A stretch of 64,000 nt of DNA from Geosiphon pyriformis (Eukaryota > Glomeromycota > Glomeromycetes > Archaeosporales > Geosiphonaceae). This document shows positions 1 to 64,000 of the stretch, one piece after another. The notes below the pieces were generated by a model. It saw only the letters and a program-made list of their open reading frames with translations, was not told the DNA's origin and did no database searches. Position 1 is the stretch's first letter; every line of letters starts with the position of its first letter. The position numbers and the translations under genes were made by a program. The stretch is from positions 1-64,000 of the forward strand of contig JAAOMT010000201.1 in NCBI GenBank assembly GCA_016748015.1, given 5' to 3'.

Positions 1-1129
1 AATAAATTTATTCAATAATTCAAAAAACAATGCCAGTTTTAAGAAATATACAAAATAAAACTTGATATTAAATTCCGAATTTTATTAGATAAAACAATTA
101 TAAATAACAAATAACATTTTTGATTTACATACAAATAATGCTTTTACTATTGAAAAAAGAAAAGACTAACTCTTTATAAAAATTAAATCCATAATATAAT
201 TATCAAAATATTTGTTTACTCACAAACATAAAAAATTGGTTCACATTTGATAATTCACAATTAATAATAAAATCATGTAAAGCAGATTTATTTGTTTCAA
301 AATTTCTAATAATGTTAATATATTTATTTTAAATCCTGAAAATTTTTGTATTTTTCTTTTTTTTAAGTTTGCAATTTATTCTTTTATTTAGATAATTAAA
401 ATGTGATATTAATAAAACATATATGAATTATTTGAATAATTAGATAAAATACCACTACCAGTTTCATTTTTACTTTTTTTATGCGTATTACCGTATTTTG
501 TGTTACATCTTTACAAAGGGTATATAATTTTACGCGTGGTTTTATAATAAAAAGAATGTTAATTCATTTCTGAGAATTCTCTTCCAGGTTCAGTATTTAC
601 ATAATGAAAATATAAATCTTTTATCTTGAATCATTTATCTTAAATCAATCTGAAGTGTACAATAAATCATATAAGAAATGTTATTCCATATCGAGACTCC
701 CTAGTTAAGATTTATAACTAATGACATATTTTTCAAAGGGAAATTTGGTTTAAGAAATAATATGAATAAAAATTTACCAATTAAAAAGTATTCTTCTTTT
801 AAAGCTTGCCCCAATTAATATACAGCGTATAGCGGAAAAACTTTGCCAAAAATAACACATATAAAACTATTTCAATTTTTTAATTTGTAGCCTTGAATTT
901 ATCCTTCGAAGAACGCAACAAGCAAATGCTATTATCCCTCTGGAGCGAGGTGAACTTTAAGCGTCAAAATAAAGTAAACTGAATAAGCTATCTATCAAAA
1001 ACAGGAACAATTGTGCATAAAATATGTCTAAAAATTTTTCTTTGTCTGCGAAAAACTGCCATCAACTAGATACAGGAGTAGATATTTCACATCGCACAAT
1101 TGAATCGATAAAAAACTGTTGCTTTTCTT
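1..1129. other. AT-rich intergenic region, no gene seen
   Basis: No convincing coding sequence is visible on either strand. A 61-codon reading frame at 1024-1209 has no recognisable motif and no splice context, and its 3' end overlaps the start of the inverted-duplication arm, where the partner copy does not keep it open. I treat it as chance. Confidence 0.5.
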
Positions 1130-3192
1130 GGAACTATAAAGTTTTCACAGTAATTAATTCTGCTGATTCTGAATTATTTAAAGGTTTATCGAATAATAAG
1201 ACTATTTAGAGATAAAAATTTCTTGGATTTTTATTTTGTTATTTTTAATTTTTAATTCAACATTAGGATATTACCAAGTATGTAAATTCTAATTGAATGA
1301 TAAATTTTTAAATACATTTATGCCGTAAAAATTTGTTAGGAGTAAAAATAATAAATATCAAGTCCTTAATTTGCTAAAAATATCCCAAACAATAAACTGT
1401 GGCTCAACCCCTTTTTATAAAAATAAAATAATTTAACATTTGTTTTGAATAAGCAAGATAATAAAATATAATTTTTATTTTATGCTATATGTAATCAAAG
1501 TTTTTCTTGGGAAAATTAAATAATAAACATTTTTCTTTGACTAATATTTAAATATTTTTATTCCAAAATTACAATGTATTATTATTAACAAAAATATTCA
1601 TTTTAAACTTTGTTTCTTGACACTAAAATCTGGAATCATATATTTTTTAGCGGAGACATATGATTATTTTTTGAAATTTGGCGAAAATTACTTTTACTTC
1701 AAAGTTAAAGTTAGGATAATACTAGATCATCTTCAAAAAGAGCGATAGTAATCTAATTTTATTAGAGTAGAAAGTTCTCCCACAATGCACTAAAGAAATT
1801 TCAAGACATTATAAATTTCCCTGGTGTAAAACATGCCGTCTCCTTTAAAAGAATATTCAAAAAGAGTATCTGAACGTACTTTTGTGTCAATATTTTTAAG
1901 ATCATATTCTAGCAGAACAAAAATAGCATCTCAAAAATGAAAATCTAAATAGGGACGCAAATTCTGCTTTGCATTACAAAATAAATAAAGCTGTTATTAT
2001 TGGTGTTCAATGATCTATGAAATATGGAGGGAACTGAGGGCGCGTTTTGCTTTTTTAGAATAGAATAAACATTTAGCAATTTTTTTAAAGCTCAAATTGA
2101 TCATAAATAGAATTGTTTTTTCTTCTTTGGTAAAGATCTGCCATTTGATTAAACTTATAAAAATAGATAAAATATTCTCCTTTCGATCTTGTATTTATTG
2201 AAAAATGCTGGGTAAGTGAATTTAAGGATATAAATGATGGTTTAATATGCAAAGAAAATCCTTTATTTACTCTAATAGTTAGAGCATTGGTGATAACCGG
2301 GAACTAGATGAGAACAGTAGTTAAAATCAACAGTTGTAAATGGTTTTAACAAAAAATCTTTTCGATATAAATAAACTTCGAATTCATGGATTTCGCTGAA
2401 TGCCCATCTCTACTTTAAATCTTACAAATTCAAAGTTGTTATAATATTAAAAAACAATCTATAACTTAACGTCATACAAACGATAAATTTCAATCTTAAA
2501 GTGAAAAATACCTTTTGTGAAAATGGCAAACAGTTATTTGTTTCTTTTTTCTCCAGGCCTAATTTTATTCATATTTCTCCTGAGAAGTAGTATGGTCTTT
2601 GTTATCGCAAAAAACCAAAGGTGGTTTAATAATTTTTAATAGAAATTGGTGTTAATTCTGAGTTAACTTTATAATTTACTCAAAATTTGGGACTTTGAAC
2701 CGGTATTTAAAATAATATTTTTTAGTCTCTCATCGCGAACACTTGCAGTTTCCTCTTCTTTGATCTCTACCAAAACCACTAGTTCTACTCTGGAAGCTCC
2801 CACTGCATTGATCTTAAATAATCTCAGAAATGGTTTTAACGGTAAAAACAATGGAAATGGAAATGATAACAGCAACGGAAATGGAAATGGAAATATAAAT
2901 TATAGCCGCGATAAAAATTACAATACCTCAAGTAGAAAGGATGGAACAAAGACTGTAACTAGCACTGTATATCAAGGAGCCAATGGAAATAATAAGGGAG
3001 AATATGGGGGCCCATGGACTACATCTCGGGGACGCGTTATTTGGTAATTATTTTTTTATTACAATAAATATTTAAATTATCTTAATTTAATTGAAAATGG
3101 GTTTCTAAATTATTCTGGTTTGGAATTTATCTAACAGGGGTAGAGAAGAAAGATACTAAAGCGAGATTTAGATGTTGGGTAAGCATGAATAT
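1130..3192 (+). repeat. left arm of a large inverted duplication
   Basis: This stretch is visibly the reverse complement of about 10618-13080, with substitutions and small indels throughout. Shared landmarks in order are a block around 1186-1270, the block at 2281-2350, the whole first exon and intron of the Gly/Asn-rich gene, and the block at 3120-3190 containing the string agcgagatttagatgt. Similarity stops at about 3192, inside what is intron 2 of the right-hand gene. Outer boundaries are approximate because they were found by eye. Confidence 0.85.
2523..3047 (+). CDS. 3'-truncated copy of a secreted Gly/Asn-rich protein
   Basis: I read two exons, 2523-2620 and 2726-3047, joined by a 105-nt intron with a GT donor (GTGGTT) and a TTTTTTAG acceptor; the frame is kept and gives 139 residues. 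Exon 1 encodes a signal-peptide-like N-terminus (MANSYLFLF, then hydrophobic LILFIFLL). The mature part is Ser/Thr-rich, then a short Gly/Asn run (about residues 72-92), then a conserved GPWTT...VIW end. The stop TAA is the sequence that serves as the intron 2 donor (GTAATT) in the complete copy at 10263-11407, so this copy has lost its third exon and terminates by reading into the intron remnant. It may still be expressed as a shorter secreted protein or be a pseudogene. Function is unknown; a role outside the cell is inferred from the signal peptide only. Confidence 0.6.
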
Positions 3193-6100
3193 AACCCTCT
3201 TAGTATTAGGAGGTTACGACATGAAAATTGAAAAACGATACCCTTGCTCTATAGTCGTAAAAGGTGACCTCCTAATTGTAAGATTTCAAAGAGCAAGGGA
3301 TAATTAGGTTGGTAGGTCTTTATTTTCAGTCATTAAAAAACTGCCTTCATAAAGTGGTTGAGGTAAATTTTTTTATTTTTTATTTGAAAAGATATTAATT
3401 AATCATTTTTTCAGACTGTTTATCAAAACATATGAGGATTGTTGGCACTAAAAATATTAATTTTTACTTTGACTAAACCAAGTAATTTTAAACAATGGGA
3501 TGTACAGCATTTAAACAATCTTTTTTTCGACTTTAATTGTTTCTACTTAGATTGTTGACAAAAATCCTATTTTTGACGCTTTTGTCATCTTGATTATGGT
3601 AAAATATCTTTGATTGCTATTTGCTAAAAGAATAATCTGTCATAATTAAGAAATTTAATTCTAAAAATTTTTTTAATACAATCCATAAAAAATAAAATAA
3701 AATTTTATTTTTTTAATACATTAATATAAAAGCAAACCAAAATTTTTTAATTCCTCATTTGTTTTAAAGATGTTAAAAATTATTTTTTTGCTTAGTTTAA
3801 AAAATAGTTATAATAATTATGAGTTAATTTTTTGAAAAACTATTGATTAAAGGTAAAATTTAAAATGTACATGTTAATCAAAGTTATAATAATTGTGCCT
3901 TTTTTTATAAATTTTCCTATTCAACTTTCAAATAACAGAATTTTATTTTCGTATGTCATAATAACATTGTTTTTTGAATACAACATTCTGCAAAAATTAA
4001 AGACACCATTTCTACTTAATTCTAAAAATTCTTTTCTATTAGCAGAAGTACGAATTTGGTATTAATAAAAATATTAATTAATTAGGTATTGGCCGAAATT
4101 ATCAACGCGATAAGCGATACGCGACGCGATGATATCTGTTACAATCAAAAGACGAGGAGTTTTTACGTCAAAAAGATTGTTATGCTGAATTATATAAAAA
4201 TGTTGACATGGATGAAAGATTTTGTATAACAGCTTCGGTACTTACCTGTTTTCACAATCCAAATATACAAGACTGTTGTTGTCTTTCTCACATCAAAACC
4301 CAATTTTCAAAATTCGATATTCAAAAATGTCGCGACGCTGCATAAAAGCTAATACAGGAGATGAATATCGTGATAAATGTAAGCCATCGAGAGAAGATTT
4401 TATTTTTAATGAATAATCATGATTCCTAAATAAAAATTTCTTTTGATTACGTATTCTAATAAATATTTAAATTTTGCAGGCATAACTTTTATAAGATATA
4501 CTTTAACAGGGACAAAGTCACTTAATGAGGATTATTGTAAATTAAATTAGGAATTAAATCCCTAATTCTTTTATTAATAAGACTTGAAAATGGACTAACA
4601 TAATTATCAGTAACAGAACTCGATTTATTCAGAATAACGGCCACAATCGAGTTATACGTTTTTAGAGAATGCAAAGTGACCATCACACCGGAATACTGTG
4701 AAAGCATACACCATAAAATAGTGGCACTTGTCACGACAGGCATCTATTAAATGGCCAGATCGCAGCCGTTGAATTCGTTAAAGAGATCATTAAATGCTGA
4801 AAAATTTTTGGAATTTGATAATACTAAATCAACTTTATATCTGATCATATTTAGAACTTGATATTCATTACTATAAAGGCTGAATTAAAAATATTAAAAT
4901 ACAGCAAGTATTCAATCATGTCAAATTATATTTATTAAAAATCGTCAAAAGTAAGATCTTTTAGTTCTCTTATCTCTTTCAAATATTTTTAATTTCAACT
5001 AACTCAATAAACTTTACTTCGAAATTTTTTTTCTATATAAATATTAGTAGTAATAATTATATGATTAAAATTGAATTTGCTTTTAACTTTTCAACAAAGA
5101 ACTCATTGTTTCATTAAAACTAGCAAAAAGTAAACTCAAGACAATGTGAAACATAAAGCCCGATATGATAATTAAATATATTAATTAACTCATGTTTTTT
5201 AAAAGAGAAAAAAATACTTCGAATTTTCATATTTTTCAAATAATTATTATGCAAGAAAATTAATTTCTACCTGTTTAAATTGTACACAAGCTTTTAAGAA
5301 AATTTATTATATACATCATTGTTTGTAACCACCAACCCTGTATATCTCTTGTAAATAGACTTAGTAATGTGAAATATTCGTCCCCTAATCCTAATGCTAG
5401 TCCTACCTATCCTTTTCACCAAAAAATACGTTATAAAAATCTTTATTTCTAATTTTAATTCCTAAATATACCCTATTAGCAACGACCAATACTTTCATGT
5501 GGGTTGTTTAAACGTATTAAGTGGATTTAGCTATGAATAATACAAAGAAACTCAATTAATGACAAAACTGTTAAATAAACTAATATGAATTATAGTTAAA
5601 ACGTGCACTAATTTCAGGTTTTCAGCAAGCTTGGGAGGGACACAGTAGTCATGTATGCTAACCTTAATTAATGCTTAAAAATTTGAGGTCTGTAGTATGG
5701 TATCAAAAAATGGCAATCCGATTTTGTTTGTCAAGCATGATGTTGACCAATTCATTTTTCCAAAAACTGGCATTTTAAGAAATTAAAAACTTGTCTTACA
5801 AAGAAGTTGTGCATCTCTTTTAATATTAAATCCAATAACGGGGGGGGGGTGTGTGTGAGTTTGTTTAGACTGTATATCATTTTCTTTTTATCACAAGATT
5901 ATAAGAAGGGTGACACCATTTAGCTTTTTTTATGAGTTATTCCGAAAAAATAAAACACAAAATTTCAAATTCCTACCTTATTATTTGATATTAAAGAAAA
6001 ATATTTTGTGATTGGGCAAAAAATTTCCATCTCACAATGGTTCTAAAAAAAGCCATTTTTTCATCTTAACTCGGTTTTTTTGCTCTTTTCAGAGAGGTAT

Positions 6101-6564
6101 ACAAAGATAAGGAATATCAATGTGATAAAATTTATCCTAATAACAAAGAAATCTTCACAAAGTCTTTGGAAAGATAAGCTTAATTTTGGTTTTTGAAATA
6201 GATAGAATTCTGAGTATCTCACATTATTATGCCTTTCATAGACACCTCCGGCCTAATCTTTTCAAAGGATTATACGACAAGAAAGGGGGAATATCCTTAG
6301 ATTTTAAGGAGACGATCACATTAAATTGTACGGAAAAATGGCTTTATCGGCTTGATTGAAAAACTAGAGATGGAAGATACAATTATAAATTATAGAATTT
6401 GCGTTCCAGGAATCGAAGAAACCTTTTACCCAAAATCGATTTGAAGTTATAATATTCAAATATGATTTCAATTAGTGCAATACATATTCAAGCTTTATTT
6501 TATTTTTAAAATTGATTTTCTTAGTTCTAAAATTAAATAATTTATTAATCTATACTAAGAAATT
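3193..6564. other. intergenic region with an interleaved inverted-repeat block
   Basis: No gene was recognised. Just beyond the duplication breakpoint, 3205-3299 holds two interleaved inverted repeats (listed separately). A 10-G run followed by a short TG repeat lies at 5840-5857. Small frames at 3865-4065, 4222-4416 and 4522-4743 (-) show no motif; the one at 4222 contains several Cys codons but has no support beyond length. Confidence 0.5.
3205..3299. repeat. two interleaved inverted repeats
   Basis: The string ATTAGGAGGT at 3205-3214 is repeated inverted at 3267-3276, extended by a 7-bp match (3214-3220 with 3254-3260). The string CCCTTGCTCT at 3241-3250 is repeated inverted at 3290-3299. 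The second left arm lies inside the loop of the first pair, so the pairs interlock in pseudoknot order. This may be a remnant of a small inverted-repeat element at the duplication edge. Confidence 0.6.
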
Positions 6565-8201
6565 TTAATCATTATTGAATTTTTGCTTTTGGATTGTTCT
6601 TTGATTTTTTAAAAAATTTAACGAAGACGTTTTTCGATGATAAGGAGGTGGTGAAAGTGCGGTCGGATAAAGTTCAACTTTCTCTATATGATAATTGGAA
6701 CTTGTGGAAGGTGTTCGTTTCAGGGGTGGCTCTAATAGAGTGAATGATGTTGATTGTTCGTGCGGTGGTGTTCGGGGTTCATTACTTCTGAGAAATTAAT
6801 GGAAAAGATAATTTTCGTGAGATTTGTAATGAAACAATAGAGAACTCATGTCCTTGGGCTCAAGAAATCTCATAATTCTGTGCAATTTTTTAAAAATTCT
6901 TAATGTACCTACCCATCAGAATTCGATGAGACAAAAGTAGAGTATGAAGTTTTGTGCATCAATTGAGTATCCAAAATCTCTGAATCCATTTGCATATTAT
7001 TCCCATTCGATTGAATTATTCCTGTATGAAATTGAGATTTCTCAAAATTTTCACGTACTGGTGATAAAGGTGGTACATTCGAGGTCGACTTTTTTTTTCT
7101 CAGACTCATCTGCGCTTCAATAATATTTGCCAAATGGACATCTTCTTCTATTAGTAGATCCATTGCAGTTCCAAAAAGACACAATTTTATTTGCAATTGA
7201 TAGCTAATATTAATAAATTTTGCGGAGAAAGATGGTTGAGAACCACGTGGAATAAAGAGACAGATCGTGCTCACACATTCTCGATCATTATGATTAACCA
7301 GAACTGGTTGTAGATAACGAAGCTCGTGACGAGGAATTATCAATGATGCAATGGTTTCTTTAGAATGACGAGACTCATTAGGATTATTAGAACGAAATTC
7401 CATGAATTTCAGAAGTTGAACCTCTACTCTTTCTAGATTGAGACCGAGCTGAAGAAATCGGATTTGCAGTGGAATCGTGACGTAAGCACCAATGTTGAGT
7501 TTCTTCATTGGTGGAAAAATCATACTATATTCGATGGTACCATGAGATTTTTCTCGTAATTGATATGAAGGAACTGTTGTAGGATCAATCAATAAAGTTT
7601 TCTTTAGTGGACATTCAAATTCCGCGATATGAGGACCAGCCATAACACCATGTCGATTTACGGTAGCACGAAGTATATACTTTACAAACCCATAATCTGT
7701 TGTCATTGTTTCTGGAAGATTACGAGGAAGTTTAATTTTGAAGGGGATATCCAAGTCTTTAATCTCTCGTGCATCTTCACCCGAATAAATTCGAAACGCT
7801 TTGTCAATAATTACGTGTTCACCGCTAAAATTTGATTTTGATCTTGCTTGTGATTTACACCATGATGTTTTTTCGATCCCTCTCAGTTGTAAAATTACGC
7901 TACGGATGGGACGTGGGGTTGTATAGTTTAAGTGTAAAATACCCAAAAGATAAGTATCTGAATCGCCAAGTGGACCACGTTGAAAAGTTCCAGTTTCGTC
8001 GAAATAAGAAAATGTAATATTTTTGTGTAATTTTAGATATGAGTTTGAGGAAAGTAAATTATGTGAATTATTTTCACTAGGGAGGTCTTTAAGAGAGGAA
8101 TAACTATCCCATGAACAGTTTGATGTCGTATCATCAAAAGAAATTATCGAGGGAGTAGCAATATTGCTTTGATTAATATTTTGATTAATATCTTGATTCA
8201 T
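6565..8201 (-). CDS. alpha-arrestin (ART-type trafficking adaptor) with PPxY motif
   Basis: Two exons are inferred: 8201-6913 and 6787-6565, separated by a 125-nt intron with donor GTAGGT and acceptor TTTCTCAG. The joined frame gives 503 residues. Arrestin_N lies at about residues 60-205, with the typical stretch YGFVKYILRATVNR at 170-183; Arrestin_C lies at about 210-365 (NISYQLQIKL at 341-350). The N-terminus (1-55) and the tail (370-503) are low-complexity and Ser/Asn-rich. Exon 2 adds a Pro-rich tail with PPPY at 476-479, a PPxY motif of the kind bound by WW domains of Rsp5/Nedd4 ubiquitin ligases. In fungi such proteins direct ubiquitination and endocytosis of plasma-membrane transporters; that role is inferred from the family. 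Without the intron the frame stops at a TAG at 6909-6911, giving 430 residues and losing the PY motif. The gene sits in the spacer of the inverted duplication. Confidence 0.85.
6788..6912 (-). other. intron of the alpha-arrestin gene
   Basis: The donor is GG|GTAGGT at 6912 and the acceptor is TTTCTCAG at 6788. Splicing here keeps frame with a 73-codon Pro-rich downstream exon; retention gives an immediate stop. This reading is supported by the coding quality of the exon and its PPPY motif. Confidence 0.75.
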
Positions 8202-10262
8202 ATTAAGTGGGGTAAGTAAATTAAATTTAGAATATTTTTTTTCCGTAGGAAATAAAAGGAGAATAGAAAGACTTTGTTTTATAAATTTAAATAATGGCTG
8301 CGACTTTAGAATTAGATATAATGGAAAGGAATATATATGAATTTTTAAGAAGAAAGCAATAAAAAAACGATATCGTTAGAAAAGGTCAAGACCAATTACC
8401 AGGAAAAGAAAAGGAAAAAGATGAACCTTCTTTTGAATCACGCTATAAATATTTTTTCGCAAAGAAAAAATTTTCTTTGCGTTTTATATTGTTTATATTT
8501 GGGAATATTCCTTTTAGTTTTTTGGATTGACAAAAGATTTGTTAGAGTTTGCAAGAAAAAAATAAGACTTTTGTCTTTCCCAGGTGTTCCAGTCTCTTTA
8601 TATACCAGTCCCTTTTCTCTTAAATCGATCGGATGTTTGGAAAATTGTTTACATGATACACATTGTGGTACTTCCAAATATTTGGGGGTTCAATTACTAT
8701 CGTCTAGTTTGTATTTAGAAGAAATACAATTGTATATATATAGATTTAAAAGTAAAACGAATTTTAATTCATTATGATGTGCATCTTTTAAAACAAAAAA
8801 AACCAAAAAAAATTTTTAATTTTCTTGATTTATTGATGCATCACATAATTGCATCAGCTTTGTGGTCATTGCATGATCCGTTTACTGAAACATGGGGAAT
8901 CTTATTAAGTATATCTTCAAGAATCTGATCCTTTTAGTAGGTGATATCTGTTGCATAATCAAGGTTCAATAAATTTTTCATTCTTGATAAGAGATATTTA
9001 GTATTTTTAACATACAATTAAATTTGTGTAAAAAAATTATAAAAATCAATCTATATGTTTTGGCTAAAAATTCATCTAATTTAGTGAGTTTCAACTTCTT
9101 TATGATAATCAAGTTAGTAAGGAAATGATTTATCAATTATATTTATAATATGTTGGGTAAAAGTTTAATATGAAACATAAGTAATTAATTTTCATTGGGA
9201 AAGTATCCCTGAAAAACTGAATCATTAAAATTAAAATTGAATATGAGATCTGAGTATTTTAAAATGATGAATATAAACACCTTTCAAATATAAATTTTTT
9301 TTTCAATTCTTAAAGCCAACTCTTTTAGAATTTTTTAGTCAGCTTATTAAAAATGATAATTCTAATTGTATACTATGAGAAATTATTTTTATCAGCAAAA
9401 ATTCCTAAATAATTGGTTAAAAAATAATTTCTTATATTCTAAATTTATATTAAAACATTATCAACGGGAAGCAGAGGATATTTAAAAACAAGGAGTAATG
9501 TAGACGAATAAAGAAATCATTGCTATGAAAAGATATCGCAATTGTATAAAATTATTAATTGATATTGCCTTTTGACATTAAGGCTTTTCATTTATAAAAG
9601 AATTTTTTTTCCCAATGTTTTTAAAATTTATCAAAATTATTTTAAGACAAATAGATTTCATATCTCTCAAAATTAATTAAATTTAAATTTTCAGGTAAAG
9701 GAAATCATAAAAAGCAACATTGAGCTAATATATATTGGTATTATATAATAATAAAAAAGATATTAAAAAGATTGCAAGCTTTTTTGACTGTTAAGAAAAG
9801 GATAATCACAAAATTTTCCCCATGAATATTTTTGTTTTTTAATGAGACTAATTCAAATTTTAAACGCCAAATTTTTTTTATGATTTTTACCTAACCATTT
9901 TCGGTTATTAAATATATAAATCCGGAATAATTAATAATCTAATAAAAAGATATTTTACCAAATTAAATGTAAAAAAAGTTAGGTTACCCATTTATTTTCA
10001 TTTTAAATATATCTTTTATTCAAATTAACTCAAATCATGTGTTCCGTCATAGGTAGTGTCTATTGAAAAATATAATATGATTCACATCCACATCCCCGCT
10101 TGATAAGACTAGTTTCGCTTTTTAAAGTTTTTATCAAAACTATACTTTTGAAATCTATTATAAATAAATTATTTTGATTTTAATGTTAAAAAAATTTATT
10201 CTTTAAATTACATCCAAATAACAACCAGAATCATGATTGAATTCATTTTATATTAAAAAAAT
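8202..10262. other. intergenic region, no gene recognised
   Basis: The region is AT-rich. Frames on both strands at 8421-8777 (+) and 8438-8677 (-) overlap almost fully; neither shows a known motif, although the strand-shared block at 8570-8700 is less AT-rich than its surroundings. No other structure is seen. Confidence 0.45.
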
Positions 10263-11407
10263 TCAATCAAATAAGTGGTAATACACCCAATCGGTAATTG
10301 CAATTCCTAAATAAATAAACATTTGAAAATTAATAAGGTTGGGTTTGCTAGTTTCAGCAGAAGCTGAGACTTTATTTGTTGATTTCGGTTCCAATGAAGT
10401 TTCTGTTGTTTTTGAATTTGAATCTTGTGTTGGAATTGATTGAAGAGTTGCAGTACTCCCTATTGATTTTTGCATCGCTGGGGATGATAGTTGTTGTGAA
10501 TCAGGTGTCGGTGTTGCTTGCCTATTTCGAGGACAAATAAAAAAATAAAATGTTGCAGCGATTTATGGTTGGATTAAGTAATCAAAATTCAATACAATAT
10601 GCTTCAAAATGAAATCAATTCATGCTTACCCGACATCTAAATCTCGCTTTACTACCTTTTCTCTCTTTCCCCTGTTAGATAAATTCCAAACCAGAATAAT
10701 TTAGAAACCCATTAAGATAATTTAAATATCTATTTTAATAGAAAAATAATTACCAAATAACGCCTCCAGGAGCTGTAGTCCATGGGCCATTATATTGCCC
10801 GTTGGGTGCTCCTGCTGGAGTGTTAGTCGTAGTATCTTTTCCATCATTTCCACTTGAGGTACCGCAATTGTTATTATGGCTACAATTTAAATTTAAATTT
10901 CCATTTCCATTTCCATTTCCGTTGTTGTTACCATTGCCATTTCCTGTATTTCCATTTCCATTGTTGTTACCATTTCCATTTCCTGTATTTCCATTTCCGT
11001 TGTTGTTACCATTTCCATTTCCTGTATTTCCATTTCCGTTGTTGTTACCATTTCCATTTCCTGTATTTCCATTTCCGTTGTTGTTACCATTAGAACTACC
11101 GCTGGCTTTATTTAAGATCAATGCAGTGGGAGTTGCCAGAGTGGAAGTAGTGGTGTTGGTGGAGATCAAAGAAGAGGGAACTGCAAGTGTTCGTGATGAG
11201 AGACTAAAAAATATTATTTTAAATACCAGTTTAAAGTCCCAAATTATGAGTAAATTAGAAAATTTAACTCAGAATTAACACCATTTTCTATTGAAAATCA
11301 TTAAACCACCTTTGGTTTTCTGCGATAACAAAGACCATAGTACTTCTCAGGAGAAATATGAATAAAATTAGGCTTGGAGAGAAAAGAAATAAATAAATAT
11401 TTGCCAT
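10263..11407 (-). CDS. secreted Gly/Asn-repeat protein, complete three-exon copy
   Basis: I infer three exons: 11407-11310 (98 nt), 11203-10754 (450 nt) and 10521-10263 (259 nt), with introns of 106 and 232 nt; phases match and give 268 residues. Exon 1 encodes a signal-peptide-like start (MANIYLFLF...LILFIFLL). Exon 2 carries a Ser/Thr-rich segment, then about 65 residues made of a 13-residue Gly/Asn/Thr repeat, then a GPWTT...VIW block. Exon 3 is Gln/Ser/Thr-rich and ends in a hydrophobic segment (about the last 22 residues, FQMFIYLGIAITDWVYYHLF), possibly a membrane or GPI-type anchor, although it lacks a clear small-residue omega site. Nearly all differences from the copy at 2523-3047 in exon 1 are conservative, so the protein was probably under selection. 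Function is unknown; cell-wall or secreted low-complexity proteins are an obvious comparison. Confidence 0.7.
10522..10753 (-). other. intron 2 of the Gly/Asn-repeat gene
   Basis: The donor is TG|GTAATT at 10753 and the acceptor is GAAATAG at 10522. Splicing joins TG to G and restores a Trp codon, keeping frame with the exon that ends at 10263. The duplication similarity with the left arm ends inside this intron, at about 10618. Confidence 0.7.
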
Positions 11408-13080
11408 TTTTTACAAAAAGTTATTTTCTGTTTAAAGATTGAAATTTATCGTTTGTATGACGTTAAGTTATAGATTATTCTTTAAAATTATAACGATTTT
11501 GAATTTTATAAGATTTAAAGTAGAGATGAGCATTCAGTAAAATCCATAAATTTCAGGTCTTATTTATATCGAAAGGATTTTTTGTTAAAACCATTTACAA
11601 CTGTTGATTTTAACTATTGTTCTCATCTAGTTCCCGGTTATCACCAATACTCTAACTATTAGAGGGAATAAAAGAATTTTCTTTGCATATTAAACCATTA
11701 TCTATACCTTTGAATTCGTTTACCAAACCAATTATGCAATTCTCAATAAATATAAGATCGGAAAGACAATATTTGATTAGCTTTTTGAACCTTCCATTGG
11801 ATTTATCTATTTAGAAGTTTAATTGTATGGCAGATCTTTACCATCAAATATCGACAGAATAACTATTGAAAAGATTTAAATAACATTGCTAAATGTTTAT
11901 TCTATTCTGCAAAAGCAATTTGCGTCTCAGCTCCTTGCATTTTTCATAGAATTTTGAGCATTAATAATAATGGACATTTGACGAAGCCTCATTTAGCTAT
12001 ATTACGGAAAATCTTGCAGATTATGATTGAGAAATCTAATTCTAATAAGAGAATGTATGAGTTGTTGTAATGCAAAAGCAAAAAAATCTTTTTAAAGTGT
12101 CACTATTTATTAATTTTCTTTTTATAAACGCTATTCGTTAATTCGAGAGCATATATTTTCATTTTTAAAATACTATTTGTCATTCTGCAAGAATAAGATC
12201 TTAAAAATATTAACAGAAAAGTACGTCCAGATTGAAGAATAAATAATTAAGAAAACGAAATAAAAAGTTCAGGATGTTCTTTCTGAACATTCCTTTAAAT
12301 CAGACGACATGTTTTACACTCTGGTAATTTAAAATATCTTGGAGTTTCTTTAGCGAATTGTGGATAAGACTTTTTATTTTAATAAAATTAGATTACTATC
12401 ACTCTTTTGAAGATGATCTAGTATCATCCTTACTTTTATTCAGCGTTAACTATGAAGTAAAAGCCAAATTTCTAAAAAATAGCCATATATCTCCGTTAAA
12501 AAATTTAAGACTCTAAATATAAGTATCAAGAAACAAAATTTTAAAATGAATATTTTTGTTAATAGTAAACATTGATCAAAGAAAAAGGTTTGTTATTAAA
12601 TTTTCCTTAAAAAAATTTCGTAAATATCTGATTATATATACTATAAATAGAAATTATCTCACTTATTTATTTTAAATAAAGATTAAATTACATTACTAAT
12701 GAAAGGAATTTTTACAAAGTTGTTTAAGGAAATATTTCGTTTTATTTTTATAAAATGTGACATAAGCCAGAGTTTAACCATTTTTATTATTTTATTGATA
12801 TAGGATATTTTTAGTAAATCAATGACTTGATATTTATTATTTTTATTCGTGACAAATCTTTACGATATAAATGTATTTAATAAATAATTTTGTTCTAATT
12901 ATAATTTTTATATTAGATAATATCCTAATGCTGAATTAAAAATTAAAAATAACAAAATGAAAAATACAAGAAATTCATATCTCTAAATACTCTTATTATT
13001 CTATAAAATTTAATCAATTTATCATAGCTTTACTATTAAAAACTTTAAATAATTCATAGCCGATTTCTAAAAGTTTAAAA
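10618..13080 (-). repeat. right arm of a large inverted duplication
   Basis: This is the reverse complement of about 1130-3192 with scattered differences. It is longer mainly because of the expanded coding minisatellite and extra sequence between 11,900 and 12,700. It contains exons 1-2 and part of intron 2 of the Gly/Asn-repeat gene. The outer end near 13,080 is approximate; similarity around the shared string tgaattatttaaag is the last clear match. Confidence 0.85.
10926..11088 (-). repeat. 39-bp coding minisatellite
   Basis: About four near-identical 39-bp units encode a 13-residue Gly/Asn/Thr repeat (on the minus strand NNNGNGNTGNGNG). The unit length is a multiple of three, so copy-number change keeps the frame. 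The homologous gene at 2523-3047 has only a short irregular Gly/Asn stretch, so the array expanded after the duplication or contracted in the other copy. Confidence 0.85.
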
Positions 13081-15488
13081 TTTAATATGCAACTCTTTCC
13101 CTTACTGTTTCTGCTCTCAAGCTTTTTGTCAGCCTTGGCGTGGTAATTTTGCAGGTTTTTTATATAAATCCAAGTAATTTTAAAATATATTTCTCAAATA
13201 GCACGATTAAAAATCTTTTTATCATTAAAAAATTATTGTGCTACATACTGTATAAGACTCGATCACAAAAATTAATTTAACTTATTTTTCTAGATGATAT
13301 TCTAGTGTTTTATTTGTTATATAATGTCTTATAATGTGTTATATAATATCATAATTTTTGTAAATGAACTGATTTTAAAAGATTGATAATTGATTCGATC
13401 GAATTCTCATAAGCGATCGAAAATTTGATGTTTTAATAGATCACAAAAATTTAACATTTCAAGCCATTATTTTAAAATTTTGAAATAAATAAAAGCATTA
13501 TTTAAAGATTAATTTTCGAATGACTTTTTCTCTAGGTAAGGTCATCGTATTGTTAAAATTAGCGATTATATGGATTAGATAGAGAATCAAAGATTTCTAA
13601 TTGCAAGTAATAAAAGATTCTTGACATGTTTAGATTTACTAAATATTGTTATTGTGTAATTAGCGAAAAACTAATTGGAATTTTTCGAGAAATCCTGGAA
13701 ACTTGATTGAATTTTGTGGACAAGGAATTCATGTGAAAAGCCTAAATTGTCAAAGAGATTGACATTGAAGTTGAAATGTTTATCTAAAATTTCAAATCAA
13801 ATTTCTGAAATGGAAACAAAAACTTGTTTCCATCAAGTCGAATAAAAAATAAATTTTATAGAAAATCTATATATTAGGAATTTCAAGGAACATGTTCATC
13901 GGCAGTTTGTTATGGTCTTTATTCAACGAGGATCTTCGATAATGAGTATTGTTTCCTTTATTGAATTGAAAATCTAGCTAGGAAATCAACAATAAAATTG
14001 CTTAATTTTGATATTAGACTTAAATATTTAGATGAACTCCAGGAAAATGATTACCTTATAAGAGGAATTGTATGAATTATCCCGATTTGTTGCGTAACAT
14101 GAACTTTTGGAAATGATAAACGAATTAAAGTGGTTTTTTAAGGTTAAGACGTTTGAATAATTTTTAAAGTTTAGAGTTGATTTCCATTTTGATAAATCAT
14201 TCGATGTTTTGGTAACCTTGAAAAAATAATTATATTTAATTTAATAAACTAAAAATGTAAATTGAATCGGTAAAATTTTCCCGAAGAATGGGTTCTTCCA
14301 AATGAAAAAATTTTTTCTTGATATTTTAATCAATACAAATCAGATTTAACTTTAAAAGATATTAGCAAATAACTTTCAAAGTTGTACAAAATTAAATTTC
14401 CCGCAAATTTGTTCTCAATTTACAAAAAATTGTTTTTTATATCTTAAATCACTATAGAGTTGATTTTTCGGTCCGAAATGTTTGAACAGAGTGTTTACTT
14501 TCAATTTTGATTTATTAATTGTTTTAAAAAAAAGTACAATTAATTTATACATTAAAAGAATTTAAGTATCCTAATTATATTTGATTCGTAATCAGGTTTT
14601 TGGAAATCCAAAAGAAAAGATCGAAAAAAGGCTTAGAAAGAAATGTCACTAAAAAAGGTCCAGTGTCAATATGAAAAGGGTAAGAAATTTCTAGGTTTTT
14701 AAAATTAAAGTATTATTTTAGAAATGAACATTTTTTTTGTTTATTACATATGACTTTGATATTTTTCCCACTCCCCAAATTTTTATACATAGTTGAGCGA
14801 ACTTTGTTAAATGAGGCCCGATCTAGGAGTTGTTTATACTAAGAATATTCTAACATTATTTTGTTTATGCAACTGAACAAAATTTCAATTTTAGATTGGA
14901 AAATTTTTAGTTAGTAACAAAAAAAGGAGTTATAGTTTAAAATTTCTTTCATACATAAAATTATAGTATTTGGCAACTTTTGAATTCGATTGTTAAAGAC
15001 TGCTTACTTTGTAACTATCTTATTTAAGTTATAAATCGGAAATCAATTGTCAAATACTAATTTTTCATAATAATCTACTTTTGTAAAATTATGTTTTGTA
15101 CCATTATAATGATATGAATTCTATTACTTTACTAGTATTATTATTATTATTATTATGTGAAGAAATATAATTTTTTTTTGCTCAAAGGCTTCAAGTTCCC
15201 ATCTATGCTATGAGAAATATTATAGAAACGGAGATGAGTCAAACAGGACTAATCACAAAAATCGGGTATTGACAAAATCAAATGATACTAAGCTTTGTAA
15301 TCAGCCAAATAATATTCCAATGAAAGAAAAGATCATAAAGTTAAACCCAATTAGCTGAATAGATCTTTTCATTTTTCCAGCCTCTTTATTCTATATGTGT
15401 GTATAAAACAATGAAAGATGAAAACCTTATCATCGAATGAATTCTGCTTTATAATCTTGTGCTTTGATCTTATGGTTTCTTCATTAAC

Positions 15489-15537
<49 letters not shown>

Positions 15538-16097
15538 TTAATCTTTATTATGGTGTACGAATTAAAATTCAGAGTTCATTTTCAACATCTTTCAAATTGA
15601 AATATAATCTTAATGGATAAAAATCCGGAAAATGAGCTAAACCACATGAAATATTAGGTTTGAGTACTCTTTTTTTTCAATTTTTCACTAGTGGTACATC
15701 TGGGAATTAAACGATTGTATGCACAAAAGTGACAAGTGTTTCATTTATTTTAAGAATAAACACCCCCAATATATTACAATTAAAGACTTTATTGATTATT
15801 CTTGCCTGCGGATCCGTCAAATTTAAAATCAGGCTCAATGTCCTATTATGCACAAAAAAAAATTTTAATAAATCACAACCCCGTTTTCCTTTTCTGATAC
15901 CTAAAAATAGGGAAGAGGTTTCTCAGCAAGCGCTACTTCCTCACCGAAAAATGAATAAATAAGAGCCATCGTTTCTCTTTAAAAAAATTTTCAAATTAAC
16001 CTAATTAACTGATAAAAAATATACGATTTTAATTTTTGATGAAAAAAAACCAGAACAACTTTACATACATTAATCTTTCACTCTAAAAGTCTGTATA
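13081..16097. other. intergenic region upstream of the first HMG gene
   Basis: No coding sequence was recognised. The region holds a (TTA)n microsatellite at 15489-15538 and a shorter ATT tract near 15138-15155. A 77-codon frame at 15729-15962 just upstream of the HMG gene has no motif and is probably 5' flank. Confidence 0.5.
15489..15538. repeat. (TTA)n microsatellite
   Basis: An uninterrupted trinucleotide TTA/ATT run of about 50 bases. Confidence 0.95.
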
Positions 16098-17000
16098 ATG
16101 TCCAAATTTGTCAAACCAATTTACAAATTCGAGATTGAAAAAATGAGACCTCAATTCCCTCTTAATCTTACCGCCAACGACTTGATGGCTAATGCCAAGA
16201 GAAGACTTGAAGTGACAGGGAAAGTTACAAAAATTCCTAACAGCTTTATGGCATACCGAATGGCAGTCAAAAAAAATCTTATTTTGAGCAAAAATATTCC
16301 TGGAATGCGAGAACTTTCAACAATTTCTGCCACTCTTTGGAAAACGGAACCGGAATGGGTTAAGGCGGAATATCAATCCCTTATGCGTGATGCACAAGCT
16401 CAACTTCATCTAATTGCCAATTTTAAATTACCATTGCAAATAATTCAATTTACCAATCAAATGCAAAAAAGCTTAGAGCCATCTTCTCGAAATAAGTTTG
16501 AATCTAGAAAAGGTTTTCCTCGATCTTACGATGACCGATCAAAGACTCGGTCGAATACAACAAATTCCTCTCCTCCAACTACACCAGAATCTTGGATAAA
16601 ATCCGATGATAATAGCTTTATTTATGAAAAGAGAAACCCACAAAGCAAATTTTTACTATTAAATGAGCCCGACATGGTTGAAAATATTCTGACTACTCCT
16701 TTTGACCTCGGGGTCAATACTGTGTTAGAAAGCGACATTTCTTTTGATTTTCATGAGGGTCAGGCTCAAAGAAATAACATTTTCAGCCAATTTTCGAACT
16801 CAAGACCTTTCACAGATATGGAAACCTTTAGAAATCCAGGTTTACTCCCCAATTTAAATAGCTCCGTTAATTTATTGGATTTTTGTCCAATTACCCCAGT
16901 TTTAGAAGAAATTTGCCTTGAAGATCGAGTGAAAAACTTAGAACATTTTTTTTATCACATGAATTTGGAAAAAGCAACTTTTATGAACTTTTTTCCTTAA
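16098..17000 (+). CDS. MATA-HMG-type HMG-box protein
   Basis: A single exon of 300 residues. The N-terminal family block RPQFPLNLT is at 17-25. The HMG box begins at IPNSFMAYRMA (46-56), with the core Trp at 81 in LWKTEPEWVKAEY, and ends near residue 105. The basic YPxYxYxPR tail normal for mating-type HMG boxes is not present. The middle is Ser/Thr/Pro/Asn-rich and probably disordered. Near the end is LEDRVKNLE (274-282), a heptad-like motif shared with four other paralogues here. HMG boxes bind the DNA minor groove in the nucleus; the role of the many copies in mycorrhizal fungi is not established. The gene is convergent with the next paralogue (minus strand, 18.9 kb). Confidence 0.9.
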   Translation: MSKFVKPIYKFEIEKMRPQFPLNLTANDLMANAKRRLEVTGKVTKIPNSFMAYRMAVKKNLILSKNIPGMRELSTISATLWKTEPEWVKAEYQSLMRDAQAQLHLIANFKLPLQIIQFTNQMQKSLEPSSRNKFESRKGFPRSYDDRSKTRSNTTNSSPPTTPESWIKSDDNSFIYEKRNPQSKFLLLNEPDMVENILTTPFDLGVNTVLESDISFDFHEGQAQRNNIFSQFSNSRPFTDMETFRNPGLLPNLNSSVNLLDFCPITPVLEEICLEDRVKNLEHFFYHMNLEKATFMNFFP

Positions 17001-17560
17001 TTTAATAATTTTTTAGCAATTCTTAAACAAAGCGTTGAGGCTTTACATCATTCAAAGAATATTTCTTGACAATGTTAGCCAAGGAAAATATTAAAAATTA
17101 CATTTCCCTCATAAGCAAAATCCTGGTATTTTATAATATATAGCAAATATTAATAATAATAAAAATATTATGAAACAATATGACCTAAAAAAATGTTTTT
17201 TTCAAAAAAAAAATCTATAAACATTCATTGGAACAAGCATTATTTATATTGTAGATTTTTTGTTTAGTCAACAAATTTTTTCCTGAAAAAGCAAAGCTTC
17301 ATTCACGTGCCAAATTTACTTTAAAAGTGGCTTTTATGTAGTGCTAGCCTAATATATAGTCATTACATATGTGGATTAAGTCAAACTCGGTAAGCTAAAT
17401 TTGGTTTAAATAAACAGACATTACCTTTTAAGACTCGGTCTTAATATCCGATGTGCTTTACCTCATTAAAAATTTCAAAAAAAGCTTAGATTACAATTTC
17501 GAATGTCAAACATGCATTGCCAAGTGACACCGAAACTGATTTTTCTGTATAAACCATCCA

Positions 17561-17602
<42 letters not shown>

Positions 17603-17668
17603 CATTATTATGATGGAGGAAGGAATAATAATAATAATAACAACAACAACAACAACAAAAACAACAAC

Positions 17669-17706
<38 letters not shown>

Positions 17707-18899
17707 TCTTGAATTATAATATTCAATGAAAATTTTGGCTCAGAATAATAAAAAATATATCCTCTTTGATTTCCATTAAAATTTTGTATATACGAATAAA
17801 AGATAAATTAAAAAAACTTTTAACGTTAAATCCAATTTTTAGATACTTACCAAAGAGTTCTTAAAATTTCTCCAAGAGTAATATACTAAATATTAATTGA
17901 AAATCAATAATTTTTTTATTTTAAACTATAATTTGATATATTTTTGCATTAAGAAAGCTTCTTTTATTTTGATAAACTAAAATTTAAATCAATTTTTTAG
18001 TTTTCTCATTTCTTTAAAACATTGAACTAGTTTGGCTGTGTATAGTTTCCTTATAAGATGTATTTTTAATTGTGTTTGCATATGACAAATCTAGGGCCCA
18101 GATTTATAATTACCAATTTTTTAATGTGTTCATCGCAGATTATCAAATCAATTAGCCCGAAAAGATTTCTTTAATATTCGGTCACCAGAATAAATATCTG
18201 TTACAAAAATAGCAAAGCACATGGTAATTTCTTACTTAAAGCTAAAAATACTATCATTGCCATCTTTAGGAATTAGTCACACTTGTGATACTTTATTTGA
18301 GCTTCCTCTTTCGCTTGAAAGTAACAATCACTTTGGATTTTCAAGTTTATATAAACAAATGTTTAATTTTTCTGTTGTTATTTTATTCATCACATATCAC
18401 ATTTATTAAATAGTTTAACTTTCTATTTTTTTAAAAGCCATTTTTTTTTTTACAAAACTGATTCTATTTCAAAAAATAATAAAACATCGTTACATATGTT
18501 AATAAAATTTTGAATAAAATATATTGTTGGTGTCTAATAATCAAATATGACATTTTTTTAAATAAAAATATTAACAAATATTAACTTAATATATTTAAAT
18601 TTATTAAATACAATCTTATTTATTTAATATTCTGGTTAGTTTGTCTAGCCTTTCTTAAATTCCTTAAATTCATAATAATATTTATGTTCATAAATTTTTG
18701 GTGAGCTAATGAAAGCAATTGAAACACTTAATATTCTTGAAAAGAATTACAAAGGATATTTTGAGTGAAATAAGATAGGAGGCTGAAATTAAAATTTCAC
18801 AATAATTAACAATTTTCATAGTAAATTGAATGAATTTAAAATTGAGTGGTTTTTTATATAAAGGCATAAATAACTTAAAACATATCTTATTTGGAGTTG
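17001..18899. other. intergenic region between convergent HMG genes, with composite microsatellite
   Basis: No coding sequence is supported. It contains the ATT/AAT/CAA composite repeat at 17561-17703. A frame at 17475-17726 (-) consists of homopolymeric amino acid runs encoded by that repeat and is not a gene; a frame at 18221-18409 has no motif. Confidence 0.55.
17561..17703. repeat. composite ATT / AAT / CAA microsatellite
   Basis: An (ATT)n run (17561-17611) is followed by a short spacer containing ATGATGGAGGAAGG, then (AAT)n, (CAA)n and (AAT)n to 17703. The ATT and AAT halves are inverted copies that could pair as a long hairpin. A similar AAT-AAC composite occurs at 58287-58410. Confidence 0.95.
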
Positions 18900-19568
18900 C
18901 TAAAGGTTATGATTAAACAAGATTGCACACTTGGCTTCAAGTATCGCAATTCTTTCTTGTAGCGAATTGGTTTTATAATAAATCCTAAGTTCTGGAAACC
19001 AGGAATTAATAATACTTTCAAGCAATACAGCGCGATTTTCAAGTTCAAATTCATTGGCATCGGTAATTATGGGATGATCTGGTATAGATGAAGCTTGAGA
19101 GATAGACAGTTCAGAGATATCAGACATGTATTCTGCCTTTACCGAGTTCGAAACTAAATCGCTGCATTCTAGCCAAGTAAATTTAAAACTATCCTGAGAG
19201 GATGTTTTAGTTTTGACAGTTTTGTTTGAACCAGGATCAGCCTTAACAAACTGAAAATGATTATTGTAGCGGATGAATTCATTAAATGACGTACTTGCTT
19301 CATGACTGAGTTTCTTATATTGTTTTTTAATCGAAGGAGTTTGAGATTTCCAACTTTTAGAGACAATTCCAGAGATTTCTCGTTGTTTTTTTATCCCATG
19401 CAGGCTCCCGGATTTTTTAAGTGACATTCTATATAGAAAAAATGCGTTGGGAATTTTTTTTTTTTCGCCATGTTTCTGAAAGTGATTGACCGCGTTAGAA
19501 ATTATCTCCTCCACAGTTAGATTCAGTGGATGTTCCGGCTTTTGAAATTACTGATTATCACTAGTCAT
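18900..19568 (-). pseudogene. MATA-HMG-type gene with early nonsense codon
   Basis: The frame is open for 204 codons from a GTG at 19514. The family's N-terminal block (KPEHPLNLT) lies upstream in the same frame, and the only plausible ATG is at 19568. Between them, codon 7 is TAA (19550-19548). With that codon read through, the protein would be about 222 residues. Counted from the GTG, the HMG box starts at 21 (IPNAFFLYRM) and contains SWKSQTPSIKKQY (54-66). Two C-terminal motifs follow, LENRAVLLE (158-166) and LQERIAILE (185-193), the same doubled arrangement as the neighbour at 21.4 kb. Either a recent inactivation, a sequencing error, or translation from a downstream start; the otherwise intact frame argues that any loss is recent. 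Confidence 0.75.
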
Positions 19569-21382
19569 CGTAACTTTTATCGTGAAAAGAGTTTAAATTG
19601 ATTGTTTTTAAGAAAAACTAAACAATTTCCTGTGAAGAAAAGCGAGAGAATAAATGTGAGGCTTATTCTCTAATAAAAATACAAGCATCAAGGCTTCTTT
19701 TTGTACTTTTCAAACCATTTTCGGCTGTGGAAAACGCCCAAAAATTTTCGGTTTTCTTTAATGTGTTTAGCTAATCTTTTTAATTATTCTGGAAAATCAT
19801 TAGAAAAAAATCTTGCGATTAAAAAAGTTTTGAAATTGGATCATCAAGTGATTTTGTTTATAATGAAAATGAATGGCAAAAATTATATCACCAGACAATG
19901 TCGATCTTAAAAAAGTTAAGCCTCTGTCTCATTTTGTAGATGATAAAGAGTTTTGAAATTCGTTTGAAAATCTACATTGGGATGATCGTCCTAATTGGCA
20001 CTTTTTTGAATCAAATTATGCAATCAAAATATTTCTTGCAATTCAAAATTCAAACTGAACCTCCTTTTTTAGCAATAATATCATTTAAAAATGTTGGACT
20101 TGAATGCCAATAAAGTCAATTTGAAAGAGTAAAATCTTTATTTAGAATTCTATTGATATTATAAATTCTTAATTAATTGAAAAGACTATTTAAAATTTTT
20201 CATTCTTGATGTATGCAATATCCCGATTTGAACTTTTCGGATTTTTTGTGATAAAGAGTAAATAATTCTCCTGAAAATTTTTCAAAGGACTTAAACTTTT
20301 TGAATTTAAACTATGATCAATTGTAATGTTTATTTGGAGAACTCAAAAAGTTGAGAGGCTCGGGGAAATATCTCCAAATTATTTGAAAAATTTATGCACT
20401 TCTCAATTAAAAATGACAAAATCTAAGAGCATTGGATTCTAGAAAGAAAGAAAGAAGGAAAGAAAGAATGAATGAATGAATGATATTGATATCAATAGAA
20501 TCTAAAATATGCCCATTTTTATTTCTAATTTATGAATTCAAGTATAATCTTTAATATGTGATGAATAATCTTCTTTTTGAAAAAAACTTAACACAAGAAA
20601 ATTTTCGATTTCTGTCGGATCAAAACATCAAAATTATGACCCAATGCATACCGCTAAAGAATTGATTTTACATCACAATTATTCGGGCATAAAACTGCGA
20701 CATATCTATCCATAAAAAATAAAAAAAGTTGATCATTGCTAATAAGAAGAAATGATACTCTTTTAAGCACCTAAAATTGGGTGCCGCTTTTACTGTGACC
20801 CGGGTACAAAAGGATAGTAAGGTTTTAAACTTCCCAGGATTGTAAATAGTTTTAAGTAGACAAACGCCAATGTCAGCCACATCTTCAGTTTTTTGTGAAA
20901 CATTCTCGCTTTTAGAAAAACCAATTACATATATAAAATCTTTTGAAGGGAAAAATTAGGTATTCATAATTAGGTTCTACATTTTGATCTGTTTACTATC
21001 CTTTTTATTCAGGTACATATTTAGATTTTTAAAAATGTGACACATTTTTTTCATTACCATTGGACTTATGCAAATTCATTCAAGTTTACTTTATCGAGAA
21101 ACTCTCTGTTTTTTTCGAACTAAAGCAATAAAGAAACGTCATGGACGTCCCCCAGATGTCTTGTTTCCCTTACAATAGAAATTGTTATCCATACACTTAA
21201 ACAATTAATAATTATTGCTTGTTTTTTTTTTAGATGGACAAGTTCTAGAATGAAAAAAAATTTAGTCCTCTTAGGACGTGTTTTTAAAGGTTCTAGATTA
21301 TTGATAATTATTGTAACCTAGCATATTTTTTATCGGGTATTTTGGTAAACTATCTTAGAAAAAAAAAGGAAATTTTATTCAT
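19569..21382. other. intergenic region, no gene recognised
   Basis: It contains a short AGAA/AATG simple repeat (20441-20482). The frame at 20668-20880 (-) has no domain; its 5' part shares a short phrase (VADI) with sequence near 58180, perhaps a weak dispersed repeat. No other structure was found. Confidence 0.45.
20441..20482. repeat. AGAA / GAAT simple repeat
   Basis: Tetranucleotide AAAG/AAGG units are followed by GAAT units. Confidence 0.85.
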
Positions 21383-22099
21383 TCAATTGAAAGAATGAAA
21401 ATTCACGAGTAGTCTGGAAATTGTAAGCTCGAGGAGATACACTCTTTCTTTAATAGTGATTGGAATATTTTGGTCAAATTCAAAACTTTCTTGATTCAAA
21501 ATGTTTTTCACAATTTTTTCGAGAGATTCCACGCGGCTCTCAAGATGGAACCATGAGTTTTCAGGTTCATAATGTTCATTATTATAAAAATTTTGTGAAA
21601 TAATTGAATCAGGTTCGATTGATTTGACCATAGAATTGAAATTTGAAAGAAACGGTGTAGGAGCTAAATATAGCGAAATAAGATGTATTCTTTCTTCCTC
21701 ATCAACGTTACTATTGAAATTAACTGAAGAAAGAGGATAAAATTTGAGCCGTTGTAATGTATGAAATTTTTTCCAAATTTTTTCAAAAGAATTTCTGGCT
21801 TCCTTTGAAATATTTTCGTAATAAGATTTAACATGTTCTGGTTCTTTTTTCCAATGATTTGCTGCGTTTTGAGCTAGATGGCGCATATTATTATCCATGG
21901 TTGACTCGATTAAAAAATTTCTCAAATCCATCTTGTATATAAGAAACGCATTTGGAATTTTGGTGACTCTCCCAGTTTCATTTAATTTTTTTATTGCATT
22001 CTTCATTACCTTTTCCACTGTTATTAATGAAAAGGGTGGTCTTGAATATTCTGGCAGCACATGCAAATAATTCGAGGTTTCGTTAAGTAAATTGGCCAT
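21383..22099 (-). CDS. MATA-HMG-type HMG-box protein
   Basis: A single exon of 238 residues, ATG at 22099. The N-terminal family block is reduced to RPPFSLITVEKVM (20-32). The HMG box starts at IPNAFLIYKM (48-57); HWKKEPEHVKSYY (82-94) marks helix 2-3; the box ends near 105 without a YPxYxYxPR tail. Two C-terminal heptad-like motifs are present, HLESRVESLE (185-194) and IKERVYLLE (216-224), about 30 residues apart, as in the broken neighbour at 18.9 kb; the two are likely sister copies. The stretch FEKIWKKFHTL (105-115) also matches the pseudogene at 38.2-39.0 kb. Probably a nuclear DNA-binding protein; targets unknown. Confidence 0.88.
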   Translation of the reverse strand: MANLLNETSNYLHVLPEYSRPPFSLITVEKVMKNAIKKLNETGRVTKIPNAFLIYKMDLRNFLIESTMDNNMRHLAQNAANHWKKEPEHVKSYYENISKEARNSFEKIWKKFHTLQRLKFYPLSSVNFNSNVDEEERIHLISLYLAPTPFLSNFNSMVKSIEPDSIISQNFYNNEHYEPENSWFHLESRVESLEKIVKNILNQESFEFDQNIPITIKERVYLLELTISRLLVNFHSFN

Positions 22100-24696
22100 T
22101 TCAAATGGTTGACTTACAGTGTGGTGACAAAAAAATTCTAAAGATCAACAGTCGAAAGTTACCCACATATAAAAACTTTTTTTTTTTTTTTAGCCAATTC
22201 GAATTCCATAAAATATACTTCATTTCCACTATTTCCAAAACAGAAATAATTTGCAACTTTGTATATATAGTTTACTTTAGAAATGAATCTATTGATTAAG
22301 AAACATAGCAAGCAATAGCTAATCTATTTCTGTAGTGAGGGAAAAAATAGGAAAAATTAAGTACAGAGTCTTTAATAATTATCACAAAAAGATTATGGGA
22401 CATGTATCGAGAAAAGTAGGTAGGCTGAAATATATTCATAAAAAAAAATTCCTTTTTGTCCCTATAAAAAATTGCTTCTAAACTAAATAAATGAGGTATA
22501 GAAATTTCATATCACACAATTGTTTGACATTCAAGATTATTTGAATATATGAAAAACCTACTAATTAATAATACGTCAAATGTTGACAATATTTTAAAAA
22601 AGAAACGTGTTAAATGGTCCAAATTTCGTCTTAATAAAAACTTATTTTCTGATTAAAGAGCATTTTAACTGTTTAAAAACACTGTTAAACATTACAAGGT
22701 ATCTTGCAAAACCAAAAGATCGTACAAAAATATTTGTGTGGGATGGTTTTTTATGAGGAGAAAAACTAGCTTATTTTTTTTATGCGTATTATGAATGCTA
22801 AGGGGAAGTTAATGGGATAATTGGCCGTTATTTAGTCCGGCTCTAAATCCCTTTATATAAGATTCCTCTTGGTGATAAAATTTCACTGATAAATTCTAAT
22901 TATAGCCGAAATGGTTGTGAATGACAAAAATGACAGACCTTTGATTGTGATCATCTCATGTAAATGAAAATGTTTGACATAAATCTCAAATTTTTAAGCG
23001 AAAAAATTCCTTTATTAGGGTAGATCTCAAGAAAAAAAACTTAAAACAAGGTGACAATATGAGTAAAGTTTTTAGTTTATTTAATTTTTGACAAAAGGGT
23101 GATAAATAAAATTTTTTACATTTATCGATGGAATTTTTAAGCCCGCTATGCATCATAGCTAAAAGTCGAATTCACAATATAAATTGAAAAAAAATTTGAA
23201 TAATTAGGTATTTGAAATCAGATTAAGGTAAAAAGTGCTATTAAAACCCTTATTTGTAACTTTAAACGAATTGGATGAGGTCACAAATATCCAATAAAAA
23301 AAAGGCTCACAAAGTTGTTCATAAAGTTATCCTTTTAAAACAAAATTAATAAATTCAAAATAATTTTCAAATCAGAAAAGAGAATAATAATAATAATAAT
23401 TGTATCTTGTTGAAAGAATTATTCTTGGGTTAAAGTATAAATAAGATGCAGGAAAATTTAAAAAGGCTTTTTTCTTGAAACCAAATCCGTCACTTGAAAA
23501 ACATGATTATTAAAATCCATAAAACGTAAGGTTCTTTTATATTCCTTTGAAAAAAAAAAAAAACTAATTTACTGAATCTTAAAAGAAAATCCGAAACAAT
23601 TGATTCACCCTAAGATTTCAACAACATTTGACAATTTTTTTTAATAGTACATTTTTCTTAATTTTAATCTAATATATAAAGAAAAATCATAATTCATAAT
23701 TTCTGAGGTTTCATATACTTCATATTTGATGTCTACGTTATAATATTAACTATTTCTAAAAATTAAAAGTTTTGCTCATAAATTTTTTTTTCAACATTAA
23801 CTGAGATTAAATTATCATAAGCATTTTTAGCATTTCAATCAGATTTCATAAAGGCTTAGAGAATACTGGATTCTAAAATTTTTATTTATCATTATCTATG
23901 GCACATTTTAAATCTTATTTTTTTTTTTTTAAAAAAAAAAAAGAATTTTGTATCTTGCTAGTGATTTCAAATAAGGGTAATTGATGTGTTTTATTTAATA
24001 AATTGAATCTTTGAGGCTGAAAAAAACGTAGTACTGTTTTGAATCTTTAGGCGAAAACTTCTTATTTTGGTTATTTTTAACAGAAAAGCGATTAGCTTAT
24101 AAATCCTCGCAAAATATAAACCTTAAGCTCACAGCCTCACCTACCATTTTTGTATGTTTTTTAATCTTGATGTTTCATTTTAACTTGACAGGTCTAACTA
24201 TTTTAACTGGATTGATCTTCTCTCTTCAAGCATCTAGTAAAATATTATTCTTGGAATTTTCACAAAGTTATTCGTGTTTAAAAAGTTTTCCTTTCAAGAT
24301 GAAATTAAAAGCTCGCGTGTCCAACTTGTTTTTGATGATCATACGGTAATTTTGAATTCTATGGCAGTGCTTTCTTAAAGCGGAAAAAATAATATACAAT
24401 CAAAAGCAAAGCCTTTTTAAGGGAAAATGACCCAAATTACTCAAACGGTAGATGTATCTGCATTTGTTTGAAAGTCATTTTCAATAATAAACATCAAGTT
24501 ATAAATTTACAGTTTATATTGACTTTTGAAAATTCCCTCACTCAATATGCGAGACTTTAATATATTTGAGTGTAAATTTTTGGAAATTTGTAAGCGAGAA
24601 AGGGGGCACTAATTCATTTTTTCTTCTTTTAATCTGTTTTTGAATTTATTATTAAGGTTTTAGTTTTCTATCTCTTAAAATATAGGTTTTGACTAT
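22100..24696. other. intergenic region, no gene recognised
   Basis: AT-rich with several long A and T runs (for example near 23920-23945). Frames at 22105-22299 and 24167-24349 show no motif. Confidence 0.5.
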
Positions 24697-25794
24697 TTAC
24701 ATTTGATCAATAATTTTGTTGCAGCCTTCAGTAATTAAACTTGCTACAAGGCATTCTAATACTTTGATTCTTTGCTCTAAATTTGAATTTTGTTTGACCG
24801 TGTTTTTCATATTTGGTATACGGTCAGACTTTAGGTTATTTGCCAACACAGCAAGTAATTGGGTAATCGAAGATTTAGAGACTGAAGGATTGATTATTGG
24901 TGTGGTAACAGGTGAAGGTAGAGTATTTGAGGAAGTCGTCTGCCTTGGGAATTCTGCAAAATCGAGATCAGGAGAAACCGTCAAATATGAATGACTAAAT
25001 GAGGGTGTAGTTGAAGTTGATGATGGGCCTTGTGAAACTTGTTCGTTGAAAGCTGGGATGAAATCCCATGTTTCTTGCAATGTGGAATTAGAAGGATTGA
25101 TTTCCCACACTTCCGGCAACGGATTGTCAAAAGATTCAATTGTAAAATTTTGGATAATATGGGTCGTCGTAGGTGATTCGATAGGGCTTGATGGCAATTC
25201 TTTATTTGAAAAAGTTTCTAATAATCCAGGATTGTCGTTCCACGGTTGTTGTTGTAATGGACTTACAGTTACATCATTTATATATTCAGGAGAAAGGGAT
25301 GAATCATCAAGTGATTGAGGTTTTTCAAAAGAATTTGATGGTAGCGAAGTTTCGTAGTTGTTGTATCCCACTATTGTTGACTGTGTAGGAACACTTGAAG
25401 TAAAAAATGGTAAGATATTATACTGATTTGGGATTTGATGAAAGAAGTTTTGAGCCTCGAGCGCAATTTCATTATATTTTGCTTTAACTAATTGCGATTC
25501 ACGAGCCCAATACTTTTGTGCTAACGTACTAAAATTTCGAACATAGGGGTTTTCCTTTTGAATTGCCATTTGATAGGCACTAAAAGCAGTAAGAATTTGA
25601 CCGGTTTCCAACGCTTTGGATGCAATCTCTTGAGAAGTGATAATAGGAGGGAATTTTGGTTTCAATGAATCAGAATGAGCCGCGCTCAAATTTCTGAGAG
25701 TAGGTTTAGCAGGATTTTTTAGCATTGTAGTTTTTTTTTTGGTTTTTTTTTTTTCAAGATTTAAACGAATCCAATTTATAAGATAATGAACCAT
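24697..25794 (-). CDS. divergent MATA-HMG-like protein
   Basis: The frame is 365 residues from 25794. The first 23 residues include a poly-Lys run encoded by an A-rich tract, so the start may really be the second Met (codon 24, ATG at 25725), giving 342 residues. The family block KPKFPPIITSQEI is at 45-57. The box region is degenerate: the IPNAF motif is replaced by ILTAFSAYQMA (67-77) and the loop is shorter (NPYVRNFSTLAQKYWARES at 82-100), although YW and LVKAKY remain. The middle is long and Pro/Ser/Thr-rich. The C-terminal motif LEQRIKVLE (339-347) is intact and very like that of the gene at 31.3 kb. DNA binding may be altered, since the altered residues lie in helix 1. Intact frame length argues that it is still constrained. 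Confidence 0.82.
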   Translation of the reverse strand: MVHYLINWIRLNLEKKKTKKKTTMLKNPAKPTLRNLSAAHSDSLKPKFPPIITSQEIASKALETGQILTAFSAYQMAIQKENPYVRNFSTLAQKYWARESQLVKAKYNEIALEAQNFFHQIPNQYNILPFFTSSVPTQSTIVGYNNYETSLPSNSFEKPQSLDDSSLSPEYINDVTVSPLQQQPWNDNPGLLETFSNKELPSSPIESPTTTHIIQNFTIESFDNPLPEVWEINPSNSTLQETWDFIPAFNEQVSQGPSSTSTTPSFSHSYLTVSPDLDFAEFPRQTTSSNTLPSPVTTPIINPSVSKSSITQLLAVLANNLKSDRIPNMKNTVKQNSNLEQRIKVLECLVASLITEGCNKIIDQM

Positions 25795-27197
25795 CGTGAT
25801 GATTTATAATCATTCGCCAACTGATGCCAGATTGGCTAAATGATCTTACTCGATTTAGGCAATCTCTTCGCAAGCGGTTGGATTTTACGCCTCATCTTGA
25901 CTTTTAGGGAAACGTTGAATGATGTCATCCAGTTTCGTTGCACGATTTTACTAACGATAGCGGTTGTAAGACATCTTGAGGCTTCTAATTTCCGAAAATC
26001 TTTGGCTATATTAAAATTAACACAGGACTTGCATCGCAGTTTCTAGAATAAGCAAAAAGAATGGAAGTCTTAATTTCACATTACGTGCATTACAATGTAA
26101 ATTAATTTGCAATGAAAAACAGGGACTATATAAAAATTTTTGTCAAAACACTATTATTTCAACCCTCAAAAAGGAGCAAAAACTTTTTATTTTTTATTTT
26201 CATTTACAGAAAATTGTAAACCAAATTTTCGATTTCAAGGAAAAATAATCCTCATGTGTAACCTATCTAATGTAACTGAGAAATCAAAACCCTTGCTTTT
26301 GTTTAACTTTTTAGGAAATTTTCGCATTGTAATTTTATTGTGCGTGGAGAAAATTTCCGAAAAATGATCTTCAATACTCATTTATTGATAACGCAACAAA
26401 AAAGATTCTCCGACTGGTTTTGTCAAGCATTGCAGGGTTGGATTTTCTAAGCCCACACATGGCAACAACTTCTTAAATTTTTTGCTTATCAACTTTTCTC
26501 AATGAGCCTTATAATGACTAATTTTTGCAGTTTCTACAAGCTATCTTATCTATATTTAATATATAATAACTATTTTAAAACCAGTGGGTCAAAATCCAAA
26601 CTACAAATTCTTTATTATTGAAGATTGCCGTAAAATAAATATTTTCTAGTAAGTAGTTGAAGATAAAATTCAGAGAAACTTGCATTAAAAATTTAGAAAA
26701 TTGAATTAAAGATTTTTTGAACGTAGATATCGAGTATCTCATTCGATAATAATATCATAATTTTCAAATTGAATATGATTTAGGGCTCAAGCTAATGATT
26801 ATTCGATATTTCAAAAAATCAACATTAGTATTGAAGTGTCAAAGAATAATGATTTGACAACAAGATCCAGAAAAAGCGAAAGAAAGAATGGGAAGAAGCA
26901 TTAAAGAAACTATATTTTTAATAGTCAATTTCACGCTATTTCTATAATAAGTTTGCTGAATGAGCCCGTGTTTCCAAACTAGAATTGATTTTGTGTAAAC
27001 TCATTAAATTAAATTAGAATTAAATCTTGAATAATGCATATATCAGTATAAAATCGAGGGACACATACTTTGAGACGAAACCGTCAAAATTACACACCAA
27101 TATCATCTTGGATTTCAATATTTTCAAAATTTCCCTTCATAACTACGACATATTCTCGAAATGACACTTTCCATCCTGAAAAAAATTCATTAGGCTT
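25795..27197. other. intergenic region, no gene recognised
   Basis: Small frames at 25840-26046 and 26140-26367 (+) show no motif. The block 25820-26045 is less AT-rich than its flanks but cannot be assigned. Confidence 0.45.
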
Positions 27198-27464
27198 TTA
27201 AATTCTTGCTGTATCCAATTCCGTAACATCATAAAAACTAAAAGTCATTCGACGCAAGGATATAGTGCTCTCGCCTGAACTCAAAGCTTCCAGAATTTGC
27301 CCAAGGACCTTCCAGAATGATGAAATCTTAAATTCTCGCAGGTAAGGATTGTGTTGTTGTGCTTTAATAATAGTTACTATTTGCGTTGTCTCGATAATTG
27401 CCTCTGCTATTGGTCTTAAGTTGAAATCAATTAAATAATATTCCAACGTTAAAAGATTATTCAA
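27198..27464 (-). pseudogene. possible relict of an HMG-family copy
   Basis: An 88-codon frame contains the order IAEAIIETTQIVT then HNPYLREF then FW. This parallels IASKALETGQILT, ENPYVRNFS and YW of the divergent paralogue at 24.7 kb, but the helix 1 core (FSAYQMA) is absent and the downstream part shows no similarity. It lies on the same strand between two family members. The similarity is short and seen only by eye, so this is tentative. Confidence 0.25.
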
Positions 27465-30400
27465 AGTAGCGGTTTTTATAGTGTTCCTATCAGGATTTTT
27501 TATTTGATTTCTGAGAAAATTTATAATGAATTAAGCATGAATGTGTCGGAAATAAAAAGGCTTTTCCTATTTTGCATAAATTAATTATGAATAATAAACT
27601 TTAAAACTAAAAAGTTAAGATCGTTTTTAATACTAAATTTAAATGAAGTGGCTTATTAAACATTATAAAATCAGAGACTGGTTTGTAAATCTCTTTGAAA
27701 AAAGGGGCGAAAGTGTCTGGAAACTAAAAATAGAATAAATATAATCAAACGGCGAGATAAAATGAAATTTTCAATAGGCTATTTTCCAAAATTTCAGCTA
27801 TTAATACAAAAACCAATAAATAAACTTGGGCTTGGTTCATTTATCTATTCAAGGCGGCAAAAGTTTCAATCTGTGATCGTAGTTTGAAAAAAATATTTAA
27901 TACAAAACTTTTCATAAAATTCCAAATCAAAGCAAAAAATTGTTGATCTTCTCAAAGATTTCTTTATGGAGAATTCGCAAAAACAATGTTTCAAAAACTT
28001 AAGATGCACAGTTATTTTAATGCAACCCATTATTTTTTGGATCCTTGGACTTTAAAGAATAATTTTAAAGTTTCTAATACGATTAATCTCTTGGGCTAAT
28101 TTAGCACACCAATTTGGTATAATCGAAGTTCATAAAACTATTAATTACACATATAAGAAAAAATTATACCAGTACAGCAGCTAAGCTCAATTTTAATTCG
28201 GCACATTAAATTTGTCCGAATTCGAACAAAATAATATATAGTGTCATACCATATAATATAATAAATTCGAAATTCATATTGCCTTTTATTGGAAAAGTCT
28301 GTAATTGTCAATTTGAAACTTTAAAAAAGCAATAATTAATATTGAAAATAGGTTTAAAGTTTGGTGAATTGGGAATAAAGTTTTCGGCCATCGCTCCCTG
28401 ACAAAAAATTTAGATTCAGTACTCTTTATTTGTGACGCAAATATTTTATTATTAACATTAGAAGCTAAACTTTCTAGCTTTGATTGTTTCTTTTTAAAGT
28501 GAAAACTGATGATAGACTTAAAAATGAATTAAGTTCTAAAGATTATTATATCATTCAAAAATTAGACCAAATTGATTGTTTTCGATCTTAGAATAACATA
28601 TTTTTAATATTAAACACACCTGATACAAAGTTTCTTGCACATCTTATTCAAAAATTTGTGTTTATACTCTGGTAATTATAGATTTTTCAAAGCATTATCT
28701 TATTTAATTATCAAAGTATTTCTCCATCTTTTAATTGATATTATTTTTGAATTGCATAATAATTTCGACTTTTTTATTTCGATTTTTCATTTTATCAATA
28801 TATCACATATTAAACCAATAGTGAAAATATAAAGTAATGAAAAAATTGGGTTATATTATTTTTAGATAAAATATGACAATAAATAAAGCTCAAGATTATT
28901 TTGGTGTAGTCATATTATTCTATTGGCTCAAAGACCAAAATTCTCAAGCTTATTTTGTAAATTATACTTAGAATTTCTTAGTATTTGTGAAATTTTGGTA
29001 TTTATCTATTATAAAATTTATAAAGAAGTTACAATATTTGATTTAATAATTAAATTTACAAAACTTTTTATAAAAAAGTGAAGAAAATATTAAAAAGGTT
29101 AAAAAGTCAAAATTTTAATTACAACATTCAAAAACAAAGTAAAAATATATTCAAAATATATTTGAAATTTCAAAGATTTTTAGCACAAGAATTTGTACTT
29201 TAAATTATTAATTTTTAAGTCGATCCCTAAAAGTTTTTATACAAGTTGAAAGTTTTTAACTTGTAATTTGACAAATTCTGAATTTTTATGGGTCTATAGA
29301 GTTACAACAATAAACTAATAGAAAAAGCAATTAATTCTATAAAGGCAAGAATTTTGTTGATTTTAAGAATTCTCCATTTATTTTAAGGTTGAAAATGAAT
29401 GTCTTTCATTGTACAACGTAAGCGATAAATATTGCTTTAATCAGTTTTTCTTAACCATAGGTAGATATAAACTAAGCTAAGATTCGTTATATTTAAAAAT
29501 TTTAAAAAGTACAAACTTTTTTCCATATATTAGAAACTTAAAAATATATTTTAGGCCAAAAAACCAATCTTTTGAAAAGAGTTCAACTTTGTGACCAAAT
29601 ATATTGCAAAATTACTAAATTAACAATTGCTGAAAGATTAAAATTCTTAAGTAAATTTCGCTTAGATTTTTAAATGAAATAATTTATTTAGGAAATTCAA
29701 GATTTTTCAAGATTTCATTAATTCAATCCAGACCAAAATCTTTTGGTTTTCATTTAAATTCTTCGAATTTGATATTAAAGAAAATAATCCTTCAAATCGA
29801 ACCCAGTATTCAACAAAACGTGCACCATTTTCAATTTTTATTAATAATAGAAGACACTTTCTCTTGAAATAAACATAAAAAAAAATTAAACAGGGTATCA
29901 ATCTGAATTGCTAAGCATTCAGACTTAACGTTTTGCCCCATTTTAAAAATTCTAATACTTTAAATCTGTTTCAAAGAACGAAAAATTGGATTTTTTTAGG
30001 AAAGTGGATTTGGAAAAATATTCAAACACTTGAAAAAATTATATATGTTCACAAAAACTAAATAATATTTTTAAAAATCAAGAGATCATTTTTTTATTTT
30101 CAAAATATATAACTTACCACACAATATTAATTTAATTTTTTGTGGAGAATTTTGGCACACTAGTAGTCATAAATAAATAAAATTATGACTGCCTTTCAAT
30201 AGGGAATTTCATAATTCAGCAGCTCCTAAAAGGAGTTTTGCACCTGATCTATTTTGGAATGGATCTTCAATAAATTTCAAGTTAATTTTCTTTATACAAG
30301 TTTCTAAAATTTAAAATCATTAATCAAAATTAAGGCTCAAAGAACCTCTTATAAGAAAATCTATAATTTATTTGTGTCTTGTTTGAGATTAGCGCAAAGC

Positions 30401-31335
30401 GTAATAATTTTCATTTTCATTTTCCAGTGTCAAATCTGGAAAGGTTCATTGAGGACAACTAAAAATACGTGCACCGAAATTCCTAAAAAAGTTACAGATT
30501 TTCAATATCTAACAAACTAAAATGAATTTTTAAATTAATATTAATAAGAAATGGTCGTCGGACACAAAGGTTTCAAGTTCAGCTTTTTTAAAATAATAAT
30601 AATAAATTTTTTGACCTACTCAGGCCTGATAAATAGCTTGACATTTCTAAACCTACCTTTTTTAGCTAACAATCTTTTTCAATTTAATCAAGGACGATTT
30701 TTGTGTTACTATTGATATCTGTATTTTTGATTAGGTATTCCATCTATAATTAGTATTTCTTATTTAGATAATAATGATTCTATTCTCTTTAAGTATGTTA
30801 TTAGTAATCCAAGATTAAAATATTCATACCATCGATTCTTTATGAGGATTATTAAATACCCAGTTTATATTTCAATATTTTAATTAAATTGTTTTAGATT
30901 GGAAAACGGTAGGACGAGTGCTTTTGCCCCTCAAAATGAGGTTTAATATCAAAAAGAGGCATAAATCGTTACTTAATATAATCTTAATTTCAAATTCTTA
31001 ATATGTCTAGAATTCATAGGAAAGTCAAGTTTATTTATTCTTAGATCTTTTGAAAAAAATTTACACTTATATTTAATATTTTAGTAAAAACATAAAATAA
31101 TATATATATCAATAGTTATTTTCGATAAATCTTAATATTTTCTTAAAAACCTATAATCTATAAAAAAATAATTTTTAAATATTTTATGATCCATAAAAAT
31201 ATTTTCTAAATTTAAGATTTTGAGATATTTTGTTTTTACGACCTCAAATTTTTTCTGAAAATATTGCTTTGTTTTTTTCAGCTGGTTTGGGAAAAGAGAT
31301 GAAATGATGATATCAAGTCATAGGAAATGTGCCTT
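27465..31335. other. intergenic region, no gene recognised
   Basis: Very AT-rich. Frames at 28635-28832 (+) and 29707-29901 (-) are short and without motifs. A 7-bp hairpin (TCTGAAT / ATTCAGA) near 29900-29925 looked tRNA-like but lacks other tRNA features. Confidence 0.5.
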
Positions 31336-32253
31336 TCACGCCCGATTGTGCCCTAAAATTAATGCAGCAACTAATTGCTCAAGGGCCACAATACGATTCT
31401 CAAGATTTTCTTTGACAATGTTGCTTAACCGCTGAGCAATTAAAATTTCATTCATATTCAGACTGTTTACGTTTGAAGAAGTTGTCAAAGTGTGACATTC
31501 TGGAAGATAGTTTTCAATGTTCATGTCAGAGGGGGAACAACTTGTTTCCGTTAGAATTGGAAAAAAATTTGTATTATTCTCGGAGATTGGAGAAAAAGGA
31601 TTATTGCAGGAGTCGTCTTCGAAAAAGGGGATAAAGTTTTCTGATAAATCGGGTTGGGGAAAGTAAAAGGTGTCCTTGGGTAGAGAAATTTGTGATTGAG
31701 CAGGGCTTGGTAATTCTAATTCCGAAGAATCATCTTGGTTGAAAACAGGTGATAAGTTTAAAAATTCTTCATTTCCTGGTATTGACTCATTGTGTAATGA
31801 GCTGGGGATTTCAAATTCTTGACTCTCAAATGATGAAATCGATAAGGAGCTTGGTGAATGCTCGTTTGGATTCTGTTCCGAGGGCGTTTGCTGTTGTTTA
31901 TTATTAATCTCTGTTGAAATAACTCTCTGACAATATTTGTCGAACAAGATCTTGGCATCATGTATAAGTCGTCGATACTTTGCTTTGACATTCTCGGGCT
32001 CTTGTATCCATAAATTACCAGCAATAGTCGATAAATCACGCATATTTGGGTAATAATCACTGACTGCCAATTCCTTTTGAAGAGCCATTCGATAGGCTAA
32101 GAATGCATTTGGTGTTTTCGAAAGTTTTCCAGTTTGGCGAAATTTTTCCACAGCATTGGCCATCAATTCTTCGGAAGTAAGGGTTGGAGGAAATTTTGGT
32201 TTGATCATCGTGAACGTTAAATTATCATTAATATTGAAAAAATTTTCAACCAT
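31336..32253 (-). CDS. MATA-HMG-type HMG-box protein
   Basis: A single exon of 305 residues with ATG at 32253. The family block KPKFPPTLTSEELMANA is at 18-34. The HMG box starts at TPNAFLAYRMALQKEL (47-62), continues through NMRDLSTIAGNLW (70-82) and EPENVKAKYRRL (85-96), and ends near 107 with no YPxYxYxPR tail. A Ser/Pro/Asn-rich acidic middle (115-270) resembles an activation-type or linker region. LENRIVALE (284-292) followed by hydrophobic LVAALIL forms the C-terminal motif. A second Met at 16 is an alternative start just before the family block. This is one of the best-preserved members in the window and is on the same strand as the three paralogues at 18.9, 21.4 and 24.7 kb. Confidence 0.92.
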   Translation of the reverse strand: MVENFFNINDNLTFTMIKPKFPPTLTSEELMANAVEKFRQTGKLSKTPNAFLAYRMALQKELAVSDYYPNMRDLSTIAGNLWIQEPENVKAKYRRLIHDAKILFDKYCQRVISTEINNKQQQTPSEQNPNEHSPSSLSISSFESQEFEIPSSLHNESIPGNEEFLNLSPVFNQDDSSELELPSPAQSQISLPKDTFYFPQPDLSENFIPFFEDDSCNNPFSPISENNTNFFPILTETSCSPSDMNIENYLPECHTLTTSSNVNSLNMNEILIAQRLSNIVKENLENRIVALEQLVAALILGHNRA

Positions 32254-35200
32254 TCATAAATATCGGCTGCGAATTGGAGAATCCAGTCAAAATTATTTTC
32301 CTGATTATCAAACAGATAACGAAAAAAAAAACGGGTGATTTTCAAGAAACTTACCAGCCTTGAAAAATATCTCAAAAAGCGATCTATTTTCAATGAGCAA
32401 TCTTGGACTGACTGCCTTTCTTACTATTAAAACGAGTAATATTTTTGAAAAAGATTCTTGGGAAAACATCTCTTTATATATAATTTGTAAATTTAGTAGA
32501 TCTAGTAATTAAAGCGTTTGAAAGATATAAGAACGGTAAAAGCGATCCATTATCAGGGTGTTTCATTGTGTTGCACAAACCTTTACCATTATGTTCTAGT
32601 CGCGCATCTAATAATGCAAGCATCTTCTTTGCAAATCTATAGACCGGAAACTCATATTGTCTTGACCTAGATAAAACGTTTTCTTTTTCGTTGGATTATG
32701 AATCTGAATTCGAACCATATATAAATGTAAGCTAAGGTCATTTCTTTTTTGGATGGAGCAGTTTTTAGTCAAAGACCTAATTAATTCACTTTGCTAAAAT
32801 AAATAGTTAAGCTTAGAATTTACCATTGTCCCATTGTTGATTGTTTTTCAAAGCACAACATAGGTGAGATAAAACCGGTAAAAGATCGCCCAGAAGCTCT
32901 ACATTCTGGCGTTGACTCAGAACTCTTGAAATTGAGCACAGCATGTCTCGGGGCAAATTTTTATTTATTGTTATCATGAAAATGGTGAATATGAAGGCGA
33001 TCGATAAAATTTTTTATGAGGTTAAAATCATCAATTTTTTGATATTTTTTTAATATCAATTGAAATGCCAAGAATAAGATGAAAACAAAAAAATTCTCAT
33101 TTCAAGAAAATTTCCATCATGAAAACATATAATCCGGAATACAGGGTCCTAGATTCCCCTTTTTTTTATAAATTTAGGAAAGAATTTTTTTTTTTTCTAA
33201 AATTTTGTTGATCATAGCTATTAAATGTTCGTTATTTAACGCTCCATAATTGTCCATGATATGCAAATTGTAAAAATAGTATTTCCAGAAAAGCGTTGAA
33301 GATCATGAGATCTTGATTATGAACCCTGCAGCCTATTTATATTGTCGAAAAAGGCTATGGATTAATATTAAAATGTTTCCAGTCCCTTTTTTTCTTGATT
33401 TTAATACTTTGCATAGAATGACTAAAATTCTTCTATAATTCGTTTAGGTGGTGACATTTTAGTAATATCTTTGAGTATTATATTGGTGTGCTCAAATTTA
33501 ATTAAAAGTAGGCGTTAATTCGAATAGAAGGTTCTTTGAAATCCATTATTTTTTTGTGAAACAAACATAAGTAATATCGACCATATATAGGTATCATAAT
33601 AAGAATATATCTAATGCACAATTGTTTACATCATCTACTGTAATTGACGAAAACCAGGACCAAAAAAATTGTTCTGCTAAGCAGCACTCGATTGATAATT
33701 TTTGAACTCCATGATAAGAATGAGTCACAATAATTCATATGCATTAACTTTCCATTGAACTTTCATTACGCATTACACGTGATTTTTGATAAAAAACGCG
33801 TTCTTGATCAAGGAAGTCTCTAATTTTAGAAAGCCAATGAAGTATTCGAACTCTTATCAATATTTTTTTAAAAAAAATGAGTAAATGATCTTTGAGTTTT
33901 TATATATAACATGATATTACAAAGGAAAAACAATTTAAACGTTGAAAATTTTAAGAAAAAGTGTTTGCTGATTTTTATATTTCTATAAATTCTAAATTCT
34001 CAATGTGAACTGTTTTCTTCAACCTATTATTGTGAATTTTACATTTTGGACTATTAAAAATTTTTAGTTCATTTGTTTAGATTTCTTGCATGTATGGCAA
34101 ATTTTATTATTATTGTCAAGAGCATAGCTAACACCCTATTTTACTCAAGTAATCAGCTTTCTTTGACAAATTTTTTTTTTGTTTAATTTTCACAAATCTT
34201 ATCAACTAAAATCAAAAAAAATCAAAAGAGGGTAATAAAAAATTTGAATTCAAAAGTTCAGGGGAATCTTTATATATATTATTTCGGTGATCTTAAAAGA
34301 GGATATTGAGAAGCCACATGTTTCTTGTGATCGGTGATACCTGAGAATTTATGGGATTCAATGATAAATTGAAAAGGAATTGTTTAAGGAATTAAGTTTG
34401 GGTATTTTCTAAAAATAGGATGCTTATCTTCTCGGAAATTTGACAAATATAATTTTTAATAAAGTAAGAATTGCAATATTATAGCTATTTTAACACCTTG
34501 TCCACTTAAAGTCTTCAATTTTTTTTTTAATTCATAAAAAATCTTTTTTTATATGGGAAATCTTTTTTTTATATTTGTGCTGACTAAAAATAATGATAAT
34601 GGTTCAACAGCAGGTCTGTATTTGTTAGGTTCATTATTTTCCCAAAGAAATGTACTTTCTAAAACAAGTGAAATCGACATTGATTTTAACGCGATATCAA
34701 ATAATTTATCCTTGGTATACACAGGAAAACCGATAAACAACCTCGCATGGATTTGTAATCTGTACATGTGGCTATTGAAGTATACCTGGTTTGAGTGGTT
34801 GATAGAGCTGGTCGCGGTAAATACCGTTCTGCATGATCAAATCTAAAATAATGATCTGTGTATTACATTTCTATTACTCTTAAATTGGTTTCTACAATGA
34901 AAATAAACCAATAAAACCTTTTGCACTTTTTCTCTAGTTTTTTTAATGGTTTTCAGGGAAATCTATGTGGTTCTATTTATAAAGATACAAAAATTTAGTT
35001 TAGCTGACCTCAAGTTCAATATTTGAATTATTAACACCCTATAAGAAAAAATGTCAAAAAAGTAAAATTTAAAATGATCGATCTTCATATTGTCACACCA
35101 TGAAGCGATCGATCTTATAGTCCTTGAGCAAATTATTAAATGAGGATTCAGAAGATCCAAAAACTGATTATGCAAAGAACATTTCTGAGGACCAAAAATT

Positions 35201-37116
35201 ACTTCTTATCATTTTGGATCAAACCTAGATAGCTAATCAATATCGATCTATGAAAAAATATCCGAAAACTAACTTATCAGTTTTTGCTATTTAGGTATGC
35301 AAGGATGTGCTTTTATAAGGCAGTGTAAATTATTTTATAATTGAATATTTGTAACATGGTAAATAAAACTTTATTTTAAATTCTTTAAATGCTGCAAAAA
35401 ATAAAACAATCTTATTGAACGATGGTAAATTAGCAAAAACTTTTAAAGCAAATAAACTTTATCAAGAGCAGATACACTTTATCAAAAGCAAAAATACAAT
35501 TATCATCATGAGCCGAAATATATCTTATTAAATTTTAAGCTTTGCATTATTTTTTTCACATTATGAATTATCGAAATATTGACTTTTCATAAGCAGCAGA
35601 ACGTCAGTATTAAAAAAAATTTCATTTATAATTTTCTATCTTTAATTTCTTAATGCTTCATTTAAACAAGTAAATGCATATTTTCATCATTTTGAACATG
35701 ATCCCCTTAATCAATTGATGTTAGGCTTTGAATTATAAGAATATAAATGTATACAAGATTGTGAAAGATTTTGGCAAAATTAATATTCTCAGGTATCATA
35801 ACAAAAAAGAACTTGGGGGGGGGGGTTTTTTACATGATGAAAGATATAAATGTATATGCTATTTATGATATTGAATATTTACATTTTTGAATTTTGTTAA
35901 TTGATTGAATTCATTTTATTCAAGAGCTTAAGAAAAATTAAAAGGGAAAAAAGTTAATTTTGGAATTTTATTTTAAACTCAAAATATTTTATCATCAGAA
36001 CCCATTATTATTTGACAGATTTTATGAGGTAGATATTATAAAAACGGAAATATATAACCATTCTAAAAATAAATTCAAATCAATAAATCTTGTTATTTCA
36101 AGAGATTAATTAGTACTTGACTTTTTTGTTTTATTCAATTTATCACATATTTCTTGAATAATCTTGTCAACATTAAAACAATGAAAAGTGTTACTTTTGA
36201 AGTATACCTGACTTTTTGAGTTTTTCCCTCATGAAAGTTAACATTGCCATCAAGGGAAATCTCTTATTTGATTCCATATAGACTCGACACCAATAAACGA
36301 TACGTTATATGATTTAAGTTTGTAAAACTCGGAAATTAATTTTATGCATGTGAATTGTTGTTTCTTTAAGTAATCTGTTTTTAGCATTTCCAAAATATAG
36401 CGTCCCATTAGGAGATATCTTATTGTCATGATCAATTTATAGAAAAACGGTTACATTGTTTACTTGGAAAAAAATGCCTCATATGGCCAAACGAAAAGCA
36501 TTTTTAATAAAATTGAAAATTCTTAAAGTCTTTATCCAAAATTTATTACAAACTTATTGAGCTTTTTAAGATTCTGTGTAATTTATACGCTATTCTAAGA
36601 TAACCTTTTTTTTGTTTTAAATATAATTTTTATTATTCAACAAGAAAATTGATTCATCATCCCATCAACTCCGTAGCAATCACTTGTTCATTTGCTAAAG
36701 TAAAAACAGCGATTTCGGTTATTTAATAAATGACCAAAACTGAAGATGTGGCTACTTCCTTTTTGGTAGATGTCAACAAGATAACCTTACTAAGATTGGT
36801 ACACAAATTAAAATGATGATGATCTCTATTATGTTCAGGAAAGGGGCAGAAGGGAGATGACTTTCAAAAATGTTTGAAAGCGAAACCAAAAAATTTTCTA
36901 TTAAAACAATAAATTTTTCCATTAAAACAATAAATTTTTCCTTCCTACTTCTTTATTGCTTGATGAAGACCTTCTATCATTAAAAGTTAAACTTTTTGGT
37001 TTCGGATTCTACAAAGAACCTGACTCTCCACGACCCGAATTTATTTTATCAATAATTTTAAACACATCGTCAAATCTTTTCCCCAAATATTATCTCAATT
37101 GACACGTTAATAATTG
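32254..37116. other. intergenic region, no gene recognised
   Basis: Nearly 5 kb. Overlapping opposite-strand frames at 34549-34846 carry no motif; frames at 34963-35175 (-) and 36250-36435 (-) likewise. An 11-G run lies at 35815-35825. Confidence 0.45.
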
Positions 37117-37923
37117 ATGAATGACCAAAGGTTTCAACGGTTTCTGAAGGTTGCACGCCCCAAATTCCCACCTAATTTTTCAATTGAAGAATTATTAGAA
37201 AAGTCTTTCAATGTTTTGGAACGCTTTGAAAAAGTTACAAAAGTTCCGAACAGTTGGTTTGTATATCGAATGGTCATCTTGAAAGAATTAAAAACCGCTG
37301 GCTATTCCAAACGGAGAAATATGCGAGAATTTTCAAAAGTTGTTTCACAACTTTGGAAAACTGAGCCAAACCATGTGAAAAAGCATTACAAAAATTTATA
37401 TGACGAAGCGAAAAAGACTTATGCCGAAAAATGTCAAATATTACATCCCTACGTTTTATTTGTAGACGAAAGAACAACTAAACCTCAACAAGAAGTTAAT
37501 CCACAATCAGCTCTTAAAAAAAATGAGGATGATTTAATCGTTATTTTACCAGAACCTGATCAAACTGTCTTCTTTGATTTGAATGATTCCGAAGGAAATT
37601 TTTCGCACGCAGGAGACCCTGAAAATTATTCAACCGCCTTTGCTGAAAATTCTCAAGTTAAATTTAATCAAAATTTTGAGAAACTAAATCCTTCACTCAG
37701 CATTTTGAATCTTCAACAGGAAATTCAAATAATAGAAACATCAATAGTTCAATTTTCAAATTCAATAACTCTTGAAGAGCCTCCTCATTATATAATCGAA
37801 AATAATGACTTAATAATGTCCCATTTACAAAATCTTCCAATTGCCCCATTTGAAAAAATAGTGAATCATGAATTAATAATGGCGCATCTCATCAGAAATG
37901 AACAATACAAAATTTATTTTTAA
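37117..37923 (+). CDS. MATA-HMG-type HMG-box protein
   Basis: A single exon. The ATG at 37117 is chosen over an in-frame TTG one codon upstream, giving 268 residues. The family block RPKFPPNFSIEELLEK is near 14-29. The HMG box begins at VPNSWFVYRMVILKEL (43-58), then NMREFSKVVSQLWKTEPNHVKKHY (68-91), ending near 102; the usual Pro/Tyr-rich basic tail is absent. The second half is Asn/Glu-rich and lacks the LxxRhxxLE motif of other copies, although a repeated LIM[SA]HL phrase occurs twice (about 222-227 and 254-259). The gene is convergent with the pseudogene at 38193-38970. Confidence 0.9.
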   Translation: MNDQRFQRFLKVARPKFPPNFSIEELLEKSFNVLERFEKVTKVPNSWFVYRMVILKELKTAGYSKRRNMREFSKVVSQLWKTEPNHVKKHYKNLYDEAKKTYAEKCQILHPYVLFVDERTTKPQQEVNPQSALKKNEDDLIVILPEPDQTVFFDLNDSEGNFSHAGDPENYSTAFAENSQVKFNQNFEKLNPSLSILNLQQEIQIIETSIVQFSNSITLEEPPHYIIENNDLIMSHLQNLPIAPFEKIVNHELIMAHLIRNEQYKIYF

Positions 37924-38192
37924 ATAATAGTCAAACATTAAAGTCTAAACTTTGAAATTATAGTATGGCAAATTCACAAATGTATTATGAAGTAGATAGC
38001 GTTTCCAAAACTCTATAACTAAAACTCCTTTTAAGATATATAATTTTATGCTTAGATGAATAAAAATTATTTTTAGATATTTGAGAAGAAACGAAAAAAT
38101 TGCTTGTTAAAAATGAGGCTTAATTATAACATAGCTTATTAAAGAAAAAGTTTGTTAGATGTTGCCTAATAATTAAACCAGCATACTTGAAA

Positions 38193-38970
38193 TCAGATGT
38201 CAAGATAGGAAATTCTTAAAAGTTGGCCGGAAATTAATTTATACATGTAGTTTAGAAATCTCTGTTTATCATTAAAGATTTCCAACAAAAAAATACCTTG
38301 TTCAAGCAACAACTTTCTTTGACAATTTGCTTTTGAGATTAACGAATTTCTTCTAATTAATTCTTCATTTGGAATTTCCCGAGAAAATTCTTCCAGAGCT
38401 TGGGGCTTCGATTGGAAGACTTGATGATAATTTTTATTAGGAAAGCTAGGTGATAGCAAATTAGAATCGGCTGGAAACCTTCGCATGAATCTAATAGATT
38501 TTATACTTTTAAGATTGATTACTTGCTTGACTTTTAGATTATGAAAGTCATTTTTTTTAGATTGAATATTTTGGTCTCTTTGTTATGATTTGCTGCCATA
38601 TAGATTGCGTTCTGGTTTGAAGATGAAGATGGACGACATGTAAAGGGTGAAATTTTTGCCAAATGCTTTCATAAAAATTATTTGCCTCAAGTGATAATGA
38701 TTTATATTTATTTTTTACAAATTCTGGCTCTATTTTCCAAAGAGCTGAAGCGGTGGCAGAAAGCACAGGCATATCCAATTTTTTATGATTTTCTTACAAT
38801 TTTTTCTGAATTGTCATTCGATAAATCATAAAGGCGTTTGGAATCTTTATGATTTTTCCGTTTTTCTCCAGTTTTGTGATAGTATTTGAACTTATTTCTT
38901 CCTTTGTAATGATTGTAGGAAATGGGGGTCTAAAATTAAATTTCTCAGGTTCAGGAGGACCTCAAGACAT
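38193..38970 (-). pseudogene. decayed MATA-HMG gene
   Basis: From an ATG at 38970, the frame reads through the family block (RPPFPTIITKEEI) and the HMG start (IPNAFMIYRMTIQKKL), then LWKIEPEFVKNKYKSL. It is broken by TGA at codon 3 (38964-38962) and TAA inside the box (38796-38794). The same frame stops at 38557, and the C-terminal region continues in another frame (38486-38193), implying at least one frameshift. IWQKFHPL after the box matches IWKKFHTL of the gene at 21.4 kb, so that gene is its closest relative in the window. Confidence 0.88.
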
Positions 38971-39425
38971 AATGCAAGATTCCAAATTCGAGAATGATCT
39001 TTATGTTCGGTCAAATGATTATTGAAAAAGAGATACTTAAACTTGGAATCTATATTAGAGGAAAGCACGTATCTTTATTTCGGTGATTAAAAAGAGTCTC
39101 ACGTTAAGAACTAATACGCAGTTAAAAAGGCTTGTTCCTTGAAGTTGGCCTGTGAGCAATTTTTATGAGAGCCTTCCACAATGTAAGACAAATCTCTGCT
39201 TTTATAAACTCTGGAGGCCTCATAAATCTATTGAAATAGATGTTTTCAGAATTACCTCAATAATTTACGAGCAATTTTGGCAGCTTTGAATCAGAAAGAA
39301 GTTCAAACAGATTTTCAAAAAGCCAATTCCACTTTTGACAGGATCAATACGTCATGGTCGGTGAATGAAAATCTTTGTCAAATTCATATGCTTTTTTTGG
39401 CTCTCATGTGTCTTTTCTAGGCATA
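38971..39425. other. short intergenic region before the transposon
   Basis: No coding sequence or motif was recognised. It ends in the TA dinucleotide (39424-39425) duplicated by the transposon insertion. Confidence 0.5.
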
Positions 39426-39457
39426 CACTCGGCGGAAAAAAGTCATGGGACACTTTA
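39426..39457 (+). repeat. 5' terminal inverted repeat of the Tc1 element
   Basis: Thirty-two bases, identical to the reverse complement of 40098-40129. Confidence 0.95.
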
Positions 39458-40062
39458 CAATTAAAGAATGGAATGAAGTTATTTGGAGTGATGAATCAAA
39501 ATTTTGTCTTTTTTCTGATGGACCTCAAAAAGTTGGGAGCTAGAAAGGAACAAGATTTAACAAAGAAAATTTATCACCAACTGTAAATCATGCTGGAGGA
39601 AAAATTATGGTTTGGGAATGTTTTTGTAGAACTGGATTAGGTCTTTTAGTTTTAGTAGAAGGCATATTAAATAGGTTTGGATATATTGATCTTTTACCAA
39701 AACATTTATTACCATGGATTAATTATAAATTTTATCATAAACATTATTTATTTTAACAAGATAATGCCCCAATTCATACAACTAAAGATGTTAAGACTTG
39801 GATGGCTCAAAAACATCTCAATTTACTTTCTAAATGGCCAGCACAATCACCCGATTTGAATCCAATAGAGCATTTATGGGATTATTTACAAAAACAACTC
39901 AAAAAACGAAATCCGCGTCCCGAAAATAATCACAAATTACTCCTCGCGTTACAAGAAGAATGGCAAGCAATACCACGAAATATCTATATAAATTTAGTTA
40001 CTAGTGTATCTAGACGTATTGAAGAATGTATTAGAAAAGAGGGTGGACCAACTAGTTATTAA
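39451..40062 (+). pseudogene. Tc1-type DDE transposase, catalytic part only
   Basis: One frame carries the family landmarks: WSDESKF (first Asp), GGKIMVWECF, QDNAPIH (second Asp) and SPDLNPIEHLW (Glu), ending at TAA 40060-40062. It is interrupted by in-frame TAG (39541-39543) and TAA (39754-39756), the latter just before the second catalytic Asp. I count 35 residues between the second Asp and the Glu, one more than the usual Tc1 spacing of 34. No N-terminal helix-turn-helix is present. The reading frame opening at 39365 upstream is a frame-shifted chance extension outside the element. Confidence 0.9.
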
Positions 40063-40097
40063 GTATTAAATAAAATAAAAAGTTTTTAAAGAAATAA

Positions 40098-40129
40098 TAA
40101 AGTGTCCCATGACTTTTTTCCGCCGAGTG
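40098..40129 (-). repeat. 3' terminal inverted repeat of the Tc1 element
   Basis: Thirty-two bases, a perfect inverted match to 39426-39457, followed by the TA duplication. Confidence 0.95.
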
Positions 40130-40131
40130 TA

Positions 40132-40946
40132 TGTTTTATCATATTTTAAATTTTTTTTGTTTGGGACTTGTGAATAAACAACTATCTCTCGATTTTAATA
40201 TATATTTTCCTAATATAATCTAGTACAAATTGCTAGCTGCATCTATTTACCATTTGATCAGTTGATTTATTACATTGTCCAATTATTTTAATTCCTCGAT
40301 TCCCCATCATTGTGCTCTCAACCAAACTTTTCCGTTATCAAAACTGACTAAAAGTTTTTAATAAATATTTCTTTTTTTGTCGCAGCTATAAAACGACAAA
40401 GTGATACATTGCAAAAATTGGGAAAAAGAATTTGTTTATCATACAAACAATTCATTATACTTTTGACGAAGCAAAATTCACTATCAGTAATAAAAGATTG
40501 TGAAAGCCTGAATCCAATTTAAGAAAATAGGCAGTGACCCCGACCATTCCAATTCTGATCAGAGTTTTATTTAAAATTCCAAATTTGGTATCATATTTTC
40601 GTTAATAGGAGCTAAGCCTTAGTTTTCATGGCTAATATTGATATGTGCCCTTTCATTAAGTTTCCTTTATTCAGGATTTTAGATGCTTAAATCTTCATTT
40701 TGTGCCGTATATGAAAACAAAAAAATACAGGAAAATTTTATTAACGAGGCTATTTCGGATCAAATATGGTGAAATTGGCAAAACTGGTTCCTCCACACTA
40801 TACAGAAATTCACGTATGTGGCGTTGCTTATATCATCACTATTCTTATCGTCCGAATTTTCTAAAAAAAAAGCGCCATGTAGAAGTCATTTATATGCCAC
40901 TTCAAGCCCGTTTCTAAAAATTCTGAAAAATTAGAAACAGCAGAAA
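40132..40946. other. intergenic region upstream of the membrane-protein gene
   Basis: A 71-codon frame at 40702-40917 is rich in Arg/Tyr/Lys without motif. Probably 5' flanking sequence. Confidence 0.45.
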
Positions 40947-43900
40947 ATGATTCACTCTATGAAAACTCCAGATTTATTGAGACTACTTTTATTTATCACT
41001 TTACTTTCGATTTTTAACGAAAACACATTAGCATACCGCAATTTCTCATACACTGAGAAGGAAACATTGGAAATTGGGATCTATCCAGGGGATACTGGTT
41101 CTTTTGATGATGGGACCATAATGTTCTGACTTGCTAAAACGGGAAAAAATGAAACTGTACAGATCCAAAACTAAGAATTCGCTTGATACGACCAAATGGA
41201 AAAGTTGTTACAATTACAGTACAATCTCATATCCCAGAATTTAATTTCTGCCAAAACATTCTTCCACCTGAAATGACTATTAATATTCTTCCAATGATAA
41301 GCGACTTAAAAATTCTAGTTACTTATTTTGAGAGCAAAGATATGAAACTGTTTCAGTGCAAAGGATTAATCCTGAACTTTTAAGGAACGATACAAGGGTA
41401 AGAAACTGACAAGATTCATCACGAATGAAAACCGAATTTTCGAATCAGATATAAAATTGAATTGCTGATAAATTTTTAGGGATTCAAAAGATCTATCGCC
41501 TTTATTGCCTCCGGCTAAAACTGAATTTTTATATACTATTCATCCTATCAAATCTTTTGGCTGGATTTTTGTTAATAGTTATAGTGAAATGAAACAGGTG
41601 ATGTGGACTCAATTTAATAATCCGTAAGTTTAGACTGGTTTAAAATAAAAATGTAAATATATCTTTTTGAAAGTAATTTCACTTGTATTTTGTATAGTGA
41701 TCCTGATGGAAAAGTAAAAGTTCTTCGAAATCAGACATTGAATTTAACCTATTCAGGCGCTAATATATTTTGCACGCTTGATGGTTCATATGCATTAGCT
41801 TATACAAGGAATAATACCCACAATATCACAAACCTTTCAGAAAAGTTAGATACACAATTATCATATCATGTCACATTTCTACGACCTGATTTAAAGAATT
41901 TTGGGGGAGAATTCACTCTCTGGCAAACCTCTGTACCGCTGGATTCCTTTCAGATAACTTCTTGTTTGTTTGATCACTTCGAACCAGGCGCTTTTTACAT
42001 TATAAAAATTCAAATGAAGGCAGAAAATAAGAATTCTAAAGGGCCTTTAATTTTCCTTAAAATTTCCTTTCTCTCGACTGGGGCGACATATGGAGTCATG
42101 AATTTAAGCCAAATGGTAAAGGAGAATCTGGAGACATATTATGTATTGCCTCTCCAGGAGGGTGGATATTTATATATTATGGGAATAACCAAAACTAGTT
42201 TTAAAAGTTTTAATGTCTATGATCAAGACATCAAGCTTAATGCAACCGCTCAGGACATTTTTCAAAATCAAAATTTCACTGTGGCTGGAAGTTATTTACA
42301 AATCAATAACAGTAATTGGTTCCTTACTATAAAAAATCATACTTGGAATGTTGTTTCAGCTGCTCTTCCAAAGTTCGTTCCAGGTATGTTTTAACTATTA
42401 TTGGTCTAAGCATTCTTTGAAATCAAAGATTCTAACTTTTGTCCTTAATCGTAAAAAGATAATCCATATCAAAACCAGCAAATTAGCACAAGCATACCTA
42501 AAATAAATGGGACAGTCATAAAAGGAGAGTAAAAATTATCCATTACTTTTAATAAAGCAGTTTTTCTCTCAACGAGAAACGCATCCATATTTCAGTACGA
42601 CGATGATAAGGAAACGTTCCGTCAAGCTATACTTCCTATTTCTGATTACGCTAACGTTAATAAAAATACGGTTTCCATGACCGTTCTCAGTAGCATCTTT
42701 AATAAACAAGGAGGAAAATATTATGTTTCTTTTGACCCTAATTTTGTAAAAGATGAGATTGGTGAACCGATTCTTGGAATTGATTCAAAGATTTGGGAAT
42801 TTAGTGCTATGTTATATTAAATGGGATGTCTTAAAGGATTAATGATTTTATCTCATCGAGAAAAAATACATCTCCACATCTTATTATTTTAAAGTAAATC
42901 AGGCGGAATCAGAAATACACGCAGGTAAGTAACAGTTATGATATATGTTTTAACAGAAAAGTACTAAATCGTAGTAAAATTTCAGATTCCGTTACTGGGC
43001 TGCTTCGTCTCACTACCAAATGCACAAATAAATATGAAGGCCTGAATAAGACAGAAAAGCACAAATTTTATTACAATTTAAAATCAAATTTATCCACCAT
43101 TATCCTATCGATAATTCACGTTTAATACCAAGTTATAAACAAAAATATCAATCCGCCTCCTCAACAAGAATTATTCTATCATTTAAGATTTTACCAGACG
43201 AGTCTTCGGAGAGCTCAGTGAAAAATATTGGACACACTTGTGACTAACAAATTCATCACTGCTATCTCTAAAACATATCCCTCTAATTGTTTAGATAAAA
43301 CTTTTGGATTTCACCTTAATCGTAAGTAAATTTAACTGATGGTTAGCAATGAACTTTATATTTTTACTGCTAATATCCTAAAATCATTAATAATTTTAAT
43401 TCCTAATGTTTTCAGCGAATATATGAGAAATTTATAAAATTTCAAATAATCTCAACAATTTTTGGGTTAATAGTAGCAGTTTTGATTGTTATACTTGCGA
43501 ATCGTATCTATCCCGAGGTAATTCGATCCTAATATATATCAAATTATATTTTCAGGCCATTTCATTCTTTAACCCCTCATAAATTTTATTTTAGGGAGCT
43601 AATACAGCAATATTAAGACTTTTCCTTATCATATTGCATTTTGTTTTTGAGGTTTTGTTTATTTTTAAGAATGGAATGGATGTAAAATGGCTTTATATTC
43701 CAAGGTATTTTGTTGATATTACTCGAATGATTATCATTCATTTTATTAAATGATTTTTCTCGTCATCTAAATCTTTAGCGTGGCAATCCTTGCATCAACG
43801 CTAGGTATAAATTTTGGACTAGCCTTTTTCATCACAACATGGGAATCTCATTTTAATATAGGTCAGAAAGACATTAGGTTCTCAACTNNNNNNNNNNNNN

Positions 43901-44554
43901 NNNNNNNNNNNNNNNNNNNNNNNNNNNNNNNNNNNNNNNNNNNNNNNNNNNNNNNNNNNNNNNNNNNNNNNNNNNNNNNNNNNNNNNNNNNNNNNNNNNN
44001 NNNNNNNNNNNNNNNNNNNNNNNNNNNNNNNNNNNNNNNNNNNNNNNNNNNNNNNNNNNNNNNNNNNNNNNNNNNNNNNNNNNNNNNNNNNNNNNNNNNN
44101 NNNNNNNNNNNNNNNNNNNNNNNNNNNNNNNNNNNNNNNNNNNNNNNNNNNNNNNNNNNNNNNNNNNNNNNNNNNNNNNNNNNNNNNNNNNNNNNNNNNN
44201 NNNNNNNNNNNNNNNNNNNNNNNNNNNNTAATATTTTTTTCGATTTGAAATCGAAATTTAATTGGTTTTATTTTCTTTCAGGTCTTGTATTGGAAAAAAG
44301 TTGTAACGTGGGATATCATTCCTCTAATGACTCTAATTCTCAGCGCCGTTCTCCTTCTCAGCAATATATTGCACAAAATATTTTTCTTAATCCAACAGCT
44401 GAAAAAACCAAAACACCAGAAAGTCCCAAATTTTCTTAAGGACGAAGAGGAGTTCAACAATTTAAAAAATAAAAAACTTAATGCGAATGCCTTTGATCTT
44501 GAGCCTTCGGATTCCTCCACAGTTATTGCAGATCACAAATCTGGCTCGTTATGA
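40947..44554 (+). pseudogene. multi-exon secreted-domain membrane protein, probably decaying
   Basis: The start at 40947 encodes a signal peptide (hydrophobic LLRLLLFITLLSIF, then NTLA|YRNFSY). Exons read by splice signals are 40947-41397, 41480-41623, 41698-42383, about 42460-42940, 42986-43321, 43416-43517, 43595-43704, 43779-gap, and 44282-44554. Exon 3 is long, open and rich in N-glycosylation sites. Later exons encode hydrophobic helices (FGLIVAVLIVILA; LRLFLIILHFVFEVLFIF; ILASTLGINFGLAFFI; IIPLMTLILSAVLLLSNIL) and a short cytosolic tail. Lesions are TGA at 41127-41129, stops and a frameshift near 41170, a frameshift near 41335, TAA at 42530-42532 and TAA near 42818. The N-terminal part resembles (from memory) an uncharacterised family of large surface proteins in arbuscular mycorrhizal fungi with YRNF-Y and G-YP-D-GS-DDGTI phrases. 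Function is unknown. Confidence 0.6.
43888..44228. other. assembly gap (341 N)
   Basis: A run of N interrupts the membrane-helix region of the gene at 40947-44554; one or more exons are probably hidden here. Any reading frame drawn across it is meaningless. Confidence 1.
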
Positions 44555-46229
44555 AAACCTTGAGCCCTAAAAAACATTGATCGTATGATATTTTTATAGT
44601 ACCTTTGGATAGTCTTGCTGCCAAGTTAGATTGGCTGGAAACCTCACTGTCATTGTCGTTTTGCAGCACGGAGAAGGTATTTTTGGAATCTTGGGTCGAT
44701 GACAAATTCGTAGAGAGGCTAACATGCAAATTAAAACCGTAATGTATAAAAGGGTTAAAAATTAATTACGATATTAATCATAAGTAGCATTTCATTTAGT
44801 ACTGTATCCTCAAAAATCTATTTCAAGATTTTGACGTATGGCGTCTCTTTGCCCTAAATCAGATGTTTTGCATCTAGATCCTGTTTTTCTTAATTTAAAG
44901 ACCTTTTAAAATTACCTCTCTGAGCTCATATTTTGCAATTGAGTTATTATTAACTTCTAATCTTAGCAATTCTTTTCATTTTAGTATTGACATTAAACAT
45001 CAAAGAGTTTCTAAATTTATTATCCTAATATCAAAATGAACTTGATATTAAATGTTTTTTATTCCATTAGCTAAATTCGTGATTTTACACCTAGCCTTTT
45101 ACTATTTCGAAGAAGTTAAAAAAACCCAAAACAGTGACGGTATCTGAACGAAAACATTATAAAAAAGGAAAAAAGATGCTTCGCTAACTTGCTGTTAGAA
45201 CTTGTGATATCTATTCACTAGCCTTTCGAAATAGTTTTTTTTGAATTTTCTTATGAACAAGTTCATCATAAGCTTTTAGTCGATTTAAAATTAGTAAAGA
45301 TTATAAAGAAATTTTTAGATTTAAACTTAATAAAGCGAAGTTCATTTAATCAAGGGTAGAAATTGTGTTTATTTTTCCATATCTACCTTGAACGGATGAA
45401 AAGTTTGTTATATTATTTCCTTATTGTTCGTTTAATTTCGAAAATTCATTGCGTATGGAGTCAGGATTATTAAAAAGTTTAGCATAGTATTTAATGCTTG
45501 ATTATTCAATTTGCTTTAATTGGCCACTAAAATGAGACATTAATCAAAGCTACTCTTAACAAAAGTTTAGTGTAGATAATTTTCTGCTTTTCTGCTTAGA
45601 AAAATGAAATAGGATGCCAAATTTTATTATTAAAGTCTGAAATAGATTATATTTTGTGAGAACTCTATATCTCTGATCATGATTTAAATAGGTACATTTT
45701 GCAAAAAAATGTTTTTTTATGGAGAGCATGAATCATCGATAAAAGTCGCTTTTCAAAATCACCTGCCTATTAATAAAGCCACTCTGGAATGCTTTTTCAA
45801 AATCACAATTTTCTAATGACCTGACCTGATGATGAATAGCAATATTGCAAGGATACCCTCTTTGACGTGGTTTGGCGAATTTCCTCATTGTAGTATACTC
45901 CTTCCAGTCTTACCAGAAAGCGCTATGTCAAGCCAGTTATATTTGTATCTTTTGTCCTCTTTTTTTTCGAAATTTGTCAACATATTTATCGCTTTTATCA
46001 CAGACACGCATATTTTTTCTATATTATGCTTCAAATATTTTCAATGGGTTAAGTACTGCCCTATATGATGAATACGGCAGAATATGACATGGAAGACTTG
46101 CTTGGAAGTCATCAGGCACATCATTAGAGCTGTTTTATTCTGCTTAAATACCCACTGATGCCCACATTTCTTAGTTGCAATTGTGATAAAGGTGGTTGTT
46201 TAGTATCTCAAGATAGATATGAGAGTTCA

Positions 46230-46860
46230 AATTATAAATATATGAAAACCAATCTTGTCATGTTCAACGATCGTCACACAAATATGCAGATTGAAGGGCT
46301 CCTTTACCATTGATCCTATGGGTTGTTCATTTCTAATAGGAGTTTCGAAACATCTCCAAAGTTGTTTACTTGGAGAATAAAGTCTTACGAGAGTTGTAAT
46401 AGCGATGGTCACGCGTCCAACGTAAGCAGTTCTCGTTAAAATTTTCAGTTAGAAGAGGAACACACTAGGGTAGAACGACAATGTGGCCAAGCCTTGTTTG
46501 CCAACTTCAAAGCCCCTATACGTTTCTTCGAGTCATGCTTTGATCTCGGCTGCTGTGGCAGAATAATTTCCTTACGTGATTTTGCAGATCTGGCGATGTT
46601 TACGAGGCGGTCAGAACGATGAATTTCCGAAATCTGGCCTTCTTGCGAAGGAAGGTAATGTAATGTTCACACGAGGGAAGTGAGGCATCATTTAGTTTTG
46701 TGAATTCGGTTGCATTGTGCCAAAAGTACTTGACGACTTGCAGCGACATCAGGTAAACAATGTATCGATCTTCTTTGAAGGAGGTCGATAACACGACGAA
46801 TTTTGGTAAAAGTCTTAACGCCATTATTTTTCTCCGGTACTGACTTCTTCAAGCGAAAAC
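46230..46860 (-). other. GC-elevated block of unknown origin, possible gene or element relict
   Basis: Codon-like composition and broken minus-strand frames (MALRLLPKFVVLSTSF at 46824 downward; another frame with RSAKSRKEIILPQQPRSK) suggest degraded coding sequence. No family was recognised. An old transposable element or transferred fragment would explain the base composition. Confidence 0.3.
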
Positions 46861-47293
46861 ATCATTTTAAATTTTTGGAAATTTGCAAGGTTTAATAAAT
46901 AAGAGGAAGGCCATGGCCAATGAATATACTATAGCTGAGACTAAAGCTACCATAATTTGATATATTTATTATGGATTCAGGAAATCCTTAAATATTGGTT
47001 TTTTATGAAATTTAATTCTTTTTTGTAAGTTTTCCAATAGTAAAAATAAGATCTTTTAAAAAATAGATAAATAAAAGTCAAAAAAATTTAGTATTCACAT
47101 TCGTAGTACTCAGTTTGCTATTTATTTAATTAAAACGACCAAAAAAAAGAATTTTGTGCGTAAAGGCCCAAAATTTTATTTAGAAAAATATATGGTTTTG
47201 TTTTAAATTTGCCCATTTTAATTGCTATAAATTTTTGGCATGGAAATTTCTTGACCCAAATATTTAAAATAGCTGGCTTTCATCATAATAAAA

Positions 47294-47608
47294 ATGCTTA
47301 AATTTTGTGATTTTTTATCACTTGTAAAATTTTTAATTATTGTTTTGAAAATGGAAAGCAAAAATAATTTTTACTATATATCAGATGAATTCATTTTAAA
47401 TTTCTTATTATCTCAAAAAATTCCTTCATTTAGTTACGATTTTTTACCTCATCGTAAAATATTATTTAATCATTTAAGAGACTCGCTTTTTGGACTAAAA
47501 TTTTGGCAAGAGTATATAAAAATAATTTTTTTTTATTTTTTAGCAAAATTTGAAATTCAACTAATTGATGAAAAAGTTTATATATTTAAAGAATATTTTT
47601 GGACTTGA
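47294..47608 (+). CDS. hypothetical protein, weakly supported
   Basis: A 104-codon frame rich in Phe, Ile, Leu and Lys, starting with a hydrophobic N-terminus (FLSLVKFLIIVL) and containing FSYDFLPHRKILFNHLRDSL. It is longer than most chance frames here, but the composition follows the AT bias and no motif, intron or homologue was recognised. It may be a chance frame. Confidence 0.25.
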   Translation: MLKFCDFLSLVKFLIIVLKMESKNNFYYISDEFILNFLLSQKIPSFSYDFLPHRKILFNHLRDSLFGLKFWQEYIKIIFFYFLAKFEIQLIDEKVYIFKEYFWT

Positions 47609-50095
47609 TTAAAATTTATTGATGAAATTTATTACCTTTAATTTCCAGACATTTTTCATACACAAATAAGATATTGTCCACTTTTGATTGAATGATAAAA
47701 TTCTTTTTGTCCTCAACTTTAAGTTCTTACTTAATCAATGAAAACTAATTTTTTCAGTCAACTTGGTAAATGTTTTCACTGAAAATATTAATGACACTCA
47801 GGAGTGAACTAAAAATGCTTTTGAAAAATAATGAATTTATATTTTGGAGTGAAAGCGCGCACAATGTAAAGAAAGTCAGAATTGTAAATTTCGTTAAGAA
47901 GGATTGTCAAAAATGAATTTTTCTGGTTAACTTTTGCTGGAAATATAAACTAGATAGGTACCTTTTAATTTTACTGATTTGTAAAAAAAAAACCTCGTTT
48001 ACTATCAAAAAATTATAATCCAAAACAAAAAACGTTAACACTAACAATTCACAAGAATGAAATTTTCACACATAAAGTTAGCCAAGATGAGGTACTTGAC
48101 CAAGAGCCCAAGCAAGAGACTATTTGAATGGGTAAAAATACAAATTATAATTTTTAAAACAGGATAAGTATTTTACAAAAAAGTCAAGTTAAAACATGTT
48201 TCTTAACAAGATCTATTTAACTTTGAGTAAATATTTAAAAAGTAACTTTATTTTTAAATGTAGAAATCAAGTTCTTTTTTCAATGATTCTTTCGAATCAA
48301 ATGTAGCCATTTTTTAATATCTATTTTAATCAATAGAAATTCTCAGTAATATTATTATTGAGGAGGGAATTCAACCTTAAAAATTTACATGTATTTGGAA
48401 TGCTCTAAAATACATAAAAGGATAAAATTATCCTAAAATGATGCCAATTTAAGTAGGTCTTATGATAATTGATGTTGCCTGCAGTCACAGGTAGCATAAC
48501 ATCATTCCGAATTAAGTTCATATGAAAATTACCGGAAGATCATCAGCTGACCTTTGCATTCAAAATGAGCCATAATTCCTAAATCGGTATTAAAATTTCA
48601 GAAAAGTTTATTTGATAAAGCTTTTTCTAGAATTTTCTATTGTACTTTTCCATATGAATAAATATTGGTAATTGACCCTTAAAGATTTTATGTTTTTGGT
48701 AATAAAAGTTTTTTCCATTTATCATAATAAAAACATTCAAACAAAATTTCAAATGGTAATTGAAAAGAATTTAATATAAAAAATAATATTCTGATCAACC
48801 TTTTGCTTGATCACAAAATTAACAATATCCTTAACTTACAACTATGAAAGTTTCCAGAATTTCTTGTCCATAAAAAGGAATCAATAAAATTATAAATGCA
48901 ATTTTTTTTCTAATAAAATTTAAAGGCATATAAAGTAACTAATTAAAGATTCAGTAAGTTCAGAGCACGTCTTCCATCCTTGAATATTGAACTTTAAAAA
49001 TAAACAAATTTTTTTTTAAAAATACGTTCTTTCCAAGAAATCTTTCATCTATATTTAGCTAGGAGAGCAATTATTCGGTATGTGATTCGGGTCAAGATTT
49101 CCAAATAGACTTTTGAAAAAATGAATATTATATTTGGTAATAAAAATTACTTTGTTCTTTATCCTTTGTCATATTATGAAACCTCATGTTCTCACAATTA
49201 CAAACTTTGACTCTAAGCCCATAGAAACCAAAGGGAAAATTTTTTATAACTTTTAAGCATTAAAATGTAGCAAAATGCAAGATCCAAATATAAATAGAGA
49301 TAAAGAGAATTTTCTTTTTTTGATTTGGTACATTAAGATACCACCACAAGTAGGATTTATAGATGTATAAAGTCAGTAACTAGCCCTATTCTGGGGCATA
49401 GAAGCAAGTCGTTTGAATAACAACTATGATCATTGTTTAAAATGAGAAACAATGTGGAATAGGCCACGTCGATCCTGAAATTTGGTAATCTAAAGAATTA
49501 AAGCTTATTTTTGTGCTGTATTTAGTGGCTAATAATTTGAAATTGAGACCCTGTTGAGCAAAAGCTCATGCACAAAACTGAATTAAAAAGTTTTGCATGA
49601 AAATGGTATCATGCTAAATCCTCCTATTTTTAAGATATCTATTTTTAAAGAAGCTGACAATTATATCCAAAGAGAAAAAATGCTAGATAATATAACTGAG
49701 AAAGCTAAATTCGAAAACTTGATTTTCCTGACGCATAATGCGTCATGCCTCCTTGGGTCAAATTAAAAGCTTGCCAGAAATTGGCATTAGGTTAATTTTA
49801 GCATATACTTGAATAACCACTTAAATTCAAAAGTTTTATCGTATTAACACCAAAGACAATAATTACTTGAGAACTTCCTCTTTCTCATGATTCAATTTAT
49901 ATATTTGCAAGTCAAAAGTTTTCTTAACTTATTACTCTTAAAACCAATCATTTTAAATTTTTATACTCTCATAAATACATATATTATATATACTACATAT
50001 TACATTGAAACTTCTAGATTGCTTATATTTTTTTCAAATTCTTAAAATTGTTCATTGTTCGGTGAAAATAATTTATCTAAAGAAAATAAAGGATG

Positions 50096-50962
50096 CTATT
50101 CATATAAATAAATAAAATTGTTGGAGAAATTGATAAAATCAGTTATTTCTCCAGTATCTATATTTGTTGAAGCAAAATTATTTACATATGCAGGTGTTGG
50201 AGTAAACTCTGGAAGATTATGGGACAAACTGATATACTCATAATTTCCATCATTGAAGTTTTCTTCATAATTAAATCCCAAATTTGCGTCATCTTGGAAC
50301 AAAAATGTATTCCCTGGATACAGTTCTTGTTGAATGTAATCACAATTGCTTTCGAGGTAGAAGAATATGTCTTGATTATGATGTCCTTCCAGGTTATCAG
50401 TATATGTGTCAATCGAAGTGTTCGAGACTTGATCTTCAAAGTGGGAAAAAGGAATATTGTCTTCTGTATTGATGTTGAAAACGTTTGGTTGGTTTTTAAA
50501 GTCTACATGTAACGAAGGATTTTCCATCTCCTCTTTAGATGTGTCACTTAAAGTCTCGAAAATCTCCAATTCCAAATTAGCTTTTTCATCCTTACTTTTA
50601 TGTAAGTTTCGACGATTCTTTTTTGATGCTTGATCGCGAGGAATTGAATCCCAAAGAAAATTTTGGTACCATCGATTGAAAGACTCTTTAGCATCGCGAG
50701 CCCTTTGCTCAAAAGATTTTTTAACTTCATCACTCTCTTTCTTCCATGAATCTCTGGATAACCGAGATTTGTCTGACAAAGAAATCTTTGGTTGGTGTTT
50801 AGATATTGACTTACAAAAAGCCATACGATATATTATATAAGCATTCGGAATATTACTAAACTTTCCAGTTTTCTTGGCCCTTGCAATTGCTCGAGCAATT
50901 ATTTCATCAATAATAGGAGGTGAAAGAATTTGATATGACTTTTGTAAAATAAATTCTGACAT
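50096..50962 (-). CDS. MATA-HMG-type HMG-box protein
   Basis: A single exon of 288 residues, ATG at 50962. The N-terminal family block is reduced (ILSPPIIDEIIARA at 12-25, no KPxFPP). The HMG box begins at IPNAYIIYRMAFCKS (38-52), has SWKKESDEVKKSFEQRARDAKESF (72-95), and ends near 102. The region after the box is Lys/Arg-rich (ASKKNRRNLHKSK, 112-124), a plausible nuclear-localisation signal. The C-terminal half is Asn/Asp/Tyr-rich and acidic and lacks the LxxRhxxLE motif. It is more distant from the 16-38 kb copies, and frames on the opposite strand here are shadows. Confidence 0.9.
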   Translation of the reverse strand: MSEFILQKSYQILSPPIIDEIIARAIARAKKTGKFSNIPNAYIIYRMAFCKSISKHQPKISLSDKSRLSRDSWKKESDEVKKSFEQRARDAKESFNRWYQNFLWDSIPRDQASKKNRRNLHKSKDEKANLELEIFETLSDTSKEEMENPSLHVDFKNQPNVFNINTEDNIPFSHFEDQVSNTSIDTYTDNLEGHHNQDIFFYLESNCDYIQQELYPGNTFLFQDDANLGFNYEENFNDGNYEYISLSHNLPEFTPTPAYVNNFASTNIDTGEITDFINFSNNFIYLYE

Positions 50963-52710
50963 TTTTAAACTTTTTTTGACAATTCAAAAACTCTGAGTAA
51001 ATTTTTCGACCTCTTTTTATGTTGAATTTTAAAGCCAAATAAATCTCTTCTCAATTACGCAACCAAGTTTTTCTCATGCTCAAAAAACTTGAAACACACT
51101 TTAGAATTTGTAATTCGAGAATGAAAGAAATTCTTAGGTGAGAAGAAAGACACCTCATTAAATCTAAGCCTCATTGAATTGCCAAGTTTTGAAAAATATC
51201 CTCTTTGACTTTTTACCTAGTCATGGAATTCTAGATTAAAATATCTGACATGTTACACCATTCGAATAAAAGCTAAAAATTGAAATAGGTATGGTTTCCT
51301 GATTTTAGATTTACTTTTTTATTAAATTTTTTTTTGTTCTTAAAAGACTATTCGAGGCATCAGTGACACCATTAGAGTAAAAATATCTATTACCAAGGTA
51401 AAGGGATATAATAAATAATGGGCTGACAATGACAAAAACGAGAAAAAAATTTTGATAATATAGTGTACGAAGTAATAATAATATAAAAATTGATAATAAT
51501 CTTCATCTATTTAGATAACAATATTTAAAGCTAAATTTGATAATTCAATAAATTTTTTATTTTAATTCAAGATTAACCGGAAAATTAATTAACCGTTAAA
51601 TAAATCCGTATTTGTTAAGTCAAATAATGGGGAAGTGTTTCAATAAATTCCGATTGGGCATTAGGATAATTCCAAAATCAATAAGGTTATCTTAAGAAAA
51701 ATAAATATTGTTATAAATCTTTAATATTGTACTTTTTTATATTTAAGCATTATATTAAAATTTCATAAATTTTCATTTAAAACTTTCATGAATTTATTTT
51801 AGAGAACTTTTTTCACCATAATTAAATCTTTATTACATGTTTTTAATTTAAAAATCTATTAAAAGTCAATTCAATGAATAAATTCAGAGAAATAATTTTT
51901 TCATTCTCGATCCTTCTAAATTATTATTATTAAAGTTTGCTTACTAACTCATTGTTAAAATATCCAAATTCTCCTATTGACTTCGCCCGAGCAATTTTTT
52001 TCAAAAAGTAGTAGCTTCTCGTTGCTTATTCAGCTTTGCCACCATTTGTAATTCAATTCAAAATGATTATTTACTTTTCGAATAATTCTTCAAAAGTCTA
52101 TTAGCTTCAACATTTCGAAAGATTAGAGAAACATTTCACCAAATATTCTTTGTTAGCTTCACTAGATTGAAACGTATGTTGTCAAACAATATTTTTTGAA
52201 CATTAAACAACCGAATTTTTCTAAAGATTGAACAAACACGTCACATCTTTCACATCATTTGAATTCATTTAAGATTATGTCTAGGGTTATAATTATTTAT
52301 AAAATTGGTTGATGTCGTCTCACTAAATAATTTTTTGGTAGTTTCATGCTCACTTCGGCCTTACTGCAGGTTCATATTGTACTTATTTACGTAAGTTCTT
52401 GAGAAAATAAAAAAAGATTGCTGCCAACTTGGATGTGACTCAACACCAATGTAAATGCTTATTTTCTGTACTACCTCACCGTATTAGGTCAAAAGAAAAG
52501 TATAATAGTAAATATTCCCTTAAAAAGCATTCTAATATGAAACAGGAGTTGATTTAGACAAATATATTTACGGGTAAATTTTAAAGTATTCTCAAGATCT
52601 GTACTAGGTTTATATGAAAATAGAACTATAATAAATCAGAAATTACCCTGAATAAAGGGTATTTTTTTTGTAACAAATCATCTGTCTGAAAATTTACTTT
52701 TAAAACAGGT

Positions 52711-52746
52711 ATTATTACTATTATTATAATTATTATAATTATTATA

Positions 52747-52793
<47 letters not shown>
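52711..52793. repeat. ATT / ATAATT microsatellite
   Basis: An imperfect hexamer tract (ATTATA) passes into a pure (ATT)n run. Confidence 0.93.
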
Positions 52794-52795
<2 letters not shown>

Positions 52796-53367
52796 TTTAT
52801 AATATATTTCGGGATTCATAACTTTCTTAAATTTTTTATTTATTAAATAAACACTTGAGGACAGACTCGCATCCACGTGCATTTGTGAACAAATAAATAC
52901 AGACCAGCTTAATGAATTAATACGAGTTTCTATATTTATAATAAAATCTTTGTCAAAATCTCAATTATTCCATTTGCAATCTAGAACATTTGAAAAATAA
53001 TTCGAACCACGAGAGAACCGGAAAAGATTTTGTGAGCGCCGAGATTGTTTAAAATTTATAAGCAAAAATTCCTAAATATAATTTCGAGCCTGAATAGGCA
53101 GTATGATATCATTTCTAAAAAGTATATTCCTTTAGCTTGGATGAATTCGTAACCATAAAGACGAGCTTCCGTTGTTTTTAAAAAAGGATAAAACTTTTGT
53201 TATTATTTAGATCATCATCTTACATTTAATCAAACAAATTTTGCACTCAGAGCAACATATTGCATTGCTTCTTATCAAAATTTTGGAAGGAAAGCTTGTG
53301 AAAAATTTTTCATCATGTTATTAATTAAGCAGACTCCGAAAGAAGAAAACCCAGTGTAAATATCGTT

Positions 53368-53670
53368 AATCAAAGATTTAAGAGACACAAAGTTAGTCTT
53401 TTCTTTGGAAATTTATCTCAATCAATAGAACAACCACGTGTCTCAATAACAAAGAATAATGAAACAAGGGTCCAAGTAATTCTCAATATTGAAGTGAAGA
53501 ACATAGAAGGTAAGAATTTCTTTCATCATTCTCGGAATCTCAGATTCAAATAATTTAAAAATTTACGCTTTTTACCTTTTTAGAACTTCAATCTGATAGT
53601 AAAAGAAATAGCAATCTTTACAAAGGACCTCAATTACAAATGCCCTTATACTTTCCATTTTTGTCTTAAA
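53368..53670 (+). pseudogene. possible remnant of a two-exon gene
   Basis: One frame reads RFKRHKVSLFFGN..., including QPRVSITKNNETRVQVILNI, up to a GTAAGAAT donor near 53510. A CTTTTTAG acceptor near 53583 continues the frame as ELQSDSKRNSNLYKG to a TAA near 53670. Upstream frames are broken. No family was recognised. The in-frame splice pair is the only support. Confidence 0.25.
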
Positions 53671-55720
53671 ACTCCGTCTCGTACTCCTCTGAATAAAAAT
53701 ATTATGGCATACACTATAATGAATTATCGAAAGCTAATTTTACTGATAAACAATTTTTATTATTATCCAAACCTCAGTATCAGGCAGGCATTTCCTGAAT
53801 CGTAATATGAACTATCATGAAGTTACAGCTTTTTAGACGAGCATTTGTACGATCATGTTTACTTGTTTGAATTAAAAATTTAATTTCTCTTCATATCTCG
53901 GTACAAGTTTCTTTCTAAACTTTCGGGCTCGATGAAACTTATTATAGTGATTGATTTAATTTTCAAATGTCTTCAAATCGCCAAACAAGCCTTTGGTATG
54001 AGGGAAATTTATTTTGTTTGTTTGGAAAAAATTTTATTTGGTGCTTTATGCAAAGACTAGATATTAATTTTTACAACTGAACTATAATTTTTTGACCATA
54101 TAAGAATGATAGAGTACGTTGCTCAAAGATTTTTCGCCGAGACATTCCCAGTAGTATGAACTTAATACTCGCAGCATTTGTTATTTTAATTCTGATTCTT
54201 GGAGACACTGGGTGATCATTGTTTGCTCAAGTAAAATTCCAATTCAGGTAAAGTACGTTACGAATTTGGGTGAAATTAGGGTGATAGATGATTTAGACCC
54301 TGCGTAAGCAAAAGGTACTAGTCTAATTTTGGTAAAAGTGGACTCTTGGGAGGCCCTCTATGCTAACTGTCGATCGCAGTTATTATTTATTTATATCTAA
54401 TTAATTTTGTTTGCGTTTATAGCAATATCAAAATAAGGAATTCCCACGCGAGATTGCACAATTTTATGGAGAAATCTTCCATTGTGGTAATTAAATGATT
54501 TATTTTGTTAACTACAGATTTCAGGGTTGTAGGTCAATTTTCAAAAAAAAATTGAAAGAGTGAAGTTTGATAAGGAGTTCCTTTATATGGCTAGACTCGA
54601 TAGCACACACATTTAAACCGCTACTAACTATAAATAACTTTTTCAATCCGATATAATCCTTCGTGTAATAACGAGCTCACACTTAATAACTTGTGATTGT
54701 TTGGAATCTATTCTAATTGCATAAAAGATTGAGACATAAAAGCAAAGAACCACATAATATAAAGATCACGATTTTTGAGGATCTTTTTCAATTGGCTAAT
54801 GTTTCTCTTTGAAAATAGCCCATAACTTAAAAAAATAAAAAAATTTTATAATTCGGTAGAATCACCTGGTGCCTTATCTTTTAATTCGATTAAAAAAGGT
54901 AAAAATTAATATTATCAGCTCTCAAGCAGTCAATTAATCACTGCCAGATATGAGTATGAATGATTTTAACAGTCAGGGAAGGGAGTCGGAATTGGAGGAA
55001 AATCATCTACTTTATAAGAGAACCGTATGATGAAAAAAAACGTTTTCAATTGATTAGCAATCATATGAATATCTTATCTCTATCATGGAATTTTCCTGCT
55101 AGCTGGAATGATTAATTAAAATTTTTGTCATCTCTCAATGCTTCTGATAAAAATTAATTTTTGAAAGAATCTTTAGATCCAATTTTTTATTAATCTGAAG
55201 AGTGAAATAATAATCTTTTAGATTTTCAAAAGAATTTTTTGAATATACCCTTTTCAGGAGTAATAAAAGTTTAGAAAAATACTTTTAATTTGAAATGTAT
55301 TGTTAGAATATCTAAAATTAAAAGAATACACAAAAGTGTTTTTATGCAAATCCAAGCAGAAATGAATAAAATTTTTGAATTGAATTTTTTTCAAGATAAG
55401 CATAGAACATGAAAAAGCTTATCGAACATTAAGTTAAGATCTTTAAACACACTTACCTAAAATCCGGAATTGGTTCAAGATACTGACTTTTATCTAAATT
55501 GTGGTAAAGAAATTCTACAGAAAGTTACGGGACTCGTATGGTGTTTGATTGCGTTCTTTTAGACAAATTAAGAATGGATGATTAATTAATAAAAGATAAT
55601 TTTATTTAAAAGTTTTATAACATCAAATTTGGATTCATTGCAGTCATCCGATGAATTTCTTCTTTAATAAAATTTTTTTTGTAAAGATATCATTTTAAAT
55701 AATTATAATTAATATAATAT

Positions 55721-55739
55721 CTGTCTCTTATACACATCT
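55721..55739 (+). other. Tn5/Nextera mosaic-end sequence (likely library artefact)
   Basis: The 19 bases CTGTCTCTTATACACATCT are identical to the Tn5 mosaic end used in Nextera tagmentation libraries. They lie 212 bases before an assembly gap. Chance occurrence of this exact 19-mer is negligible, so an untrimmed adapter or chimeric junction in the assembly is the best explanation. Confidence 0.93.
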
Positions 55740-55951
55740 ATTCTTTAAGTAGTCAAAAAACCAAATAAAATTAAAAATAATTTAAAATTTTGCCCACATA
55801 ATTTAGAGATAGTAGATAATCTTGGAAATGAGTTAATTATTAAAGTATCAGAGAACACAGATTTCAAAGTAAAACCTCTTTAAGCGTCTTAAAAAAAACA
55901 CAATAAACTTAAATTAGGGGTAATAATAAGAATTTTTTTTTCATCTTTAGA

Positions 55952-56083
55952 NNNNNNNNNNNNNNNNNNNNNNNNNNNNNNNNNNNNNNNNNNNNNNNNN
56001 NNNNNNNNNNNNNNNNNNNNNNNNNNNNNNNNNNNNNNNNNNNNNNNNNNNNNNNNNNNNNNNNNNNNNNNNNNNNNNNNNNN
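55952..56083. other. assembly gap (132 N)
   Basis: A run of N in non-coding sequence. The adapter sequence shortly upstream suggests that the local join is unreliable. Confidence 1.
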
Positions 56084-56965
56084 TTTTAATTAAATTATAT
56101 CAAATCTTGAAAGTTAAAATATGATAATCAGGAATTCATCCAAACTATATATCACATGATTTTGTTTCCCAATACATTTTTCTTTTATCTAGATTAAAAA
56201 TTAAAATGGATAAAGGTAAAAGAATGAAATTTCATTAAGATAACATTATAATTATTATTCCTTTAGTTTATTAATTCCGGAATATTGGAATTTTTCAAAA
56301 GATCATGTTATCTGCTGATATAATGTAAAAGCTATTAAGCGAATTTTCTTCTTTTCTTTACTTATTTTATTTAAAGAAAATTTCTTAATCGTAGCAATGA
56401 CAAATCATTGAGCTACAATATTTTTTACTAAATATTTTTTTCATGACTTAAAATTAAACAAAGATTATGAGACAGGAATATACACTATGTTCATTTTCAA
56501 CAAATATTTATTATTTTTTTCAATAACTTTCCTAAATTTACAAAGTACGCTCTTGCTAAATGACTATTTTACATTTTCTGATTGAGTAACAAAGTTTTGA
56601 TTAGAATGTGCCTGCACATTTTATCTATCTATATATAGTATATATATATATATATGAATTTAAATACAAATGGAGTCTAAAAGGTTAAAGTCAAACTAAC
56701 TCTTTTAGTACTAAAAACATCCGGACATTTACACCACAAATCCAAGAAAAATTCGGAAAAAATGATTTTCTAGTTACATTAAAAAAAAAACGGGTGGTTA
56801 TTTACAGGAGTTGAAACTTATTTACAAAAAAGTCAAAGGCAATAATGTGAAAAAAATAGAAAATAGAAAAATCTTGTTTAATTTTTTCAACCTCCTTTCA
56901 TGAAAATCCCATCCTTGTTGACCAGTTTTTGAACTAGTAATTCTGTAGGAGAATTTTTTCAAAAC

Positions 56966-57751
56966 TTAAGATGGGTACACATTGCATGAGATTGTAGTTT
57001 TTTCGAAAGAATCCATGTTTTTGAGGTCATTAGGTGAGGTCAAGAACCAACATAGATTTTCAGCTGCCAATGCTTGTTGATTTTCTACAAATGAATTGTC
57101 ATTGATAAAATTAAATGACAAGTAATCATCAATCGGAGGAGAGAGAAAAAATGTATGTGAATAGTTGGGTAAATGACATTTTAAAAAAGGAATATCCATC
57201 GAACAAGAAGGAGAGATGAGTGGTGAAAAAGTTAAGTCCTCAACATCTTTATTTTTTTCGAGTTCGTATACTGGAATAGATATGGCAGTTGGAACAATAC
57301 ATTGATTATTTCCAGGGATGTCGTTAAATATTTGTTCCTTTTCTGTGTTTATAATGGGATTGACTTGAGTTGGCTCGTTTTTTAAATTCGGTTTCTGTTC
57401 ATCATGTAATTTAGGCAAATTTTCGCGTCGAAGATTTTTATAAAGCTGCCTTGCGTCAGCTGCAATTTGTTTATATTCATTTCGTATATTAATTGGCTCC
57501 CTGGACCAACTTTCTTTCGCCATTGTAGACAATTGCGGTTGTGTGATAACTGAATGTTTCATGGAACGCAATTCTTTGAAGAAAGCAATACGATAAGCAA
57601 TAAAGGCGTTTGGTATTCTGGAAGGCTGCCTTGATGTTTTCAATTTAGACATTGCCCTTTTGATGAGATCAAAGGGGGTAATAACAGGAGGAAACCTTGG
57701 ACTTATATGCTGAGTAAAACTTGTAGTTTTGCCCTCAGATTCTATTTTCAT
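56966..57751 (-). CDS. MATA-HMG-type HMG-box protein
   Basis: A single exon of 261 residues, ATG at 57751. The family block SPRFPPVITPFDLIKRA is at 17-33. The HMG box starts at IPNAFIAYRIAFFKEL (46-61), continues through LSTMAKESWSREPINIRNEYKQI (74-96), and ends near 107 with LYKNLRREN in place of the YPxYxYxPR tail. The region 115-261 is Asn/Pro/Ser-rich with several hydrophobic patches and has no LxxRhxxLE motif. It is on the same strand as the copy at 50.1 kb. Confidence 0.91.
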   Translation of the reverse strand: MKIESEGKTTSFTQHISPRFPPVITPFDLIKRAMSKLKTSRQPSRIPNAFIAYRIAFFKELRSMKHSVITQPQLSTMAKESWSREPINIRNEYKQIAADARQLYKNLRRENLPKLHDEQKPNLKNEPTQVNPIINTEKEQIFNDIPGNNQCIVPTAISIPVYELEKNKDVEDLTFSPLISPSCSMDIPFLKCHLPNYSHTFFLSPPIDDYLSFNFINDNSFVENQQALAAENLCWFLTSPNDLKNMDSFEKTTISCNVYPS

Positions 57752-58286
57752 TTTGTTTTGATTTTAAAATTCTTCTTTTTTTTTTTTAATGAGGTGTTTC
57801 AAAAGAATTTTATAGCTTTGAGAAAAATTTTCACTTTTGAAATTATTATTTTTTAAAAAGTCAACAAGAGTTTTATAGTTTCTCAAGACTAGTAAAGTTC
57901 TAATATTTATATTAATTTTTATTTATTTAATGAATTTATAATCTGACACCATTGCTCACGGGAAACTACGGATTTTATGAAAACCCTTTGCCAATTGTTA
58001 CCCATAGCTTTTGATAGCGACCATTCTTTGTTAACCTTTTAAGGTTTACTTTGGCCTTAAATGAAACAACAAAAGCCCCGCGCGTTTAGTGTTTCAGAAT
58101 AGGAATCAGGTACCTATTTACCTCGCATATATTTTTACAAGTTATTTGAAAGGTTAAGCCAAGAATTGGTTGTAATACAAAAACCCTAATATCAGCCACG
58201 ACTCGGAGTGACTTCCCCACGAGAAAATTGATAATCTTTGAGAATAAAAGTTCAATTCTATACATTTTAGGTGATGGATATCTATC

Positions 58287-58357
<71 letters not shown>

Positions 58358-58410
58358 AAACAACAGTAGCAGCAGCAAAACAACAACAACAAAAATAATA
58401 ATAACAACAA
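58287..58410. repeat. AAT / AAC composite microsatellite
   Basis: An (AAT)n run passes into (AAC)n, with interruptions CAGTAGCAGCAG and AAT/AAC units after it. The organisation is similar to the repeat at 17561-17703. Confidence 0.95.
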
Positions 58411-59914
58411 GTTAAAACTTGTAACATAAATTTTGATTAGTTCAATTGTTCACCCGAAAATAAAATTAATAGATTAGACTTTTATTAAATCTGAAGCTTT
58501 TTTATTTAAAATAGAAGTTCAATTTGTAAGCATTCAATAAAAGGTAGTATTAAGTGTCATTTAATTTGCTTTTGGGTTTAATCGAACGCGAGAAACTTTT
58601 AAGAGTAAAAATGGGTATTTCTTTTTCCTTTTTACTTTTTTTGCATCTTGTTAAAGTATAATGAAATTTTAATTTTCTATTGGCAAATAATATGTTGGGT
58701 TTCATTTGCATAAAACTTTTTTTTTTTCAACGATAAAATGAAAAGGTTGAGGTGAGTCATCAAATTTTATCATATTAGAGCCTTTAATAATAATAAATTT
58801 TGAAAAGTAATAAAGGCGCACAGCAGCCTGCATGATTATTTTAGGATAGATGAACAGTTTCATATATTAGTAAACACAAAATATAAAACGGTTAGCCAAA
58901 CCCCGAATTCTTTTCAATATAAAAATCGCTAATACCTGGTGAGACTTGCATGTTTTATTTTGCTGCTGCTGAGTACAAATCTTCCCCCTTTTTAAATGAA
59001 AACCATAATGGATCTTTGTTAAGAGGTTAAGCAAAACATTTATAGTCTCAATTATTAGTAAAATGGGAATTTTTTTTTGATATATGGAAAAATTGTTAAG
59101 GGGTATTATGTTTCAAATACAAAGACTAACAAGTTCACGTGATTATTATTATTATTATTATTATCAAATACTCGGAAAATTTTTCATCAGGAACTGCATC
59201 CTTTTAGAGCAAGAAATGATTTTCTTTTTTAGCTTGTGAAGATACTTTTTTTTTTTTTTTTCTTTTCCTTTAGTTTTGAATGGAAGATTGTATATAGTGT
59301 TATTCCTTTTTGAATAATGATAATTGTCTTCCCGCGGATTTTTATTGTTTTACAAATGGTTTGCATGGTTTTGATTCAAAAATCTTTTGTATTGCCATTT
59401 TTATTTTTTTGTAAGAGACCATTGTTTTTTCATGAAAAAAAAAACTCTTTAGTGAGATCGACTTTATTAGCCATTGAGCATTGTTGAAATTTAAATTTTT
59501 CCAATTGTATTCCTCGTCCTACATTTATTTATATAATATATGTTCTTGGCAAAATACTGTATCCGTTTTTTGTAAGTTTGCAGTAAGAAAAAAAAAATGT
59601 ATACAAAGAGCCAAGAGTTTTAAAATTTTTACTCAAAAATTGTTTGAATAAATCATTTTTTCAATGCATTTAAACAAATTAACAATTTCATTTGTATGAA
59701 AAAAAAATTGTATTACATACATGAAAACTCATAAAGTTTTTGGCTCAAAAGCGTTCTCCCTATAAGTAAATTAATGCTTGTGATTCGGTCCCAAAAAATT
59801 TATAATTTTCAGGAAAATTCACATATTCAATTTTTATGTTAATTAAATTGAAATTGAAGCGATAATTTTTTTCGTCTATTTTTATCAAAACCTTTTTTTT
59901 TATTCGTTTTATAG

Positions 59915-59951
59915 AAGGAAGGAAGGAAGGAAGGATGGATGGATGGATGGA
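59915..59951. repeat. GGAA then GGAT tetranucleotide repeat
   Basis: About five GGAA units are followed by about four GGAT units. Confidence 0.9.
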
Positions 59952-60112
59952 AAGATTCTTTACTGAATTTTTTCGTATCGTTTATGCGTATCATTTTTGT
60001 CTCGTTCAAAAAAGTCAAACATTATTATTAATAAACGATACCGTAAAAAAATCTTGGCTTTATTTGAAAGATCTTGACTTAATTTCTCCGAATTACGATC
60101 TCATCTAAGAAA

Positions 60113-60139
60113 AATATATATATATATATATATATATAT
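60113..60139. repeat. (AT)n microsatellite
   Basis: A run of alternating TA of about 27 bases. Confidence 0.93.
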
Positions 60140-62154
60140 TCATTAAAGATTATGATATTTATAGTTTCGGTAAAAATGAAAATATTTGTTTAAGCTAAAT
60201 TAAAAACTTCTAATTTAAATCATTAATATCTGTTGTTAAATAATCCGAAAATGATTGGGAATTTCATTTTCATTGGCTCCCGAAATTATGTTTTGGTCTC
60301 ACTTAATTTTTAGTAAATCTATGTAACATTTTACCGATCATGACATCAAACTATAATAAATGTGAGACAACATTCATGTATGGTAAATTAAACGAATAAT
60401 TATTTTTAATAAATTTATTATCCAATTGACACAATGCCCTGAAATTTTCATTATGATATACGCCATCGAGTGGTAACACGTTCGTATAAGATAATGTTCT
60501 CAAAATTTTTTCATCATAGACAAAACTATATTTGATGAAAATGATGCCTAAATTTTTTGTGAAAAGTTGAAATTGTATTTTTTAAGGGAAAAAAAATATA
60601 TCATTTAGAAAATATGAAACGAAGGATTTAACATAATATAGAAAATTGAATTAAGTATTAACTAATGTAATTTAAAAAATGAAAATTTTTTTACTGATAA
60701 TATAATTCATATCATTGTCTTAATATCCTTAAAAATATTAAAAAAAAATTTTTACTCGTTGATATCATTTTTTGAATCAGGAATTGAATGAACAAAAAGA
60801 ATTATATATTGATTATTTTATTATCTTATTGATTGAAACTGTTCCAAATTGCAAACTGAGATAAACTTTAAAATATTGTATTGTTATATTATGTTTTATC
60901 TTTTAACTTTCATTGTTAAAATTTCCCTGATGGCTATCATTAAATTAAAAAAAAAAATTTTTTTTTGTAACATAACAGTTATGTTGCAATTTTTTTCAAC
61001 CACTTTAAAAACTTTTTCACTTTAGTTGAAAGTTTCATGACATTGTCTCTTTTACGACATTTATAATTTTTATATTCCTGTTTCCAATTTTTTTGATCGC
61101 TTGTAAACTTTTTTGGTATTTCAAGTTATCAATTTTTTTATTATCTTTTTATGATCTATAATTGTTCCTAACCTTTGTTGTAAAAACTGTTCAATGTTTG
61201 ATAATATGTATTTAAATTTATTATTAATAAATAAATTTAATTGTCTTGTTTCTCTTATTACAATCTTTGGCCAGCAATTATACTTGTAACATGTACGCAA
61301 AGAATATGGTTTCTGATAAATTATAGCGTTTTTTAGTTTTTTTTTGTGAGCTTCAATTTTTGAATATATGACAATTATTATTTTATTTTATTTTCAAATG
61401 GAATCTTCTAACTTAGTTTATAAAACTTTATTTTGTGAATTTAATAACTTGAGTGTTTTTCTTAGCTATTAACTCTATTACTTTTGATGAATTTCACTAT
61501 TATTATTACTATAATATTTCAAAAGCAAAATTTTTAAAGATTCACCTAACAATTATTAATAACTGGTTATTCTAAAAACTTTTCAGGATAATTGAATAAA
61601 ACTCCATTCTCAAACATTTTTTTACTATTATTATGAAAATTTTTATTTAATATTTATTTGAACTATCTTACCGTATTATTTTTTTCATTGTTCAACCAAA
61701 TTGTGGTAACTTTCTGTTATCCAATTACTTGTACGACTATTTTGGACGAAACCATAGAGTGTATTTTATTATGTTACAAATTTAAAAATTTTCATGTTTG
61801 AAAATCGCAATTTTTTTTTATTTAAATATTAAATTATAAGTTCATTATATTATCATGATATATGGTATCTAGACGTTTTGTTTTGATTGAGAAAATTTTA
61901 TAAACATTTTTCTTTTTCTTTTTTTCTCTATTTCGGTCTTTATTAAAATATTTCAAGCAGTGTTTTAAGCTGCGTTTTTTTTCTTTTTAATAGTTTCATT
62001 GTATGATATAATTAATTCTACTAAAAAAAATTTCTCCCATTTCTGTTGTGTCAATTACCTTTTAAACCACTTCAACAATGGATTGTGAACATAAATATAC
62101 TTATTTTTTGTCATCCAAAAGTTTCTCAATTTCCTTTGCTAATAAAACAGAAAG

Positions 62155-62274
62155 GAAAAGATTTTTTTTGAATCTTTGTTTTTCTTTTTCGGTGCAATTT
62201 ATCGCGTTCTTTTAAAAAAAAAAGCAGTTGGTTTTAATAAGAACGGAAACCCCGAGCCTTTCACATTAAAGTAG

Positions 62275-62338
<64 letters not shown>

Positions 62339-62346
62339 AAAGATTT
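62155..62346 (+). repeat. possible short retroposed insert with 62-A tail and 10-bp flanking repeat
   Basis: A 62-base A run (62275-62336) follows about 110 bases of non-repetitive sequence. The string GAAAAGATTT occurs immediately upstream of that segment (62155-62164) and again immediately after the A run (62337-62346). This is the arrangement expected of a retroposed transcript with a target-site duplication. The flanking repeat is short and AT-rich, and no RNA gene or mRNA source was recognised, so a plain A-tract remains possible. Confidence 0.4.
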
Positions 62347-63028
62347 AAGCAAAATTACTAAAAATAAATAAAAGTTTTCTATATCAAGTTAATGGTGTTT
62401 AACAATTTACCTATTTTTGGACTTATATTTGAGGATCCCAATGTAAAAATTATTGTACAATTCACATGATTGACAAAGAAGGGTAAACAATAATCATAGA
62501 AAATGCAATTAATTTTATGTTTGATTAATTTAAGCCTTTAAAAGAAAAATAAAATCTAATTTAATATCATATTTTATACCAGATATAATAAAATTTCCAA
62601 TTGATATTTGTTCATCAAAAAAATTGAATCTGATGCCGATATTAATTATCTAAGGAAACCATAATTTCTCGATATTTAGTATTTCATGCTGAAGTAATTC
62701 TTGACTTTTTCATTTTTTTTAAAGAGTTTTAAAGTATAAAATGACATTCAAACCTCAAGCTCTTGTTCTTCTTCTTATTCTTTATCTTGCTTTTTAGAAC
62801 AGTTTTTTAATGATAATTTACATAATTTTGTCAATTAAAAATTGACATGGTAGCTAGGGATAAAAAAAATTTAAATTTGATTGAATTGATCAAAGAGAGG
62901 TTGCCACATCATGTTATGATCTATTAAAATTAAGATATTTTTATTATATTTTTAAATGGATTCGATTGAAAAAATACGTTTAATAAAATTCATTACAAAA
63001 AATTATTTGTAAATACCCTATTTAATTA

Positions 63029-63061
63029 TTAATATTATTATTATTATTATTATTATTATTT
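63029..63061. repeat. ATT microsatellite
   Basis: A short ATT trinucleotide run. Confidence 0.9.
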
Positions 63062-64000
63062 TGCTATTTAGCCAATCACCTAATCATTTAGAATTGTTCT
63101 AGATGTTTCGTTTTGGTCGAATTCAATTTTTTAAAAGTTTTAAAATTACGCATCATTAAATGGTGCTCGATCGATTCGCAAAAATTAGCTACCTGCCTTA
63201 CTTAATGATTCTATGCTTATTATGAAAAAAAAACTAGTCATAATAGCATTAAATTTCAAAATTACTTTAAAAATAAGGCTTTTTAAATTTATTTTACTTC
63301 CATATATAGTTTAGTGTGTATTGCTAAAATATATCGAGAATATATTTAAAGACTTTCAATAAGATCAAATAAAGGAGATTAAAGTTTTTATTAAAATTTT
63401 ATTCTTCATTTACCGGTTTCGAAAAAGATGAATGTTCGAGTGTGGGAAAATAAGAATTTTAATCATATAAACTGAATCGATAAACAATTTATCTTTTTAA
63501 CTTTGTATATAATAAAATTTTAATTGCTTTTAGTGCCTTGTTTAAAGATAATATCTAAAAAGTATTTATCTTGGATCATTCTAGAATATTGACGTTATTG
63601 GTTTTCTATATATAATAATTTGATTAAAAAACAAAATTATCCTAAACTTTTGAATAATCTCGATTGATCTTTATGATTAGAGATTATGTCTATAAATAGG
63701 TCTGTGATGGTGATAGCGTATAAGGTTTTAGAAGCAAGAATAATTTATTTCAATTGTTAATCATTTAATTTCGCAACATAAATATACCTTTGGGAAAACA
63801 AACATTGTTAATTTTTCATTTTTAAATAAATTTTAGAGAAAAAATAAATAAAGATCTATAAAAAAATCTTTTAGGCTTTATACTCTTAGCTCTCAGATAA
63901 TCGAAAAAGAAACCACCCCCCCCCATTATTTACAAATCGCTTTTGAATTTCCTTTTCCTATATTCACATAATCAAAGTAACCCTTCATTGAAATAGTACT

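Follow-up and report, generated by a model that had tools for sequence, protein, structure and literature searches.

The HMG box binds DNA, and it is the part that the proteins described here have in common with the MATA-HMG proteins expanded in arbuscular mycorrhizal fungi and with SexM and SexP of the Mucoromycotina. More than 100 HMG-box factors are reported from Gigaspora rosea (PMC4771724), and in R. irregularis three genes of a five-gene HMG-box tandem are induced on co-inoculation (PMC7490403). Such numbers raise the question of why these fungi retain HMG-box genes by the hundred or more. The open-access HMG-box literature on these fungi (including PMC7490403, PMC4771724 and PMC3834313) treats the box, homology, expression and copy number, and in the accessible parts of these texts no mention of a C-terminal helix was found; the term 'C-terminal' is absent from the text of PMC3834313. 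No priority is claimed for the module described below, since the principal study of the family (Riley et al. 2014) is known to us by citation only. Outside this family, the RhxxhE motif, with Arg at heptad position g and Glu at e, is presented in the available text of PMC5940361 (citing Kammerer et al. 2005) as a coiled-coil trimerisation motif, in which the Glu at e bonds the Arg g' of the preceding heptad of the neighbouring chain.

The window analysed here is the AT-rich first 64 kb of one contig of the Geosiphon pyriformis genome (124.7 Mb, 406 contigs, GC about 27%). It contains eight open HMG-box frames, and a ninth copy of the box is interrupted. HMG-box proteins of this kind are, by family, probably transcription factors. 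Five of the eight frames carry a C-terminal motif, seven nine-residue copies in total, and the motif was not found in the three other HMG ORFs at 37.1, 50.1 and 57.0 kb. All seven copies listed in the initial annotation were located, once each, and their coordinates were fixed. The 16.1 kb gene (16098..17000, plus strand, 300 aa; family profile 101.7 bits, PF00505 22.8 bits) has a single unit, LEDRVKNLE (16917..16943, plus strand). The other four carriers lie on the minus strand. The 18.9 kb frame (18900..19547, 215 codons from stop to stop; PF00505 26.8 bits) has a doubled unit, with LENRAVLLE (19017..19043) first and LQERIAILE (18936..18962) second; an in-frame TAA (19548-19550) directly precedes this frame and its first in-frame ATG lies within the box, so the gene may be truncated. 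The 21.4 kb gene (21383..22099, 238 aa; PF00505 26.3 bits) is also doubled, with LESRVESLE (21518..21544) followed by IKERVYLLE (21428..21454). Single units were found in the 24.7 kb ORF (24697..25794, 365 aa; family profile 56.8 bits), which has a shortened, divergent HMG box and the unit LEQRIKVLE (24754..24780), and in the 31.3 kb gene (31336..32253, 305 aa; PF00505 24.3 bits), which has the top-scoring box of the family profile and the unit LENRIVALE (31378..31404). With the curated PF00505 (HMG_box) cut-off of 25.4 bits, the 18.9 and 21.4 kb frames pass, the 16.1 and 31.3 kb proteins fall slightly below, and the 24.7 kb ORF gives no match at E≤1. The family's own box profile matches all five window carriers at 56.8-116.6 bits. 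The seven motifs begin 20-53 residues before the C-terminus, and Arg4, Leu8 and Glu9 are identical in 7/7, as had been claimed.

The genome contains at least 118 HMG matches by PF00505 and at least 90 with the 31.3 kb protein as query. The census covered 54 of 94 further regions as a whole and 8 shorter stretches from 7 others, with 33 left out, and its counts are therefore a lower bound. Frames cut by the end of a locus, and those nested in or identical to another, were removed, which left 91 non-redundant box-bearing frames. As these frames were read without intron models, units that lie on an exon of their own may escape the census; those of L015 turned up in this manner, on a second open frame (first unit strict, second unit 10.2 bits), and L014 is probably a similar case. 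In L014, a Lys variant lies in another frame (5.5 bits), and this locus was counted as a non-carrier. Among the 36 non-redundant frames whose box reached 85 bits with the family profile, 17 carried 26 strict copies after the box and no strict copy lay inside or upstream of it, and 2000 shuffles of these 36 tails gave 0.11 copies on average and at most 2. Three added boxes of at least 85 bits (L093, L094 and L096) have no motif in their tails, which brings the total to 17/39. The strict motif was found in 0/27 frames at 60-85 bits and in 1/28 frames under 60 bits, which is the 24.7 kb gene.

A fair test used a profile built from the seven window units only, which was scored on 78 genes outside the window, excluding tails shorter than 30 residues and tails with identical last 40 residues. 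The threshold was set at 3.8 bits, a score that 0.1% of 23,400 shuffled tails attained. The score exceeded this threshold in 13/31 genes with a box of at least 85 bits and in 0/47 others, and five real tails scored higher than the best shuffled tail (11.3 bits). These results indicate that the motif extends beyond the window to other loci of the genome, in one part of the family. Absence from other family members beyond chance had been named as the outcome that would speak against the motif; 13 of 31 close members elsewhere carry it.

The distribution of the unit was then read on a box tree (68 boxes, 95 columns), a quick IQ-TREE reconstruction in which 37/65 inner branches are open. All 19 carriers fell within one 32-row side of the tree (SH-aLRT 97), and 17 of them within one core clade of 24 rows (support 98). 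The strict pattern after the box was absent in the 49 rows labelled non-carriers, including all 36 rows on the opposite side. The description as a family motif outside the box therefore holds in that the unit reaches beyond the window, and needs narrowing in that it is confined to one clade of the box tree. Parsimony required 8 present/absent changes (shuffled mean 16.7), suggesting losses or several gains of the unit. Seven of the 24 core-clade rows have no unit in the box frame, and the unit is thus dispensable. In the sister clade, the Arg position is K in L031 and Q in L030. Some carriers are in tandem (L011, L012 and L015 within 7 kb; L025 and L026 within 6 kb).

To describe the unit itself, 27 copies were stacked, in which Arg4, Leu8 and Glu9 are 27/27 by selection. 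The conserved unit proved longer than the nine residues first proposed, extending over about 16 (16-18) residues in the heptad register d1-g4-a5-d8-e9-a12-d15. With these letters R4-h5-x-x-L8-E9 is the RhxxhE motif, and the units show R-h-x-x-h-E at g-a-x-x-d-e. Position 1 is Leu in 22/27 units, and position 5 is Val or Ile in 21/27 and one of LIVMF in 25/27. At positions that had no part in the selection, LIVMF occurs in 25/27 (position 12), 23/27 (position 15), 20/27 (position 11) and 22/27 units (position 16), against a linker background of 25% (binomial p 1e-7 to 1e-13). Ser, Thr, Asn or Asp stands just ahead of the unit, as an N-cap, in 19/27 copies versus 36% expected (p 3e-4).

The initial annotation had seen doubling in two paralogues. 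The 18.9 and 21.4 kb genes are indeed doubled, but the number is an undercount, since 9 (strict) to 13 (relaxed) of the 19 carriers have two units; with relaxed second units accepted, 13 carriers were labelled double and 6 single. The nine strict doubles match the pattern twice, at a distance of 26-39 residues. Among the relaxed second units, Lys replaces Arg in L011 and L012, and ME replaces LE in L024; these score 2.6, 0.6 and 0.5 bits in place, respectively, and were assigned on position and by eye. The fourth relaxed double is L015. First units start 40-59 residues from the C-terminus and second units 18-29. The mean BLOSUM score was 23.4 and 23.1 within the first and second types and 20.0 between them (permutation p 0.002; the register of the L015 second unit was set by hand). 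First and second units are thus distinct types across genes, and from this comparison the doubling seems older than the paralogues. In the 13 second units of doubled tails, g is R in 11 and K in 2, and e is E in 13/13, of which 9/13 were pattern-selected. In L010, the single unit stands directly behind a serine run, and a hairpin is therefore not common to all carriers.

The stretch between box and unit behaves very differently. In 120 pairs from 16 of the 19 carriers (L015, L032 and L037 left out), a local alignment z above 3 was reached by 3/120 linkers versus 120/120 boxes and 91/120 tails, and the median z was 33.2 for the box, -0.2 for the linker and 4.6 for the tail, the tail values being partly circular as tails were picked by the motif. 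The box-to-motif stretch is thus unalignable, as had been noted. In these 16 carriers the linker is 69-233 residues long, with about 40% S+N+P+T. The invariant Arg uses all six Arg codons, suggesting protein-level constraint over long times. Identical-codon pairs numbered 80/351 for Arg, 94/351 for Leu8 and 211/351 for Glu9, near the fractions expected from codon usage alone (about 0.22, 0.23 and 0.67), which indicates that synonymous sites are saturated while the residues are fixed.

The structure of two carriers was predicted with AlphaFold2. The C-terminal 59 residues of the 21.4 kb protein (21386..21562, minus strand), aligned with 12 paralogous tails (13 rows), were modelled as two helices (residues 2-24 and 37-58), a predicted helical hairpin with a mean pLDDT of 86.5 and a pTM of 0.67. 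The whole 31.3 kb protein was aligned with 21 relatives. Its box helices lie at residues 50-120 (block pLDDT 92-98 over residues 41-110 and 82 at 111-120), where the three helices of the PF00505 box were predicted at 50-64, 71-84 and 87-120, and an extra helix (27-41) was placed upstream of the box. Neither helix nor strand was placed in the 137-residue linker (block pLDDT 38-59). Two C-terminal helices were predicted at residues 258-280 and 284-304 (31342..31482, minus strand; motif in the second), with a block pLDDT of 78-90 over 261-300 and lower values at either end. Single-unit proteins may therefore fold as a hairpin too, one whose first helix is degenerate, or the first C-terminal helix of this model may be borrowed from the doubled rows of its alignment. 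A Foldseek search gave no PDB match at E≤0.001. The heptad pattern at unselected positions, the N-cap preference and the two models agree in favouring the helix that had been suggested, and its use in dimerisation or partner binding is plausible.

From the register and the salt-bridge pattern we infer self-association, and the unit probably represents a C-terminal oligomerisation module of one or two amphipathic helices tethered to the HMG box. Such a protein would have three parts: the box that binds DNA, a disordered linker (~70-230 residues) that evolves fast, and, at the C-terminus, a module of 16-18-residue helices. Positions d and a of each unit (1, 5, 8, 12 and 15) would form a hydrophobic stripe, while Arg4 (g) would be bridged by salt links to Glu9 (the following e) across chains. 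The hydrophobic g (11) and e (16) positions would give the C-terminal half a broad face suiting a helical bundle. Two units could fold into a hairpin that pairs with a second hairpin, and single-unit proteins could join as one helix or through a degenerate first helix. The linker would serve as a flexible tether, and the helices at the C-terminus would join two or more proteins. Joined boxes might then bind DNA with higher affinity and specificity, and mixed complexes of paralogues would be possible. Against this module, a coiled coil of two to three heptads is short if it is to be stable on its own, and the seven core-clade rows manage without the unit.

A possible but rather unlikely alternative is that the helix docks a non-HMG partner, such as a co-activator, a co-repressor or a mediator-like subunit, the doubling then providing two docking sites. 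The unit is short, terminal and tethered by a linker rich in S, N, P and T, as docking motifs often are, and its C-terminal half offers a broad hydrophobic face. However, the invariant Arg (g) and Glu (e) beside a/d hydrophobics are a signature of helix-helix self-pairing, and the two-helix model of the doubled tail suggests mutual packing, in which docking faces would be partly buried.

It is quite improbable that the tail acts as an autoinhibitor, folding back onto the box of the same protein to regulate DNA binding. Such control is known generally for the acidic tails of HMGB proteins, and here too tail and box share one polypeptide with a flexible linker. In contrast, the tail is not strongly acidic (by eye), the linker varies widely in length, and the full-length 31.3 kb model (pTM 0.42) shows no sign of packing on the box. 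Very improbable, too, is a generic leucine-rich helix left by tandem duplication and free of selected function: although the carriers occupy one part of the tree, some of them in tandem, and core-clade rows without the unit occur, the unit was kept while linkers became unalignable and codons at the invariant sites were randomised, a combination that needs selection on the residues. A nuclear export signal, suggested by the leucine-rich spacing L-x3-V-x2-L, is hardly credible, since the fourth hydrophobic residue of the classical consensus would correspond to unit position 10, which is hydrophobic in only 4/27 units, and the invariant Arg and Glu would be left unexplained.

If the oligomerisation module is real, it would divide the family into pairing-capable and non-pairing members. 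It gives testable residues (Arg4, Leu8 and Glu9) and predicts which paralogues could cooperate; should mixed pairs form, the expansion would become a testable combinatorial system and not a mere list of copies. A more speculative extension, which we regard as doubtful, is that the clade forms a combinatorial network, in which single and double units set specific homo- and hetero-oligomers, single-unit members cap or divert double ones, and the regulatory complexes of a nucleus or strain depend on which paralogues it contains. The logic of such a network would be similar to that of the paired mating-type regulators in other fungi.

The unit was compared with known coiled coils by searching its profile against the PDB. 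The best match was the GCN4 zipper chain 2o7h (E 7e-6), reading HLENRVARLEKLV, a chain that according to the available text of PMC6250738 was used for drawing the coiled-coil part of a trimeric assembly. The CREB zipper also matched (E 0.047), and the other matches were mostly synthetic or natural coiled coils, including reovirus-type sigma-1. Sigma-1 is a trimer, whereas the CREB zipper is a dimer. As the CREB zipper carries the same letters, a trimer is not established. Trimeric and dimeric coiled coils alike bear the signature, which therefore gives a dimer no preference over a trimer or a four-helix bundle. The units are like parallel RhxxhE trimers, e.g. L1ORF1p and GCN4 chain 2o7h, in having R-h-x-x-h-E at g-a-d-e; they differ in having 2-3 heptads per helix and often two loop-joined helices. 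With bZIP zippers (CREB 1dh3, HY5 2oqq) they share LENRVAVLE-type heptads. In contrast to bZIP proteins, where a basic region is fused to the zipper, no basic stretch was seen before the unit in the tails inspected by eye, and DNA binding would rest on the HMG box.

In a Pfam scan of 13 tails no family reached its cut-off. bZIP_2 touched 1/13 tails (E 0.3), and Gal4_dimer (PF03902) was the family touched by most tails (4/13; best E 0.047); the 21.4 kb tail scored 13.4 bits, well short of the cut-off of 22 bits. A profile comparison with Gal4 gave a probability of 5% and a pairwise E of 0.0078 over 18 columns. What the units share with the matched zippers and with Gal4_dimer is a coiled-coil logic, as far as sequence comparison goes, without demonstrated kinship. 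The Gal4 segment VESRLERLEQLFLLIF has the pattern of the unit, with a charged first half and a hydrophobic second half. The Gal4 dimerisation domain is N-terminal and lies beside the Zn2Cys6 domain, whereas the module described here sits C-terminal to the HMG box, and the resemblance between the two is likely convergence.

The 24.7 kb gene carries a divergent HMG-box ORF (window 24697-25794, minus strand), in which several residues near the usual PNAF stretch are lost and PF00505 (Pfam HMG_box) is not detected. Despite this divergent box, its C-terminal unit, a predicted amphipathic helix of about 16 residues of the LxxRhxxLE type, is intact. Another HMG-box copy, at 38560-38961 on the minus strand, is interrupted by a stop codon (TAA), and this split box is probably a decayed paralogue. 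For the 18.9 kb gene, an in-frame TAA (19548-19550, minus strand) lies directly ahead of the box frame and the earliest in-frame ATG falls within the HMG box. It could be a truncated gene, a pseudogene or a gene with an unseen exon. Beyond 64 kb of the same contig (G000:C207), the matches listed include further HMG matches at about 64.5, 74.8, 85.8, 406 and 481 kb.

Ahead of the box, a conserved stretch, KPxFPPxxTxEELxxNA (window 32131-32202, minus strand), is found in relatives too. Part of this stretch in the 31.3 kb protein was modelled by AlphaFold2 as an additional helix (residues 27-41), and the stretch is perhaps an extension of the HMG fold specific to the family.

At two HMG-box loci of the same genome, the box and the C-terminal unit are divided between two frames that overlap or adjoin each other (L015 1417-2428, plus strand; L014 752-1884, minus strand), with splice signals that appeared plausible by eye. 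Judged from these arrangements, some family members may therefore contain an intron. The unit of L014 is a weak Lys variant.

Other C-terminal peptides were also observed. Five HMG-box frames without the helix unit (L079, L082, L095, L098 and L100) contain a PSIF peptide, such as IPSIFG, located 1-8 residues ahead of the C-terminus, which is possibly a second, clade-specific C-terminal motif. In the six-row clade sister to the core clade of most unit carriers, L030, L031, L032 and L037 have longer coiled-coil-like C-terminal stretches, preceded by cysteine pairs in three of these four members, whereas L037 has a single Cys. Three near-identical HMG frames on contig C114 (L055, L056 and L057) end in a zipper-like stretch of a different kind (...KKENETLKELLQTRLG), which suggests more than one origin for C-terminal coiled coils.
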